Source: a virus
DNA: 51,339 bases
Strand: one strand, 5' to 3'
Virus record (IMG/VR): IMGVR_UViG_3300021197_000064
Span: 1-51,339 of that record
Part shown: positions 1 through 51,339 of the stretch, in pieces
Layout: the number at the start of each line of letters is the position of its first letter
How positions within the stretch are numbered: the first letter of the stretch is position 1
Made by a program: the position numbers and the translations under genes
The notes under the pieces: generated by a model
What the model saw: the letters and a program-made list of their open reading frames with translations, nothing else
The model's database searches: none
What the model was told of the DNA's origin: nothing

Positions 1-2560
1 TATTATCAAATTTAAACTGAATTAACCCTGCATTATCGCCGTCAGCAGGACTACCCGAATCTCTTTGTAGCAACAAAACAGGGCCAGAGTTTGCATCAGC
101 GTCCGTTGACGAAAGGGTAAGCTGTGCGGTGTTATCGGCAGTCGTGATTGTGCAGCCGTCAGCAAAGGTTGCGCCAGCAGCAAACGTAGCACCTTGAGCA
201 TTATCCAAAGTTAGAGTGGTTGTTCCTGCTTCCTTAAAAAACAAAGAACGACCATCTGGATATACAAGGTTTAAATCATTGCCTGATGCGGTAGTGAACG
301 TACCTCCTGCTGCGGTTGCAAAGCTACTAGAACCAGTAACGGCTCCTGCAACAGTCAAAGTACTGGCCATATCTACAGCACCATCAATGTCTACAACATC
401 TAAGTTGGTGGTGCCGTCAACGTCTATGTCACCACTGATATCAAGACTGCTTGCTTCAATCTCACCACTTGCCTTGAAAATTACATTGTCACCACCAGAC
501 ACTTCAAAAATAATCTGATTGTCTGTGCTAAACTTAATTAGATTATCATCGTCTCTACCAATAACAAGACTAGTGTTTTTTACAGAATTAATCCCTGTCT
601 GTGCAGCGTCAACTGTAATGGTGAGATCAAACGGATCACCATCACTGCCAGTGGACGTGTCGGTAAAGTTGGTTGTTACGCCTGAACCAATGATCTTCAG
701 TTCTTTGGCGTTGTCAATTGTAACTTCTGTGCCATCATCGTCTTCAAGCTGGAAACTGTTAAAGCTACCTGCGTTGTTGTCTACGTATGCTTTGACAGAC
801 TGTTGTGTAGGAATAAGAGTTGCACTGTCAGATGACATGTCGTCTTCGTCAACAAATGCTGTAACTGTAATAGAACCATCAGACAAGCTACCAAATGTCA
901 TAGTGCCAGTGGTTGTTATAGCACTTGATCCGTTATTAATAGAACCAAATCCGCTGGTAATGCTACCACTGTTTAATGCACCTGTTGTAACAATGTTAGA
1001 ACTTCCTGCTGCTGGTGCTGCTGCTATATCAGACAACACTTCTGATGCGGAACGTCCTTCAATAGATGTACCGTCAATACGTAGGAAGTCATTATCGGCA
1101 GCACCGCTGGTAAACACAGGCAGGTTGCCATTAGATATACCAGTAGACAAAGTAGCTACTGTGGTAATTGCTGTGCCGTCTAGCGTGATTGCGTCAGCTT
1201 CCAGAGTACCATCAAAGTCTCCATCTACTGCGTCTATGTTACCTTTAAATATAGTTGATGTTATAGTGCCTGTACTTGGATTGTAGGTAAGATTACCATC
1301 CATTTCTAGGCCAACATTACCTGTGCTAGAAGTAGCACCCTCTACAAAAGTAATGAGGTTTTCTTCGTTTGTGCTTTCGTTGTCCGTTACTAAGACATGG
1401 GCAGAGTTGGTTGCATCAGTAACGGTCACACCTGCAATAACAGTATTTAGTGCTGTGCCATTTACAGTGATTGCATCAGCCTCAAGTGTACCATCAATGT
1501 CAGCATCACCAGATATATCCAAACTTGTAGCATCAACTTCACCAGCCACAGTAAGAACACCACTAGCGACAGTCATCAAGTCTGTGTCGCCCGTGTGTCC
1601 AATAGTTGATCCGTTAATAATTACATTGTCTACAGTCAAAGTTGTCAACGTGCCAACAGATGTTAGGTTTGGCATTGCTGTAATTTCGTCATCAAAATAG
1701 GCAGCTAAGTCAGTGACCGCCACCTGTTTCATAGTTCCAGCATCATTGAATACAACACGGTCTGCATCAGCTACAGTTGTAGAACTGGCAGTTGTATCAC
1801 CATCCATAATGTTTAATTCTGTTGTAGTGACCGTAGCACCATCAAGTATTTCTAGTTCTGTCTCTGATATCTCAGCACTACCAATTGTTAGTGTGCCAGA
1901 TATATCTACGTTACCATTAATGTCAATAGTGGTGGCATTAATTTCTATTTCTGTATCAGCCACAAAATCAAGAACACCATCTGCTGATTGATGAATGTAT
2001 GTTCCGCTATCACCAAATTGTAACTGTCTACTGCTATTTAATAGCAGCGCAGTATCAGCTACATGCGTTAGTGTTACATCATTGTCAACGCCAAAGCCTA
2101 ATACAGCAGCGTCACTATCTAATTTTAAATCATTACTAACAAGCACGGCTGTAGAGGCATTAATGTCTACTGTAGCCTCACCATCTATACGTAAAACTCC
2201 GTCAGATGATTGTTGTATAAAAGATGCAGTATCACCAAACTGTATTTTTTCTGTACTAGCTATAAGTATGTCATCCGAAAACTCAAAGTAGTCTTCGTCT
2301 TCCATCCACTTTAATTCACCGTCACTAGTTTCACCATCAAAGGTAATGGTAATATCTGTGCCAGCAGTACCCGCACCAAAGGTTAGTGTATTGCCAAGCA
2401 GTTTAGTAATAGGACCACCTTCAGCAGCAGTGCCATCATGCGTATGCCCTGTGCTGGCAGCAAATGCCGCAAGAATCTGATTAAACTCGTTGTTGGTGTG
2501 TGCGGCAGTAATAACGTCTCCGTCAGTGTAGGAGGACTGCCTAGTATAAGTATCACCCAT
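1..2560 (-). CDS. tail fibre / receptor-binding protein, C-terminus off the window (partial)
   Basis: The reading frame is open from the ATG at 2558-2560 to the left edge, at least 853 residues with no stop. After a short N-terminus (MGDTYTRQSS) the protein is low-complexity, rich in Asp, Thr, Ser, Gly and Ala. It is built of degenerate repeats such as LDISGDADIDGTLEADAI, with variants SLDISGDIDVDGT and GDFDGTLEADAI, and two copies of a QFGD-(x)n-QSSDGVL unit. Such repeats predict an elongated beta-rich (beta-helix-like) trimeric fibre, the usual form of marine phage tail fibres. It follows two tail genes on the same strand; the next gene's stop codon (2561-2563) lies directly against this ATG. 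The fibre role is inferred from composition and position. The domain that contacts the host would lie in the missing C-terminus. Confidence 0.8.
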   Translation of the reverse strand, partial: MGDTYTRQSSYTDGDVITAAHTNNEFNQILAAFAASTGHTHDGTAAEGGPITKLLGNTLTFGAGTAGTDITITFDGETSDGELKWMEDEDYFEFSDDILIASTEKIQFGDTASFIQQSSDGVLRIDGEATVDINASTAVLVSNDLKLDSDAAVLGFGVDNDVTLTHVADTALLLNSSRQLQFGDSGTYIHQSADGVLDFVADTEIEINATTIDINGNVDISGTLTIGSAEISETELEILDGATVTTTELNIMDGDTTASSTTVADADRVVFNDAGTMKQVAVTDLAAYFDDEITAMPNLTSVGTLTTLTVDNVIINGSTIGHTGDTDLMTVASGVLTVAGEVDATSLDISGDADIDGTLEADAITVNGTALNTVIAGVTVTDATNSAHVLVTDNESTNEENLITFVEGATSSTGNVGLEMDGNLTYNPSTGTITSTIFKGNIDAVDGDFDGTLEADAITLDGTAITTVATLSTGISNGNLPVFTSGAADNDFLRIDGTSIEGRSASEVLSDIAAAPAAGSSNIVTTGALNSGSITSGFGSINNGSSAITTTGTMTFGSLSDGSITVTAFVDEDDMSSDSATLIPTQQSVKAYVDNNAGSFNSFQLEDDDGTEVTIDNAKELKIIGSGVTTNFTDTSTGSDGDPFDLTITVDAAQTGINSVKNTSLVIGRDDDNLIKFSTDNQIIFEVSGGDNVIFKASGEIEASSLDISGDIDVDGTTNLDVVDIDGAVDMASTLTVAGAVTGSSSFATAAGGTFTTASGNDLNLVYPDGRSLFFKEAGTTTLTLDNAQGATFAAGATFADGCTITTADNTAQLTLSSTDADANSGPVLLLQRDSGSPADGDNAGLIQFKFDN

Positions 2561-4066
2561 TTATCTTCTCTCTCCTAGCTGATATTCTAACTGAAAACCT
2601 TTTAATGAGTATGGTGCTGTTTCTGCACTATCTTCTACTCTTAGTGCTATAGCAAACCCAGAACCCTCTACAGACTGTCTTACTAGCGGCTGTGATGCAC
2701 CACCGTAGATAGGTGTTCCATACACGGATGTTCCATATATAGCAACAACATCTTCAGAGTCTAGCGGGTAAGCTGCAGGTCTTGATGAGTTTGCTGATTC
2801 ATAGTCATATCTGACAATTAAATTAGAACTAATGGCGGCTTCAGGTTTGTAGTTTATAATAACCCTTTGCATGTGTTTTCTAATGCCGGGGTCAGCCAAA
2901 GTTAAGTCAGGACTTCTGTATCTTCCAAATACTACAGTGCCATCAAATGTATTACCAGATTCTTGTCTATACACATACCCTGTTTCATAAGCACCATGTA
3001 AAACAATTACATCACCTGCAGAAACAAAGTGATCTGTACTAGCTGGTTTTATTCCTTGAAGTTCTGAAAACTCAAACTTCTGTCCTTTTAGTACACATAT
3101 AATACCTTTTGTTACAGTTTCTGCTGTGCCTGACTTAGTAAAGAATATTCTGTACTGCGTTTTATCTGGAATAACTACAGAGTCAAACTCTGTTGCACTA
3201 CTAATGTTATCATTAAATATAGACTGTACATTGGAACTTATAGTTCCCAACTCCACGTCACCAATCCTTGCTGTACCTGCAATTGTACGCAACCCATCAG
3301 GGCCAAGAAATATAAGATCACCAGCAAATTCCTGAATAGTGTCGCCATTTATACAACCAATATCACGTGTAACAGGAACTATGACAAAGTTAGAACTTGA
3401 TGTACCACTTAGTTTAAATATACGAGTTTCACAAAAGATAAATAAATCTTCACGGAAAACTTTAAGTCCTGTTATAGTGTCGTCTACATTAATAGTGCCA
3501 GCACCAGAGCCGCTGCTAAAGGCATCTTCATCTGCTGGCTGACTAAATACTACAGTCTGTGGTATGGTAGACTTACCAGCATAAAACATATGGTTTTTAA
3601 ATGCTGCGACAAACTTAGCACCTGCTACGTCACTCTCGCTTACGTCTGTTGCAGCTAGAGAACTATTAAATACTGTAGGTGCATTTGCACCATCTACTAC
3701 TATTATCTTATCTGTGCCATCAAAGTTAAAGCGTTCAAAGTTATACTTACCTGCACTGGTCCTGCCGCTATCCCTACTTGTCCAAGAAGAACCACCGGGA
3801 GTTGCACTAAATATACTTGTTCCTCTAGCTGCTAAAACATTGCTACCAAACGTAGCTACCATAAGAACTTTTTCAGAAGTTGATGAAGTATGCGGCACTA
3901 CAGCAGATACGTATTTAGAGAACCCGTTGATCCTCCTATATCCACCCTCAATGTCAGGCTCAAAGTTACGCAGTTCTAATGCTTCACCCGGTTGCATCAT
4001 AAACGTAGAACGATTTAATATCAAACCGCCTTCGCAGTTAAATGCACTAGGTTGTACTGCTGACAT
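2561..4066 (-). CDS. tail protein, beta-propeller-like stabilisation/tubular protein B candidate
   Basis: 501 residues without signal peptide or membrane segment. The sequence is beta-rich and repetitive in style, with many short hydrophobic strands separated by Gly/Asp/Ser turns (for example DLIFLGPDGLRTI, GYVYRQESGNTFDG). This is typical of the propeller-like tail proteins (P22 gp10 or T7 gp12 analogues) of short-tailed phages. It lies between the tubular-A-like gene upstream, overlapping it by one base (TAATG-type junction), and the fibre gene downstream. Position and length support a structural tail-hub or nozzle role. I see no catalytic motif. The exact analogue (gp10-like or gp12-like) cannot be decided from sequence alone. 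Confidence 0.7.
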   Translation of the reverse strand: MSAVQPSAFNCEGGLILNRSTFMMQPGEALELRNFEPDIEGGYRRINGFSKYVSAVVPHTSSTSEKVLMVATFGSNVLAARGTSIFSATPGGSSWTSRDSGRTSAGKYNFERFNFDGTDKIIVVDGANAPTVFNSSLAATDVSESDVAGAKFVAAFKNHMFYAGKSTIPQTVVFSQPADEDAFSSGSGAGTINVDDTITGLKVFREDLFIFCETRIFKLSGTSSSNFVIVPVTRDIGCINGDTIQEFAGDLIFLGPDGLRTIAGTARIGDVELGTISSNVQSIFNDNISSATEFDSVVIPDKTQYRIFFTKSGTAETVTKGIICVLKGQKFEFSELQGIKPASTDHFVSAGDVIVLHGAYETGYVYRQESGNTFDGTVVFGRYRSPDLTLADPGIRKHMQRVIINYKPEAAISSNLIVRYDYESANSSRPAAYPLDSEDVVAIYGTSVYGTPIYGGASQPLVRQSVEGSGFAIALRVEDSAETAPYSLKGFQLEYQLGERR

Positions 4067-5001
4067 TAGTTAGCCCTTACGTTGCTAGAACTTCTTGAAT
4101 TACCTGTGTAGGGTATGTAGGTTGATCTGACATACTCAAATTTATTTACTAGGAGTGTCTGCATATTTTTAATGCCCTGCTCAAATCTAGCAAAAGCTAT
4201 ACCGTACTGTTGTGATTCGCCACGATACTGATATATGTAAGATACAGCACCATCTATAACTATAGGTGTAAATCTATCGGGTATGGATGTAGTATCTCCA
4301 TGTGCAGACAAGTCACTAGGAAAAGTAAAGTAATCATACTTTAAACTAAATGCTTTATCAGGATATGGATATAACAAATAGTTATTATCTAATGTTCTAA
4401 CTACAAAAGATGGAGCATCACCAGAATCAAACTGTGCTACTTGAACACCACTGGCATGTGTTGCAGCAGTTGTACTTTCTGCTCCACGAGTACAACCAGT
4501 AAGATCATTACCCAATATACCAGTATACGTTATAATTTCACTGCCTATATAAACTTTACCCGTAGAGTCAAAGCCTGTTGTTGATGTTAGTGTTAATGTT
4601 GTCACAGAACTTGAGTGTGAACCGTTTAGTGTTGTTGTGGTTACTTCATCTTCCTGTGTAATAAAATGATTTATATATTCATTGTAGTCTAGTTTATCTA
4701 ATCTGCCACCAGAAATGGCATTATCGCTATCCTTAACTATTCTAAATGTATTGTAGTCTACGGACTTAGCATCTGTTGGAATACTATAACGAACAGTACC
4801 CGGAACTAATGTTTCAGTTTTAGTAGAGTGATTAAATGGATAATTAAATTCACGTTGATTAATATAACGAATGGCTTCATTAACAGCGTTCTGTGCTTGA
4901 ACTTGAACACCACGTGCTGAAGTAAAATTAGCAGAAGTTAACTCTACTTCGTTTAATTTAACTAACACTTTATTTGTTAATGTAAGAAATGTCTCAGCCA
5001 T
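4066..5001 (-). CDS. tail tubular protein A / head-tail adaptor
   Basis: 311 residues. The N-terminus (MAETFLTLTNKVLVKLNEVEL), followed by AVNEAIRYINQREFNYPFNH, resembles T7 gp11-like tubular protein A, the ring between portal and nozzle: an early helical region with aromatic-rich strands. A central Thr/Gly-rich insert (about residues 115-185, containing SSSVTTLTLTSTTGFDS and TYTGILG) looks like an added beta domain. The gene starts the tail module downstream of the capsid genes and is separated from them by a probable terminator. Family assignment rests on this N-terminal pattern, size and order. I am fairly confident of the adaptor/tube role but not of fine homology. Confidence 0.7.
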   Translation of the reverse strand: MAETFLTLTNKVLVKLNEVELTSANFTSARGVQVQAQNAVNEAIRYINQREFNYPFNHSTKTETLVPGTVRYSIPTDAKSVDYNTFRIVKDSDNAISGGRLDKLDYNEYINHFITQEDEVTTTTLNGSHSSSVTTLTLTSTTGFDSTGKVYIGSEIITYTGILGNDLTGCTRGAESTTAATHASGVQVAQFDSGDAPSFVVRTLDNNYLLYPYPDKAFSLKYDYFTFPSDLSAHGDTTSIPDRFTPIVIDGAVSYIYQYRGESQQYGIAFARFEQGIKNMQTLLVNKFEYVRSTYIPYTGNSRSSSNVRAN

Positions 5002-5010
5002 TATCCATCC

Positions 5011-5046
5011 TTAAAAGAGTTGGGAGGGCAGCTTATGCCGCCCCCC
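5011..5046 (-). terminator. probable intrinsic terminator after the capsid genes
   Basis: On the minus strand a G-rich arm (5046-5037) and a C-rich arm (5032-5022) pair through about ten base pairs with one bulge around an ATAA loop. A TTTT run follows a few bases later at 5016-5013. It lies between the decoration-protein gene and the tail tubular gene. It could cap or attenuate a highly expressed capsid transcript. Confidence 0.55.
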
Positions 5047-5053
5047 GTATTAG

Positions 5054-5548
5054 TTATGCAAGTTGGTCACGGTCTACTTCGTCTGCACCGATTGAACCAA
5101 TGTCGTCAATGTCCATCAGAACAGCGTAACAACGTACCACACCTGCAGTAGTTGTACCTGTCATTGCTTGGAGCAGGATATCAATTGTATCTGCTGTTCC
5201 ACCTACAATTACAGGATTAAAGGCTGCTGCTTGTGGTGAGTAATCACCTGCTGATGCACCGTCAAAGTCAAAGCCGTCAACAAAGTTATCAACGTCACCA
5301 CCTGTCACACCAAAGTCAAATGCAGTATCGGTAGACGTACCTGCGTGAACAGTAGTCACCTCAAATCCTGCATGAAGGATTAGTGTGTTAGCTGGAACGG
5401 TAATAGCCTTAATAACATCAGATGCTGCAAGTGCAGTACCTTTGCTAGATGCGGCTGTCGCAAAATTGACAGAGTTCTGGACATAGTAAGGTTTACGACC
5501 ACGTGGCGTATTGCCAGTTTGGGCGATAGAAAGATCAACTGTTGCCAT
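5054..5548 (-). CDS. probable capsid decoration / head structural protein
   Basis: 164 residues, acidic, no Cys clusters or membrane segment. It is a compact, Ala/Gly/Thr/Asp-rich beta protein (ITVPANTLILHAGFEVTTVH ...) and lies directly downstream of the major capsid gene with a 14-nt gap. A small Gly/Thr/Asp-rich protein in this position in marine podovirus genomes is usually a virion structural or capsid-stabilising protein. No enzymatic motif is visible. The decoration role is an inference from position, size and probable co-transcription with the capsid gene between the promoter at 6833-6860 and the terminator at 5011-5046. Confidence 0.55.
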   Translation of the reverse strand: MATVDLSIAQTGNTPRGRKPYYVQNSVNFATAASSKGTALAASDVIKAITVPANTLILHAGFEVTTVHAGTSTDTAFDFGVTGGDVDNFVDGFDFDGASAGDYSPQAAAFNPVIVGGTADTIDILLQAMTGTTTAGVVRCYAVLMDIDDIGSIGADEVDRDQLA

Positions 5549-5562
5549 GATTTATTCCCCCC

Positions 5563-6630
5563 TTATATACCAGACACATAAAACGCACGAGAGAGAGCCT
5601 CTGGGCGTAGAATTTTGCGTCCATACAAATGCATACCACGAACGATATCAGCAAAGCTGTCAGGGTCACGGTATGTCTCAGTCTTGTTGATTTGCTCTGC
5701 AGTAGCTACTGAACCGCTATGACCAGAAACAATCACACCAAAGTGTGTTGAACCAGTTGCAGTTGCGCCAGTAGGACCATCGCCAATAGCAGGAAGGTTA
5801 TTAGAAACGTAAACCTTAAAGCCATGTACGTTGTTCAGAACAAGACCGTTCTGCAGACCTGAAGTCTGACCACCAAAGTCTGCATCCATGAGGCGTGAGT
5901 CTTCGTCACGCAGTAGTTCAGCAAACACAGGGTCAATTACAAGCCAGCGTCCTGAAGTCTCAACATTCTGTTGATCCATTTTACGAGCCATACGAGCAAT
6001 AACAGCGAGTGGAGTTGCGTTAGCAGTAGTAGTATTCAAGCTATCGCCACCAGCACGAGGCTTAACAACAATTGAGTTGCCACCTGTACCGCCGTTAAAG
6101 TCAGCAGCGTCTACCTGCATAGAGGCAAGCAATTCGTTTGACGCAGCAGTTGAAACAGCCTTCACACCGTTAGCGGTGGTGTTTGCTGTGTCAGGTGCGC
6201 TGTGAATTGCAGACTGCTTAAAGCCACACATATAACCTAGCACGTCTTGGTCAAACTGGTCTGACAGACGGTAAGCTGCACGGTTAGATGCGAGTTCTTG
6301 GAAGTTCACATGCGAGTGAGCCTCCTCAATATCATCTACCTTGAATGCAAAGTAGTTGGCCTTATCAATAAGCAGGGTAAACTGCTCATCGTCAAGGTCT
6401 TGAGGTTGGATAGTCTCGCCACGAGAGTAGGTCTTAACCGTAATCTCTGGCTCTTTGATAATGTTAACTTGGTCGCCCATGTTAGCAATCTCACCAAAGT
6501 AATCGTTATTGGTGATTGCCTCTACTACCGATGCCTTGCGGAATGCAAGTTGCACCTGTTTGGAGTAGATAATAGGGGAGAAGTTACCATTCGGCAGGTT
6601 GCCATAACCTGCTGCAGTGGAAAATGCCAT
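5563..6630 (-). CDS. major capsid protein (HK97-fold type)
   Basis: 355 residues. The N-terminal region carries IIYSKQVQLAFRKASVVEAI and YFGEIANMGDQVNIIKEPE, then TVKTYSRGETIQPQDLDDEQ and the spine-helix-like FQELASNRAAYRLSDQFDQD. This is the usual pattern of HK97-fold capsid proteins of marine podoviruses. The C-terminus ends with MHLYGRKILRPEALSRAF, typical of capsid proteins that finish on the P-domain. The gene lies downstream of scaffold and oxygenase genes and has its own promoter and a 200-nt leader. There is no sign of a cleaved protease domain. The ATG at 6628-6630 follows AGGAG on the minus strand. Confidence 0.88.
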   Translation of the reverse strand: MAFSTAAGYGNLPNGNFSPIIYSKQVQLAFRKASVVEAITNNDYFGEIANMGDQVNIIKEPEITVKTYSRGETIQPQDLDDEQFTLLIDKANYFAFKVDDIEEAHSHVNFQELASNRAAYRLSDQFDQDVLGYMCGFKQSAIHSAPDTANTTANGVKAVSTAASNELLASMQVDAADFNGGTGGNSIVVKPRAGGDSLNTTTANATPLAVIARMARKMDQQNVETSGRWLVIDPVFAELLRDEDSRLMDADFGGQTSGLQNGLVLNNVHGFKVYVSNNLPAIGDGPTGATATGSTHFGVIVSGHSGSVATAEQINKTETYRDPDSFADIVRGMHLYGRKILRPEALSRAFYVSGI

Positions 6631-6756
6631 TGTTATCTCCTATTATAGCATTATACAGATGCAAACCATTCCATCGTAATCACAGGGCTGACAACGTAGG
6701 GTGTGTATCTTGCAGCAGTGGCCGCTGCTACATTCAACAGGCCAAGTATATCAGGT

Positions 6757-6814
6757 AATCTATATTAGATTGGATGTTTGCGGATTGTGTAAAAGCAGGT
6801 AATTAATCTGCTTT
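6757..6814 (-). other. structured 5' leader of the capsid gene
   Basis: Two simple stem-loops lie in the untranslated leader between the capsid promoter and its ATG. One has arms AAAGCAG and CTGCTTT (6792-6798 and 6808-6814, 9-nt loop). The other has arms AATCTA and TAGATT (6757-6762 and 6766-6771, 3-nt loop). They may stabilise or regulate capsid mRNA; this is inference from pairing only. Confidence 0.35.
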
Positions 6815-6832
6815 CACCTCTTAGTACGTATA

Positions 6833-6860
6833 GTTATACTAATATTCTATTGTATGTCAA
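6833..6860 (-). promoter_or_regulatory. sigma70-like promoter for the capsid gene
   Basis: The minus strand reads TTGACA (6860-6855), 16 nt, then TATAAC (6838-6833). It lies in the only sizeable gap of the left block, between the oxygenase and capsid genes. The TATAAC-type -10 is shared with the promoters at 28765 and 35000. A separate strong promoter for the most abundant virion protein is expected. Confidence 0.65.
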
Positions 6861-7519
6861 GTCTTTTTTTGTTTTTCTATCTCAAGAAAATTCAAGTTCA
6901 TACTGAAAGACCTGCGTTCACCTTTAGTAGTGAATGGATATACACAGTGGAACAGTTCAGAGGGGAAGATATAGAAGTCTCCTACCTGTGGTTTTACGAG
7001 AAAATTAGTGCTGTTATAACCTGATGATGTTCCATGTGCAAACTGAATATGACCATGAGAAGGGTGATGATCCTTGTAATCTTCTTCCCACTCATCCTCT
7101 ATGCCATCTGGCAATGCAAGGTAGCCTACGCAAGAAAGTTTAGCACCCGTATGAATATGCAACGGATTGTATTCATTTTCATACTGTCGTACAAACCAAG
7201 CAGAGATTACCTGCACACCATAGTCATACTTTTCAGTGTCTACGTTACGTGCGCCAAATGAGTTACGCAACTCGCTATAGGAGTGATACTGCCCAATAAA
7301 GTTGCTAAGACCCTTTGTAGCAATACCTGTAGCCTCTTCAGTAAACGCTAGTTCTTGTTTAACTTTCCCAACTAAATAGTCGGAATAGTCTTCTAGGTTG
7401 TCATCCATGCAGTTGTTTAGCCCGTCCACCATTTCCTGTGGCATTTTAAAGTAACCCATAGTAGGGCCAAACGGACTAATAAACTGTACGTCTTCTTTCG
7501 GAGTAAATATGTTGCTCAT
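6857..7519 (-). CDS. 2OG-Fe(II) oxygenase superfamily protein
   Basis: 220 residues. The C-terminal half carries the double-stranded beta-helix signature of the small phage 2OG-Fe(II) oxygenases: NPLHIHTGAKLS with H121 and H123, a Gly/Asp-rich strand, then FPSELFHCVYPF with the distal H191 and an Arg pair (R202/R203) that could bind 2-oxoglutarate. Enzymes of this fold use iron, oxygen and 2-oxoglutarate to hydroxylate proteins or nucleobases. The usual HxD is HxH here, as in the family found in marine phages. The gene overlaps the scaffold gene by 4 nt, so it belongs to the head-morphogenesis operon. A capsid, scaffold or DNA target is possible; the substrate is unknown. Confidence 0.78.
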   Translation of the reverse strand: MSNIFTPKEDVQFISPFGPTMGYFKMPQEMVDGLNNCMDDNLEDYSDYLVGKVKQELAFTEEATGIATKGLSNFIGQYHSYSELRNSFGARNVDTEKYDYGVQVISAWFVRQYENEYNPLHIHTGAKLSCVGYLALPDGIEDEWEEDYKDHHPSHGHIQFAHGTSSGYNSTNFLVKPQVGDFYIFPSELFHCVYPFTTKGERRSFSMNLNFLEIEKQKKT

Positions 7520-8382
7520 CGTGCTGATCCTGATACATCGTAGACAAACTTACCACTACGGATAGCTTCCATAATTTCGTCTGCCATCTTTTCGTATTGG
7601 GCTGGGTTCATCTTCTGTACTTGAGACTCACGCAGGTAGCTATCAGCTTCGCTATCTTGAGGCTTACTCCTTGCAGTTTTTGTTTTAACTGTCTCAGCAG
7701 CACTCTTATTATTCTTTTTCTTAGGTTCTTTGCTAATTCCTCTGTCTGCTTTATAGAGGTCAATTGCTCTTGCGGCTGATCTTGCGTCATTATCATTCTC
7801 ATATAGTGCGTCTTGTACCCACTTAGGCTGTTCGTCTGCCCACTCGTGGAAGTCATCGCTATCTCGTATCTCATCAAAGTCAGGATGTAGTTGCATTAAT
7901 GCTGCTTCAGCCTTTTCTTTGGTAGCAGAGTTTTGCATCTCATCAATTGTTTTAAGACGCTCTTCAAGTTCTGCAGACTGCTCACGTGCTTTCTTCATTG
8001 CAATTGTTTCTACTATAGCTGCAATGTCAGGATAGTCTCTTGCCCATTCTTCAATATCATCATCAGATTTAGGCAACTTCATTTCTTTTTTAGTAGCAGC
8101 AGAAAGTTGCGATTTTAGTTCTGCAAGTTCAGACTTAAACTCTTCTGCTTGTTTTTGTTGATGCCTACGTAAATCAGAGTAACGCTTCTTAAATGTTTTT
8201 TCTTCTGCGCCTTTGGGTTCTTCTTCAACCTCTTCTTCTACTTCACCTTTTTGTTCTTTAAGAAGTTGTTCTAGTTCTTCTTCATCTTTCTTATTGCGTT
8301 CCTCACTTGTGTAAGGACGTGCCATCATAGATACTTTTTTTGGTGTCTCTACCACCATTTCTTTTTGCTGTTCTTCAGCCAT
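7516..8382 (-). CDS. capsid scaffolding protein
   Basis: 288 residues, highly charged (Glu/Lys) with long predicted coiled-coil stretches from about residue 25 to 160 (EEELEQLLKEQKGEVEEE; KQAEEFKSELAELKSQL). A basic linker (KKKNNKSAAETVKTKTARSK) and a short helical C-terminus, the usual coat-binding end of scaffolds, follow. It lies upstream of the capsid gene in the head module, and its ATG follows AAGGAG with 9-nt spacing. Scaffolds assemble the procapsid and then leave. The call rests on composition, coiled coils and gene order, which together are strong although no sequence motif is diagnostic. Confidence 0.78.
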   Translation of the reverse strand: MAEEQQKEMVVETPKKVSMMARPYTSEERNKKDEEELEQLLKEQKGEVEEEVEEEPKGAEEKTFKKRYSDLRRHQQKQAEEFKSELAELKSQLSAATKKEMKLPKSDDDIEEWARDYPDIAAIVETIAMKKAREQSAELEERLKTIDEMQNSATKEKAEAALMQLHPDFDEIRDSDDFHEWADEQPKWVQDALYENDNDARSAARAIDLYKADRGISKEPKKKNNKSAAETVKTKTARSKPQDSEADSYLRESQVQKMNPAQYEKMADEIMEAIRSGKFVYDVSGSAR

Positions 8383-8456
8383 TGTTTAGTCTCCTTGTTG
8401 GGGCCACCGTAGCCACACTGTCGGGCGTGGGGGATGAGTAGCCAACATATTGTAGA

Positions 8457-10817
8457 TTATTTTTTAGAAGCTAATCCACCACGCTTCATTTTTTTAACTT
8501 TGGGTTTAGGTTTGGATGCTAGACCACCTTGTTTATATCCTCCCGGCCCTTCATCAAAACCCCCACTATATGAATTACCTCCACCTGAAGATTTACTACT
8601 ACCTGATGAACCGCTGCTAGAAGATTTACTACTGCTACTTTTCTCTTCACTTTTTGAGTCTGGTCTATTTCCACCACCAGAATAGTCTTGTCTACCTACA
8701 CCTTTACCTCCCGGTGTTGGAGAACTTTTTAAACTTGCTTCAAGTGCAGCACCTTTTTTAGATACATCATAAGATTCACCTTTATCAGAAGAATCTTTAT
8801 CATCTCCTTTAATAATAGAAGCAGCGGTTACTCTTTCTTCTTCTTTTTTAGCTTCCGCTGCAGCACGTTGTGCTTCACGTGTCTTAGCATCTAACCTTAG
8901 TTTGTTCATTAAATCTTTAGTTCTTTCAGAATTTGCACCAAACTCGTCTATACTTTGTTTAACCTCATTATACTCTTGTCCAGTTACAGTAAATTTACCG
9001 TACTCTGGATTTTGTAGATTTACAGATATTTTATCTACTAAATCTGCAGGTATCATACCGCCAGTAATTAAATTTCCTAACAAACCTTTACCTTCTGTTA
9101 ACGGGTTTATACCATCAAAAGACACTCCATATATGTCTCCTTTAATACCTAAACGTCCACCGCCCGGACCATACATTTCTTCTTCTTTTCTAGCACGTTC
9201 TTCTTGCCGTTCATCTCTGCTGGCATCTGCTCTAACGCTAGTAGTCTGTGGGGTTGTAGGTGTTGTTGTTACCTCTTCCGTTTGTGTAGCCTCTGGGTCT
9301 ACAAATGTAAAGCCTTCTGGAATAGGATAAATAGGTTGTCCAGCTTTAAATGGTATCATGCGAACCATACCAGCTTCATTACGATACTCACGTAATTCAT
9401 CATACTGACCCGGATTTTCTCCTACTAACTGTGTAAAGCTAGGAACTTCTTGCGGTTTATACTGTTGCATTGTAGGCACTGCTGCCTGTTGAGGACGCAT
9501 AGGCTGTACAAACTGTTGTGATGCAGCTTGCGGTATAGGTGCTACACCTGTAGTTGGTGCTGCCGCTTGTTGAAATCCGCTAATACCCATTTGTTGTTGT
9601 TGCTGTGTAGCTGCAGTAGTAGGCTGTACAAAACCACCAATCTGCATTTCTCTAGGCTCGTCATCTAATTCAAGATCATCCAGATTAAATGGAACATCAT
9701 CTGGTATAGTGGCTTCTTCACTATTACCCATCTGACCCATTTCTTCCATCATCTTTAAACCCATCTTAGCTTCTTGTCGCATTTGCATAAGATTGCCAAG
9801 ACCGATATAACGAACTACATCTGCTGGAAAAACAAACTCACCTTCACTTAATTGTGCAGGAATGTCATCACGCACTTCTTCTTGCGTGGAACCGGGAGGT
9901 ACTTCATTACCAGATATAGGGTCTACTGTGCCGCCCTCATCTCGCAAACCGCCTTCTTGAAACATTTCCATTTGTTTTTTCATAGGTACTACTCCACCCT
10001 CTGCTAATCCTAATAATTTTTGTATAGGTTTATACCGTAAAAAAGGTATACCCTCATATTTATTTTCTTCTGCTGGTATATCTATTACACGCTCTAAAGG
10101 AAAATTATTTTGTGTGTCTGGCGGTAAATCTGCACCTGTATCCGCAATAGGTTTACTTTGATTTAAATTTTGATTTCTTCCTTTTAATTCTTCAAAGTAT
10201 GGTTTTTCCGTAAATCTTTTATCTCTAGAATTATCTTTTCTAAAACCTGTTAGTTTTGAGGCACTTTTTAAAAGTTTAGGTTGATTACCTTTATTGTATA
10301 AATTGCTAACAATAGAAGCATACTCATTGTGCCGTAGCCTAGATTTATCTACACCACTATTTTTTAACATCTTATCTATTTCAATATCTATATACTTAGA
10401 TACTATTTGTTCTTCTGCGTCTGGATTATTTATTATGTATCTATGATACTCTGAAGTAGTCATATCTTTTATTTCAGGATTAACTAATGCAGCTTTATCC
10501 TGTTTTATATGATATCTACCAACAGTATTACCTTCAGTTTCTAATCCTAAATTTTGACCGCCGCTGGACTCTTCTCTAATAAGAAGATTTAAAGCTGCTC
10601 TTTTTTGGATTTGCGACAAATCAGCATCTTCAGAAACTTCTGCAGGAAAAGCTGGATTAATATCCTCTGCATTATCTTTTTCTCTACTACGCCTATTAAC
10701 TAACCCTTGAACGACTTTACCACCAGACTTTACAACATCCATATTATCTAATGTATCTAATAATAATTTACGGTCCATTTCTGATGGAGAAATAGGTTTA
10801 GTTATTTGTTTAGCCAT
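8457..10817 (-). CDS. large virion-associated protein with lytic-transglycosylase-like N-terminus and Lys-rich C-terminal tag
   Basis: 786 residues, a mosaic. Residues about 70-200 resemble an SLT/lysozyme-like domain: an ESSGG segment with a candidate catalytic Glu, then GNTVGRYHIK and an SNLYNKG motif. The middle contains AEGGVVPMKKQMEMFQEGG and an acidic-helical section (PAQLSEGEFVFPADVVRYIG; MRQEAKMGLKMMEEMGQMG) often seen in marine phage structural proteins. A Gln-rich linker (TTAATQQQQQMG) and a Ser/Gly-rich tail follow, and the protein ends in RGGLASKK. It sits between portal and scaffold genes, starting 8 nt inside the upstream gene. A role in the ejected or internal virion complex, with local wall hydrolysis, is inferred. 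The enzymatic call is tentative. Confidence 0.55.
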   Translation of the reverse strand: MAKQITKPISPSEMDRKLLLDTLDNMDVVKSGGKVVQGLVNRRSREKDNAEDINPAFPAEVSEDADLSQIQKRAALNLLIREESSGGQNLGLETEGNTVGRYHIKQDKAALVNPEIKDMTTSEYHRYIINNPDAEEQIVSKYIDIEIDKMLKNSGVDKSRLRHNEYASIVSNLYNKGNQPKLLKSASKLTGFRKDNSRDKRFTEKPYFEELKGRNQNLNQSKPIADTGADLPPDTQNNFPLERVIDIPAEENKYEGIPFLRYKPIQKLLGLAEGGVVPMKKQMEMFQEGGLRDEGGTVDPISGNEVPPGSTQEEVRDDIPAQLSEGEFVFPADVVRYIGLGNLMQMRQEAKMGLKMMEEMGQMGNSEEATIPDDVPFNLDDLELDDEPREMQIGGFVQPTTAATQQQQQMGISGFQQAAAPTTGVAPIPQAASQQFVQPMRPQQAAVPTMQQYKPQEVPSFTQLVGENPGQYDELREYRNEAGMVRMIPFKAGQPIYPIPEGFTFVDPEATQTEEVTTTPTTPQTTSVRADASRDERQEERARKEEEMYGPGGGRLGIKGDIYGVSFDGINPLTEGKGLLGNLITGGMIPADLVDKISVNLQNPEYGKFTVTGQEYNEVKQSIDEFGANSERTKDLMNKLRLDAKTREAQRAAAEAKKEEERVTAASIIKGDDKDSSDKGESYDVSKKGAALEASLKSSPTPGGKGVGRQDYSGGGNRPDSKSEEKSSSSKSSSSGSSGSSKSSGGGNSYSGGFDEGPGGYKQGGLASKPKPKVKKMKRGGLASKK

Positions 10818-10986
10818 TGTTTATTTCATCCCGTAATGATTTTAGTCTACGCAAAGCTAACACAGCCCCCTGACATCTATATACTATAGTAGGATGTTCA
10901 GCTTGTTCCATAGCCACATGTTGATCTTCTATAAGAATATCAATGTAATTATTGAACGCTTCCCACTGGGGGTTGCTGTTGGCCAT
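10810..10986 (-). CDS. small conserved-looking protein overlapping the portal 3' end
   Basis: 58 residues from the ATG at 10984-10986 (MANSNPQWEAFNNYIDILIE ...), or 76 from an upstream ATG at 11040. It is a helical, mixed-charge protein with QHVAMEQAEHPTIVYRCQG and a Leu/Arg-rich C-terminus (ALRRLKSLRDEINNG). The frame overlaps the Pro/Gln-rich end of the portal by 38 nt (or 92 nt) and runs into the start of the next virion gene. I prefer the shorter start because it reduces the overlap, although no strong ribosome binding site supports either. Function unknown; a head accessory protein is the contextual guess. Confidence 0.55.
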   Translation of the reverse strand: MANSNPQWEAFNNYIDILIEDQHVAMEQAEHPTIVYRCQGAVLALRRLKSLRDEINNG

Positions 10987-13093
10987 TGGCTTGAGGCGGC
11001 TGACCACCTGCTTGCGGTGCTTGTACTTGTCCATTTCCACTAAATCCCTGTTCTCCCGGCACAGGAGCCTGTCCAGTGCCTATTGTGCCGCCACCTGCAC
11101 CTGTAGGGTCTAACGGCCCAGACCCCGCCTGTGGGCCTTGTGGGGGCTGTTCTTGCTGAAACCCTTTCATAATCTCTGCTTGCAGTGCAGCTTCGTTCAT
11201 ATTGTTGGTTACTTTATCGGGGTCTAAGTCCATAGACTTTGCAATCTCACGGATCACATACTGAAACTTAGCAAAAGGTGCTAGTGCTGGATTACTTGCA
11301 ATTTGCAAGAACTGCATTAGGCGTTGACTACGCACTTCGTTAGCCATAAGACTTTCTGTGCCACGTGCTTTAACTTCTAAGTCGCCTTTAATTTCTTTGT
11401 CAAAGTCAAACTGCATATTAAAACGGAAGAAACCTTCTCCCAATGGGCGCAGTAGATAATCATCTACGTTTTTAATAACTGTTTTTGTACCACCTGCAGC
11501 AGCACCCATAAGCATGGAGATACCTGATGCAGTACGACCTACACCCGATATGCCTGTCTGTCCATGTGCAAATGATGGAAAGCCTGTGCTTTCATCTGCA
11601 AGCTGCCTTGCTTTATCAAACAGCATCATGTTTTCGCTAGACACGTTAGGAAACTTAGTTCCAAAGATAGCCTGACCCGGTGCGCCACCCTGCCTACGGA
11701 ATATCTTGCCCGGATACAATGATAAGTCTTGACCCGGCACAAGGTTAGTTTCATCTACTTCTACAACTAAGTTGCCTGACAGTACAGCGTTATCAACAGC
11801 CATACGCATAAAACCATTCATCAAGGTTTGTGTGTCATCCATGTTCTCTGCAATGCCAATACCAAAGAATGAGTATGGGTTCAACTCATACGGTGCAGCA
11901 TGATATGGAATCTTGCTAGGTTTAAACGGATTAAGAACCATACGAATAAGTTTATTATTACATATCCATATGTTTGCCTGTAATTCATCAAAGTCTTGTA
12001 GTTCTTTTGGTATTTCTACACCCTGATCCAAAACCATTTCTGTATCAACCATACCCCAATACTCAAGGACTTCAAAACGGTCAATACCATGTTCAGGTGC
12101 ATAGTCAGATAAATCATCTTCCCAATATTTTTTAGTGTAGTTTTCGCCAATCATAATACATTCGTCAATTACAGCATCACGAAAGTATGGGCGTTTCTTT
12201 AAACTACGCAATTGTGAACGTGACATTTTATGTCTTTGAATTACAAACTGCGCTTCATCCATGTTATTCGCATCAGGGTCTGGATAAAAATCCCAACATG
12301 ATACATGTTCAACTTGTGGAACAGTTTTAAACATTGGATTGTATTCACCATCATCTCCCCAATTAGGATACTCTTTATCTGTAGCAAATGGGCCTTTCAT
12401 TACACCTGTGCCAAACAATGCCATTTCAAAGGCTGCATTACGTAAATGTTTAGATGCTCCCGACTCTTCTAACTGGTCATGTATTTTCTTTTGCATCTTC
12501 TTAGCTGCAATCATAGCAGGGCTAAAGGTAATTGCTGTAGGTGTTTTGCCCGGACCTTCTTTTAATTTATCTTGAATAGGTTCTAGTTTATTTTCAACTA
12601 CACCTAGTTTTTCTTGTAATGACTGTGCTGTTGCCCCTGCAGGAAAGTCCATACCATCTCCAGCAAAACCATACGGGCTAGATAACGCAGTTTCTCCACG
12701 CAGTTGTTCTGGTTCTTTAGGATCAAAACTAACATCTTCCACTACACCCTCTGGTAATTCAGTAGGCTCTACAGATAAAGGAAAACGCTGGTTAGCAAAT
12801 AAAACATCTACAATCTGCCCATAAGCTGCTAGAGTTTTTGTCTTAGTTACTTTAATAAAGATACGAGACTTTTCTGCCTCTGTAAACTGTACATCTGGTC
12901 CATACAAGCCACGGTAGTTACGATATGCTCGTAGCCATCGTTCTTCATCTTGATAACGATAATCTTCTGATCGGGAGTACCTGTCTACAACAAAAGGAAT
13001 AATACCTGATACATCGCTATCTTCAGTGGTAGAATCTTCTGTATCTTCTAATGCAATAGCATCATCCTCTATCATAATTTCATCTTCTGCCAT
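10949..13093 (-). CDS. portal protein
   Basis: 714 residues from the ATG at 13091-13093, which shares its A with the upstream stop (TAATG). An in-frame upstream ATG at 13123 lies inside the preceding gene and is less likely. The sequence has the pattern of large podovirus portals: an acidic N-terminus (EDEIMIEDDAIALEDTED), a basic/aromatic region (DRYSRSEDYRYQDEERWL), a helical barrel-like core, and a Pro/Gln/Gly-rich C-terminus (from about residue 660). It sits between terminase large subunit and the head genes. The portal is the dodecameric ring that packages DNA and joins head and tail. Order and length make the call firm. Confidence 0.85.
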   Translation of the reverse strand: MAEDEIMIEDDAIALEDTEDSTTEDSDVSGIIPFVVDRYSRSEDYRYQDEERWLRAYRNYRGLYGPDVQFTEAEKSRIFIKVTKTKTLAAYGQIVDVLFANQRFPLSVEPTELPEGVVEDVSFDPKEPEQLRGETALSSPYGFAGDGMDFPAGATAQSLQEKLGVVENKLEPIQDKLKEGPGKTPTAITFSPAMIAAKKMQKKIHDQLEESGASKHLRNAAFEMALFGTGVMKGPFATDKEYPNWGDDGEYNPMFKTVPQVEHVSCWDFYPDPDANNMDEAQFVIQRHKMSRSQLRSLKKRPYFRDAVIDECIMIGENYTKKYWEDDLSDYAPEHGIDRFEVLEYWGMVDTEMVLDQGVEIPKELQDFDELQANIWICNNKLIRMVLNPFKPSKIPYHAAPYELNPYSFFGIGIAENMDDTQTLMNGFMRMAVDNAVLSGNLVVEVDETNLVPGQDLSLYPGKIFRRQGGAPGQAIFGTKFPNVSSENMMLFDKARQLADESTGFPSFAHGQTGISGVGRTASGISMLMGAAAGGTKTVIKNVDDYLLRPLGEGFFRFNMQFDFDKEIKGDLEVKARGTESLMANEVRSQRLMQFLQIASNPALAPFAKFQYVIREIAKSMDLDPDKVTNNMNEAALQAEIMKGFQQEQPPQGPQAGSGPLDPTGAGGGTIGTGQAPVPGEQGFSGNGQVQAPQAGGQPPQANGQQQPPVGSVQ

Positions 13094-13284
13094 TATGCTT
13101 CCTTTGCTCCGACTATAGTGCATTTATAGTCTATAGTTTTCCAATCACCGTCTACAGGTAACTCTTCGTGTAGTGCTTTCATTGCTACGCATTGATACTT
13201 TTCTTCAAACCATTGAATGTCTTGTTTCACACAAGACTGACTATCCATACATGCTATTACTATTAATGACCAAATTATGTTCAT
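13093..13284 (-). CDS. small secreted or membrane-anchored Cys protein
   Basis: 63 residues from the ATG at 13282-13284. The first 12 residues (MNIIWSLIVIAC) form a short hydrophobic signal-like segment. Several Cys follow (C12, C18, C31, C54 or so). It lies between terminase large subunit, whose stop is adjacent, and portal, with which it shares the TAATG junction. Two other genes in the left block (17563-17754 and 21457-21663) encode similar small exported Cys proteins. Role unknown; periplasmic or superinfection-related functions are possible. Confidence 0.6.
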   Translation of the reverse strand: MNIIWSLIVIACMDSQSCVKQDIQWFEEKYQCVAMKALHEELPVDGDWKTIDYKCTIVGAKEA

Positions 13285-13285
13285 G

Positions 13286-14854
13286 CTAATACCCAAACGT
13301 GCTGTCTGCAACAGCCATGTTGTTTCTTGGGCCATGCCCCGTATCAAAGTCAAATATGCTAAACCTTGGTCTGGACATTATACCATACCTTAACGCATCA
13401 TACAAGTGGTCTTCACTATTTGTATCAATGTCTTCTGGATTTTTTTTGTCCAAAGGGATGGCTGGTAGCTGGGAGATAATGTTCGTGCAACTATTAAAGA
13501 AAACAAGTCTAGGCTCCTCTGTAAATTCATCTACTTGTAAACGTCTATGTATTTCATTTTTACCTGCTACACGGCTACCACGACTTCTATCTGATGGTCG
13601 CCACCTGCACCCTCTACTTATCATTTGTTCTGCTAGAGAGGGTCCAGTATCGCCCCGTTTATGCCAAAGTGAACTATCTAATACTCCATACTTAATACTT
13701 CCGTCACCTGCTTCTAAGTCAAGTATCATGTCTGCTAAATCAGTAGCTAATACTTTTGATACATACAATTCTCTGTAAACTATTAGTTGTTCGTCAGGAG
13801 CAACTGCAAACCATACAACACCAGACTTACTGCCGTAACCATAATCACAGGCTCTAAATTTAATCCAATTAGAAGGAATGTCGTAGGGATCAATAACATG
13901 TATATTTCTATCAAACTCTGTAAAGGCTGCGCCTTCTTTAATATCCCAATCACCATCTAATAGTTGCCGCCGCTGTTGCTCTGGCATAGATAAGAGCATT
14001 GCTTCGTAGTCACCCGACTCTGCCAAATAAGGATTGTCAGATAGTCTTGCTGGGATAAACCTCCTTTTGAATAAAGGTCTACCAGCCTTTGCATGTCCTG
14101 CGGGATACCGCAAGACCTCTCCTGTTTCAATATCTGTTGCATCGAATGCTCTGTTATATACTGCAGGGTCGATGAACATTTTCTTGACCCACCCATGACC
14201 TCTACCGCCGGGGTTAGTCGTAGCCCTCATAAAAATTGGCAAGTCTGGTGCAGTGGACCGTAGACGTGACCGCATGTAATTCCATGCATATGGTGTGGCC
14301 CATTGGGTCAACTCGTCAAACCCTATCCAGCTAAACGCCAGACCCTGATAACGCAAGACATCATCATCTCTATCCAGATACGACATCCACAACCTTGCGC
14401 CAGATGGTGCAGTCCACTGCATCTTTCTTTCTGACCACTTAATACCGGGCCAGATTTTTGGGTACAACTCCTGCGATTTAAATACAAGTTCTCTTAGTTC
14501 TTCTGTTGTATGTCGCAAAAGCAATCCACTAAATGCAGGATGCCCCATGTAACGTAGTGGGTCTGACAGCATGGCATAACTTTTACCACCACCAGCACTG
14601 CCCCCATATAATACTTCACGTTCTGCAGCAGCTAAGAAGTCAGTCTGTGGCCCATCGTTAGGTTTAAATAGTATGTTGGCATGTTCTGCTACAGACGTAT
14701 CATACTCTGTAGCTGCTACTTCTTCTATACTAACCGTTTGTTTTGGCTGCGCCTGTTCTTTCTTCTTGGAGTACCTTCGCTTTGGCGATTGCCGTTTCCG
14801 CATATTCTGCCCACTTGAGGAGGCTTTTAGCTTGGTTCTTACGCTGTCGCTCAT
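13286..14854 (-). CDS. terminase large subunit
   Basis: 522 residues. An N-terminal ATPase is shown by the Walker A GGSAGGGKS (residues 84-92) and the Walker B IGFDE (177-181). The C-terminal RNase-H-like nuclease shows Asp residues at 337 (RACDYGYG), 393 (GVLDSSLW) and 486 (HLYDALRYG), the usual acidic triad. Length and domain order match podovirus large terminases, which pump DNA through the portal and cut it. The first 40 residues are a basic Lys/Arg/Gln-rich extension. It overlaps the upstream small gene (14730-15134) by 125 nt. The start could be later, because the first recognisable conserved segment begins near residue 60. Confidence 0.92.
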   Translation of the reverse strand: MSDSVRTKLKASSSGQNMRKRQSPKRRYSKKKEQAQPKQTVSIEEVAATEYDTSVAEHANILFKPNDGPQTDFLAAAEREVLYGGSAGGGKSYAMLSDPLRYMGHPAFSGLLLRHTTEELRELVFKSQELYPKIWPGIKWSERKMQWTAPSGARLWMSYLDRDDDVLRYQGLAFSWIGFDELTQWATPYAWNYMRSRLRSTAPDLPIFMRATTNPGGRGHGWVKKMFIDPAVYNRAFDATDIETGEVLRYPAGHAKAGRPLFKRRFIPARLSDNPYLAESGDYEAMLLSMPEQQRRQLLDGDWDIKEGAAFTEFDRNIHVIDPYDIPSNWIKFRACDYGYGSKSGVVWFAVAPDEQLIVYRELYVSKVLATDLADMILDLEAGDGSIKYGVLDSSLWHKRGDTGPSLAEQMISRGCRWRPSDRSRGSRVAGKNEIHRRLQVDEFTEEPRLVFFNSCTNIISQLPAIPLDKKNPEDIDTNSEDHLYDALRYGIMSRPRFSIFDFDTGHGPRNNMAVADSTFGY

Positions 14855-15134
14855 TCTGTAACCGTTTCCTTAAACCTACGTGAGATATATATCTGCCAGT
14901 ATTTGAACTAAGCCAGTTGGCAACTTCACGATAACTATATTGATTTACATGGCTACGTGCCTTGTCTAGTAAATCTAACTCTGTTGGTATTGGGTCAAGA
15001 ATGTCAGGGTCTTCTTCGTTTTGCTTGTAGCCAAAAGGTACAGTCCTAGCAATGCGAGGTATCTGCACCCACTCGTTTTCTTCTTTAATGTCTGTTGGCT
15101 GTGGCAGTTTCCACTTGCCTATACTTCTACTCAT
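14730..15134 (-). CDS. small DNA-binding-like protein upstream of terminase, alternative small terminase candidate
   Basis: 134 residues from the ATG at 15132-15134; an upstream in-frame start at 15173 lies in the preceding gene. Conserved-looking segments are KWKLPQPTDIKEENEWVQIP and IARTVPFGYKQNEEDPDILD. A helix-turn-helix-like region follows (YSYREVANWLSSNTGRYISH), and the protein ends in a Lys/Arg-rich helix. It lies directly upstream of terminase large subunit, overlapping it. A DNA-recognition role in packaging is plausible, so this and the next gene (15127-15501) are both candidates for the small subunit. I cannot choose between them by eye. Confidence 0.55.
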   Translation of the reverse strand: MSRSIGKWKLPQPTDIKEENEWVQIPRIARTVPFGYKQNEEDPDILDPIPTELDLLDKARSHVNQYSYREVANWLSSNTGRYISHVGLRKRLQNERQRKNQAKSLLKWAEYAETAIAKAKVLQEERTGAAKTNG

Positions 15135-15501
15135 CGTCTTCCACAACAGCTTTAGGTGGCATAAGCATAACACCGCCTGATGCTTCTACTTGCATCTTCT
15201 CAGTTTTTACTAAACCTGTACGGTCAAGCAGTTCTTTTGCAGCAGACATCTTATCACGTATGCCCAACTCTGTCGGGTCCATCAAAGCACCTGCCATAGC
15301 CACTGCAGCCTGTGGAGCATTACGTGCCATGTATAGTTGTGTGGCTTCTAGTATCTCTTCTTTTAATCCTTTAACAATTTCAGATGTAGAAGTGCTGTCA
15401 GAGTATCCTGCAATCTTTTTAGCTAAGATTACGCTACCTCCCGCTTCATCAAAAAGCGTGTTTAAAAATACTTGTTGTTTTGCTGTTAGTTGTCTAGCCA
15501 C
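15127..15501 (-). CDS. probable terminase small subunit
   Basis: 124 residues if translation starts at the GTG at 15499-15501, which is preceded by GGAGAG at about 4-nt spacing; an ATG at 15513 gives 128. The sequence (RQLTAKQQVFLNTLFDEAGG; KKIAGYSDSTSTSEIVKGL) is the pattern of the small-terminase family: a helix-turn-helix-type N-terminus and then a helical region (AAKELLDRTGL) for oligomerisation. The small subunit recognises the packaging site and recruits the ATPase. The gene overlaps the lysozyme gene's 3' end, and a second small basic gene separates it from the large subunit. Confidence 0.62.
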   Translation of the reverse strand: MARQLTAKQQVFLNTLFDEAGGSVILAKKIAGYSDSTSTSEIVKGLKEEILEATQLYMARNAPQAAVAMAGALMDPTELGIRDKMSAAKELLDRTGLVKTEKMQVEASGGVMLMPPKAVVEDDE

Positions 15502-15985
15502 TAAACTCTCCATGATGCATGGCATGGGCTAACTTCGTACTTCGTGATTTTACCTGAACTGCCCACCTGCTGTCAAGCATTTCTTTTGCTGCGTTGTGGT
15601 AGTCTTCACCTTCAATAGCCGACCACATTTTTTTAAATTTACAAAGTCTTGGAACACCCATATTAAATGCCATGTCCATGACTACAAGTTGACGTACAGC
15701 GTCTAGCTTGTTAACGCAAGGGTGCGCCCGAACAAGTTCTTCCTCAACGATCTGTACGTCATTCCCTGCTAGATACATAGCATCAGCTTCAGTAATACCC
15801 ATTGTATGAACAATTGCCATATTAGGTATATCCATCCACTCTAGTTCTGCTGGTGTGATACCACGATCTTCTAGGTTACGTCCAATACCAATGGTATCAA
15901 TTCCTAGTGAATCTTTATAAACTTCAAGGCGTAGACCTTCGTGTTTAATTAGTTTTTCAATAAAGTCTTCTCTACGATATTTCAT
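15494..15985 (-). CDS. endolysin, T4-type lysozyme (glycoside hydrolase 24 family)
   Basis: 163 residues. HEGLRLEVYKDSLGIDTIGI places the catalytic residues E16, D25 and T31 with the same 9- and 6-residue spacings as E11, D20 and T26 of T4 lysozyme. The C-terminus SRWAVQVKSRSTKLAHAMHH matches the family's end. The enzyme cleaves the N-acetylmuramic acid to N-acetylglucosamine linkage of peptidoglycan to release virions. No signal peptide or membrane segment is present, so it needs a holin: membrane proteins lie directly upstream (15982-16185, 16240-16629). The ATG overlaps the upstream gene's stop by 4 nt, indicating coupled translation of a lysis cassette. Confidence 0.93.
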   Translation of the reverse strand: MKYRREDFIEKLIKHEGLRLEVYKDSLGIDTIGIGRNLEDRGITPAELEWMDIPNMAIVHTMGITEADAMYLAGNDVQIVEEELVRAHPCVNKLDAVRQLVVMDMAFNMGVPRLCKFKKMWSAIEGEDYHNAAKEMLDSRWAVQVKSRSTKLAHAMHHGEFSG

Positions 15986-16185
15986 TTCTCATGCCCCATC
16001 CACACCGCAAATGCACCTGTCATGGCCCCCGTGACTACACTCACTAGTGCTGCTTGCTGACTTGTTGGGTCTTCTAGTGTCATAAACCACTCCACTACCC
16101 GCCAAGCGGATAAGGACATCCCAAGCATCATCAGACGTGGTAGTATCTTCCACTTTAACAATCTTTCCATAGTTACTTCTGCCAC
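15982..16185 (-). CDS. small membrane protein of the lysis cassette
   Basis: 67 residues from a GTG start at 16183-16185 preceded by GAGGA at about 6-nt spacing (an internal ATG at 16170 is possible). It contains a hydrophobic segment about residues 16-34 (LPRLMMLGMSLSAWRVVEWF) and a second about 45-62 (ALVSVVTGAMTGAFAVWMG), so two membrane spans are likely. It lies between the holin-like gene and the lysozyme, overlapping the latter by 4 nt. A holin or accessory role in lysis timing is the natural reading; no named family was recognised. Confidence 0.6.
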   Translation of the reverse strand: MAEVTMERLLKWKILPRLMMLGMSLSAWRVVEWFMTLEDPTSQQAALVSVVTGAMTGAFAVWMGHEK

Positions 16186-16239
16186 GATTTTTCCTCGCTT
16201 GTTCTTCCGTTGTTTGCTCGTGCATACTCCACATCGGCA

Positions 16240-16629
16240 CTAGGACTTCCCTTTTCCGAATAACCTAGTAGCACTGCGAACACCAAAGCTGGCGGCAACA
16301 ATAACACCAAGACTGTACTGATACCATTCAGGCATGGCTTGAAGTTGTGCAAATCCGTTTGCAACTACTTCTTCCATACCCGGAACGAACGCAAGTATGA
16401 GAGGGATGCTGAACAGAATTGTAAGCCACTCGTCTTTCCACGATGAGGAAGAGCCTTTAGCCATTTCCAAATCCCAATCAAGTTCGCCTGTAGCTTTCTT
16501 TTCCATGATTGTAGCTTCAGCTTTAGCCCGTGCAACTTTTGCACCAGTTTCTGCTTTAGACTTTTCAACTTTTCCATTTAACCAAGTTCCTGCTAAATCT
16601 GCTATAGGTCCAATTAATAAGTTTAACAT
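16240..16629 (-). CDS. holin-like membrane protein
   Basis: 129 residues. The N-terminal half is a helical, charged stretch (KVEKSKAETGAKVARAKAEA). The second half has two or three hydrophobic segments: WLTILFSIPLILAFVPGMEE (about 70-88) and a weaker one (YQYSLGVIVAASFGVRSA, 103-120). The pattern fits the three-helix holins described for gene-transfer agents and marine phages. Holins form membrane lesions that let the lysozyme reach the wall. Two genes downstream on the same strand is the T4-type lysozyme, which supports the call. It ends in a basic tail (RLFGKGKS). Confidence 0.6.
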   Translation of the reverse strand: MLNLLIGPIADLAGTWLNGKVEKSKAETGAKVARAKAEATIMEKKATGELDWDLEMAKGSSSSWKDEWLTILFSIPLILAFVPGMEEVVANGFAQLQAMPEWYQYSLGVIVAASFGVRSATRLFGKGKS

Positions 16630-16871
16630 TATGCACCTCTTCTAAACTTTGCGGTTTTCTTTGCAATGTTTTTAGGTTGTTTAACAAACTGCTTACCCGC
16701 AGCCTTACCTTTTCTTTTTGCCTTAGTTGTAGCAGCATATTCACTACTTGTCAAGGACTTTATTGCTGCAGCAGGTAAGTAACGCTCTCCTGTCTTTGCA
16801 GAGGGCTTACCCGATTTAGTGCGCCACTTCTGGCTAGTCCAGTCTTTTAAACTTTTTTGTGGTGCTTTCAT
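16629..16871 (-). CDS. conserved small Lys-rich protein
   Basis: 80 residues, very basic, with KSLKDWTSQKWRTKSGKPSA and SSEYAATTKAKRKGKAAGKQ. This sequence style is widespread in marine phage genomes as a conserved protein of unknown function. It starts at the base shared with the upstream stop (16871) and ends against the holin-like gene. The composition suggests nucleic acid binding or head packaging, but no motif shows it. Confidence 0.7.
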   Translation of the reverse strand: MKAPQKSLKDWTSQKWRTKSGKPSAKTGERYLPAAAIKSLTSSEYAATTKAKRKGKAAGKQFVKQPKNIAKKTAKFRRGA

Positions 16872-17563
16872 TACTTTCTTGACTTCTCTATAGCTTTAAA
16901 TGTTTCATGTAAACTAAGCGGCTTTTCGTTTTTTGGGTCATACTTACACTGTATTTCTTTTGGGAAGTATTCATGTAAATTTATCCAGACGCTATCTACT
17001 GTATTGTTAGCACCATGATATATACATAGTCTTTCCCCATCTATGGTCTGGCATCCTTGTAGTCTACACACTACATACTCTGGTGATGCATTAGCAGCCA
17101 AACCTTTGAGAAATGATATAAATCCATACAGTACGCCTGAAGCAAGCAGCACCATTAATATCCATGCCACAATTTCAACAAACTTACGCCTACGTTGCCT
17201 TTGTTTGTATAAGGTTTCTTGGCGTTGCTTACGGATGGACCCTTCCATACGGACAAGTTCATCCCATTTAGACCTACCCATAGTCATGCCAATCCATTGC
17301 TGCAACTCATATCTTTGTTGTTGAGCCTTTTGCTTTGCAGCAAATGTTTCTATGGCCTCTTGTTCTACAGACTTACCAGCAAATAACTTCTTAAAGATAG
17401 GCGGGTTCTTGGCTTCCTTCTCAAGCATGTCCAAGTCGGACATTGCACCCATCCAGCGTGACAAGTCAGAAGCCATTGACTCAATATCACGGCCTATTTG
17501 GAAGCCTTTCTTAATAGCACCAAACGCTGCTGATGCTGTTGCCATTGCACTAATCGGGTCCAT
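16871..17563 (-). CDS. membrane protein with C-terminal Cys-containing periplasmic part
   Basis: 230 residues. A charged helical N-terminus (about 1-115, with coiled-coil-like QQRYELQQWIGMTMG and RKQRQETLYKQRQRRRKF) precedes one membrane span (VEIVAWILMVLLASGVLYGF, about 130-150). A C-terminal domain of about 75 residues carries Cys residues in VVCRLQGCQTIDGERLC and a later one in EIQCKYD. The single span and Cys content suggest an inner-membrane protein with an oxidised outer domain. It is a single gene between the small exported protein upstream and the Lys-rich gene downstream, both touching. Function unknown. Confidence 0.7.
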   Translation of the reverse strand: MDPISAMATASAAFGAIKKGFQIGRDIESMASDLSRWMGAMSDLDMLEKEAKNPPIFKKLFAGKSVEQEAIETFAAKQKAQQQRYELQQWIGMTMGRSKWDELVRMEGSIRKQRQETLYKQRQRRRKFVEIVAWILMVLLASGVLYGFISFLKGLAANASPEYVVCRLQGCQTIDGERLCIYHGANNTVDSVWINLHEYFPKEIQCKYDPKNEKPLSLHETFKAIEKSRK

Positions 17564-17754
17564 TAATATACCTTTACATTTCCTTCTGTTATAAATTTAG
17601 GTACGCAGTAGGAGGTGATAAGATTACCCTGTTTGTGTAACGTCTGTGCATACCAAACGCATTCTCGTAGGTCTTTGAAGTGCATGTCACTGCTTACTAG
17701 CTTCTTGTCATCCCCTACACCGACAAATACGAATAGGAGAAAAACGTGTAACAT
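17563..17754 (-). CDS. small exported Cys protein
   Basis: 63 residues. A hydrophobic start (MLHVFLLFVFVGVGDD) looks like a signal peptide. The mature part holds two Cys (LRECVWYAQTLHKQG and ITSYCVPKF). The 3' end touches the start of the next gene (TAATG). Similar to 13093-13284 and 21457-21663 in architecture. Function unknown. Confidence 0.62.
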   Translation of the reverse strand: MLHVFLLFVFVGVGDDKKLVSSDMHFKDLRECVWYAQTLHKQGNLITSYCVPKFITEGNVKVY

Positions 17755-18006
17755 CTAACCTCTGTAACCTCCTCCTGCTTTTTTGTATGCAGACGCAAGC
17801 ATCTGGGCTTTTCTCGCCGACCACTGACCGGGTGCGCCGCCCTTACCGCCAGCCTTAATGCGATTAAACTGTTGCTTTCTCATTCCGGGCTTAGTGTAGT
17901 TGCCAGCTTCATTAACTCTACTCTTGCTCTTCGGCGCACCGCCTTTCGCAAGGCTAACCTTTCTAGCTGGCCTCTTTTTCGCTTTTGCTTTTGCAATCTT
18001 CGCCAT
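17755..18006 (-). CDS. DUF5872-like small basic protein
   Basis: 83 residues, basic. The C-terminus GGAPGQWSARKAQMLASAYK, ending KAGGGYRG, is the recognisable GxPGQWSARKAQ signature that I associate with the DUF5872 family of marine phages and algae-related sequences. The N-terminus is a Lys/Ala-rich tail (AKIAKAKAKKRPARK). Function unknown. It sits among several Lys-rich genes of the left block and just downstream of the SET-domain gene. Confidence 0.65.
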   Translation of the reverse strand: MAKIAKAKAKKRPARKVSLAKGGAPKSKSRVNEAGNYTKPGMRKQQFNRIKAGGKGGAPGQWSARKAQMLASAYKKAGGGYRG

Positions 18007-18064
18007 CGTGATAATCTCGCCTCTTTGTGTTGTGAAGAAATGTCCATAGATGCTGCCCTCTATA

Positions 18065-18427
18065 TTAGGCTGCTTCTCTACTACTCCAGTAAATAGTTCC
18101 GTAGTCGTGTAGTATTTCTTGTCCTTTGGCTATGTTTTGAAGTGCGTAGAACCTAATAAAGTTATCGTCTTCTTCATTTACATCCCACTCTGCATTAGGA
18201 GTTTCGCTGTGATTGTATATCATAGCCAATCCTAATGGAATGCAGTACAAATTATCCTCCCCTTCATAGGGAGAATAAAACATGTAGTCGTGAAGAACAC
18301 ACTCATTGCCTATATCGTTTTCACTAGAAACCAGATAAGGACATAACTCTATAGTATCACCTACAGAATAGTCCTTATCTGCAAAAACTCCTAGACCGTG
18401 TATTTTAGATTTAGCTACGTAAGGCAA
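18065..18427 (-). CDS. SET-domain protein, putative protein-lysine methyltransferase
   Basis: 120 residues, almost entirely a minimal SET domain. The pattern is the classic one: GLGVFA at 11-16 (S-adenosylmethionine-binding end), YNHSETPNAEW at 71-81 (the NHSxxPN core), and GQEILHDYG at 102-110 (catalytic Tyr region). SET enzymes transfer methyl groups to lysine side chains. Length is short for the family but includes all signature strands; no post-SET Cys cluster is present. The upstream neighbour (18428-18817, one base away) is extremely lysine-rich, so a lysine substrate within the phage is a plausible inference, not shown. Phage and bacterial SET homologues exist, so this is not unique. 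Confidence 0.8.
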   Translation of the reverse strand: MPYVAKSKIHGLGVFADKDYSVGDTIELCPYLVSSENDIGNECVLHDYMFYSPYEGEDNLYCIPLGLAMIYNHSETPNAEWDVNEEDDNFIRFYALQNIAKGQEILHDYGTIYWSSREAA

Positions 18428-18817
18428 TTACTTCTTCTTTTTTGCCATGCCGCCACGCATCATCTTCTTTTTCTTGGCCATTTTAGCCATGCCGCCGCCC
18501 ATCATTTTTTTCTTCATCATGCCGCCGCCACGCATTTTTTTCTTTTTAGCCATCTTAGCCATTCCGCCACCAGCCATTTTACGTTTCATCATACCACCTC
18601 CACGCATTTTTTTCTTAGCCATTTTAGCCATACCACCTTTTGCTGCTGTCATAGTAGACTTTTTCTTCTTAGGTGTAGCTTTTGCAAAATAGTCTTGCAT
18701 AATTTTTTTGATTTCGATATCGTCAAAACCATCAGATTTAAGACGTTTTTCTGCTTCTTTCATTTCCTTGCGGATACGCTTACCGACACTATCATCTGTA
18801 TCTTTATCACTAGCCAT
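18428..18817 (-). CDS. Lys/Met/Gly-repeat protein
   Basis: 129 residues. Residues 1-50 are a normal helical region (KRIRKEMKEAEKRLKSDG ... IKKIMQDYFAK). Residues 60-129 are about four tandem copies of a (G)GGMAKMAKKKK-MRGGGMMKKKM type repeat, ending RGGMAKKKK. Such extreme basic repeats suggest DNA or RNA binding, or packaging within the virion. It is the direct upstream neighbour of the SET-domain gene. The repeats are also visible at DNA level. I know no function for it. Confidence 0.72.
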   Translation of the reverse strand: MASDKDTDDSVGKRIRKEMKEAEKRLKSDGFDDIEIKKIMQDYFAKATPKKKKSTMTAAKGGMAKMAKKKMRGGGMMKRKMAGGGMAKMAKKKKMRGGGMMKKKMMGGGMAKMAKKKKMMRGGMAKKKK

Positions 18818-19334
18818 TTCTTAATCTCCTTCTTTCGATAACTAAGGCTTCGTAAACATCATCTGGAAAATGCTCATAGTAATTAGACTTTTCCAGATAC
18901 AAAGCTGCATCGTCTAGTTTAGAAAGTTTCTGAACAAAGACCATACAGTAGGACAGGCTGTCATCTGTAACCTCATTATCTACGAGGAAATCAAGCCCAG
19001 CTTCTGTTGCGTCATAGTCAGGATGAAACACCATTAAGTGCAAATCAATACCTGCTATTGACATCAACTCATTCATGCCATCACACAGACCATCAAGGTA
19101 TTCCATGTCTGGCAAATCTTCATCAGCCCATACTACAATATCGTAGTCGTGACCATCAAACTTACGGATAGCTTCTAGTAGTCCATCTATCCCTGTATTA
19201 AGACTGAACACTACCTTGTCATCAGCCCATGCTTTTCTAGCATAGGGGCAAGGTGGTAGACCATTTAATTTAGCACTAGGTACTTCTAAAAAGTCTTTTG
19301 ACCATGTGCGTATATCACGCTCTACTGGATGCAC
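18810..19334 (-). CDS. conserved hypothetical protein, start uncertain
   Basis: 174 residues if translation starts at the GTG at 19332-19334 (HPVERDIRTWSKDFLEVP ...), just after GAAAG; an upstream ATG at 19454 gives 214 residues but lies far inside the neighbouring gene in another frame. The sequence has LPPCPYARKAWADDKVVF, a Cys/Tyr-type motif, and acidic/aromatic runs (YDIVVWADEDLPDMEYLDG). No catalytic family was recognised. It overlaps the following repeat-protein gene by 8 nt. Confidence 0.62.
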   Translation of the reverse strand: MHPVERDIRTWSKDFLEVPSAKLNGLPPCPYARKAWADDKVVFSLNTGIDGLLEAIRKFDGHDYDIVVWADEDLPDMEYLDGLCDGMNELMSIAGIDLHLMVFHPDYDATEAGLDFLVDNEVTDDSLSYCMVFVQKLSKLDDAALYLEKSNYYEHFPDDVYEALVIERRRLRNG

Positions 19335-19623
19335 GTTTTTTGGTCTTTCGTTTTTGAGATTCAATAAACTTTCTATACACTGCAGCAGCGGCCTTTTTAC
19401 CAGCCGCCCTAGCACGTTGTTCCATAGCAATCGCCGCTTGTGTCTTATGAGCATGTGTACGACTTGCCGCCTTTATTTTACGCACAGATGCCTCTGCATC
19501 TTTAGCTGTAGCAAACTTCAACCCTTTAATAGTACCTTTAGGATTTTCATCCGTGTACAGGTCGCTATGCTTTTTTGACCCGGCGGGTTGTCCTTTTTTT
19601 CTTGGTACTCTGGGATTGGGCAT
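19315..19623 (-). CDS. conserved small basic protein
   Basis: 102 residues from the ATG at 19621-19623 (MPNPRVPRKKGQPAGSKKHS), preceded by AAAGGTGG about 8 nt away. It has an Ala/Lys helical centre (KDAEASVRKIKAASRTHAHK; IAMEQRARAAGKKAAAAVYR) and ends in KRKTKKRASSRA. The N-terminus is of a type that I have seen in marine phage genomes as conserved with unknown function. Nucleic-acid binding is possible from charge. Confidence 0.7.
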   Translation of the reverse strand: MPNPRVPRKKGQPAGSKKHSDLYTDENPKGTIKGLKFATAKDAEASVRKIKAASRTHAHKTQAAIAMEQRARAAGKKAAAAVYRKFIESQKRKTKKRASSRA

Positions 19624-19729
19624 TACTAACCACCTTTGACAAAATATTAGATTGTTTAGCATGGGCTTTAGAAGCCTTCTTTAGTTTACCTGCTACAGTT
19701 TTCAGTTTTTTTAAGTTTTGATTTCTCAT
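19565..19729 (-). CDS. short basic protein
   Basis: 54 residues from the ATG at 19727-19729 (MRNQNLKKLKTVAGKLKKAS ...), with the stop at 19565-19567. It is Lys/Ala/Ser-rich with a C-terminal Lys/Arg patch (KKKRTTRRVKKA). It overlaps the next gene's start by 59 nt and its start abuts the upstream stop (TAAATG). The conserved style and tight packing support it as real; function unknown. Confidence 0.6.
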   Translation of the reverse strand: MRNQNLKKLKTVAGKLKKASKAHAKQSNILSKVVSNAQSQSTKKKRTTRRVKKA

Positions 19730-19966
19730 TTACTTTTTAACCATTCCACCTTTTTTCATAAAGCCCATGTTGTTACGTGCAGACTGTGGGAGCATACTTA
19801 GACCCTTTCCTTTTTTACCGGGAGGGATAGGTTTAAGATTGTTAGATGTGCCTGTTACCATGCCACCATTACGGAAGTCCATACTACCTTTGCGGGGCTT
19901 TTTACCTTTAGGCATTTTTGCCATACCAATACCGATTGTAATTACGGGTACTTTCTTTTTAGCCAT
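19730..19966 (-). CDS. small Lys/Gly-rich protein with GGMVKK C-terminus
   Basis: 78 residues. The first residues MAKKKVPVITIGIGMAKMPK continue into KKPRKGSMDFRNGGMVTG, and the end is FMKKGGMVKK. It shares the [KR]GG[LM][AV]xKK-type C-terminal end with two other genes (8457-10817 and 18428-18817). Function unknown; virion association is a guess. Confidence 0.6.
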   Translation of the reverse strand: MAKKKVPVITIGIGMAKMPKGKKPRKGSMDFRNGGMVTGTSNNLKPIPPGKKGKGLSMLPQSARNNMGFMKKGGMVKK

Positions 19967-19975
19967 AATTAACTC

Positions 19976-21151
19976 CTACTTTTTCTTTTTGAAGACCATA
20001 GTCTTCGTTTTACCATTAACAGTTATATTCCTCAAGACTTCTGTCTTTTGATTATAACTACCCTGAAATACTCTACCTCTATCTCTCATTGAAGGGCTAA
20101 TACGCTTTGCCGTTACCTTACCACCACGTGGTCTACTCTGGTCAGCCGTTGGTCTTTTAGGTCTTCGTTTTGCAGCATCACTAGCTTGCTCTGGACCTTT
20201 ACGTGCTTCAGCATCTTTCTTCTTTTTAGCTGCATCACGTATTCTTTTTCTAGCTGCAGCTTCTTCTGCCGCTGCCTGTGCAGCAGTCCTGCCACCGGGT
20301 GATTTTCTACGTATACTTTGATCTGGCTTTGGTCTTACAGGACGTTTCTTAGTTGTGGCAGCCGCCGCCGTGCTTGCACTTTGTGTTTTTTTATCTGATT
20401 TTGTAGCCATACCTATTCCCGCAACACTAACACCTGCTGCTAACAAAGCTGCTTTAGTAATATCGCCTGACCTAAAAGCACGTAGCTGTGCAGGAGTAGG
20501 TTGCTTTAGTTTACTAGGAGTACCAACTGTCGTTGACTTACCTTTTTTAGTTTTTCTATCTCCCCGTAACGGTTTTCTTTCTGCTTTAATAGGAGTGCGT
20601 TGCGCCCGTACATTAGACTTAGTAGTGCTAGTGCCAGCCCCTTGTGCTTTAGGTGCTGGGGGTGTAGGTTTTTTAGCTGCTACTCCACTTGGTTTTATTT
20701 TAGTCTGTGTTTTTATGGAGGGTGTCTCTGATTTAACAGACTTGCGTTCTGCTTGTACATTAGAACGTAATGCACGTTTTTGGTCAGGGGTAGGCTGTTT
20801 TGTTTCTTTTAATTTTTTAGGAGTAATCTTACTCTCTGCCTTAATGGGTTTGCGTTCTGCTCTAACCTTGCGTCTTTGCTGACGAACACGAGAGGCTTTT
20901 GTTCCAGCAGCACTAAGAGTCTTTTGTACTTTAGCTGCTTTAGCAGGAGCAGCAGCACGTCTAGCTTGAAGAAGTGTTCTAGCAGCTTTTGTACCTGCTC
21001 TTACTGCCTTGATAGCAGCACCTCCCGGTACTCCTAAAAGAAGAAGTTCAGCTAGTATTGTTGCTCCTCTAGCATCAGCTTTATCAAAAACATCTTTACT
21101 TACACCTGCATCTTTAGCAATCTGAGTTTTCATCTCATCCGATAAAGCCAT
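19976..21151 (-). CDS. large disordered Lys/Ala/Pro-rich protein
   Basis: 391 residues, very basic. A helical N-terminus (about 1-75, MALSDEMKTQIAKDAGVSKD and a hydrophobic ELLLLGVPGGAAIKAV) is followed by a long low-complexity region with repeating PTPDQ/PTPAQ blocks, such as KQPTPDQKRALRSNV and KQPTPAQLRAFRS, and RKPIKAE-type units. A short hydrophobic run (ALLAAGVSVAGIGMAT) lies in the middle. The end is KTEVLRNITVNGKTKTMVFK. Such proteins in marine phages are commonly virion-associated, but I cannot confirm it. Confidence 0.6.
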   Translation of the reverse strand: MALSDEMKTQIAKDAGVSKDVFDKADARGATILAELLLLGVPGGAAIKAVRAGTKAARTLLQARRAAAPAKAAKVQKTLSAAGTKASRVRQQRRKVRAERKPIKAESKITPKKLKETKQPTPDQKRALRSNVQAERKSVKSETPSIKTQTKIKPSGVAAKKPTPPAPKAQGAGTSTTKSNVRAQRTPIKAERKPLRGDRKTKKGKSTTVGTPSKLKQPTPAQLRAFRSGDITKAALLAAGVSVAGIGMATKSDKKTQSASTAAAATTKKRPVRPKPDQSIRRKSPGGRTAAQAAAEEAAARKRIRDAAKKKKDAEARKGPEQASDAAKRRPKRPTADQSRPRGGKVTAKRISPSMRDRGRVFQGSYNQKTEVLRNITVNGKTKTMVFKKKK

Positions 21152-21163
21152 CAGTATCTCCTG

Positions 21164-21457
21164 TTACCATTTAACTTTGTGCGACCAGTATTTCGCTGAC
21201 AGCTTTGTGGTCGGCTTGCCCTGTGCATCGTGACGTGCGTAGTAGGACTTCTTACGTGCTTTGTCTTTAGCACTCTTCGGGTTCTTACCAGCCCCGGATA
21301 CGCCTTGCTGTCCAAAACGTATGAACTTATACTTACCACCTTCAGACGCCATCACTGCGTGTGATTTCTTTGGGTGTTTAGGAGTACGCTTTGGCTTATT
21401 GACGCCAGACAGCCCCTCCTCCTTCATCTTATTTTTTACTCTTTCGGGTATGGCCAT
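21164..21457 (-). CDS. conserved marine-phage small protein
   Basis: 97 residues from the ATG at 21455-21457, overlapping the upstream stop by one base (TAATG). It has MKEEGLSGVNKPKRTPKHPK, then KFIRFGQQGVSGAG and KARKKSYYARHDAQGKPTTK, and ends in SAKYWSHKVKW. This core (FGQQGV ... ARHAxxxxK ... YW ... KVKW) is common in marine phages, function unknown. Basic charge suggests nucleic acid contact. Confidence 0.7.
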   Translation of the reverse strand: MAIPERVKNKMKEEGLSGVNKPKRTPKHPKKSHAVMASEGGKYKFIRFGQQGVSGAGKNPKSAKDKARKKSYYARHDAQGKPTTKLSAKYWSHKVKW

Positions 21458-21663
21458 TATGTTGGAGTTCCCGGTGATGTACACTTCCAGCTTACAGGTA
21501 CGTGTAGTGGAATGTTCTCAATAATATCTGCACTCATTTCTACAGTACGCTCATAGCACTCGTCATGCGTCTTATACGGACCACGAGTATCTTGTGCAGG
21601 AAAACACGCACCTGTCTGGTACATAACACAGACCATTATCCATGCTTCAAACATATCATTCAT
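21457..21663 (-). CDS. small exported-like Cys protein
   Basis: 68 residues (MNDMFEAWIMVCVMYQTGAC ...). The N-terminal hydrophobic segment is short and Cys-containing; later Cys are in DECYERTVE and VSWKCTS. It may be exported or membrane-attached. Its start overlaps the upstream gene by 8 nt, its end overlaps the next start by one base. Function unknown. Confidence 0.58.
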   Translation of the reverse strand: MNDMFEAWIMVCVMYQTGACFPAQDTRGPYKTHDECYERTVEMSADIIENIPLHVPVSWKCTSPGTPT

Positions 21664-21868
21664 TCCCTTCTGTCCATCCCTCTGCCCTCATAGCGTCTTC
21701 AACATGCTTCAGAGTAAAGGAACGACCATAGTGTGCCTCTACCGCCTGACGCACGTAGAAAACATCACTATGGGGTATGTGGAGTTTGTCTAATGAGTTA
21801 GTACGGATAGCATGATAGAATGCATCAAGTACATTGTCTGTGTATAGTTTTACGGATTTCTTCGCCAT
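21656..21868 (-). CDS. first leftward gene, small hypothetical protein
   Basis: 70 residues from the ATG at 21866-21868, preceded by AAAGG at about 7-nt spacing; an in-frame TTG upstream is less likely. It is basic at the start (MAKKSVKLYTDNVLDAFYHA), with PHSDVFYVRQAVEAHYGRSF and KHVEDAMRAEGW. It is the promoter-proximal gene of the leftward block, 39 nt from the -10 box at 21907. Size and position suit a regulator or early virion factor, but nothing more is visible. Confidence 0.6.
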   Translation of the reverse strand: MAKKSVKLYTDNVLDAFYHAIRTNSLDKLHIPHSDVFYVRQAVEAHYGRSFTLKHVEDAMRAEGWTEGNE

Positions 21869-21906
21869 TGTCAAGCCTTTTTTAATATAACACGTATTTT
21901 TTACGT

Positions 21907-21936
21907 ATTATACCATATAAGTGTTATCACTTGCAA
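21907..21936 (-). promoter_or_regulatory. leftward sigma70-like promoter
   Basis: The minus strand reads TTGCAA (21936-21931), an 18-nt spacer, then TATAAT (21912-21907). It is placed to transcribe the left block starting at 21868. The spacer contains AAGTG-TTAT-CACTT and the -35 sits inside a 14-bp palindrome, so it looks regulated. Confidence 0.65.
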
Positions 21937-21940
21937 GTGA
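21927..21940. promoter_or_regulatory. operator-like perfect palindrome over the -35 box
   Basis: TCACTTGCAAGTGA is a perfect 14-bp palindrome that covers the -35 of the leftward promoter. A bound repressor here would block the left block. The overlapping AAGTG-TTAT-CACTT (21919-21932) has the same half-sites as the stems at 23.53 and 25.20 kb. Confidence 0.5.
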
Positions 21941-22116
21941 CTTTAACAAGAATATTTAACTAACAGTAAAGATGCACCGTTAAAAGTTATTATAGTTAAG
22001 TAAATAGAACAGTCTAACTGTACACCTTTAGTGTGCATTAGTTATAGCGTGGTTATATCAGATTTCGGCAAACCTGTCAAGAGCAGAAATATCACAATCA
22101 CAAAAATACCTTAATG

Positions 22117-22145
22117 TTGCACAATAATTAGGCACATTGCACAAT
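22117..22145. repeat. paired 9-bp direct repeats, 20 bp apart
   Basis: TTGCACAAT occurs at 22117-22125 and 22137-22145, about two helical turns apart. A complementary TGTGCA follows at 22149-22154, so the second copy can also form a stem. This arrangement is typical of protein binding sites in control or origin regions; the protein is unknown. Confidence 0.4.
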
Positions 22146-22192
22146 GCTTGTGCATGTATGTGTATCAGTATCCACCGTGGTTAACAGTCAAT

Positions 22193-22222
22193 TTTACTGA
22201 TCTGTGTGTTTCTGTGTATATA
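22193..22222 (+). promoter_or_regulatory. weak rightward promoter candidate
   Basis: TTTACT (22193-22198), 18 nt, then TATATA (22217-22222). A partial match to sigma70 sites, facing the early rightward genes. Weakly supported. Confidence 0.25.
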
Positions 22223-22236
22223 CGTACGCTATACCC

Positions 22237-22261
22237 CCGGGTGGCCCCTGCCCGTACCCGG
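22237..22261 (+). other. GC-rich inverted repeat in the control region
   Basis: CCGGGT (22237-22242) and ACCCGG (22256-22261) can pair over a 13-nt GC-rich loop. No poly-U follows, so it is not an intrinsic terminator. It may form a structured leader if a promoter lies upstream. Confidence 0.4.
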
Positions 22262-22503
22262 CTATGTGTCTGCATATACAGGCATTATGCCTCTGTAGCC
22301 ACGCAGGATTGCAATCATGTGTCCGTAAGCGTATGAAGATGCTGCATTTTCCCTGTGATTACAACGGATTGATAGGCATTAGCGACTGTTATGGTATCAG
22401 TCGTCATCTATGATGGTAGGCAAAACATGAGATTTGACAGAATGGCATCGGATCAGCGAGGCGGAGCATACTACCCCTACCCTATGGGGTGGCTGGCAAA
22501 TCG

Positions 22504-22525
22504 AAGTGTCCGACATCGGTCAGTT
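22504..22525 (+). repeat. early palindrome, copy 1 (imperfect)
   Basis: GTCCGA-CA-TCGGTC, with a left flank AAGT. One base of the right arm is changed relative to the other five copies, whereas its left outer flank is intact. It lies 156 nt upstream of the ATG of 22682-23212, in the divergent region. Confidence 0.75.
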
Positions 22526-22541
22526 CCCCTCTCGTATACAC

Positions 22542-22567
22542 GGGGAAAACTTCACGCCTGTTTCCCC
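22542..22567 (+). other. stem-loop in the leader of the first rightward gene
   Basis: GGGGAAA (22542-22548) and TTTCCCC (22561-22567) form a 7-bp stem with a 12-nt loop. It lies 17 nt downstream of palindrome copy 1. No U-tract follows. Confidence 0.45.
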
Positions 22568-22605
22568 ACGCATAATGCGCAGGAGAAATCACGCACGGTT
22601 TTAGG

Positions 22606-22635
22606 TTGACCTTTTTGGGCGGTTCGATTTACAAA
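22606..22635 (+). promoter_or_regulatory. rightward promoter candidate before the first early gene
   Basis: TTGACC (22606-22611), 18-nt spacer, TACAAA (22630-22635), about 47 nt upstream of the ATG at 22682. The -35 is good, the -10 is only a partial match. Confidence 0.3.
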
Positions 22636-22681
22636 GTAAGCAATCGGCAACGAGCCGTTCACAACCTCATCGGAGATGAAA

Positions 22682-23212
22682 ATGCAAAATCAAAACGCTA
22701 ACGAAGTTACTGTCAAACTCAACACAGCTTTCGACACTCTCAACACACTTGAAGCACAAGGTGCTTGGCTTGGCAAAAAGTTCAAGGCTATCACGAACTC
22801 TGACCGCAAAGCAATCACGGAGTTTGACCTGCCACTTGGCAAATTGCTGATGACCTTGAGAACCGAAGGTGGCAAGCAAATCAAGAAAGCCAGATTGCTG
22901 GATTGTGGCATTGCAAACATTGATCGCCGCCGCCGCAATGAGAGTGAGCAGTTAGCCCGTAACTGGGAGAATCCAGTCATGCAAGAACTGGTCGAGTCGA
23001 AGCGGTTTTCTAGTGCATCAGCTTTGTGCAAAGAGTTTAAGAAACTCACTGATGCCGACAAAGAGCCTGTCGTTAAGACAGCTTCTGATCTTGTCGAAAA
23101 GCTGTTCAAGGATATGATCGCATTCGATATCTCAGATGCTGAGATTCAGGCCGCACTCATTGCAAAGCTGGGTGAGGCAAAGACAGAAAACACACAACAA
23201 GAGGCAGCGTAA
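22682..23212 (+). CDS. first rightward gene, helical hypothetical protein
   Basis: 176 residues from the ATG at 22682, six bases after CGGAG (the ATG at 22676 is too close to it). The protein is helical and mixed-charge: FDTLNTLEAQGAWLGKKFKA, then FDLPLGKLLMTLRTEGGKQI and a very basic IDRRRRNESEQLARNW. A second helical part carries ELVESKRFSSASALCKEFKK. It has no named motif. As the promoter-proximal early gene it is a natural candidate for a DNA-binding regulator of the repeated palindromes, but this is only inference. Confidence 0.62.
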   Translation: MQNQNANEVTVKLNTAFDTLNTLEAQGAWLGKKFKAITNSDRKAITEFDLPLGKLLMTLRTEGGKQIKKARLLDCGIANIDRRRRNESEQLARNWENPVMQELVESKRFSSASALCKEFKKLTDADKEPVVKTASDLVEKLFKDMIAFDISDAEIQAALIAKLGEAKTENTQQEAA

Positions 23213-23222
23213 GCTGTCTCTT

Positions 23223-23244
23223 AACTGTCCGACATCGGACACTT
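23223..23244 (+). repeat. early palindrome, copy 2
   Basis: Core GTCCGA-CA-TCGGAC with the flanks AACT and ACTT. It lies 11 nt downstream of a stop codon and 45 nt upstream of the ATG at 23290, so it sits between two genes. Confidence 0.8.
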
Positions 23245-23289
23245 TGGGTCACCATCACGGTGGCCCATTTTTTATTGGAGAAAATCGAC

Positions 23290-23529
23290 ATGACAAAACG
23301 CAATCCACAATGCACTACACTCATCCGCAATTTCAATGCGAGGGGTGTGGTGTCTAGCTGGGCAGCTATGGACACAAAGGCATACAGCCATAGCTATGAG
23401 CCTGAGACACGTCCTGAGTTCCAGTGCTTTGTCGGCGGACAAGCAAAGGCTATGGCGGACGAGTACCAGCGCAAAGTCGATGCCGCCGGATGGCAGGACG
23501 TTATCAACCTGCTTGGCAAAAACACTTAG
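23290..23529 (+). CDS. small hypothetical early protein
   Basis: 79 residues from the ATG at 23290, preceded by TTGGAG. Contains MTKRNPQCTTLIRNFNARGV, YSHSYEPETRPEFQCFVGGQ and a helical end (ADEYQRKVDAAGWQDVINLL). No family recognised. Its stop lies inside the left arm of the large stem-loop A, so translation through it could influence folding. Confidence 0.6.
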   Translation: MTKRNPQCTTLIRNFNARGVVSSWAAMDTKAYSHSYEPETRPEFQCFVGGQAKAMADEYQRKVDAAGWQDVINLLGKNT

Positions 23530-23591
23530 TAGTTCTTACGTGATAAGCACACTTGAACTTTAGTGAAAGTGTGTTATCACTTAGAACTACT
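23528..23591 (+). ncRNA. large stem-loop A (composite element with palindrome copy 3)
   Basis: Left arm 23528-23554 and right arm 23567-23591 pair almost completely, with one mismatch and short bulges, around the 12-nt loop GAACTTTAGTGA. The inner stem contains GTGATAA / TTATCAC. The identical loop and inner stem recur in element B at 25198-25256, while the outer stems differ but remain complementary. It ends 2 nt before palindrome copy 3. Whether it acts as RNA or as DNA is unknown; I label it as a candidate structured RNA. Confidence 0.55.
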
Positions 23592-23593
23592 TA

Positions 23594-23615
23594 AACCGTC
23601 CGACATCGGACACTT
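23594..23615 (+). repeat. early palindrome, copy 3
   Basis: Core GTCCGA-CA-TCGGAC with flanks AACC and ACTT, directly after stem-loop A and 15 nt before the ATG of 23631-23873. Confidence 0.82.
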
Positions 23616-23630
23616 CAAACGGAGTTCGTT

Positions 23631-23873
23631 ATGATTACAAACAAGCGTGATTTTCTTCGTGACAGCGATTGGCAATGGCTCAAGCTGTCTGGTAAAACTC
23701 GCCACGGCAAGAACCGTATTGCCCAGCATGGCATACATTGGCTTGTAAAAGCTGATGGCGTGTTCAATGGCGAACCTGCATGGCTTGTGTCATCTATGCA
23801 CAAGACTGACCGTGGTGGTTTTGATGGTCGCTGGATTCTGAAACAGAATGACCCTAACTTTAACGTCAATTAA
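23631..23873 (+). CDS. small early hypothetical protein
   Basis: 80 residues; the ATG follows GGAG at 6-nt spacing (23621-23624). Contains MITNKRDFLRDSDWQWLKLS, IHWLVKADGVFNGEPAWLVS and GFDGRWILKQND. Trp and Asp are frequent. No family recognised. It is flanked by palindrome copies 3 and 4. Confidence 0.62.
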   Translation: MITNKRDFLRDSDWQWLKLSGKTRHGKNRIAQHGIHWLVKADGVFNGEPAWLVSSMHKTDRGGFDGRWILKQNDPNFNVN

Positions 23874-23894
23874 ACCGTCCGACATCGGACACTT
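23873..23894 (+). repeat. early palindrome, copy 4
   Basis: Core GTCCGA-CA-TCGGAC with flanks AACC and ACTT, overlapping the stop of the preceding gene and 15 nt before the ATG of 23910-24317. Confidence 0.82.
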
Positions 23895-23909
23895 TCAATG
23901 GAGTTAAAC

Positions 23910-24317
23910 ATGACACAGCAAGAATTTGACCTTATCCGTGACCTTCACAAAGAGGCACGTGGTCGCCGTCCGTCCTACGATTGGGATGTATGGTTCGACA
24001 GCCTGTCGCTTACCGATAAGCAAGGCGTCTGGAATGGCTTGGTTGACGAGTCACAGGACCGTGACAACGAGGAGGCTCGTGCGGAGCAACGGTGTTGCCG
24101 CCAGTTCCGTGATGCCATCCGTGCCACAATGAGGGCTGGTGCGCCGTCTGTAGACGATGCACTGTCATGGCTCTATGGCTACCATGCCCACGGCGTTAAG
24201 CCATACAGTGTTCAGGACATTGAGCATTGGGTATGGGATTTAGGCATCCTATTCACTCCGCTTGGCAAAGCTGTTGTCGAGCGTCTTGACGCTATCACAG
24301 ATTACAAGGAGTGGTAA
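23910..24317 (+). CDS. early hypothetical protein
   Basis: 135 residues from the ATG at 23910 (GGAG 6-9 nt upstream; an ATG at 23898 is adjacent to the palindrome and less likely). Contains MTQQEFDLIRDLHKEARGRR, WDVWFDSLSLTDKQGVWNGL and SWLYGYHAHGVKPYSVQDIE. Helical and aromatic-rich. No family recognised. Confidence 0.6.
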   Translation: MTQQEFDLIRDLHKEARGRRPSYDWDVWFDSLSLTDKQGVWNGLVDESQDRDNEEARAEQRCCRQFRDAIRATMRAGAPSVDDALSWLYGYHAHGVKPYSVQDIEHWVWDLGILFTPLGKAVVERLDAITDYKEW

Positions 24318-24488
24318 ATGTGTACTACGCTTGACATAATCATAGGCATGGTGCTACTGTTTTTTGGTAGCATTGCCTTGATATTTTCTGTCCTTGACGG
24401 ACATTTCTGGGCAGCACTTGGTGGCACGGCGTGTGCTATCGGCGGCTGTAAACACATGATGGATGCAATCCACGGGAGAAGCAGATGA
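24318..24488 (+). CDS. small two-span membrane protein
   Basis: 56 residues (MCTTLDIIIGMVLLFFGSIA ... FWAALGGTACAIGGCKHMM). Two hydrophobic segments near residues 5-24 and 28-43, with several Cys. It begins one base after the upstream stop and overlaps the next start by 4 nt (ATGA). Possible membrane-active early protein; function unknown. Confidence 0.6.
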   Translation: MCTTLDIIIGMVLLFFGSIALIFSVLDGHFWAALGGTACAIGGCKHMMDAIHGRSR

Positions 24489-25186
24489 CTTATTCGATTA
24501 TCGGTGTTGGCAATAATGCAAAGACAATCAAAGGTGATGGCTCTGAATACATAACAGCCATCCGTTACCTCAAGCCATTTAAGACCGTGTTCAAAGGCAA
24601 GGTACACAACCTGTGTGCTATGGCGGAGAAAGCACAGTGCCATGTCGGCTGTCTGTTTACGGCAGGACGTGGGCAAATGTCTAGCGTACAGCGTGGCAGA
24701 GAACGCAAGACAATGCTTTTGCTGTCGGACCCTGTGGCATTCTATGATGCCTTGTATAAGGACATTGAGACATTCCAAAGGCGTTGTCTCAAAAACATGA
24801 TAACACCTTGCATACGACTAGGCGGTACGGATGACAAGGGGGATGGCATACGCATTGCCAAGCTGTTCCCCTTGTCACAGTTTTATGACTACACAAAGGT
24901 AGTCAAACGTGCCTATCAGGATTTGCCTGACAACTACCATATCACGCTGTCTTACAGCGAGGCTGACATGGACTATGCCGACAAGGTATATCAGGCAGTG
25001 CTTGACACTGGCGTAAACATGGCTGTGGTGTTTCGTGACAAGCTACCTGCTACGTTCCGTGGCTTGCGTGTCATTGACGGTGACAAAGATGACTTGCGCT
25101 TTCTTGATCCCAAAGGTGTAGTCGTTGGCCTCAAAGCCAAAGGCAAGGCAAAGCGTGATGACACTGGATTTGTCATTGACAACTAG
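24485..25186 (+). CDS. conserved phage/plasmid protein of unknown function
   Basis: 233 residues. Recognisable segments: FSIIGVGNNAK-type start (IIGVGNNAKTIKGDGSEYIT), a CHVGCLFTAGRG motif with nearby VQRGRERKT, then IRLGGTDDKGDG, FPLSQFYDYTKVVKRAYQDL, NYHITLSYSEADM, FRDKLPATFRG and VIDGDKDDLRFLDPKGVVVG. I remember this pattern (GRG-RxRKT, FYDYTK, LRFLD-VVGLKAKG) as a widespread but uncharacterised family in phages and plasmids, and I do not assign a name. The two close Cys in CHVGC and the RG-R motif suggest a nucleic-acid or metal site. Its stop is 12 nt before stem-loop B. Confidence 0.68.
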   Translation: MTYSIIGVGNNAKTIKGDGSEYITAIRYLKPFKTVFKGKVHNLCAMAEKAQCHVGCLFTAGRGQMSSVQRGRERKTMLLLSDPVAFYDALYKDIETFQRRCLKNMITPCIRLGGTDDKGDGIRIAKLFPLSQFYDYTKVVKRAYQDLPDNYHITLSYSEADMDYADKVYQAVLDTGVNMAVVFRDKLPATFRGLRVIDGDKDDLRFLDPKGVVVGLKAKGKAKRDDTGFVIDN

Positions 25187-25197
25187 CAACCCCTTAT

Positions 25198-25256
25198 GTA
25201 TACCTTATGTGATATACACTTGAACTTTAGTGAAAGTGTTTATCACTTAGGTATAC
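25198..25256 (+). ncRNA. large stem-loop B (composite element with palindrome copy 5)
   Basis: Left arm 25198-25221 and right arm 25234-25256 pair around the loop GAACTTTAGTGA, identical to that of element A. The inner part is GTGATATACACTT / AAGTGTTTATCAC; the outer part is GTATACCT / AGGTATAC, which differs from A (AGTAGTTCT / AGAACTACT) but is complementary. It ends 3 nt before palindrome copy 5. Unknown function. Confidence 0.55.
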
Positions 25257-25259
25257 TAG

Positions 25260-25281
25260 AACTGTCCGACATCGGACACTT
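25260..25281 (+). repeat. early palindrome, copy 5
   Basis: Core GTCCGA-CA-TCGGAC with flanks AACT and ACTT. Follows stem-loop B and lies 12 nt before the ATG of 25294-25449, overlapping the ribosome binding region (GGAG just after it). Confidence 0.82.
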
Positions 25282-25293
25282 GGAGATTTGACA

Positions 25294-25449
25294 ATGCGTA
25301 CTAAGACAATCAACCCTGTAGCCAAGGCACTCCTACAGAGTAATCGCAGACGCCAACAAGTAGTGCCTGACAAAACAAAGTACAATCGTAAGAAGGACAA
25401 GCACGATGCAAATCAAGCTAGAAAACATGAAGAACCAAAAGACAACTAA
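25294..25449 (+). CDS. short basic early protein
   Basis: 51 residues (MRTKTINPVAKALLQSNRRR ...), very basic and hydrophilic. Its ATG follows GGAG at 8-nt spacing. It overlaps the next gene by 44 nt. Too short for a confident family; may bind nucleic acid. Confidence 0.5.
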   Translation: MRTKTINPVAKALLQSNRRRQQVVPDKTKYNRKKDKHDANQARKHEEPKDN

Positions 25450-25558
25450 GCCAGAAGGCAAGCGTGACCATTGGCGTGAAGAAAAGAAACGCAAGCAAAA
25501 CATACGGCGTATGGCACGGCGTAACGTACAGCAAACACAGGAGCGTAACTATGGATAA
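25406..25558 (+). CDS. short basic early protein 2
   Basis: 50 residues from the ATG at 25406, preceded by GAAGGA. Contains MQIKLENMKNQKTTKPEGKR and KKRKQNIRRMARRNVQQTQE. Strongly positively charged. It overlaps the following gene's start by 8 nt. Function unknown. Confidence 0.5.
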   Translation: MQIKLENMKNQKTTKPEGKRDHWREEKKRKQNIRRMARRNVQQTQERNYG

Positions 25559-25928
25559 GGTACGTGTATATTGGAATCTTCACAAGAAGTGCTGGTCCGT
25601 ACAAGACCGCAAGACAGGCAGAGTAATACGTCATGTGACAACCTGTGTCATATCGGATGCCAAATTCGTTGTCCGTAAGGCAGGACAGGCCAAGGTACGG
25701 CGTGAGGGCAAGAAGAATGTCCACGCCTTTGCTGTAGGCACTGTGATAGAGTACAGGTTTACACCTGACACTGCACGTTTATTCATGCAGAATACTTGCA
25801 GGGCTGTCACCTACAACCCCTATGTCAATGATACCTTTGTATACAGGGACATAGGACAACCCGTTACTGACGCTGACACTATCATTGTCGGCAAGTATGA
25901 AGGTAAGCCATACGTATGGGCTTACTAA
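25551..25928 (+). CDS. early hypothetical basic protein
   Basis: 125 residues from the ATG at 25551, 7 nt after AGGAG. Contains MDKVRVYWNLHKKCWSVQDR, DAKFVVRKAGQAKVRREGKK and DTARLFMQNTCRAVTYNPYV, ending in GKYEGKPYVWAY. Two Cys; no named family. It stands between the short basic genes and palindrome copy 6. Confidence 0.62.
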   Translation: MDKVRVYWNLHKKCWSVQDRKTGRVIRHVTTCVISDAKFVVRKAGQAKVRREGKKNVHAFAVGTVIEYRFTPDTARLFMQNTCRAVTYNPYVNDTFVYRDIGQPVTDADTIIVGKYEGKPYVWAY

Positions 25929-25950
25929 AACCGTCCGACATCGGACACTT
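25929..25950 (+). repeat. early palindrome, copy 6
   Basis: Core GTCCGA-CA-TCGGAC with flanks AACC and ACTT. It immediately follows the stop of 25551-25928 and lies 31 nt before the ATG of 25982-26386. Confidence 0.82.
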
Positions 25951-25981
25951 AAACCCCAACAAACTAAAAGGAGATTTTACC

Positions 25982-26386
25982 ATGACATCATTCAACATTG
26001 AGAACACCATCCCATCAGGTACATACTTCAAGCGTTCAACAGGCAAGACAGGACAGGTGATTGCATCGCCAGAGTTTGAAGCCAAGCTGTTGAAAGTAGA
26101 GGCATTGTACCGTGAGTATCATGGCGTAGCTATGGGCCGTGGTAAGTTCTATGACATGGTGCTTGAGCCTACTCGTGAGACAAAGGACGAGGTAGGTGGT
26201 TACATCCAGTACACAGCGGAGGCTGTGGCTGGTATCATTCTGGACAAGGTACACAAGGCACTTGGACAGGCCGTGCGCCGCAAGAACCGCAACAAGCCTA
26301 TCGTTGTGGAGGTGGGTAGCTTCACCATCAGCAACCTGCGTGACCTTGCTCGTAATGGTCGTGGTCGTGCAAAGAAGGTTGCATGA
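25982..26386 (+). CDS. early hypothetical protein
   Basis: 134 residues from the ATG at 25982, preceded by AAGGAG. Contains MTSFNIENTIPSGTYFKRST, EAKLLKVEALYREYHGVAMG and a basic end (RKNRNKPIVVEV ... ARNGRGRAKKVA). Alpha/beta composition. Unrecognised. It overlaps the next gene start by 4 nt (ATGA). Confidence 0.6.
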   Translation: MTSFNIENTIPSGTYFKRSTGKTGQVIASPEFEAKLLKVEALYREYHGVAMGRGKFYDMVLEPTRETKDEVGGYIQYTAEAVAGIILDKVHKALGQAVRRKNRNKPIVVEVGSFTISNLRDLARNGRGRAKKVA

Positions 26387-26568
26387 CCAAGTGGGTTTGC
26401 TATGAATGTGGTGGCACGAATGTGTGGGAACTCTCATGGGTTCGTGCCAACCGCATATCGTGGATGCTAGTCTATGATGAGGATGTATACACAGATGAGT
26501 TGCATCCGAAAAGTAAATGTGATGACTGCAACAAAGAAGTTTTTCTAGTAGAGAAAGGAGACACATAA
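26383..26568 (+). CDS. small zinc-ribbon-like protein
   Basis: 61 residues. Two CxxC pairs: C6-x2-C9 (VCYECGG) and C46-x2-C49 (KCDDCNK), spaced to chelate one zinc. Phage zinc ribbons often contact nucleic acid or host RNA polymerase; this is inference. Overlaps neighbours at both ends. Confidence 0.62.
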   Translation: MTKWVCYECGGTNVWELSWVRANRISWMLVYDEDVYTDELHPKSKCDDCNKEVFLVEKGDT

Positions 26569-26762
26569 TGTATTGGCAAGTAGGTGTTAAGATTGACAGC
26601 GAGGCTGGACAGGTAAATGTCCATCCCGCCGCACTTGAACAATCAAGGTGGGATAACGCAATGGAACACGCATTGGAAATGGCGCAAGCCTTGTATCCAA
26701 ACAAGCGTATTGAGTTCCTGTACATCAAGGAATATGAAACAAGCCAAGAGGGACACTGCTAA
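26568..26762 (+). CDS. small early hypothetical protein
   Basis: 64 residues (MYWQVGVKIDSEAGQVNVHP ... RIEFLYIKEYETSQEGHC). Ordinary composition, no motif. The last base of the upstream stop is shared with its start, and its stop overlaps the next ATG. Confidence 0.55.
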   Translation: MYWQVGVKIDSEAGQVNVHPAALEQSRWDNAMEHALEMAQALYPNKRIEFLYIKEYETSQEGHC

Positions 26763-27073
26763 TGCCCAAAAGAAGCACAATACCAAACGTAGAAGGCCAT
26801 GAAGATGTCATACAAGATTTCTTTGCTGCCTTCCCAGCTAATCGCAATACATATGAAGCACCAGAGGGTTACACATGGGATACCCACATATACCACCACA
26901 GTCGTAGAGACAGAAAGCGTGGTGGCAATCATGTGTATGCACCCAAAGTGGGCGGCACTTGGTTTGGTGACAAGGTAATTGCCAAGTCGCAGTCTAAGTG
27001 GCACGGCACTGGTGGCAATTATCGTGTATACACAACCATGCTATGCTTGATAAAGGAGGACGCTGATGACTAA
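26762..27073 (+). CDS. early hypothetical protein
   Basis: 103 residues, starting at TAATG. Contains DVIQDFFAAFPANRNTYEAP and HIYHHSRRDRKRGGNHVYAP. Aromatic, His and Arg rich. Function unrecognised. Ends 8 nt inside the next gene. Confidence 0.55.
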   Translation: MPKRSTIPNVEGHEDVIQDFFAAFPANRNTYEAPEGYTWDTHIYHHSRRDRKRGGNHVYAPKVGGTWFGDKVIAKSQSKWHGTGGNYRVYTTMLCLIKEDADD

Positions 27074-27293
27074 ATGGCTCACAAAAGAAGAGAGAATGCA
27101 GATGCACAGTATGCAGGAGGACTACATAGAGATTTTCCACACTAGGACTGAACTGCGTGAGGATAATCCAGAACTGTGGCATAGTATCGTTGACCAGTGG
27201 GAGGCGATTAAGTTTCGTCTTTCAGAGGATGAACATTCAAAGTGCATGAGTACAGCAACGCATACGATAGATGACATAATAGAAGGAGAATAA
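27066..27293 (+). CDS. small helical early protein
   Basis: 75 residues, starting with an 8-nt overlap. Acidic, helical (MQMHSMQEDYIEIFHTRTEL ...) and ending in HTIDDIIEGE. No motif. Confidence 0.55.
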   Translation: MTKWLTKEERMQMHSMQEDYIEIFHTRTELREDNPELWHSIVDQWEAIKFRLSEDEHSKCMSTATHTIDDIIEGE

Positions 27294-27295
27294 TT

Positions 27296-27493
27296 ATGAT
27301 TGCACTAATAGTAGTCTTTAGCTTTGCCATGTTCTCACAGGACAATGCAGAGTTTATACAAGACATGAATGACAAGCTGGAATGGGATTGCACGTTTACA
27401 TATGTAGGCAAGCAGGATGCTAGGCCAGACGTGCCACACATTGCAGTGGACAACAAGTATGTATACTTTAGTATGGAGCCATGTGATGAGTAA
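27296..27493 (+). CDS. small exported-like early protein
   Basis: 65 residues. A hydrophobic start (MIALIVVFSFAMFSQD) looks like a signal peptide, and two Cys (WDCTFTYV, EPCDE) could bond. Its ATG follows AGGAG at 8-nt spacing. It overlaps the next gene by 8 nt. An envelope function is possible, nothing more. Confidence 0.55.
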   Translation: MIALIVVFSFAMFSQDNAEFIQDMNDKLEWDCTFTYVGKQDARPDVPHIAVDNKYVYFSMEPCDE

Positions 27494-27767
27494 CATATAC
27501 AACTTAATCATGGACAGCAGGTACAACCCACTGCGTCACATACCTGACAACAACACACGGCATCTGGTAATGCAGATGCTGGCGTGGATGTGGTGTATCA
27601 TCTTCAGCATGTGGATGGGTAGCATCGTGGTCTTTGGCATTAGTGCTATTGCCCATGCCCTGCTGATTGCTGGTGTGTTCATCACGGCGGGTGTATTTGA
27701 GACAGCAAGACGCAAGCCCAATTACTTTGGTGGATTGGGTAGAGGCAATGGGGGTGAGCATGAGTGA
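27486..27767 (+). CDS. small two-span membrane protein
   Basis: 93 residues from the ATG at 27486 (MSNIYNLIMDSRYNPLRHIP ...). Two hydrophobic stretches: MLAWMWCIIFSMWMGSIVVF and SAIAHALLIAGVFITAGVFE. Ends GGEHE. The stop overlaps the next gene's start (GAGCATGAGTGA-type junction). Confidence 0.58.
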   Translation: MSNIYNLIMDSRYNPLRHIPDNNTRHLVMQMLAWMWCIIFSMWMGSIVVFGISAIAHALLIAGVFITAGVFETARRKPNYFGGLGRGNGGEHE

Positions 27768-27912
27768 ATATAAAATACTGCCTCGCTCTGAAGTTGAGCA
27801 ACTTGTAACAAGTTTTATAGAAGAGAACAAAATATATGCAGAATATGGCAAAGACGCAGAAGGTCTTTTTGTTGTGCATTTTGTAGTTCAAGAGGAGAAT
27901 GAGCATGAGTGA
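27760..27912 (+). CDS. short acidic early protein
   Basis: 50 residues from the ATG at 27760, just after GGGGGTGAG. It reads MSEYKILPRSEVEQLVTSFI ... and ends NEHE. Acidic. Overlaps both neighbours by 8 nt. Function unknown. Confidence 0.5.
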   Translation: MSEYKILPRSEVEQLVTSFIEENKIYAEYGKDAEGLFVVHFVVQEENEHE

Positions 27913-28192
27913 CAACTACGACAGCGGTTTTGACCTTGTATTATCTGACTATGAACGTAGGGATTTGATTGCTTACTATGAAACTGATTCACTGCCTGAC
28001 TATTTGTCATGTGATGACGAGGATATGTGGTATGGATACCAGATAGGTGACAGGATGTTTGACTTAAATATCTGGACTGACGACATGACAGGTGACATTG
28101 TTTGTGCAGTGTACGAATGTGATTGGATAAATGACAACTGGCAAACTAACTGTCGCCACAGTTGGACGCTAACAGGAGGTGAGCATGAATGA
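27905..28192 (+). CDS. very acidic early protein
   Basis: 95 residues from the ATG at 27905 (AGAGGAG 7-8 nt upstream; an ATG at 27899 is too close). Strongly acidic: SDYERRDLIAYYETDSLPDY, CDDEDMWYGYQIGDRMFDLN, then YECDWINDNWQTNCRHSW. The Asp/Glu density resembles DNA-mimic proteins, but this is only composition. Ends GGEHE, overlapping the next start. Confidence 0.55.
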   Translation: MSDNYDSGFDLVLSDYERRDLIAYYETDSLPDYLSCDDEDMWYGYQIGDRMFDLNIWTDDMTGDIVCAVYECDWINDNWQTNCRHSWTLTGGEHE

Positions 28193-28373
28193 TGATGAGA
28201 TAAAGGAGAACCTTAGAGCATATGTTGGTTCATTAGAACATTGGGCCGACTGGTTCAGATGTAGTGACGAGGACTATGCTAGTGAACTTGCCTATCTACT
28301 AGAAGATAAGGCACACGATATCAGTATGTACATTCTAAAAGAGGAGTTTAGCCATGAACAGACAAGCACATAA
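28185..28373 (+). CDS. small acidic early protein
   Basis: 62 residues from the ATG at 28185, preceded by AGGAGG at 6 nt. Helical and acidic (MNDDEIKENLRAYVGSLEHW ... DEDYASELAYLLEDKAHDIS). Overlaps the following short gene. Unknown. Confidence 0.55.
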   Translation: MNDDEIKENLRAYVGSLEHWADWFRCSDEDYASELAYLLEDKAHDISMYILKEEFSHEQTST

Positions 28374-28518
28374 ACAACACATTCTTGCTTTGATTGAGGA
28401 GGTGAGACAACTGGAAGCACGTATGCAACCTACCGACACAGGACACATTGCGACTGCAATCAATGTCCTCATGGGTAGGATTGAGGAACTGCTAACCAAA
28501 CTTGTAGAGGAGAAGTGA
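28354..28518 (+). CDS. short helical early protein
   Basis: 54 residues (MNRQAHKQHILALIEEVRQL ... LLTKLVEEK), a predicted coiled coil. Its ATG follows GAGGAG at 9 nt. It overlaps the upstream gene by 20 nt and ends one base before the next gene. Confidence 0.5.
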   Translation: MNRQAHKQHILALIEEVRQLEARMQPTDTGHIATAINVLMGRIEELLTKLVEEK

Positions 28519-28519
28519 T

Positions 28520-28768
28520 ATGAAAAGTAAAAAGTGTAAGATAGAACTAGAAGGCCACCAGATTGAACGTCTGCGTAGCATCGTCAATGCTATCAAAGAC
28601 TTCAACATAACTACATCTGATAAGGCATGTATTGATTATGATACCATCCGTGAACTAGATGGTGCTGATGATTTTCTTGCTAGGCATTTCGGTTTGGCCC
28701 AGCCAAGTAACAAAGATTTTGGCACAAGCTGGTATGCAGATTATCAGTGGGATGAGGATGACACTTGA
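28520..28768 (+). CDS. small acidic early protein
   Basis: 82 residues. Contains MKSKKCKIELEGHQIERLRS, SDKACIDYDTIRELDGADDF and ends YADYQWDEDDT. Acidic C-terminus. No recognised family. Its stop overlaps the -35 of the next promoter. Confidence 0.55.
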   Translation: MKSKKCKIELEGHQIERLRSIVNAIKDFNITTSDKACIDYDTIRELDGADDFLARHFGLAQPSNKDFGTSWYADYQWDEDDT

Positions 28769-28793
28769 CCGATGCTACGTTATATGATATAAC
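28765..28793 (+). promoter_or_regulatory. sigma70-like promoter for the DUF932/integrase/replication operon
   Basis: TTGACC (28765-28770), 17-nt spacer, TATAAC (28788-28793). A TG one base upstream of the -10 makes an extended -10 (TGATATAAC). The ATG of the next gene is 30 nt downstream. Same style as the sites at 6833 and 35000. Confidence 0.75.
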
Positions 28794-28823
28794 TGCATCT
28801 TTACAACCAAAAGGAGAATAGAT

Positions 28824-29651
28824 ATGCCATTAGAATATATCCCTGAGAAACTTGACTTCAAGGTAGACTTTGAACCCACTAGAGTTAGTGACAAGAAGTA
28901 TGTAATCAATCGCAGCACTGGCGAACCCATTGCTATTGTTGGTAAAGACTTCACCTGTGCATCACATGGTGACTTCTTTCGCAGCGTTATGGACGCAGTG
29001 ACAGAGAACCTTTCCTCACATGAGGTGGACGGTGCTAACATTGCATGGCGTGATGCCCATCACAATGGCTGGGCCATGATGGACATGACCTTGCCTAATG
29101 TGAAGGCTAAGATTACTACGCCAAAGCATGAGACTGAAATAGCACAGCGCATCATTGCATTGCATGGTGTGGACGGTACGTGTTCAAACACGGTACTGTT
29201 TGGTGCTATCGACTTCTTCTGCACCAATGGGCAGATACGTGGTGAGCATGACAAGGTACGCCGTAAGAACACCAGCGGGTTCAACCTTGACACATTCATT
29301 GACCAGCTAAACCGTAGCAAGCAGGACTTCTATACACAGTCAGAACGCTTGCAAGGCTGGGCTAACAAGCCTCTGTATGCAGACAATGTGAAGTCTATGC
29401 TTGAGTCTCTCGACAAAGGCAAGTCCAAGCGTATGTTTGAATTGTACAATCAAGAGGCTGGTGTGCGTGGCAACAATGCCTTTGCTCTGTACTCTGCTTT
29501 CACCAACTACGCCACCTATGCTGATGAGCGTAACGGATTCAAGCTGCGTAACACTGGCAAGGATACCGATGCTGTCTCAATGTGGGAGCGTGAAGAAAAG
29601 GTATCTCGCTGGGTAGACAGCAAGCAGTTCAAGGAGTTACTTGCAGCATGA
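28824..29651 (+). CDS. DUF932-like protein
   Basis: 275 residues. The pattern matches DUF932 phage/plasmid proteins: an N-terminal RVSDKKYVINRSTGEPIAIV, central GANIAWRDAHHNGWAMMDMT and LFGAIDFFCTNGQIRGEHDK, then VRRKNTSGFNLDTFIDQLNR and ALYSAFTNYATYADERNGFK. The family has unknown biochemistry and is common next to replication genes. It is the first gene after the promoter at 28765 and its stop overlaps the integrase ATG by 4 nt, so the recombinase and replication genes are in the same operon. Confidence 0.72.
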   Translation: MPLEYIPEKLDFKVDFEPTRVSDKKYVINRSTGEPIAIVGKDFTCASHGDFFRSVMDAVTENLSSHEVDGANIAWRDAHHNGWAMMDMTLPNVKAKITTPKHETEIAQRIIALHGVDGTCSNTVLFGAIDFFCTNGQIRGEHDKVRRKNTSGFNLDTFIDQLNRSKQDFYTQSERLQGWANKPLYADNVKSMLESLDKGKSKRMFELYNQEAGVRGNNAFALYSAFTNYATYADERNGFKLRNTGKDTDAVSMWEREEKVSRWVDSKQFKELLAA

Positions 29652-30526
29652 GGACTGTCGATGACCTGATACAGAAGTACCTAGTCTCTAACGATTTCAA
29701 TATGTTACGAGACAAGTCTAAGAAAGACTATAGGTACTTTCTGTCTGTCATGTCGGATCAGTTTGGTGATACAGCCTACGACAAAGTGACAAGCAAGCAA
29801 GCTAAACACGCCTACGAAGAATGGGTTGTGCGTGGTATTACGCTTGCGAATCACGTGAGGAACTCATCGTCTAGGTTGTATCACTACGCCATCGACATGG
29901 AGTATGCCACCTTCAATCCATTCGCTAACATTAAACGTAAGACTGCACCACAACGAAAGGTGGTGTGGTCAGAGGATGACGTGCGTCATTTTCTTGACAC
30001 TGCATATAGTTCGTTTGAGTGGCGTAGTATCGGATTGATAGTACAGATGGCATACGAATGGTGTCAAAGATTGGGTGATATGCGCTTGCTTACATGGGAT
30101 AACCTAGATTTGCCTGACAAGAAACTTTACCTTGAGCAATCAAAGAAGAGGGCAGAGGTTACATTACCTATTGAAGATGACCTACACTCTATGCTGATAC
30201 AACAGCAGGAGGACTTTGGTTTTCAACAGTACGTTGCGCCCCGTGTGAGACCCGTCAGGGGCGTGTACGAACCCTATGGCTTGGACAGGCTAGGCAAAGC
30301 AGGACGTGTCGTCATGCGTGAAGCTGGATTGTCTGATGAACTACGACTGATGGACCTACGCCGCACTGGTACTACAGAGATGGTAGAGGCTGGTGTATCT
30401 ATGGGCCAGATCATGTCGGTTACAGGACATACTAACCCACAGTCTGTCAAACCGTACATGAAAAATACATATGCCAGTGCTAATAATGCATTGACAATGC
30501 GTAAATCTCGTGATAAAAGCACTTAA
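29648..30526 (+). CDS. tyrosine-type site-specific recombinase (integrase family)
   Basis: 292 residues. N-terminal SAM-like DNA-binding region (DLIQKYLVSNDF ... YEEWVVRGITLANHVRNSSS) and catalytic C-terminus. R141 in QRLGDMRLLTW is the first Arg, K167 in SKKRAEVTLP is the beta-hairpin Lys, R238 the second Arg, H261 lies in VTGHTNP, and Y270 (KPYMKN) is the nucleophile, nine residues after the His. The usual HxxR is MDLR here, so the first His of that box is replaced by M235. It is encoded in the early replication operon, not beside a tRNA; I see no attP. It may integrate or resolve multimers. Activity is uncertain because of the H-to-M change. Confidence 0.82.
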   Translation: MRTVDDLIQKYLVSNDFNMLRDKSKKDYRYFLSVMSDQFGDTAYDKVTSKQAKHAYEEWVVRGITLANHVRNSSSRLYHYAIDMEYATFNPFANIKRKTAPQRKVVWSEDDVRHFLDTAYSSFEWRSIGLIVQMAYEWCQRLGDMRLLTWDNLDLPDKKLYLEQSKKRAEVTLPIEDDLHSMLIQQQEDFGFQQYVAPRVRPVRGVYEPYGLDRLGKAGRVVMREAGLSDELRLMDLRRTGTTEMVEAGVSMGQIMSVTGHTNPQSVKPYMKNTYASANNALTMRKSRDKST

Positions 30527-30551
30527 CTGCCGACAAGAAAGGTGTATATAC

Positions 30552-31331
30552 ATGGATAATATATATAACATTGTAAGTGATTTACACGTAGGTGTAGGTG
30601 AAACCCAACGAATGAACTGTCCTATATGCAAAGGACGTAAGACTTTTACTGTGACAAATAGCATGGGCAGTCTTGTGTGGAACTGCTACAAAGCATCGTG
30701 TGATGTAAGTGGTGGCACAAGAGTACACATGGCTGTTGAAGATGTACGCCGTGCATTACATGGTGTAGAGCATTTTGCAGAGGACAAGTTTATCCTGCCC
30801 ACCTACATCACACACAATACGGACAGCCTGTACATCAAACGGTTCTGTGCCACGTGGGGCATAGACAAGGACAGGCTGGGCCTTATGTGGGATGTAAAAG
30901 AAGATCGCCTTGTGTTCCCCGTTAAACACGATGGTGTTATCGTTGATGCCACAGGCAGGTCATTGGGTAAGCGATTACCTAAATGGAAACGATATGGAAA
31001 AAGTGGCTTGCCATACACGTCAGGGTGTGGTAAAGTCGCCGTAGTTGTTGAGGACTGTGTGAGTGCCGCAGTTGTAGGCGAGGATGTAAGGCTTGTCGGG
31101 GTAGCCATGTTGGGTACATCCATGCTTGAATCACACAAGAGGTATCTCTCGCAGTTCTCAACAGCAATCATAGCACTGGACCCCGATGCCCTAAAGAAGA
31201 CGCTATTGATTGCCAAAGAACTTAGAGGACACGTAGCCAACGTGCGTGTACTCAAACTGACGGACGATCTGAAGTACCGTCACCCCGATGACCTAGCTGC
31301 ACTGGCAGCGATAACCAACGAAGGAGACTAA
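30552..31331 (+). CDS. DNA primase, zinc finger and TOPRIM
   Basis: 259 residues from the ATG at 30552, 10 nt after GAAAGG; the ATG at 30510 lies in the integrase 3' end. The zinc-binding N-terminus has C23 and C26 (NCPICKG) and C45 and C50 (WNCYKASC). The TOPRIM part shows E167 (VVVEDCVSA) and the DxD pair D210/D212 (IIALDPDA). This is the primase half of T7 gp4. It makes RNA primers on the lagging strand. Helicase follows after one base as a separate gene, so the usual fused gp4 is split here. Confidence 0.85.
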   Translation: MDNIYNIVSDLHVGVGETQRMNCPICKGRKTFTVTNSMGSLVWNCYKASCDVSGGTRVHMAVEDVRRALHGVEHFAEDKFILPTYITHNTDSLYIKRFCATWGIDKDRLGLMWDVKEDRLVFPVKHDGVIVDATGRSLGKRLPKWKRYGKSGLPYTSGCGKVAVVVEDCVSAAVVGEDVRLVGVAMLGTSMLESHKRYLSQFSTAIIALDPDALKKTLLIAKELRGHVANVRVLKLTDDLKYRHPDDLAALAAITNEGD

Positions 31332-31332
31332 C

Positions 31333-32556
31333 ATGGAACTATCACTCATCAGAAGCCTGATGGACAAAGACTTCTACGATGACCATCGTGGTTCTAAATG
31401 TCCATCAGAGTTGTTCAGTTCGGACAACAGAAAGATCAAGCAAGCTATCGACACAGCTATGGACAGGTACAATCGCACGGTCACACCCGATGAGATTGAG
31501 GCACTGTTTATATCAGGCAATCCGACATTGACCACTGCACAAAAGCAGGGGTATGCCAGCTTGTTTGCACAGATCAAGAAGGAGACGCCACTGGGTGGCG
31601 ATGTAGCACAGGAGGTTCTATCCAAGCTGTTCCAGCGGGTAGTCGGAGAGAAGGTAGCTGAACTAGGTTTTGATATGGTCAACGGTGACAACCGTTCTCT
31701 TGAAGCCCTGCGTGGGCTGATGGAGAAGTACAATGATGACTTCATCCCTAACATGAATATCGAATGGGAGGACATCAGCATAGAAAGCATCATGGCTGCA
31801 GTCGGAGAAGAGGCACGTTGGAAGTTCAACATCCCCTCTGTAATGCGTAAGCTAGACGGCATCAGCGGCGGTCACTTGATTGAGGTAGGTGCTAGACCTA
31901 ACGTGGGCAAGACCTCGTTCCACGCCTCTCTAATCGCTGGTCCTAACGGGTTTGCACACCAAGGTGCTAACTGTATTATCCTGTGCAACGAAGAGGCTGG
32001 CAAGCGTGTAGCAGAGCGATATCTTAATGCTGCATCTGGCATGTCACGGTATGAGATTGGCGTGAACTTTCAGAAGGCATCTGCTGCTTACTATCCCGTA
32101 TCCAAGAACATCAAGATCAAGGAGTGTCAGGGTCGTGACATGGCGTGGGTTGAGTCTGTAGCCAAGTCGTATAAGCCTGACATTCTTGTGCTTGACATGG
32201 GTGACAAGTTCAGTGCTGGCGGTAACTATGCCAGACCTGATGAAGCACTCAAGGCTTGTGCCATATATGCTAGGCAGATTGCTAAGACATACGACTGTGC
32301 AGTATTCTATATGTCACAGCTATCAGCAGAGGCAGAGGGGCGTACCACACTGAATCAATCCATGATGGAGGGGTCACGTACAGGTAAGGCAGCAGAGGCT
32401 GACCTCATGCTACTGATAGGCAAAGCACCACATGTAGAGGGTGAGGAACAGGAAAGCCCACTACGCCACATTAACGTAGTCAAGAACAAGTTGAACGGCT
32501 GGCATGGCATGGTCAACTGTGACTTAGACTACTTGACAGCGAGGTACGGAGTATGA
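31333..32556 (+). CDS. replicative DNA helicase, DnaB/T7 gp4-like
   Basis: 407 residues; ATG follows AAGGAG. The Walker A is GARPNVGKTS (186-195) and the Walker B ILVLDMGDK (284-292). The N-terminal 150 residues are a helical domain unlike the primase. Sequences AQIKKETPLGGD and the C-terminal LNGWHGMVNCDLDYLTARYG fit a DnaB-type RecA fold. It unwinds the fork and pairs with the primase encoded just upstream. Its 3' end overlaps the next gene by 4 nt. Confidence 0.87.
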   Translation: MELSLIRSLMDKDFYDDHRGSKCPSELFSSDNRKIKQAIDTAMDRYNRTVTPDEIEALFISGNPTLTTAQKQGYASLFAQIKKETPLGGDVAQEVLSKLFQRVVGEKVAELGFDMVNGDNRSLEALRGLMEKYNDDFIPNMNIEWEDISIESIMAAVGEEARWKFNIPSVMRKLDGISGGHLIEVGARPNVGKTSFHASLIAGPNGFAHQGANCIILCNEEAGKRVAERYLNAASGMSRYEIGVNFQKASAAYYPVSKNIKIKECQGRDMAWVESVAKSYKPDILVLDMGDKFSAGGNYARPDEALKACAIYARQIAKTYDCAVFYMSQLSAEAEGRTTLNQSMMEGSRTGKAAEADLMLLIGKAPHVEGEEQESPLRHINVVKNKLNGWHGMVNCDLDYLTARYGV

Positions 32557-32996
32557 GGACAAAGCCATTTAACAAAGCATCCTTTGAGAAGTATGACAGG
32601 GCTGCACGTATTCGTACAGGACAGCACCTAACTCTCAAGGGGTACAAGGTAAAGGATCACCCAGACAAGTACGCCCAAGACCTGATAGCTACACAAGATA
32701 ATAATAGCATATGTGTAGAGTGTGAGGTGAAGGTGGTGTGGTCTGGCCCTGACTTCCCATATGAAACGGTGCAGTTGCCACAGCGCAAGCAGAAGTTCTT
32801 CAATGAGCCTACGCTGTTTTACATATGGAATAAACAATTAGATAATGCAGTTACATTCTTGTCGGAAGAGATAAAGGACTTGACGCCAGTGGAAGTACCG
32901 AATAAGTATATAAGCAAAGGCGAATACTTCTATCAGATACCGATGGACTTAGTAACTAAAGTAAAAGTGAGGATTAAAGATGAAGCTAACACTTGA
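32553..32996 (+). CDS. nuclease-like hypothetical protein
   Basis: 147 residues. The stretch QDLIATQDNNSICVECEVKV resembles the D-(x)n-ExK of PD-(D/E)xK nucleases: D42-43 region, then ECEVK. The rest (FYIWNKQLDNAVTFLSEEI) is alpha/beta. It lies between helicase and DNA polymerase. Position suits a DNA-processing enzyme; the nuclease call is tentative because only one motif is visible. Confidence 0.5.
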   Translation: MRTKPFNKASFEKYDRAARIRTGQHLTLKGYKVKDHPDKYAQDLIATQDNNSICVECEVKVVWSGPDFPYETVQLPQRKQKFFNEPTLFYIWNKQLDNAVTFLSEEIKDLTPVEVPNKYISKGEYFYQIPMDLVTKVKVRIKDEANT

Positions 32997-35022
32997 TGTA
33001 GAGAACACCGTCACCAAGCGTGGTGGCAAGCTGCACATGGACCCCTTTGAGACAGACAATACGCTGGTCATGGTGGGTATGTTAAACGATCAGGGTAACA
33101 AAGCTATCGTTACCTTTGACCATAGTGATGAACCAGCTACGGGTTTTGGTAGAGAGATGGTGCAGGATTGGTTAGATCAAGCCACTATACTTATAATGCA
33201 TAACGCAGCGCACGACTTGTTGTGGCTGTGGGAGTCTGGCTTTACGTATGATGGCCCCGTGTTCGACACGATGCTGGCAGAGTATGTGCTACAGCGTGGT
33301 ATCAAAGAGCCACTGTCTCTTGAGGCTTGTGCAGAACGCTATGAGTTAGACACTAAGAAGCAAGACACACTCAAGGAGTATTTCAAGAAGGGTTATTCTA
33401 CCCGTGACATACCCTACGATGAGTTGTGTGAGTACCTATCTGCTGACCTACACGCTACACAGCAACTATCAGATAAGCTGATATACCGCCTCAACACAGA
33501 GGCAGACGCAGGACTCCGTGGTACAGTTGATCTGACTAACGAGGTGGCTGTATGTCTGTCACGTGTTTACCAGCGGGGCTTTACCGTAGACATGGACAAG
33601 CTGGATGAGGTGCGTCAAGAGTTTGAACAGGAGAAGCGTCAACTTATTGACGATCTAAATACCCATGTTCGTAGGCTGATGGGTGACACTCCTATCAACC
33701 TCAATAGTCCAGAGCAGTTGTCTTGGGTTATCTACAGCCGTAAGGTATTGGACAAGCCCTATTGGGGCAACGCCATTGACCCCTACATGGATGAACAAGA
33801 CTTTCGCAGCCTCGTTGCAGCAGGTACAGAACGTGTATACAAAACCAAAGCTAGTCAATGCAAGGAGTGCTATGGCAGTGGTCAGGTTAGAAAGGTAAGG
33901 AAAGATGGAACCCCGTACTCAAGAACTAATAAGTGTCCTACTTGTTCTGGTGATGGTTATCTTCTTACACACAGCCAAACGCTGGCTGGTCTGAAGTTTA
34001 AGCCACCATCAGCCAAGTGGGCTAGTGCCAATGGCTTTAGCACAAGCAAGTCTAATCTTGAACTGCTAGAGAATACAGCCAAGTCTAAAGGCATGACAGA
34101 TGCGGTTGACTTCCTATATAAAGTACGCAGACTATCCGCTGTGGATACCTACCTGTCGTCCTTTGTAGAGGGGATCAGCCTACACACAAAGCCTGACAAT
34201 AGGCTGCACGTGCGTTTACTACAGCACCGCACAGCTACTGGCAGGTTTAGTGGTGCAGACCCTAACATGCAGAACATGCCACGTGGTGGTACGTTCCCCG
34301 TGAAGAAGGTATTCGTATCACGATTCGACAATGGTAAGATAATGGAAGCAGACTTTGCACAGCTAGAGTTTCGCACTGCCGCTTACCTATCACAAGATGG
34401 AGTTGCAATTGAAGAAGTATCTACTGGGTTTGATGTACACGCATACACCGCTGAAGTTATTACTAATGCTGGTCAGCCTACGAGCAGACAGGATGCGAAA
34501 GCGCATACATTTGCGCCCCTCTACGGGGCCACTGGGTTCGGAAGGACGCAAGCAGAAGCATCTTACTACCAACACTTCACAAAGAAGTACACGGGAGTTG
34601 CCGCTTGGCACTCCAAGTTGGCTAAAGAAGCTATCGCAACCCAGAAGATAGCTACACCATCTGGCAGGGAGTTTGCATTTCCTGATGTAGTGCGTAAGCA
34701 TACAGGTAGAGTGTCACACTTTACACAGATCAAGAACTATCCCGTGCAGTCATTCGCTACGGCAGACATTGTGCCACTGGCTTTGTTGCACATAGAAAAA
34801 CTACTTGACGGTATGCAATCATGTGTGGTAAATACTGTACACGATTCAATCGTCATTGATGTTCACCCAGATGAGGAGAGGAGATGTATTGATGTAATAC
34901 AAGAGACTAACAGAGTATTGCCTGACTTGATTACCATACGTTGGGGGTTGGTATTCAATGTTCCACTAGAACTAGAGGCAAAAATTGGCCCCAACTGGCT
35001 TGACACTAAGGATGTGTCGTGA
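32980..35022 (+). CDS. family-A DNA polymerase with DnaJ-type zinc finger insert
   Basis: 680 residues. The N-terminal 3'-5' exonuclease shows LDVEN (D6, E8), HNAAHD (74-79) and LSADLHAT (D156). A zinc finger follows: CKECYGSG (C294, C297) and CPTCSGDG (C319, C322), DnaJ-type, in the linker to the polymerase domain. The polymerase has motif A DFAQLEFR (D458, R465), O-helix RQDAKAHTFAPLYG (R503, K507, F511, Y515) and motif C VHDSIVID (H621, D622, S623). The exonuclease-finger-polymerase order is the HMO-2011-type signature. F511 equals position 762 of E. coli Pol I. Motif C has Ser where the cellular enzymes have Glu. It replicates the phage genome. Confidence 0.95.
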   Translation: MKLTLDVENTVTKRGGKLHMDPFETDNTLVMVGMLNDQGNKAIVTFDHSDEPATGFGREMVQDWLDQATILIMHNAAHDLLWLWESGFTYDGPVFDTMLAEYVLQRGIKEPLSLEACAERYELDTKKQDTLKEYFKKGYSTRDIPYDELCEYLSADLHATQQLSDKLIYRLNTEADAGLRGTVDLTNEVAVCLSRVYQRGFTVDMDKLDEVRQEFEQEKRQLIDDLNTHVRRLMGDTPINLNSPEQLSWVIYSRKVLDKPYWGNAIDPYMDEQDFRSLVAAGTERVYKTKASQCKECYGSGQVRKVRKDGTPYSRTNKCPTCSGDGYLLTHSQTLAGLKFKPPSAKWASANGFSTSKSNLELLENTAKSKGMTDAVDFLYKVRRLSAVDTYLSSFVEGISLHTKPDNRLHVRLLQHRTATGRFSGADPNMQNMPRGGTFPVKKVFVSRFDNGKIMEADFAQLEFRTAAYLSQDGVAIEEVSTGFDVHAYTAEVITNAGQPTSRQDAKAHTFAPLYGATGFGRTQAEASYYQHFTKKYTGVAAWHSKLAKEAIATQKIATPSGREFAFPDVVRKHTGRVSHFTQIKNYPVQSFATADIVPLALLHIEKLLDGMQSCVVNTVHDSIVIDVHPDEERRCIDVIQETNRVLPDLITIRWGLVFNVPLELEAKIGPNWLDTKDVS

Positions 35023-35028
35023 TATAAC
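35000..35028 (+). promoter_or_regulatory. sigma70-like promoter upstream of the ssDNA-binding-protein-like gene
   Basis: TTGACA (35000-35005), 17-nt spacer, TATAAC (35023-35028), again with a TG one base before the -10. The ATG at 35063 is 34 nt downstream. The -35 lies inside the 3' end of the polymerase gene. This is the best sigma70 match in the window. Confidence 0.75.
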
Positions 35029-35062
35029 TATGGATTCAAACTCAAAAGAAGGAGTATAAAAT

Positions 35063-35929
35063 ATGGAACTTACAACTATCAATACCGCTAACTATGCGGA
35101 AATGGCTAAAGCTATGGGCATCGCCCATGAAGGAATTGGTGAGCGTAAACAGGCAAGCACCCTTGCACGTCTGCGTATCAATCACTCACCTATTATCGGT
35201 ACGGAAAAGGTACTGGTTAAAGGTGGAACCTATAAGCTGGAGATACCAGACGGTCCTACCTACTACGCTGAATCTGTAAAGATTCGCCCGTATGTACAAC
35301 GCTTCATGTATAAGCGTTTTATTCGTGGTGATGCAGGTTCATCTAACCGCTACGTTAAGACTGTCATGGCTGATAATCTTAACATCGACTTGAAAGACAA
35401 CGATGGTGGATTCAATTGTGGTAAACCTGCTGGTTTTATCAAGGATTGGAACTCTGTTCCTGATAAGATGAAGGAACTCATTAAGTCTATCAAGCGTGTG
35501 CGTGTAGTGCTTGGCATGGTTGAACTTGTCAACGCAACAGATGAGCATGGGGAGTCTGTCGATGTAGACGACACAGCATTCATCTGGGAAGTTGAGAACC
35601 GTGATGCATTCAAGATTGTTGGTGAGGTCTTTACTCGCTTGGCAAAGATGAAGCGTCTGCCTGTGCAGCATATCATCACAGCTACATCAGAGGAGCGTAA
35701 GATTCCTACAGGTGCTGTGTTCTATCTGCCAACAGTAAGCCTTGATACTACCGTTAGCCTTGACCTCACTGAGAAAGAGCAGACTATGTTTGCTGACTTC
35801 ATGCAGTGGGTACAGAACTACAACGAGTATATCATCAATGCGTATGCAGAGAAGGCTAACCATATCGAAGATGATATGGAAGTTGATCTGGATTCGATTA
35901 TGGATATCGAAGTAGAAGAGGTAGCGTAA
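35063..35929 (+). CDS. probable ssDNA-binding protein
   Basis: 288 residues. Basic and aromatic patches (LARLRINHSP; VKIRPYVQRFMYKRFIRGD) precede a hydrophilic middle. The end is a strongly acidic tail (DDMEVDLDSIMDIEVEEVA) such as T7 gp2.5 and other phage SSBs use to contact polymerase and helicase. It directly follows DNA polymerase and has its own promoter, which suits a protein needed in large amount. There is no Cys motif. The SSB call is inference from tail, length and place; no OB-fold signature was decisively seen. Confidence 0.6.
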   Translation: MELTTINTANYAEMAKAMGIAHEGIGERKQASTLARLRINHSPIIGTEKVLVKGGTYKLEIPDGPTYYAESVKIRPYVQRFMYKRFIRGDAGSSNRYVKTVMADNLNIDLKDNDGGFNCGKPAGFIKDWNSVPDKMKELIKSIKRVRVVLGMVELVNATDEHGESVDVDDTAFIWEVENRDAFKIVGEVFTRLAKMKRLPVQHIITATSEERKIPTGAVFYLPTVSLDTTVSLDLTEKEQTMFADFMQWVQNYNEYIINAYAEKANHIEDDMEVDLDSIMDIEVEEVA

Positions 35930-36789
35930 TGAACCATCCTGCTGAACTGGCGTTGCACCAGTACATGACTAATGCTGCTAATGGTAATTCCACCATGTCG
36001 GAAGAGACAGTTCTTCAAGTAGCTAATGATGTTGCTGACGCATTAAAACGCCAGTTTGGTGGGGGCAATAAGCGTGACGAGTTTAGGCTACGCATGTCAA
36101 ATGTGGGTAGGCCAACTTGTCAACTCTGGTTCCAGAAGAATCAGCCAGAGAAAGCGTTGCCCTTACCGACTACATTCGTAATGAACATGATGCTAGGTGA
36201 TATCGTAGAGGCTGTGTTCAAAGGACTATTGAAAGAAGCTGGAGTAGATTATGAAGACAATAAGGAAGTTACTCTTGAAGTTGATGATGATACATCCATT
36301 AACGGCACATATGATATTGTTATTGATGGTGCTGTTGATGATATCAAGTCAGCTTCTAGCTGGTCCTATCGAAACAAGTTCGACAGCTATGACACGTTAG
36401 CTAGTCACGATAGCTTTGGGTATGTGGGTCAGCTTGCTGGCTACGCCAAGGCATCAGGCAAACGTGCTGGTGGATGGTGGGTAGTAAACAAAGCCAACGG
36501 TGAGTTTAAATATGTACCAGCCACAAACCTTGACTTGGATGAAGAGATAACCAAGATTAAGGATACAGCACAGACTGTAAAAGATAACACGTTCAAGCGT
36601 TGCTTTGATGCAGTGCCTGAAAAGTTTAGAGGTAAGGAGACAGGCAATACAGTGCTTAATGAGAACTGTATCTTCTGTTCCTATCGCTTTACGTGTTGGC
36701 CTACATTGACAGAACGTCCAGCGGTAAAGTCACAGGCTAAAGAACCTAAGATGGTTCCATACATAAGTATGGCAGAAGAATATGCCTAA
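35929..36789 (+). CDS. RecB/Cas4-like PD-(D/E)xK nuclease with Cys cluster
   Basis: 286 residues. The catalytic core is GTYDIVIDGAVDDIKSAS: D129, D138 and K140 (D-(x)n-DxK), followed by QLAGYAK (Q168, Y172), a RecB-type motif. An N-terminal Cys (C64) and a C-terminal cluster (C247, C250, C256; NCIFCSYRFTC) are spaced as in the iron-sulphur-bearing Cas4/AddB-type nucleases. It probably trims DNA ends in recombination or replication, or degrades host DNA. Its ATG overlaps the preceding stop by one base (TAATG). Confidence 0.75.
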   Translation: MNHPAELALHQYMTNAANGNSTMSEETVLQVANDVADALKRQFGGGNKRDEFRLRMSNVGRPTCQLWFQKNQPEKALPLPTTFVMNMMLGDIVEAVFKGLLKEAGVDYEDNKEVTLEVDDDTSINGTYDIVIDGAVDDIKSASSWSYRNKFDSYDTLASHDSFGYVGQLAGYAKASGKRAGGWWVVNKANGEFKYVPATNLDLDEEITKIKDTAQTVKDNTFKRCFDAVPEKFRGKETGNTVLNENCIFCSYRFTCWPTLTERPAVKSQAKEPKMVPYISMAEEYA

Positions 36790-37237
36790 CGCAAAACAAT
36801 TTAGAGCAGCACGTAAGTACGGCTATCGTAGTGGGCTTGAGTTAAAACTAGCAGAGTACCTAAAGGAACTCTCTATCAAGTATGACTATGAGTGTGTAAA
36901 GATAGAATGGGAAGACCTAGCCTATCGTACATACACGCCAGATTTCGTGCTGTTCAACGGCATCATTATAGAAACAAAAGGTATGTTTACTGCAGCAGAT
37001 AGACGTAAGCATCTTGCAATTAAGAAACAACACCCTAAGTTAGACATACGCTTTGTGTTTGAGAATAGTAGACGTAAGCTACGCAAAGGTGCTAAGTCTT
37101 CTTATGCAGAGTGGTGTATAAGATACGGGTTTCTTTACTATGACAGGATCATACCAGAGGATTGGCTAAAAGAGAAGGGTAAGAATAGGCACAGAAAGTT
37201 TATCAAATTCACAGGAAGTAAAGTAAAAAGGAGATGA
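36782..37237 (+). CDS. endonuclease I, Holliday-junction resolvase (T7 gp3-like)
   Basis: 151 residues. YRSGLE (E20), YTPDF (D54) and IETKG (E64, K66) match T7 endonuclease I E20, D55, E65 and K67 in order and spacing. It resolves branched DNA and can help degrade host DNA. The gene overlaps the RecB-like nuclease by 8 nt, forming a nuclease pair. Length matches T7 gp3 (149 residues). Confidence 0.9.
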   Translation: MPNAKQFRAARKYGYRSGLELKLAEYLKELSIKYDYECVKIEWEDLAYRTYTPDFVLFNGIIIETKGMFTAADRRKHLAIKKQHPKLDIRFVFENSRRKLRKGAKSSYAEWCIRYGFLYYDRIIPEDWLKEKGKNRHRKFIKFTGSKVKRR

Positions 37238-37239
37238 GT

Positions 37240-37620
37240 ATGCACAATGATGAGGAGTACTACAACGATGAAGACTACGTGATAAGAATACGCCCCGGCT
37301 GTGACATGCAAGCAAATGCAAATGGGCGTAAGGAAGCTGTGTGGACGGGGGAGATTGATATATCTATTATAACAGGTCCAGATAATCCATTAGACGATGA
37401 GTCTTACTCGCAGGTTATGCACTTTGTACGTATGATGTGTGCTACCGTTCCTTTAATGGAGAGCAACAAAGAACTACGTAATTTAGTGCATGAGTTTGTA
37501 ATGGAAGAACTTGACTTAGAAGATGAAGAAGAATATGATGAGCCTTCTGTCGTTGTTAAACAAGAAGATGGCAACGTAGTACGGTTACAGTTTTCATCAA
37601 AGACTAAAGGGAGTGCATAA
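37240..37620 (+). CDS. acidic hypothetical protein
   Basis: 126 residues from the ATG at 37240, six nt after AAGGAG (an ATG at 37234 is adjacent to it). Very acidic: MHNDEEYYNDEDYVIRIRPG, VMEELDLEDEEEYDEPS. Alternating strands in the middle. No family. It lies between endonuclease I and the DUF3310 gene. Confidence 0.55.
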   Translation: MHNDEEYYNDEDYVIRIRPGCDMQANANGRKEAVWTGEIDISIITGPDNPLDDESYSQVMHFVRMMCATVPLMESNKELRNLVHEFVMEELDLEDEEEYDEPSVVVKQEDGNVVRLQFSSKTKGSA

Positions 37621-37621
37621 T

Positions 37622-37927
37622 ATGAGACATGAAGAGTATATGAGACAGGCAATGAGGCAAAGTGATGTTGACAACATAGAAGATTATCCACCTTCTGTTG
37701 ACAAAGACATGGTGAATAGTCCATCACATTATAATCAGTCAGGCATTGAGTGCATTGCTGCCATCCAAGCTGCACTTGGTCCTAACTTTAAATACTATTT
37801 GCAAGGCAACATTATGAAATACTTATGGCGGTTTGACTACAAAGGCAGACCACTTGAGGATTTGGAGAAAGCTAAATGGTATTTAAATTCGCTACTAGAA
37901 GACGTGGCAGCGAGTGATGAGAGTTAA
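37622..37927 (+). CDS. DUF3310 protein (T7 gp1.7-like family)
   Basis: 101 residues. The core SPSHYNQSGIECIAAIQAAL, followed by YYLQGNIMKYLWRFDYKGRP and DLEKAKWYLNSLL, is the DUF3310 signature. T7 gp1.7, a nucleotide kinase-type protein, contains this domain. A nucleotide-pool role is likely, consistent with the downstream RNR. The ATG at 37622 follows AAAGGGAG. Confidence 0.82.
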   Translation: MRHEEYMRQAMRQSDVDNIEDYPPSVDKDMVNSPSHYNQSGIECIAAIQAALGPNFKYYLQGNIMKYLWRFDYKGRPLEDLEKAKWYLNSLLEDVAASDES

Positions 37928-38075
37928 AGTATTTATTACTCTCGACATTGACGAGGAAGAATACCCCATACCTGCGGATGGGCAGGTTGGGGAAGAAATA
38001 GAGGATGGCATACGTGAATACATCTATGATGTAGACGGTGCTGACATTAGAACAATAAGAACTATAACGGAGTGA
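37917..38075 (+). CDS. small acidic protein before RNR
   Basis: 52 residues (MRVKVFITLDIDEEEYPIPA ... ADIRTIRTITE). Overlaps the DUF3310 end by 11 nt and ends a few nt before the RNR start. No family recognised. Confidence 0.5.
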   Translation: MRVKVFITLDIDEEEYPIPADGQVGEEIEDGIREYIYDVDGADIRTIRTITE

Positions 38076-38080
38076 TGGAT

Positions 38081-40021
38081 ATGAACAATTACCTACCAAC
38101 AGACTACCAAAACTTCATTGCGCTATCACGGTATGCCCGATGGAAAGAAGATGAACAACGCCGTGAGACATGGGGCGAGACAGTAGAACGATACTTTGAC
38201 TACATGAAGAACCATCTGTATAGCACGTGCAGATATGTAATGCCTGATGATTTAAGAGGCGAACTAGAGCAAGCTGTATTGAATCAAGACATCATGCCCA
38301 GCATGAGAGCATTGATGACTGCTGGCCCTGCGCTAGACCGCTGCCACGTGGGTGCATATAACTGTTCCTACGTGCCTATAGACAGCCCTAGAGCCTTTGA
38401 TGAGACTATGTATATACTTATGTGTGGCACAGGCGTAGGCTTCTCTGTAGAGCGTGAGAACGTGGACAAGCTGCCTATAGTTAATGAGGTGATGCATGAC
38501 ACAGATACAGTAATAAAGGTAGGTGATAGCCGCCCCGGTTGGTCAAAGTCTCTGCGTGAACTTATCTCTCTGTTATATGCTGGTCAGATACCAAAGTGGG
38601 ATGTATCCGATGTACGTCCTGCAGGTGCAAGGCTCAAGACATTTGGTGGTCGTGCCAGTGGCCCAGCACCACTAGAAGAGTTATTCCAGTTTGTTATTGA
38701 CAAGTTCAAGGCAGCTACTGGTCGCAGACTATGGCCCGTTGAGTGTCACGATATCATGTGCAAGATTGGTGAGGTTGTAGTTGTTGGTGGTGTACGCCGT
38801 TCTGCTCTTATTAGTCTGTCTAATCTTGGTGATGACCAGATGGCACATGCCAAGTCAGGTCAGTGGTGGGATACAGAACCACAACGTGCGTTAGCTAACA
38901 ACTCTGTAGCCTACAAAGGCAAGCCAGAGATGGGTACATTCATGCGTGAGTGGGTAGCACTGTATGAATCTAAGTCAGGGGAGCGTGGTATCTTCAATCG
39001 TGAAGCAGCAAAGGTACAGGCAGCTAAGAATGGTAGACGTGAGATAGAACATAGTTTCGGGTGCAACCCCTGCAGTGAAATTATATTGCGTCCATATCAG
39101 TTCTGTAATCTGTCGGAGGTAGTAGCACGTGCCAGTGACACGCAGCAGACGCTACGTGAGAAGGTACGCCTTGCTACAATCTTAGGCACGTTCCAATCCA
39201 CACTAACTGACTTCAAATACCTGCGTAATGTATGGAAGAAGAATACAGAGGAAGAGCGTTTGCTTGGTGTATCACTTACAGGCATCATGGACAACGACTT
39301 GCTTAGTGGTACATCAGCCCATCTTGGCAAGAACATTGGGCAAACACTGGAGACATTGCGTGATACAGCAGTAGAGACTAACGCTGCTATGGCTGAACAG
39401 CTTGGTATTCCACAGTCAACAGCCATTACATGCGTCAAGCCTAGTGGTACAGTGTCACAGCTTGTAGATAGTGCCAGTGGCATACATGCGAGGCATAATC
39501 CACACTACATTCGTACTGTACGTGGAGATAACAAAGACCCACTTACACAGTTCCTTATGTCAGAAGGTATACCAGCAGAGCCAGATGTTATGAAGCCAGA
39601 GTCCACTACAGTGTTCAGTTTTCCAATGGCATCACCACGTGGGGCTGTTACACGCACAATCCTGTCGGCTATTGAACAGCTTGAGTTGTGGCTTACCTAC
39701 CAGCGTTATTGGTGCGAACACAAACCGTCAGTGACAATCTCTGTCAAAGAGAATGAGTGGATGGATGTAGGTGCATGGGTGTACAAACACTTTGATGAAG
39801 TGTCAGGCATCAGTTTCTTACCATTCAGTGACCACACGTATAAGCAAGCACCATATCAGGACTGTACAGAAGATGAATATGATGCTATGATAATACAGAT
39901 GCCTAGAAGTGTTGATTGGGCAAAGCTACAGGAGTTTGAGAAAGAAGACATGACAACAGGAGGACGTGAGTTGGCATGTACAGCAGATGCTTGTGAGGTA
40001 GTGGACTTGAATGCAGCATGA
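38081..40021 (+). CDS. nrdJ: class II (adenosylcobalamin-dependent) ribonucleotide reductase
   Basis: 646 residues from the ATG at 38081, eight nt after CGGAG; in-frame starts at 38072 and 38075 are too close to it. The active-site NPCSEI (329-334) provides C331 and E333 equivalent to C408 and E410 of the Lactobacillus leichmannii enzyme. The YNCSY motif supplies C95, and the C-terminal CTADAC gives C633 and C638 for re-reduction. The size and single chain fit a monomeric B12-dependent RNR. It makes deoxynucleotides from ribonucleotides, and depends on host cobalamin. It is placed after the DUF3310 gene and before small genes of unknown function. Confidence 0.92.
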   Translation: MNNYLPTDYQNFIALSRYARWKEDEQRRETWGETVERYFDYMKNHLYSTCRYVMPDDLRGELEQAVLNQDIMPSMRALMTAGPALDRCHVGAYNCSYVPIDSPRAFDETMYILMCGTGVGFSVERENVDKLPIVNEVMHDTDTVIKVGDSRPGWSKSLRELISLLYAGQIPKWDVSDVRPAGARLKTFGGRASGPAPLEELFQFVIDKFKAATGRRLWPVECHDIMCKIGEVVVVGGVRRSALISLSNLGDDQMAHAKSGQWWDTEPQRALANNSVAYKGKPEMGTFMREWVALYESKSGERGIFNREAAKVQAAKNGRREIEHSFGCNPCSEIILRPYQFCNLSEVVARASDTQQTLREKVRLATILGTFQSTLTDFKYLRNVWKKNTEEERLLGVSLTGIMDNDLLSGTSAHLGKNIGQTLETLRDTAVETNAAMAEQLGIPQSTAITCVKPSGTVSQLVDSASGIHARHNPHYIRTVRGDNKDPLTQFLMSEGIPAEPDVMKPESTTVFSFPMASPRGAVTRTILSAIEQLELWLTYQRYWCEHKPSVTISVKENEWMDVGAWVYKHFDEVSGISFLPFSDHTYKQAPYQDCTEDEYDAMIIQMPRSVDWAKLQEFEKEDMTTGGRELACTADACEVVDLNAA

Positions 40022-40035
40022 TTGAAGGAGTGGAC

Positions 40036-40155
40036 ATGCCTACATGGTGGCAGTGGTGGCTGATACTAGCTATCACTGTCAACACCACAATCAATTTGAT
40101 TGTATTCTTCAAGCATAGGTTTAGAAAAAGGAGTGATAATGGTAAGAAAAATTGA
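40036..40155 (+). CDS. short membrane peptide
   Basis: 39 residues from the ATG at 40036, six nt after AAGGAG. One hydrophobic span (WWQWWLILAITVNTTINLIV) and a basic C-terminus. It starts 14 nt after the RNR stop. Function unknown. Confidence 0.5.
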   Translation: MPTWWQWWLILAITVNTTINLIVFFKHRFRKRSDNGKKN

Positions 40156-40372
40156 AGTACTAAAAGTAGTAGAACATGAAAATGGTTCAGCTACTGTTGT
40201 GTTTGATTGTGATGATGAATCGAGAAAGGCACTAATTAATGAAGGCTTATTATCATTAATCACAAAAGCAGTAGACAAAAACAATGAAGAGTATGATTGG
40301 CATACGGAAGGAAAGGAGTTGACAGATGAGAGAGATGATGATACAAACACTAAAGCAACACGCAAAGGCTAA
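40139..40372 (+). CDS. small hypothetical protein
   Basis: 77 residues from the ATG at 40139 (MVRKIEVLKVVEHENGSATV ...), following AAAAGGAG. An alpha/beta fold with conserved-looking VFDCDDESRKALI. No family. Overlaps both neighbours. Confidence 0.55.
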   Translation: MVRKIEVLKVVEHENGSATVVFDCDDESRKALINEGLLSLITKAVDKNNEEYDWHTEGKELTDERDDDTNTKATRKG

Positions 40373-40529
40373 TAGCCAGTTGCATTGTATGAATATTGAG
40401 GTCTATCTTAAAAATCCAGCAGGTATAGGAGAGCATTCAGACATCATGGAAGCCATACAAGCAGAGTTAGACAAGATGGCTATGTATGAAGACAGACTAG
40501 ATATTTTGGACAACTACTTTAATGAGTAA
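40326..40529 (+). CDS. small hypothetical protein
   Basis: 67 residues, ATG eight nt after AAGGAG. Contains MREMMIQTLKQHAKANSQLH and a helical end (IMEAIQAELDKMAMYEDRLD). Overlaps the preceding gene by 47 nt. Confidence 0.5.
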   Translation: MREMMIQTLKQHAKANSQLHCMNIEVYLKNPAGIGEHSDIMEAIQAELDKMAMYEDRLDILDNYFNE

Positions 40530-40647
40530 GTTGGTGTGGAAACGGGGAGAGGATTGGTTGATAGCTAATCCACCCCGCAAGTCTGAACAGTACAAAGAGT
40601 GGCTAAAAGAAAAGGAGAAGCACGATGACAAAAAAGAAAACAAGTGA
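40522..40647 (+). CDS. short hydrophilic protein
   Basis: 41 residues (MSKLVWKRGEDWLIANPPRK ...), overlapping the next gene by 23 nt. Weakly supported. Confidence 0.4.
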   Translation: MSKLVWKRGEDWLIANPPRKSEQYKEWLKEKEKHDDKKENK

Positions 40648-40843
40648 GGACAAGCAGGTAGTTAATATTGACGGTGAAGACTACGCCTTTGATGATTTGA
40701 CTGACCTGCAAAAGTATATGCTGGAACAAGTAGTAGATTTAAAAGGCAGAATAAGAACTGCCCGACTACACTTAGATCAGCTTAAAGTTGCCAGCGCAGA
40801 GTTTGGCAGGAACCTTTCTGAGTCTGTAAAAAAGGGAGAGTAA
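40625..40843 (+). CDS. small coiled-coil protein
   Basis: 72 residues; ATG follows AAAAGGAG. Contains FDDLTDLQKYMLEQVVDLKG and RTARLHLDQLKVASAEFGRN, likely helical. No named family. Confidence 0.55.
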   Translation: MTKKKTSEDKQVVNIDGEDYAFDDLTDLQKYMLEQVVDLKGRIRTARLHLDQLKVASAEFGRNLSESVKKGE

Positions 40844-40845
40844 CT

Positions 40846-41388
40846 ATGTTCGTAGATAGTCTTAAACCAAACTACACAAAAGAAGAGGCTGTGTTTGAGG
40901 ACGGAGAATGGTGGTATATACAACCGGGAGACGGTACTCGTAGACGTATTGCATCTCACGCACGTAAAAATACTACTCGCATGTTTGTTAATGGTAAGTA
41001 CGTGCCTAAGTCAGACCCCTTGCACAAACCGGGCAACTGGAAAACATGGACACACGTACACTCTCTTGAGAAGTTAGAGAGTACAGATTCAGGAGTAGCT
41101 GGATACGTTTATGTAATAGTAAATGAGGCTTGGCCTGAGTGGGTAAAGATTGGCTGCGCTAAAGATGCTGATGATCGTCTGAATAGCTATCAAACCTACT
41201 CACCATTTCGTGATTACTCTATTGTTGCCCGAATCAAAACAGACAACAGGCACATGGAAGAAAAAGAAATGCACAAAGCCTTTACTCACTTTGCAAAGGA
41301 GCGAAAGAACGAGTGGTTTAAGATTGATAGAGTAACAGCGATCAAGATATTTAACTACAAGCTGAAGGAGAAAGAGGATGCGGCGTAA
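40846..41388 (+). CDS. GIY-YIG-like (T5orf172/MUG113-type) protein
   Basis: 180 residues. The C-terminal half has YVYVIVNEAWPEWVKIGCA (87-105), with a degenerate GIY-YIG-type YVYVIVN and VKIG, then R111 and E130-135 region (HMEEKEMHKAF). This is the T5orf172/MUG113 branch of the nuclease superfamily. Such proteins nick DNA, mostly with unknown roles. The first 80 residues (SLKPNYTKEEAVFEDGEWWY) are unrelated. It lies in the late early block. Confidence 0.65.
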   Translation: MFVDSLKPNYTKEEAVFEDGEWWYIQPGDGTRRRIASHARKNTTRMFVNGKYVPKSDPLHKPGNWKTWTHVHSLEKLESTDSGVAGYVYVIVNEAWPEWVKIGCAKDADDRLNSYQTYSPFRDYSIVARIKTDNRHMEEKEMHKAFTHFAKERKNEWFKIDRVTAIKIFNYKLKEKEDAA

Positions 41389-41617
41389 CGGCCTAAGTAA
41401 ATACGATGCCCCACTTAGAGTACAATACGAGTGGGGCTATCAAGACTTCTTTAATTGGGGAGAGTCTGTTGAGAGTGATAGGATAAAGCCCAAGGTAGAA
41501 AGGAAGCTGCACCATAACACAATGCAGTTTCGTGAGTGGCAGAGAGGATGGAATGATGCTTACTATGCCAACCTAAAGAGAGTGCAACGCAATGAACAAG
41601 CTAGAGCAAGAAGCTAA
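41378..41617 (+). CDS. small basic hypothetical protein
   Basis: 79 residues; overlaps the upstream gene by 11 nt. Contains LSKYDAPLRVQYEWGYQDFF and FREWQRGWNDAYYANLKRVQ. Aromatic and basic. No family. Confidence 0.55.
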   Translation: MRRNGLSKYDAPLRVQYEWGYQDFFNWGESVESDRIKPKVERKLHHNTMQFREWQRGWNDAYYANLKRVQRNEQARARS

Positions 41618-41978
41618 AGATTGGATGAAGGAGAAATATATGTATGGTATTACAGCTAAAGCGTACCAGATAGCAGCGTGTGAAACTGCCATCTTCCCAA
41701 AGGAAAAGGCCACAGAGTATTTGACTCTGGGCCTGACGGGTGAAGCAGGGGAAATTGCTAACAAGGTTAAGAAGTTTATTCGTGACGGCGCACCACCAGA
41801 CGAGTATGAAGCCAAGAAGATAGAGATTGGCTACGAGATTGGTGATGTTATGTGGTACTGTGCTGTATTAGCAGAAGAAATGGGGATGGACCTTGGACAT
41901 ATCATGGAGAACAATCTACAGAAATTGGCTGACCGCAAGGCTAGGGGTACTCTGTCTGGCTCTGGTGACAATCGTTAA
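41592..41978 (+). CDS. MazG-family nucleotide pyrophosphohydrolase
   Basis: 128 residues. EKATEYLTLGLTGEAGEIAN carries the typical LGLxGEAGE signature; the second motif is KIEIGYEIGDVMWYCAVLAE, with EIGDV. These two acidic motifs bind metal for hydrolysis of nucleoside triphosphates or (p)ppGpp. In phages MazG is thought to adjust host stringent signals or nucleotide pools. Overlaps the upstream gene by 26 nt. Confidence 0.9.
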   Translation: MNKLEQEAKDWMKEKYMYGITAKAYQIAACETAIFPKEKATEYLTLGLTGEAGEIANKVKKFIRDGAPPDEYEAKKIEIGYEIGDVMWYCAVLAEEMGMDLGHIMENNLQKLADRKARGTLSGSGDNR

Positions 41979-41997
41979 GTATACTATAGGGGGTGCT

Positions 41998-42117
41998 ATG
42001 TGCCTGTGGTTAATTTATATTGTGGGCATGGCACTAACTAATACCATATGTGATTGTGTCAGAGACTTTAACGGTTGGTGGGAGTTAGAATACTGGATAA
42101 AAAAAGAAGGGGCTTAA
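41998..42117 (+). CDS. short membrane protein, last gene of the rightward block
   Basis: 39 residues from the ATG at 41998 after AGGGGG (MCLWLIYIVGMALTNTICDC ...). One hydrophobic segment and Cys residues near C20. Its stop directly abuts the terminator. Confidence 0.55.
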   Translation: MCLWLIYIVGMALTNTICDCVRDFNGWWELEYWIKKEGA

Positions 42118-42133
42118 TTGCCCCTTTTTTATT
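42100..42133. terminator. bidirectional intrinsic terminator
   Basis: GGGGC (42109-42113) and GCCCC (42120-42124) pair over a 6-nt loop, flanked on the left by an A-run and on the right by TTTTTT. The A-run gives a U-run on the other strand, so it works for both converging blocks: it follows the stop of 41998-42117 and the 3' end of 42129-45839. Confidence 0.85.
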
Positions 42134-45100
42134 GTTTAGCCTCTGCGTTAGCTATCCGTATCGCCAATCTAAGATGGTTTACTTCTGGCTCTAGTTCCTG
42201 CATCTCCATTACACTTCTACCTCCATAATCAGGATGTTGACGGTAGTAGTCATCAGCAAGTCTACGTTTTAGCTTTGATAGCTTTGTATATTGTGCTTTA
42301 TCAAATGCCGTAAACGGTTTATTAAATTTAGAGGCATCATTCTCCGCTTCAACTACAGCTAATCGTTTTGCTCTTGATCTAAATTGTTTAATTGTGTTCG
42401 TTATCTTTGCCTTCTTTTGATTTAGGCTTAACCGTTTGTACTCTGGTGTATTTACAAGTTTGTTTACTTCTTTTTCAAACTCTATACCCATATACTTTTT
42501 TACAAGGGCATCAGCTTCTTTAGCCCCTGTTCCCGGCACAATGGCATAATCTTTAATGCCAAGTCGCACCAACTCCTTTTCACCGTCAGACCTTTCTGCA
42601 ACCTTACGTGGTGTTCCAAACAATTGTGAAGTAAGAGAACTCTGCCTATACAAAGGGTCTTCTCTGGTAGCTGCTTGGAACTCTGGTAAGTCTTTAGACA
42701 AACCGGGAAGTTCTTTTTGTATCGTAGCTGCAAAACCGCTACTAAATCTATCACCAAATCCTATACCGCTAGTTTGTTTAGCATCTCTAACAATAGCAGC
42801 CTCTGTATCATATGCAGCCTGTACATCACGAACTACACGTAGTGGTGTTACAGCCCCACCAAATAGAGTTGCTGTGTATTGACCCATTACTTCAGCGAAT
42901 TTTTCGGATTTAAGAAAATCTGTTTCTCCTGCTACTAAGTCTTCAAATTGGTCAATAACAAAAGAACTAGCACCAGTTCTAAACTGTGCGCCTGTTACAC
43001 CTTCAAAGGTTTCAACTAGATTTACATCAGCAGATATATCAGGCTGCTCAATTGTACCTAGAGTTACATCTTCAGTAACACCTGCTTTAACTATTAAATC
43101 AGCGATAGCAAGGTAAGGAGTGATAGGGAAGTATGGACGTAAATCACCTGTCCTACCATCATCCGTTTTATATTCATACCAGTTAGTGTCTTGATTACTT
43201 GCACGATGATTGATAGCTGCATATAAAGCGGCTGTTCCAACCATGCCCGATGATAGTTCCTTACGTGCTTGGTTAGCTACTTGCTGCGCCTGTGTGGCTT
43301 TCTTGTCTGCCTCTTTTGCTAGTGCTTTAGCCTCTGTACGCAGCTTCCTAGACAGGTTCATATCCCCCGCCTTCTTAGCCTGTTCAGCAGCCTCATCAGC
43401 TAGTTCACCAGCCTTCCTAGCAGTCTCTGAGGCTTTCTGTATAGCCTTCCTAGTGAACACGCTTTTACTGACGCCTGTGACCACGCTGGCAGGGCTGTAC
43501 TGGAATTGAAACTGCAAGGCATTAACCATAAACTTAGCAAATGGAAACGCTGCTGTACCAATAGGAGCAGGTATTGGTCCTAGTCTTTCATTAAACTTTA
43601 AGAAAGCGTAGGCAAGAGAATCACCCGGCTTGCCACCAGACTCTTTAGGTATTCTTGCAAAGGTAAATGCCAGAGACTCTTCAACCGCATTCTCCAATAC
43701 TTTTGGTGGCAGCACTTTACCTGATGCCACAAACTCTTCCATACTTTTAAACTGACCTACCTTAGTAGGGTTGTCTACAATAAGACCAGAACGGCGTAGC
43801 TGTTTATCAATTGTATCTACAAAGATAGCCCGTCTAAAGAATAAATCTTGCCCTATGTTAAGACCATTAAGAAACCGTGTGGCTTTTGACAACTCTTTGT
43901 CAGGTGCTAGTTCGTTTAACGATCTGTTCATATTAGCAAGAAGCCTTGGGTTATGCTGCAGCAAAGCGTCAGATATCTCTGCTGTTTCGTTAGCATCTGC
44001 CATCTTACCTAAAGCACCAAAGCCATCACGTACAGCCTCACGCAAACTAAACTTAGGTGGAGACAATGATGTTGTGCCATTTAGTGAGGCATCTACTTGC
44101 CTTCCCATTTGATATATTACAGATTCTAAAGTTCCTGCAAGGCCATCCATACCCAGCCTAGTCACGGCACTATATACGTTACGCATTGTAGTTGATATCT
44201 GCGTGACCATTAATGCTCTACGCTCACGGTCTAGCTTCCTACCAAATTCTATTGCCTTGCCCATAGGGCCAACTATCCCGTCAGGATCATCAAATACTTT
44301 TAGCTGCTGTTGAAACTCTGGATCAATCTCAAAGAATGCCTTTAGAACTTTACCTGTTTGACTTCCTGATTGTAATATCTTAGCTGCTTCACTAGCTGAT
44401 GCGCCAAACGCATTTCTAAACTGCTCAATGGATAAGCCCTGCTTAGATATAGCTTGCTCAAGACTGTTAATTAACTCCTCGTTGGTAGTTCCTTCAGGCA
44501 AGAAGTCTAACAGATTTTCGCCGCCTTCTATATCATCTAGCATCTTTCTAGTTTGTTCAATAGCATCCCCTGCTTTGCCACCTTTTTGTGCAGCAGTAGC
44601 AAGATTGTCTGACAATACTTTAGTCATAACCTCAAAGGCTTTTGTATCTGCGTTAGCTATCTTACCAAGATCGCCTGTTTCAGCCATGTCACGAACAATG
44701 TCTGTTAACACACCGCCTACACGTTTCATTACTTCTGAATTGTAGGCACGAGCCTGATCTTCACTAGCACCTTCAGCTAAGTCATCAAGAACTTTACGGC
44801 CCTGTGTTAAGTCAATAATGCCATTAGCTAGATCACTACCGGGAACTAGAGTTGCACTATCGCTACGCTGTGCAGCTTCTTGTGCCGCAAGGTCTTTGTT
44901 TCTAGCAACAAGTCCATCTGCAATCTTTTGTTTTTTGTCAAATGTATCTTGTACATTACGTAGTATTTTGCTACCGCCTAAACCACCAGACAGTTTAACA
45001 CCTAAAGCACCAGCACCAAGACCAATGCCACCTACTAATGCAGCCCGTCCAAAGTCACGCTCTGTAGGTGTGTCCTCACCATACCTTTGTGATAGCATAT

Positions 45101-45839
45101 CTACTTCTTGCTGCTTTAGGTCTTGTACAGCAGCAGCACCTGCTTCTACAGCTACACCGCCAGCAGCAATCTTGCCAGCCTTTGTACCTATCATACGTTT
45201 AGCTGATAGTTTAGCTGCTTCTTCTAATGCTAGTTTTTTGCCGCCCTCTTTTAGTGCTTTTGTTATTGCTCTAGTAGCAACAAAACCCGCAACTTTACCA
45301 GTACCAAAACCGATATAGTTAAGCGGGTCAAATATAAGTGACTTACCAAAGTCACGCATTGCAGATACAGCACCAGTACCACCATCTTCATAGAAGTCAG
45401 GCAGTCTGTCAAGCTGACTATACAAATAGCCAAACTTCATGCGGTCTTCTTCACTTGCTGTTCGCACCCAATCAAGCTGTGCGCCCATGTCAAGAGAGTT
45501 AAACTCAAACTCACGTGTATGTGTTAGAAATCTACGCAGATAGTCAGCGTTGCTTTCACCCTCTTCTTGATCTCCCTTTTTACCAAAGCGTTTTTTCTGA
45601 TACTCACGGAGCATTTCCATGTAGTCTGTATCAGAAGCCATGTCATCAAAAGATATAGCTTGATTTAGCTGCCTATCTTCTGGCTTATCAAACTCAATGT
45701 CTGGCTTGGGTGGAGCAAACTCTTCAGGTATAGGTTCAGCGTCTACTTCAAGTAGAGATGAAGGGTTGAAAGAACCTGTTGATTCTATCTTTGTATCCTC
45801 ATCTACAGGTTTAAGAAGAGTGGAGGGATCAAAAGCCAT
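42129..45839 (-). CDS. large internal virion / DNA-ejection protein
   Basis: 1236 residues. Mostly helical with amphipathic and membrane-like pieces (GLGAGALGVKLSGGLGG; GFVATRAITKALKEGG). Long coiled-coil stretch near the C-terminal third (ARKAGELADEAAEQAKKAGD ... ADKKATQAQQVANQARK). It ends with a helical, basic section. Size and position, the last gene of the late block, match the T7 gp16-type ejection proteins, which are released with the DNA. No lytic motif was seen. Its start overlaps the upstream gene's stop by one base. Confidence 0.65.
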   Translation of the reverse strand: MAFDPSTLLKPVDEDTKIESTGSFNPSSLLEVDAEPIPEEFAPPKPDIEFDKPEDRQLNQAISFDDMASDTDYMEMLREYQKKRFGKKGDQEEGESNADYLRRFLTHTREFEFNSLDMGAQLDWVRTASEEDRMKFGYLYSQLDRLPDFYEDGGTGAVSAMRDFGKSLIFDPLNYIGFGTGKVAGFVATRAITKALKEGGKKLALEEAAKLSAKRMIGTKAGKIAAGGVAVEAGAAAVQDLKQQEVDMLSQRYGEDTPTERDFGRAALVGGIGLGAGALGVKLSGGLGGSKILRNVQDTFDKKQKIADGLVARNKDLAAQEAAQRSDSATLVPGSDLANGIIDLTQGRKVLDDLAEGASEDQARAYNSEVMKRVGGVLTDIVRDMAETGDLGKIANADTKAFEVMTKVLSDNLATAAQKGGKAGDAIEQTRKMLDDIEGGENLLDFLPEGTTNEELINSLEQAISKQGLSIEQFRNAFGASASEAAKILQSGSQTGKVLKAFFEIDPEFQQQLKVFDDPDGIVGPMGKAIEFGRKLDRERRALMVTQISTTMRNVYSAVTRLGMDGLAGTLESVIYQMGRQVDASLNGTTSLSPPKFSLREAVRDGFGALGKMADANETAEISDALLQHNPRLLANMNRSLNELAPDKELSKATRFLNGLNIGQDLFFRRAIFVDTIDKQLRRSGLIVDNPTKVGQFKSMEEFVASGKVLPPKVLENAVEESLAFTFARIPKESGGKPGDSLAYAFLKFNERLGPIPAPIGTAAFPFAKFMVNALQFQFQYSPASVVTGVSKSVFTRKAIQKASETARKAGELADEAAEQAKKAGDMNLSRKLRTEAKALAKEADKKATQAQQVANQARKELSSGMVGTAALYAAINHRASNQDTNWYEYKTDDGRTGDLRPYFPITPYLAIADLIVKAGVTEDVTLGTIEQPDISADVNLVETFEGVTGAQFRTGASSFVIDQFEDLVAGETDFLKSEKFAEVMGQYTATLFGGAVTPLRVVRDVQAAYDTEAAIVRDAKQTSGIGFGDRFSSGFAATIQKELPGLSKDLPEFQAATREDPLYRQSSLTSQLFGTPRKVAERSDGEKELVRLGIKDYAIVPGTGAKEADALVKKYMGIEFEKEVNKLVNTPEYKRLSLNQKKAKITNTIKQFRSRAKRLAVVEAENDASKFNKPFTAFDKAQYTKLSKLKRRLADDYYRQHPDYGGRSVMEMQELEPEVNHLRLAIRIANAEAKQ

Positions 45840-47383
45840 TAACCAAACCTTCTAGTTTCTGCTCCTTCAAGTATGTTAGGAGTTTTACTTGTTTCATTTT
45901 CTTGAGAAGGATTTAAGAAACTTTCTAATTCAGCTTCCTCCTTTATTCTTTGCTGTTCTATTTGCTCTATTCTACTTCTAATAGGAGTTAAAACTTCAAT
46001 GATTTTACTAGCCGCTACTCCTGCTTCTTGCATTTGTTTGGCTAATAAATCTATAGAGACATTAGGATTATTAGCAATAATATACTCAGCAAATCCAGAA
46101 GGATTAGAAATCACGTTTTCTGGTTTATCAAAACCTGAATCTTCTATAGCCATACCCACTATATCTTTAGCTATATCTCCAGATTCTAAATCTGAATCTT
46201 CTTCTGTAATTGTTTCTGCTTCTGTTTCTGTGCCATCTTCTTTACTCTTTGCAATGTCCTCTTGAACTTGTTTAACAACACCGCCAAGTTGATGACCTGT
46301 AATATATGCAGATGCATCTACACTAACAGCCTCGCCGTCTGCATCAAGCAGGTTATCTTTTACCCAGCCTACACGTCTTTGATTTACTACCTTGTTTCTG
46401 TAAGCTACAGCATCTTGACCTGTAAGCCTTTGCCCTGTCGGCTCACCGTCTGCACCAAGAGGATTCTCAACAATAGCAGCTTGACCCGGTTTACCTGCTA
46501 CGTAACCCATGTCTTCTTCTACACCTGTTCTCCAACTTTTAAATTGGCTAGTTAACTCTGTTAAAGTAGTGCCACCTGTAGTACCTGCCTCTGCTTCTCT
46601 AAATAGTTCTGTGCCTAGTAGAATACGAGAATTTTCATCCTGTATTCTTTCTTTTTCGGTATCATCTAAATCTGAATTAGAAAGTAATAGCAGATTGTAC
46701 TGGAATTTAGGTTCGCCTACTAGAGTTTCTGCAGCAACCTTTCTTGCATACTCTTCTGTTCCCACAAGACCTGATCTATCTAGCGTAGCTTTAGCAAAGT
46801 CGGTAACATCTTCATATGTACGTGCTTTGATAAGTGAGTTAACATCTTCTGATACTGCTGCACCTATATCTCCTGAACCCGGACTTATTAAATTTAGTAA
46901 ACCTGATCCTCTAAAGGCAGTTTGAGTTTGCACGTCAATAGGCTTAATTTCTTGATATAGAGATTGCCTACCTGCAGTAAGTTTAGCTTTACCTGTTGTT
47001 TCATCATAATATGAAGACAAATCTAAGCCATCTAAATTTAGTTTGTCTGTAATGTCATAAGCACCTAATTTATCACGAGTGTCAGTTACATCAGTTAAAT
47101 ACTTTTCTACACTATCTACTGTACCGCCAATAGCAGTATAAGCAGCTAGTGCTTTTGCTTCATCTCCATTAAATTCATTAATTAAAGTTGTTAATGCTTT
47201 ATCAACACGAGCATCATGCTCATCAGCAAGGTCCATCTTCTGTGCTTGCCGTGTTTCCCAAAACTGTCTGGCACGACTTACTTCTTTATCACGTCTATTC
47301 ATAGCACTTTTTAAAGACTGATCTACGCTTTCAGCTAAACCTTCAGCTAAACCTGTTCCAAATCCACCGCTAAACAATCCCAT
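45839..47383 (-). CDS. internal virion protein, helical
   Basis: 514 residues. Acidic, helical, with a Gly-rich start (MGLFSGGFGTGLAEGLAESV) and coiled-coil-like regions (ARVDKALTTLINEFNGDEAK; RIEQIEQQRIKEEAELESFL). Central segments GEPTGQRLTGQDAVAYRNKV suggest folded parts. It lies between two other probable virion genes and overlaps both by one base. The internal/ejection role is inferred from gene order and composition. Confidence 0.6.
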   Translation of the reverse strand: MGLFSGGFGTGLAEGLAESVDQSLKSAMNRRDKEVSRARQFWETRQAQKMDLADEHDARVDKALTTLINEFNGDEAKALAAYTAIGGTVDSVEKYLTDVTDTRDKLGAYDITDKLNLDGLDLSSYYDETTGKAKLTAGRQSLYQEIKPIDVQTQTAFRGSGLLNLISPGSGDIGAAVSEDVNSLIKARTYEDVTDFAKATLDRSGLVGTEEYARKVAAETLVGEPKFQYNLLLLSNSDLDDTEKERIQDENSRILLGTELFREAEAGTTGGTTLTELTSQFKSWRTGVEEDMGYVAGKPGQAAIVENPLGADGEPTGQRLTGQDAVAYRNKVVNQRRVGWVKDNLLDADGEAVSVDASAYITGHQLGGVVKQVQEDIAKSKEDGTETEAETITEEDSDLESGDIAKDIVGMAIEDSGFDKPENVISNPSGFAEYIIANNPNVSIDLLAKQMQEAGVAASKIIEVLTPIRSRIEQIEQQRIKEEAELESFLNPSQENETSKTPNILEGAETRRFG

Positions 47384-47898
47384 TATTTTCTCCGTGCCAT
47401 AAGACCTGATGAGTATTGGGCCTCTTTTTCACCCTCTTCTTCTGCTTCTTCTATTACTTCTTTAACATCAACCTCTTCTAAAGTCTTTGTATACTTTTTA
47501 GCTACCTTAGACAGCAAACTATTTCTAGTCTTACCTTTGTTTGGATTATCCAAGCCAGTTTGATATTTAACACCTGCCGTATCGCCAAGCATCATAATCA
47601 TTTCCATAAGCACGGGCATAATAAGAATGCCTACATCTACCGTATGCAGCCCCTGCATTACTCCTGACAACTGTATTGTATTAGCTAGTGCGCTTACAGG
47701 AACATCCATCTCTAGCACGTCTACAAGCTGAACCATAAAGTCTTCTTGAGCCATGCGAGACAGGTAATATTCCATTGCATCATCCACATTTGAATATTGT
47801 GGCGGTGACTGCCAAGGTCTTGCGCCTAACTCTGAAGTAAGAGACTCACCCGGAATAGGGCTGTCAAACATTGGTTCATTAGTTTCAAGCATCATCAT
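47383..47898 (-). CDS. probable virion accessory protein
   Basis: 171 residues. Contains SPPQYSNVDDAMEYYLSRMA and a hydrophobic stretch (VGILIMPVLMEMIMMLGDTA, about 90-110), then a charged C-terminus (KVAKKYTKTLEEVDVKEVIE). Its start overlaps the upstream gene by 14 nt. Possible inner-virion or membrane-interacting factor; no family recognised. Confidence 0.55.
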   Translation of the reverse strand: MMMLETNEPMFDSPIPGESLTSELGARPWQSPPQYSNVDDAMEYYLSRMAQEDFMVQLVDVLEMDVPVSALANTIQLSGVMQGLHTVDVGILIMPVLMEMIMMLGDTAGVKYQTGLDNPNKGKTRNSLLSKVAKKYTKTLEEVDVKEVIEEAEEEGEKEAQYSSGLMARRK

Positions 47899-48118
47899 TA
47901 GACATGTTCCTATACTTACGAATTACTTCCATCTGCTTGGCAACCCTAAATACAGGGTTAGACTGATCCATATTTTTATTAGCCATGCCCATATCTTTAC
48001 GTACAAGTAGTCCACCTTCTTTAGATGGCGCACGTTCTTGTGGCAAGTTCTCAATATCCATTGCTTTATATAGAGCGATACCGGGATTGTAATTACGTGT
48101 AGAACCATACATAGACAT
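47885..48118 (-). CDS. small virion-cluster protein
   Basis: 77 residues from the ATG at 48116-48118 (MSMYGSTRNYNPGIALYKAM ...), sharing a base with the upstream stop. Basic and helical at the end. No named family. Confidence 0.55.
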   Translation of the reverse strand: MSMYGSTRNYNPGIALYKAMDIENLPQERAPSKEGGLLVRKDMGMANKNMDQSNPVFRVAKQMEVIRKYRNMSNDDA

Positions 48119-51036
48119 TATAAACCTCCAATCCAAGCACTACCAAGTGTGCCAATCAAACTACCAATAGCTTTACCTGAAGACGATGCTGCTTGTCTAG
48201 CTGATACAGCTTCCTGCGTCTTAGCATCTAACTCTGCAATAGCCAATGCACTAATACGATCAATCTCATTCTCTGCAGACTTCCATGCCCACTCCATAGT
48301 ATCGCCATAATACTGCCACAGATTATCATAAGCAGTCTTAGATATATCCAGTACGTTCTGTGCATTAATTTCGTTTACACGATTTATTGTAGCTGTATCT
48401 GCTGTAGCTAACTGCCTACGCCACTGTGCATTAGACTGTGCAATTACTAGCTGGTTCTGTGCGTTAAACTGGTCACGTTGATTATTCATCTCTGCATTAA
48501 ATCTTTCAACTGTGTTGGCTTGACCCGCATTAAACTGTGACTGTGCATTAGACTGTGTAGCATTAAACTGTGATGTCTGCAAACCTAAATTTGCAAAGAA
48601 CTGATCTACTTGATTTTGACTAGATGCGTTAAACTGTGATGCGGCATTAGCTGCAGCAGCATCAGTAAACAAAGACTGCACTCTTTGCTGTGCATTAAAT
48701 AGTTCTGTTTGTTGTGAATTAGACAAATTAGCCATGTCACGCTGCAGGAAGTTAGATGCATTTTGTACAGCACTCTGTTGTCTATTATTTAAGTTAGACA
48801 AATCCATTTGAGTTAGTGCTGATGCTTCTGCAATAACAAGAGCCTGTTTATTAGACAAGTTATTAAGGTTCATTGTGTTAGCAGCACGAGAGTTTTCTAG
48901 CTGTACTTGTTGCTCTGCCGTAAAGTTTTGATTGGCAATGTCACTAATCTTAGCAGCATTTTGTACCCGTGCTTGAAAGGCTTGGTCAAACTCTTGACCT
49001 ATAAACTGCGCCCGTTGTTGAGCAGACAACATAGCACGTTGTTGACGATTAGAAAGATTTTGTGTTTCAAACTGTGCGGTAACAGATGCGTCAGCTTGTG
49101 CAATAGGAATAGCAGACTCTAGTGCTGCTTGAACCATAGCCTGACCAGCGATAGAAGACGCACCAAGCCCCCTTGCAGCCATCTGTGCCTGTACCCCCCG
49201 CAAAGCACCTGCAGCCCATGCAGGAGGATTAGAAGCGTCAAAGTTAGCAGTTAGCTGTGCAAGCTGTCCTTGTACAGTAGCCTGTGTAGAGGGGGTAGCT
49301 GTGGCTGCTTGCACTTGTTCAGTAAAGCTAGACGCTACTTGTGCATTTGCTACACCTGATATTAATTCACCCGATTGAATATTGCGTTGTACAGGATTAT
49401 CTATAAGTGTAGCGTTACCTTGTGCAGCAGTAAGATTTCCTACGGAAGATGCTGTTTGTTGTGCAGCAGCTACTTGCGCCCGTACATCATCAGGTTGTAC
49501 TTGTGCAGCTTGTACAGTTTGTAATGCTGCATTTATTGCTGGTGCTGCTGTAGTAGCAGTCATTAAATTTGCTTGTGTTTCCTGCTGTGGAGAAACCATA
49601 GCTGTCTGTGCCATAGCTGTAGGAACCGCAACCGCACCTGTAAGTGCGCCAGTACCTTGCTGTACTTCTTGACCCGGACCTGTGGGTGTCATAGCAGCGG
49701 TAGTTACACCGCCCTGCGGTAGACCGGGTGCATACATACGCTGTGTAGTTACATCACCAATAGCTACGTTCTTTACATCACTTTGGGGTGTAGGTGCAGC
49801 AGGTGGTGTGTCTTGTTGTGCTGTAGAAGGGCCACGTGCAATTGCTGCATCAATAGCTGCTTGTTCAGCGGGTGACTTCATGTCCATTTGCCTTAGACGA
49901 CTTTGTGCTTGTTCAAAAGTCATGCCGCTGTAGTCTGGAGGTGGTGCCATTTCACCTGTTAGCAAGTTAACAAGAGGAAGACCGGGGCCAGCCATATTTC
50001 CACCTACCTGCAAACCACCACGTGGGTCATTCATAACAGGTGTAGCACCTCCCGGTTGTCCACCAGTAAGTGCTAGAGGTGGTGGTGTTTCTTTATACTT
50101 AGGATTAATTTCTGGTGTTACACCCGGAGGATATGCACCGGGTAAGTAATAGTCTAGTGGTTTATCAAAACTTCCAACAAATTCACCGCCGGGTGCTTGT
50201 GGACGTGGGTCAAAATATCCTTGCTTAACAGTTACACGTGAACCGTCAGGTTTATACGCATACTCACCGCCTGTTCTTGGCATAACTGCTGTGTATGCAT
50301 TAAAGGGTGTAGGTGTGTTTCTAAGTAAAGTTTCACCCTGTTGTGGTGTGTAAAACTCTGGACCTTCAGATAAAAATCCACCCGGCAAATTAGATATAGA
50401 TTGCTGTGCAGCTTGCATACCGCCTGTACCACCGGGTCCAACAGAACCAATTTGGCTGCCAAGAAAACCACGCTCAGAATAATCAGTTCTATCAATATTG
50501 TTACCAATTAAACCACCACTTGGGGGTTGACGTGGGTCAACGAGTTGCGGTGGAGGTTGTTGAGGCTGTGACGCTGCTTGTTTTTGCATATCTGCGTATT
50601 GTTTTTGTAAATTTGTTAGGTTAGCTGTAGCACTTCTGTAGGCTTGGTCAGCCGCAAGTACGTCAGGATGTTGATTAAATTTTCTAAACCTGCCACCTGC
50701 ATCGTAAAAACCTTGATAATTTGTTCCGCTTTTACTATCTGTCATTGAAGGGCCACCCGCAATATTAATGCTAGAACCCCTGTAGTTAATACTACGTGAA
50801 GCGTCTACTTGCTTTTGTGCCTCTTCAATTTGTTTTTGTAAGTCACCACCAGCTTGCAGTTTAACCACACCACCACGTGCCATCTGCATGGCAGCATTAG
50901 TAAACTGATTCATACGTGCTTTACGTGCAGGGTCTTGTTCAATGAAAGACTCAAACTCTCTCATGTCACCAGAGTAGCCCATAGACTGTGCAATCTTGTT
51001 CATCGCTTCTGGTTTAAATGCTCTAAAGACTGCCAT
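48118..51036 (-). CDS. large Gln/Asn/Ala-rich virion protein
   Basis: 972 residues. N-terminus MNQFTNAAMQMARGGVVKLQ is followed by a Pro/Gly/Gln-rich disordered section (residues about 130-400) and an Ala/Gln/Asn-rich region with a repeated QFNA unit (QFNASSQNQ, QFNATQSNA, QFNAGQANT and QFNAQNQLV; about 800-880). The end is helical with a hydrophobic Gly-rich finish (KAIGSLIGTLGSAWIGGL). This is typical of marine podovirus internal or ejection proteins. The shared ARGGVVK motif resembles the GG tags elsewhere in the genome. Confidence 0.65.
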   Translation of the reverse strand: MAVFRAFKPEAMNKIAQSMGYSGDMREFESFIEQDPARKARMNQFTNAAMQMARGGVVKLQAGGDLQKQIEEAQKQVDASRSINYRGSSINIAGGPSMTDSKSGTNYQGFYDAGGRFRKFNQHPDVLAADQAYRSATANLTNLQKQYADMQKQAASQPQQPPPQLVDPRQPPSGGLIGNNIDRTDYSERGFLGSQIGSVGPGGTGGMQAAQQSISNLPGGFLSEGPEFYTPQQGETLLRNTPTPFNAYTAVMPRTGGEYAYKPDGSRVTVKQGYFDPRPQAPGGEFVGSFDKPLDYYLPGAYPPGVTPEINPKYKETPPPLALTGGQPGGATPVMNDPRGGLQVGGNMAGPGLPLVNLLTGEMAPPPDYSGMTFEQAQSRLRQMDMKSPAEQAAIDAAIARGPSTAQQDTPPAAPTPQSDVKNVAIGDVTTQRMYAPGLPQGGVTTAAMTPTGPGQEVQQGTGALTGAVAVPTAMAQTAMVSPQQETQANLMTATTAAPAINAALQTVQAAQVQPDDVRAQVAAAQQTASSVGNLTAAQGNATLIDNPVQRNIQSGELISGVANAQVASSFTEQVQAATATPSTQATVQGQLAQLTANFDASNPPAWAAGALRGVQAQMAARGLGASSIAGQAMVQAALESAIPIAQADASVTAQFETQNLSNRQQRAMLSAQQRAQFIGQEFDQAFQARVQNAAKISDIANQNFTAEQQVQLENSRAANTMNLNNLSNKQALVIAEASALTQMDLSNLNNRQQSAVQNASNFLQRDMANLSNSQQTELFNAQQRVQSLFTDAAAANAASQFNASSQNQVDQFFANLGLQTSQFNATQSNAQSQFNAGQANTVERFNAEMNNQRDQFNAQNQLVIAQSNAQWRRQLATADTATINRVNEINAQNVLDISKTAYDNLWQYYGDTMEWAWKSAENEIDRISALAIAELDAKTQEAVSARQAASSSGKAIGSLIGTLGSAWIGGL

Positions 51037-51037
51037 A

Positions 51038-51238
51038 CTAACTCATTCCCATAAATACTGTAACCACCATTGCGACTACCATTATGGTGCTACCCATAAT
51101 CATGGCCTCTAGTCTCCACATACGCTTGTCAAGAGCCTCTAGCTTCTCCTGCACAGAGGCATACCTAATGGCGCACTCTTTCTCGTGTGCCTCAAGTTCC
51201 ATCTGTGTTTTCAGTACGGGTTCCATTGTCATTTTCAT
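51038..51238 (-). CDS. small coiled-coil membrane protein (XhlA-like)
   Basis: 66 residues. A charged helix (LEAHEKECAIRYASVQEKLE ... KRMWRLE) is followed by one hydrophobic span (MIMGSTIMVVAMVVTVFMGM). This coil-plus-span form is like haemolysin XhlA-type proteins. Start could be the ATG at 51238, 51232 or 51226; no strong ribosome site decides. It may serve in lysis or in the ejection machinery. Confidence 0.6.
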   Translation of the reverse strand: MKMTMEPVLKTQMELEAHEKECAIRYASVQEKLEALDKRMWRLEAMIMGSTIMVVAMVVTVFMGMS

Positions 51239-51243
51239 CTTTG

Positions 51244-51339
51244 CTACCAGCCAGAGGGTGTGCCAGTGAGGATTGTTGGTGTCTTTTGTTCTGTAATAAC
51301 TGCATCAAGTTTTGTTTTTACTTGATCTTCTGTTTCGTT
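51244..51339 (-). CDS. C-terminal end of a protein truncated by the window edge
   Basis: Open frame from the right edge to a TAG at 51244-51246; the visible 31 residues read NETEDQVKTKLDAVITEQKT and then PTILTGTPSGW. Could be a tail or virion gene end. Joining it directly to the fibre frame at position 1 puts the two out of frame. Confidence 0.5.
   Translation of the reverse strand, partial: NETEDQVKTKLDAVITEQKTPTILTGTPSGW

What the first reader, a model, noticed from the sequence alone, without database searches (positions are those of the whole stretch)
23528..25281. Two composite stem-loop plus palindrome elements with covarying stems
Elements at 23528-23591 and 25198-25256 share an identical 12-nt loop (GAACTTTAGTGA) and an inner GTGATAA-like stem. 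Their outer stems differ in sequence (AGTAGTTCT/AGAACTACT against GTATACCT/AGGTATAC) but each is self-complementary. This compensatory pattern supports selection for structure. Each ends 2-3 nt before a copy of the GTCCGA-CA-TCGGAC palindrome, which itself sits at the ribosome-binding region of the next gene. The pair could be a processing, attenuation or regulatory RNA element, or a DNA cruciform site. I do not recognise it.
Basis: partly seen in the sequence, partly recalled or inferred. Interest (0 to 1): 0.75.

Follow-up and report, generated by a model that had tools for sequence, protein, structure and literature searches.

The report
Capped RNA hairpins in marine phages
Between the early genes of abundant ocean phages sit long hairpins whose arms change freely but always stay paired, while a 12-13-letter cap stays nearly fixed; this is an uncatalogued phage RNA element, probably one that helps process or control the early messenger RNA.

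Summary
The two hairpins are real (23528-23591, 25198-25256; z about -7). They belong to an RNA family with no Rfam match. Its cap, CUU-GA-(U/A/-)-AC-UUUA-GU-GA-AAG, sits on arms that differ completely between copies yet stay paired. In IMG/VR, 48 of 49 exact cap matches (44 stretches) lie on long hairpins. The reversed 18-mer gives 1 match. A variant pattern gives stems in 1 of 109 hits. In 257 Gb of cellular genomes, 0 of 11 matches had a stem. On 90 elements, 15 of 16 pairs show double changes; covariation is 0.463 against 0.168 shuffled (pairs next to the cap were preselected). Copies number 1-5 per record, in the same sense as the adjacent genes. They occur in HMO-2011-type phages and at least two unrelated podovirus groups for which no common protein was found. 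This points to an RNA-level element, possibly read by a host factor. The adjacent GTCCGA-CA-TCGGAC palindrome is a separate feature that looks like a DNA operator: it occurs without the hairpin, in both orientations, and inside ORFs. Best mechanism: RNase III-type processing or stabilising hairpins of early mRNA. The cap's ligand is unknown and the mechanism is untested.

The parts
23528..23591 (+). Capped hairpin 1: outer stem 9 bp, internal loop UAC/UU, inner stem 7+7 bp with one bulged G, cap
   Evidence: fold -36.9 kcal/mol for 23518-23612, z -7.2; R1 match E 1.2e-11; stem parse
23552..23569 (+). Cap 18-mer CTTGAACTTTAGTGAAAG of hairpin 1
   Evidence: exact match; 44 IMG/VR stretches, nearly all on hairpins
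25198..25256 (+). Capped hairpin 2: outer stem 8 bp, internal loop UAU/UU, inner stem 6+6 bp with a U.U mismatch, cap
   Evidence: fold -34.5 kcal/mol for 25190-25282, z -7.0; R1 match E 3.4e-11; stem parse
25219..25236 (+). Cap 18-mer CTTGAACTTTAGTGAAAG of hairpin 2
   Evidence: exact match
23598..23611 (.). Palindrome GTCCGACATCGGAC beside hairpin 1; separate feature, probable DNA operator
25264..25277 (.). Palindrome GTCCGACATCGGAC beside hairpin 2; separate feature, probable DNA operator
23631..23873 (+). ORF downstream of hairpin 1 (80 aa, no family match); its GGAG lies about 8 nt after the palindrome
24485..25186 (+). ORF upstream of hairpin 2: L5 gp88 family (PF17338); it ends 11 nt before the hairpin
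25295..25450 (+). Start codon ATG and short ORF downstream of hairpin 2 (below the 60-aa listing limit; extent read from the sequence)

Best explanation
It is a cis-acting RNA hairpin of the phage's polycistronic early mRNA. It has a near-invariant apical cap (GA/GA mismatch module plus C-UUUA-G tetraloop) on a long, freely drifting duplex of about 20-25 bp that often carries an asymmetric internal loop 13-14 bp below the cap. Shown: the structure is conserved by covariation, the cap is conserved in sequence, the copies face the same way as their genes, they lie in gaps before genes, and they occur in several unrelated phage groups. Inferred: when the early operon is transcribed the duplex folds in each gap and is cut or bound by a host double-strand-RNA enzyme, most likely RNase III as at the T7 early intercistronic sites, giving separate, end-protected mRNAs. 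The cap would fix the position of the cut or recruit the factor. In a minority of copies the outer arm also pairs with the Shine-Dalgarno sequence, so translation control may be added there.
For: 48 of 49 exact cap matches in IMG/VR crown long hairpins with unrelated arms, against 1 match for the reversed cap, 1 of 109 stems for a variant pattern and 0 of 11 in cellular genomes. In one search, caps with no insert, U or A mostly sit on stems, while nearly all 2-nt inserts do not. Covariation 0.381 vs 0.141 +/- 0.013 shuffled and 0.463 vs 0.168 +/- 0.011, slid versions 0.10-0.15. The flanking pair U-A switches to A-U or C-G, and the inner C-G to U-A, together. All mapped elements lie in the sense of their adjacent genes, including G005/G006 where + and - copies lie in + and - gene clusters. 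Lengths mostly 20-27 bp; 25 of 86 have the first internal loop of 3 nt or more at 13-14 bp from the cap. No protein family was found common to the three phage groups and no RNase III gene in 29 of these records, so any such enzyme would be the host's. RNase III is known to process T7, T3 and lambda RNAs (PMC5371410).
Against: No transcript or cleavage data exist here. Bacterial RNase III is not known to need a fixed apical sequence (own knowledge), so the conserved cap points to something more specific. Stem length varies widely (17-38 bp), and in L022 the stems are nearly perfect 17-19 bp helices without the internal loop. In HMO-2011 one copy lies in the leader before the first early gene, where there are no two cistrons to separate. 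Several HMO-2011-type phages lack the element, so it is not essential to the group.
Confidence: 0.45

Rival explanations
1. The cap is the binding site of a specific RNA-binding protein that controls translation or stability of the next gene; the duplex only presents the cap.
For: The cap is conserved in sequence, not only in shape, while arms drift. SD lies a short way downstream, and in 28 of 88 elements the SD pairs with the 5' arm with probability 0.5 or more.
Against: The SD is not masked in most copies, including window hairpin 1 (0.07) and hairpin 2 (0.37). No protein family was found common to the phage groups, so the protein would have to be the host's, yet no exact-cap hairpin was found in cellular genomes.
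Confidence: 0.28
2. The nascent hairpin binds host RNA polymerase directly and makes it resistant to terminators, as HK022 putRNA does.
For: Early-region location, RNA structure with conserved unpaired bases, no shared phage protein found, and an intrinsic terminator in the window's early operon at 23245-23267. HK022 putRNA acts without a phage factor (PMC9378689).
Against: put has two long stem-loops near each early promoter; here one hairpin is repeated in successive gaps, 5 times in L022. The second palindrome is dispensable and behaves as DNA. The terminator at 23245 lies upstream of both window hairpins.
Confidence: 0.12
3. The hairpin acts as DNA: a cruciform or single-stranded hairpin for a replication, recombination or transcription protein.
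For: Arms are almost purely Watson-Crick; G-U pairs (5) hardly exceed A-C mismatches (2).
Against: Always in the sense of the adjacent genes where mapped, even within one genome with divergent clusters, and between genes.
Confidence: 0.1
4. Ordinary intrinsic terminators or attenuators.
For: Hairpins closely follow stop codons.
Against: No U-run follows; neither hairpin is among the terminator-like sites, whereas a typical one at 23245-23267 is. Many stems are A+T-rich and the cap is conserved.
Confidence: 0.03

Closest known systems
RNase III processing sites of T7/T3 early mRNA and the lambda N leader
   Same: Long co-oriented hairpins in gaps between early genes or in the leader; several per genome; duplex of roughly two turns, often with an internal loop
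   Different: A near-invariant 12-13-nt cap across unrelated phages is not a feature I know of those sites; cleavage not shown
HK022 putRNA
   Same: Phage early-transcript RNA that needs no phage protein
   Different: One repeated hairpin in successive gaps instead of one two-stem put near each early promoter; no sequence relation was tested directly
Mycobacteriophage L5 stoperators (compared with the palindrome only)
   Same: Short repeated sites in short gaps of the early region; neighbouring genes are L5 gp82 and gp88 homologues
   Different: Here the site is a palindrome found in both orientations; L5 sites are asymmetric 13-mers tied to transcription direction (PMC9283540)
Rfam 15 families
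   Same: Weak hits to miRNA precursors only because of the long hairpin shape
   Different: No family reaches its gathering score

Membership tests
Any Rfam 15 family | Score above the family's gathering cut-off | tested here: not met
   Window and six loci: 0 matches; E-value mode gave only miRNA models and one PrrB/RsmZ match outside the hairpins, all far below gathering
Intrinsic terminator | G+C-rich stem followed by a U-run | tested here: not met
   Not listed by the terminator scan, no U-run downstream
T7-type RNase III processing site | Co-oriented hairpin of about 20 bp or more in early intercistronic gaps | tested here: met
T7-type RNase III processing site | Cleavage by host RNase III | not testable with these tools
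   No transcript data; no RNase III gene found in the phages with PF14622
HK022 putRNA | Two adjacent stem-loops in about 70 nt | tested here: not met
   Second palindrome absent from many element-bearing genomes and found without the hairpin
HK022 putRNA | Suppression of termination through the RNAP beta' zinc-binding domain | not testable with these tools
   needs a transcription assay
L5 stoperator (palindrome) | Asymmetric site oriented with transcription | tested here: not met
   GTCCRA-YR-TYGGAC is a dyad and its flanks occur in both orientations
L5 stoperator (palindrome) | Many sites in short intergenic spaces | tested here: met
   3-7 sites per genome in most palindrome-bearing genomes, clustered in the early region; some lie inside ORFs
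HMO-2011-type phage (the window) | DNA polymerase and core genes of the group | tested here: met
   DNA polymerase 81.5% identical to HMO-2011 over the full length; core clusters shared

The most novel reading that the evidence does not exclude
The cap is a new RNA signal read by an unknown host factor (a nuclease, ribosome- or RNA-polymerase-associated protein). Unrelated marine phages use it in their early gaps without encoding any protein partner.
Probability: 0.35. Interest if true: 0.8.

Novelty: new variant of a known kind. Interest (0 to 1): 0.62.

Why it matters
HMO-2011-type phages are described as dominant and widespread in the ocean (PMC9038755), and I found nothing published on how they control gene expression. 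A strictly conserved RNA cap on drifting stems, repeated in the early operons of unrelated phages, marks a strong selective pressure and suggests a specific ligand. It can be tested in cultured phage-host pairs (HMO-2011, CRP-1, CRP-345). It would also add a new structured-RNA family.

Tried and rejected
Intrinsic terminator: no U-run, not found by scan. Sigma-70 -35 box (TTGAAC/TTGATA inside the cap): rejected because the flanking pairs change together with their partners (TAGAAC..GTGATA, CCTGAAC..GTGAAGG). Mobile repeat: copies share no arm sequence. Mimic of a cellular RNA: no cap-bearing hairpin among 11 exact matches in 257 Gb of genomes. Phage RNase III: none found. Shared phage protein: HMMs of 93 HMO-type families found none common to the G005 and L022 groups, but L022 is a 12-kb fragment. 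SD masking as the general mechanism: only 28 of 88. G-U versus A-C strand test: too few events. GNRA-type cap search (TTGAANGTAANTGAAA): essentially chance hits, used as a control. Hairpin scan of element-less relatives: too noisy to use. Weak R2 hits in HTVC120P and HTVC115P: false on folding. Phylogenetic profile for a palindrome-binding protein: no clear candidate.

Full report
Observation. Both hairpins are present at the stated coordinates on the + strand, with the stated arms and an identical 12-nt loop. Folding gives -36.9 and -34.5 kcal/mol for the flanked regions, z-scores -7.2 and -7.0, with no shuffle as stable. The palindrome GTCCGACATCGGAC has five exact copies and one imperfect copy in the window. 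The gaps between hairpin and palindrome are 6 and 7 nt, not 2-3.

Where it lies. The window is a 51.3-kb virus record. Its DNA polymerase is 81.5% identical to that of Puniceispirillum phage HMO-2011 over the full length. The hairpins lie in the + strand cluster of small genes that precedes the integrase, primase and polymerase genes. Hairpin 2 follows a gene of the L5 gp88 family, and an L5 gp82 homologue is the next gene with a family match downstream.

The family. An exact search of IMG/VR with the 18-mer CTTGAACTTTAGTGAAAG returned 44 stretches with 49 matches. On folding, 48 of the 49 crown a long hairpin. The arms differ completely between phages (TAATTATTAGTT, GGGATTACCC, ACAGTTAATATAGTA, GTGATAAGCACA and others), and the one exception (L044) lies inside a large ORF. 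Nothing in the search selected for pairing beyond the three cap pairs. Three controls support this. The reversed 18-mer has one match. A variant pattern of comparable length, TTGAANGTAANTGAAA, gave a stem of at least 5 bp in 1 of 109 distinct hits. The same cap in 257 Gb of bacterial and archaeal genomes gave 11 matches, none with a stem. A wider search allowing 0-2 inserted bases shows that caps with no insert, U or A mostly sit on stems, while 2-nt inserts almost never do.

Covariation. On 51 elements (A1) 11 of 13 stem pairs have changes on both sides; the covariation score is 0.381 against 0.141 +/- 0.013 in shuffles and 0.11-0.16 when slid. On 90 elements (A4) it is 15 of 16 pairs, 0.463 against 0.168 +/- 0.011, slid 0.10-0.15. 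Caution: the pairs nearest the cap were preselected for pairing in both sets, and the A4 set was chosen with a GA...GA pattern, so the unselected result and the outer pairs carry the weight. Rows are also related. Covariance models found further copies whose caps vary in the terminal loop (UUUA, UCUA, AUA, GUA, GUAA, AUUA and others), the inner pair (C-G to U-A) and the flanking pairs (U-A to A-U or C-G), while the GA/GA mismatch is usually kept. A few matches lack it, so it is not absolute.

Architecture. From cap outwards: GA/GA mismatch, an inner helix that in many copies runs 13-14 bp, an asymmetric internal loop (often UAY/UU), then an outer helix of about 8-10 bp; most elements total 20-27 bp. 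A 5' UUAYG and a 3' CUUA occur together around the internal loop in 23 of 86 elements, against 2 of 105 control placements.

Distribution and context. Whole-record scans show 1-4 copies per genome in most records and 5 in the L022 contig. Each mapped copy faces the same way as its adjacent genes, including G005 and G006 where + and - copies lie in + and - gene clusters. The few copies that overlap an ORF overlap short ORFs from a crude caller that takes the first possible start codon; I do not regard these as genes read through the hairpin. Sixteen of 19 contigs analysed share the HMO-2011-type core. G005/G006/G012 and L022 are different podovirus-like groups, with portal families phrog_156 and phrog_1216 as best hits. 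Among cultured phages it is found in HMO-2011 (3 copies), CRP-1 (1) and CRP-345 (1), and not in CRP-2, -3, -207, -212, -235, -603, -738 or HTVC033P. Families built from HMO-type phages gave no protein common to all groups, and no RNase III gene was found. It has no Rfam match, and the HMO-2011-type genome paper does not contain the words hairpin, promoter, terminator or non-coding (PMC9038755).

The palindrome is something else. Across the fetched loci GTCC-N6-GGAC with complementary inner bases occurs in 277 distinct contexts, against at most 12 for control palindromes. In genomes that have it there are mostly 3-7 copies, clustered in the early region. It occurs without the hairpin, and hairpins occur without it. 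Its asymmetric flanks (AAACC...ACTTT) occur in both orientations, and several copies lie inside ORFs. These are properties of a DNA operator rather than an RNA hairpin.

Mechanism. Sense orientation, intergenic position and cap asymmetry favour action as RNA. The duplex length and position resemble the RNase III sites of T7 early mRNA, so processing and end protection of early mRNA by a host double-strand-RNA enzyme is the best single guess, with the cap as a positioning or recruiting signal. That step is inferred, not shown. Translation control through SD pairing fits only 28 of 88 copies and neither window copy well. A put-like antiterminator fits the lack of a phage partner but not the repetition in successive gaps. 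The DNA reading is not excluded by the wobble test (5 G-U, 2 A-C).

Verdict. A real, strongly conserved, uncatalogued phage RNA element. Its identity as a conserved structure is secure; its mechanism is open.

Noticed in passing
window 22508, 23227, 23598, 23877, 25264, 25933: Repeated early-region palindrome GTCCRA-YR-TYGGAC with flanks AAACC/ACTTT in both orientations; probable DNA operator of an unidentified phage regulator, in a region with L5 gp82/gp88 homologues
   Followed up: partly
window 23245-23267: Intrinsic-terminator-like hairpin (TGGGTCACCATCACGGTGGCCCA then TTTTTTATTG) directly after the palindrome at 23227, between the first early gene and the next
   Followed up: no
window 18426-18637: Tandem-like direct repeats within a - strand ORF, suggesting a repetitive protein segment
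   Followed up: no
L016 11866-11913 and L004 12816-12863: Extra hairpins with cap variant TGAATGTAAATGAA in the G005-type phages, beyond the UUUA-capped copies
   Followed up: partly
L045 1074-1236: Weak PrrB/RsmZ-like match (E 0.025, 22.4 bits against a gathering score of 44) in the early region of an HMO-type contig
   Followed up: no
L006, L026, L042 (leader-type element): In the copy before the first early gene the hairpin extends to about 33 bp, and its outer arm pairs with the Shine-Dalgarno AGGAG
   Followed up: partly
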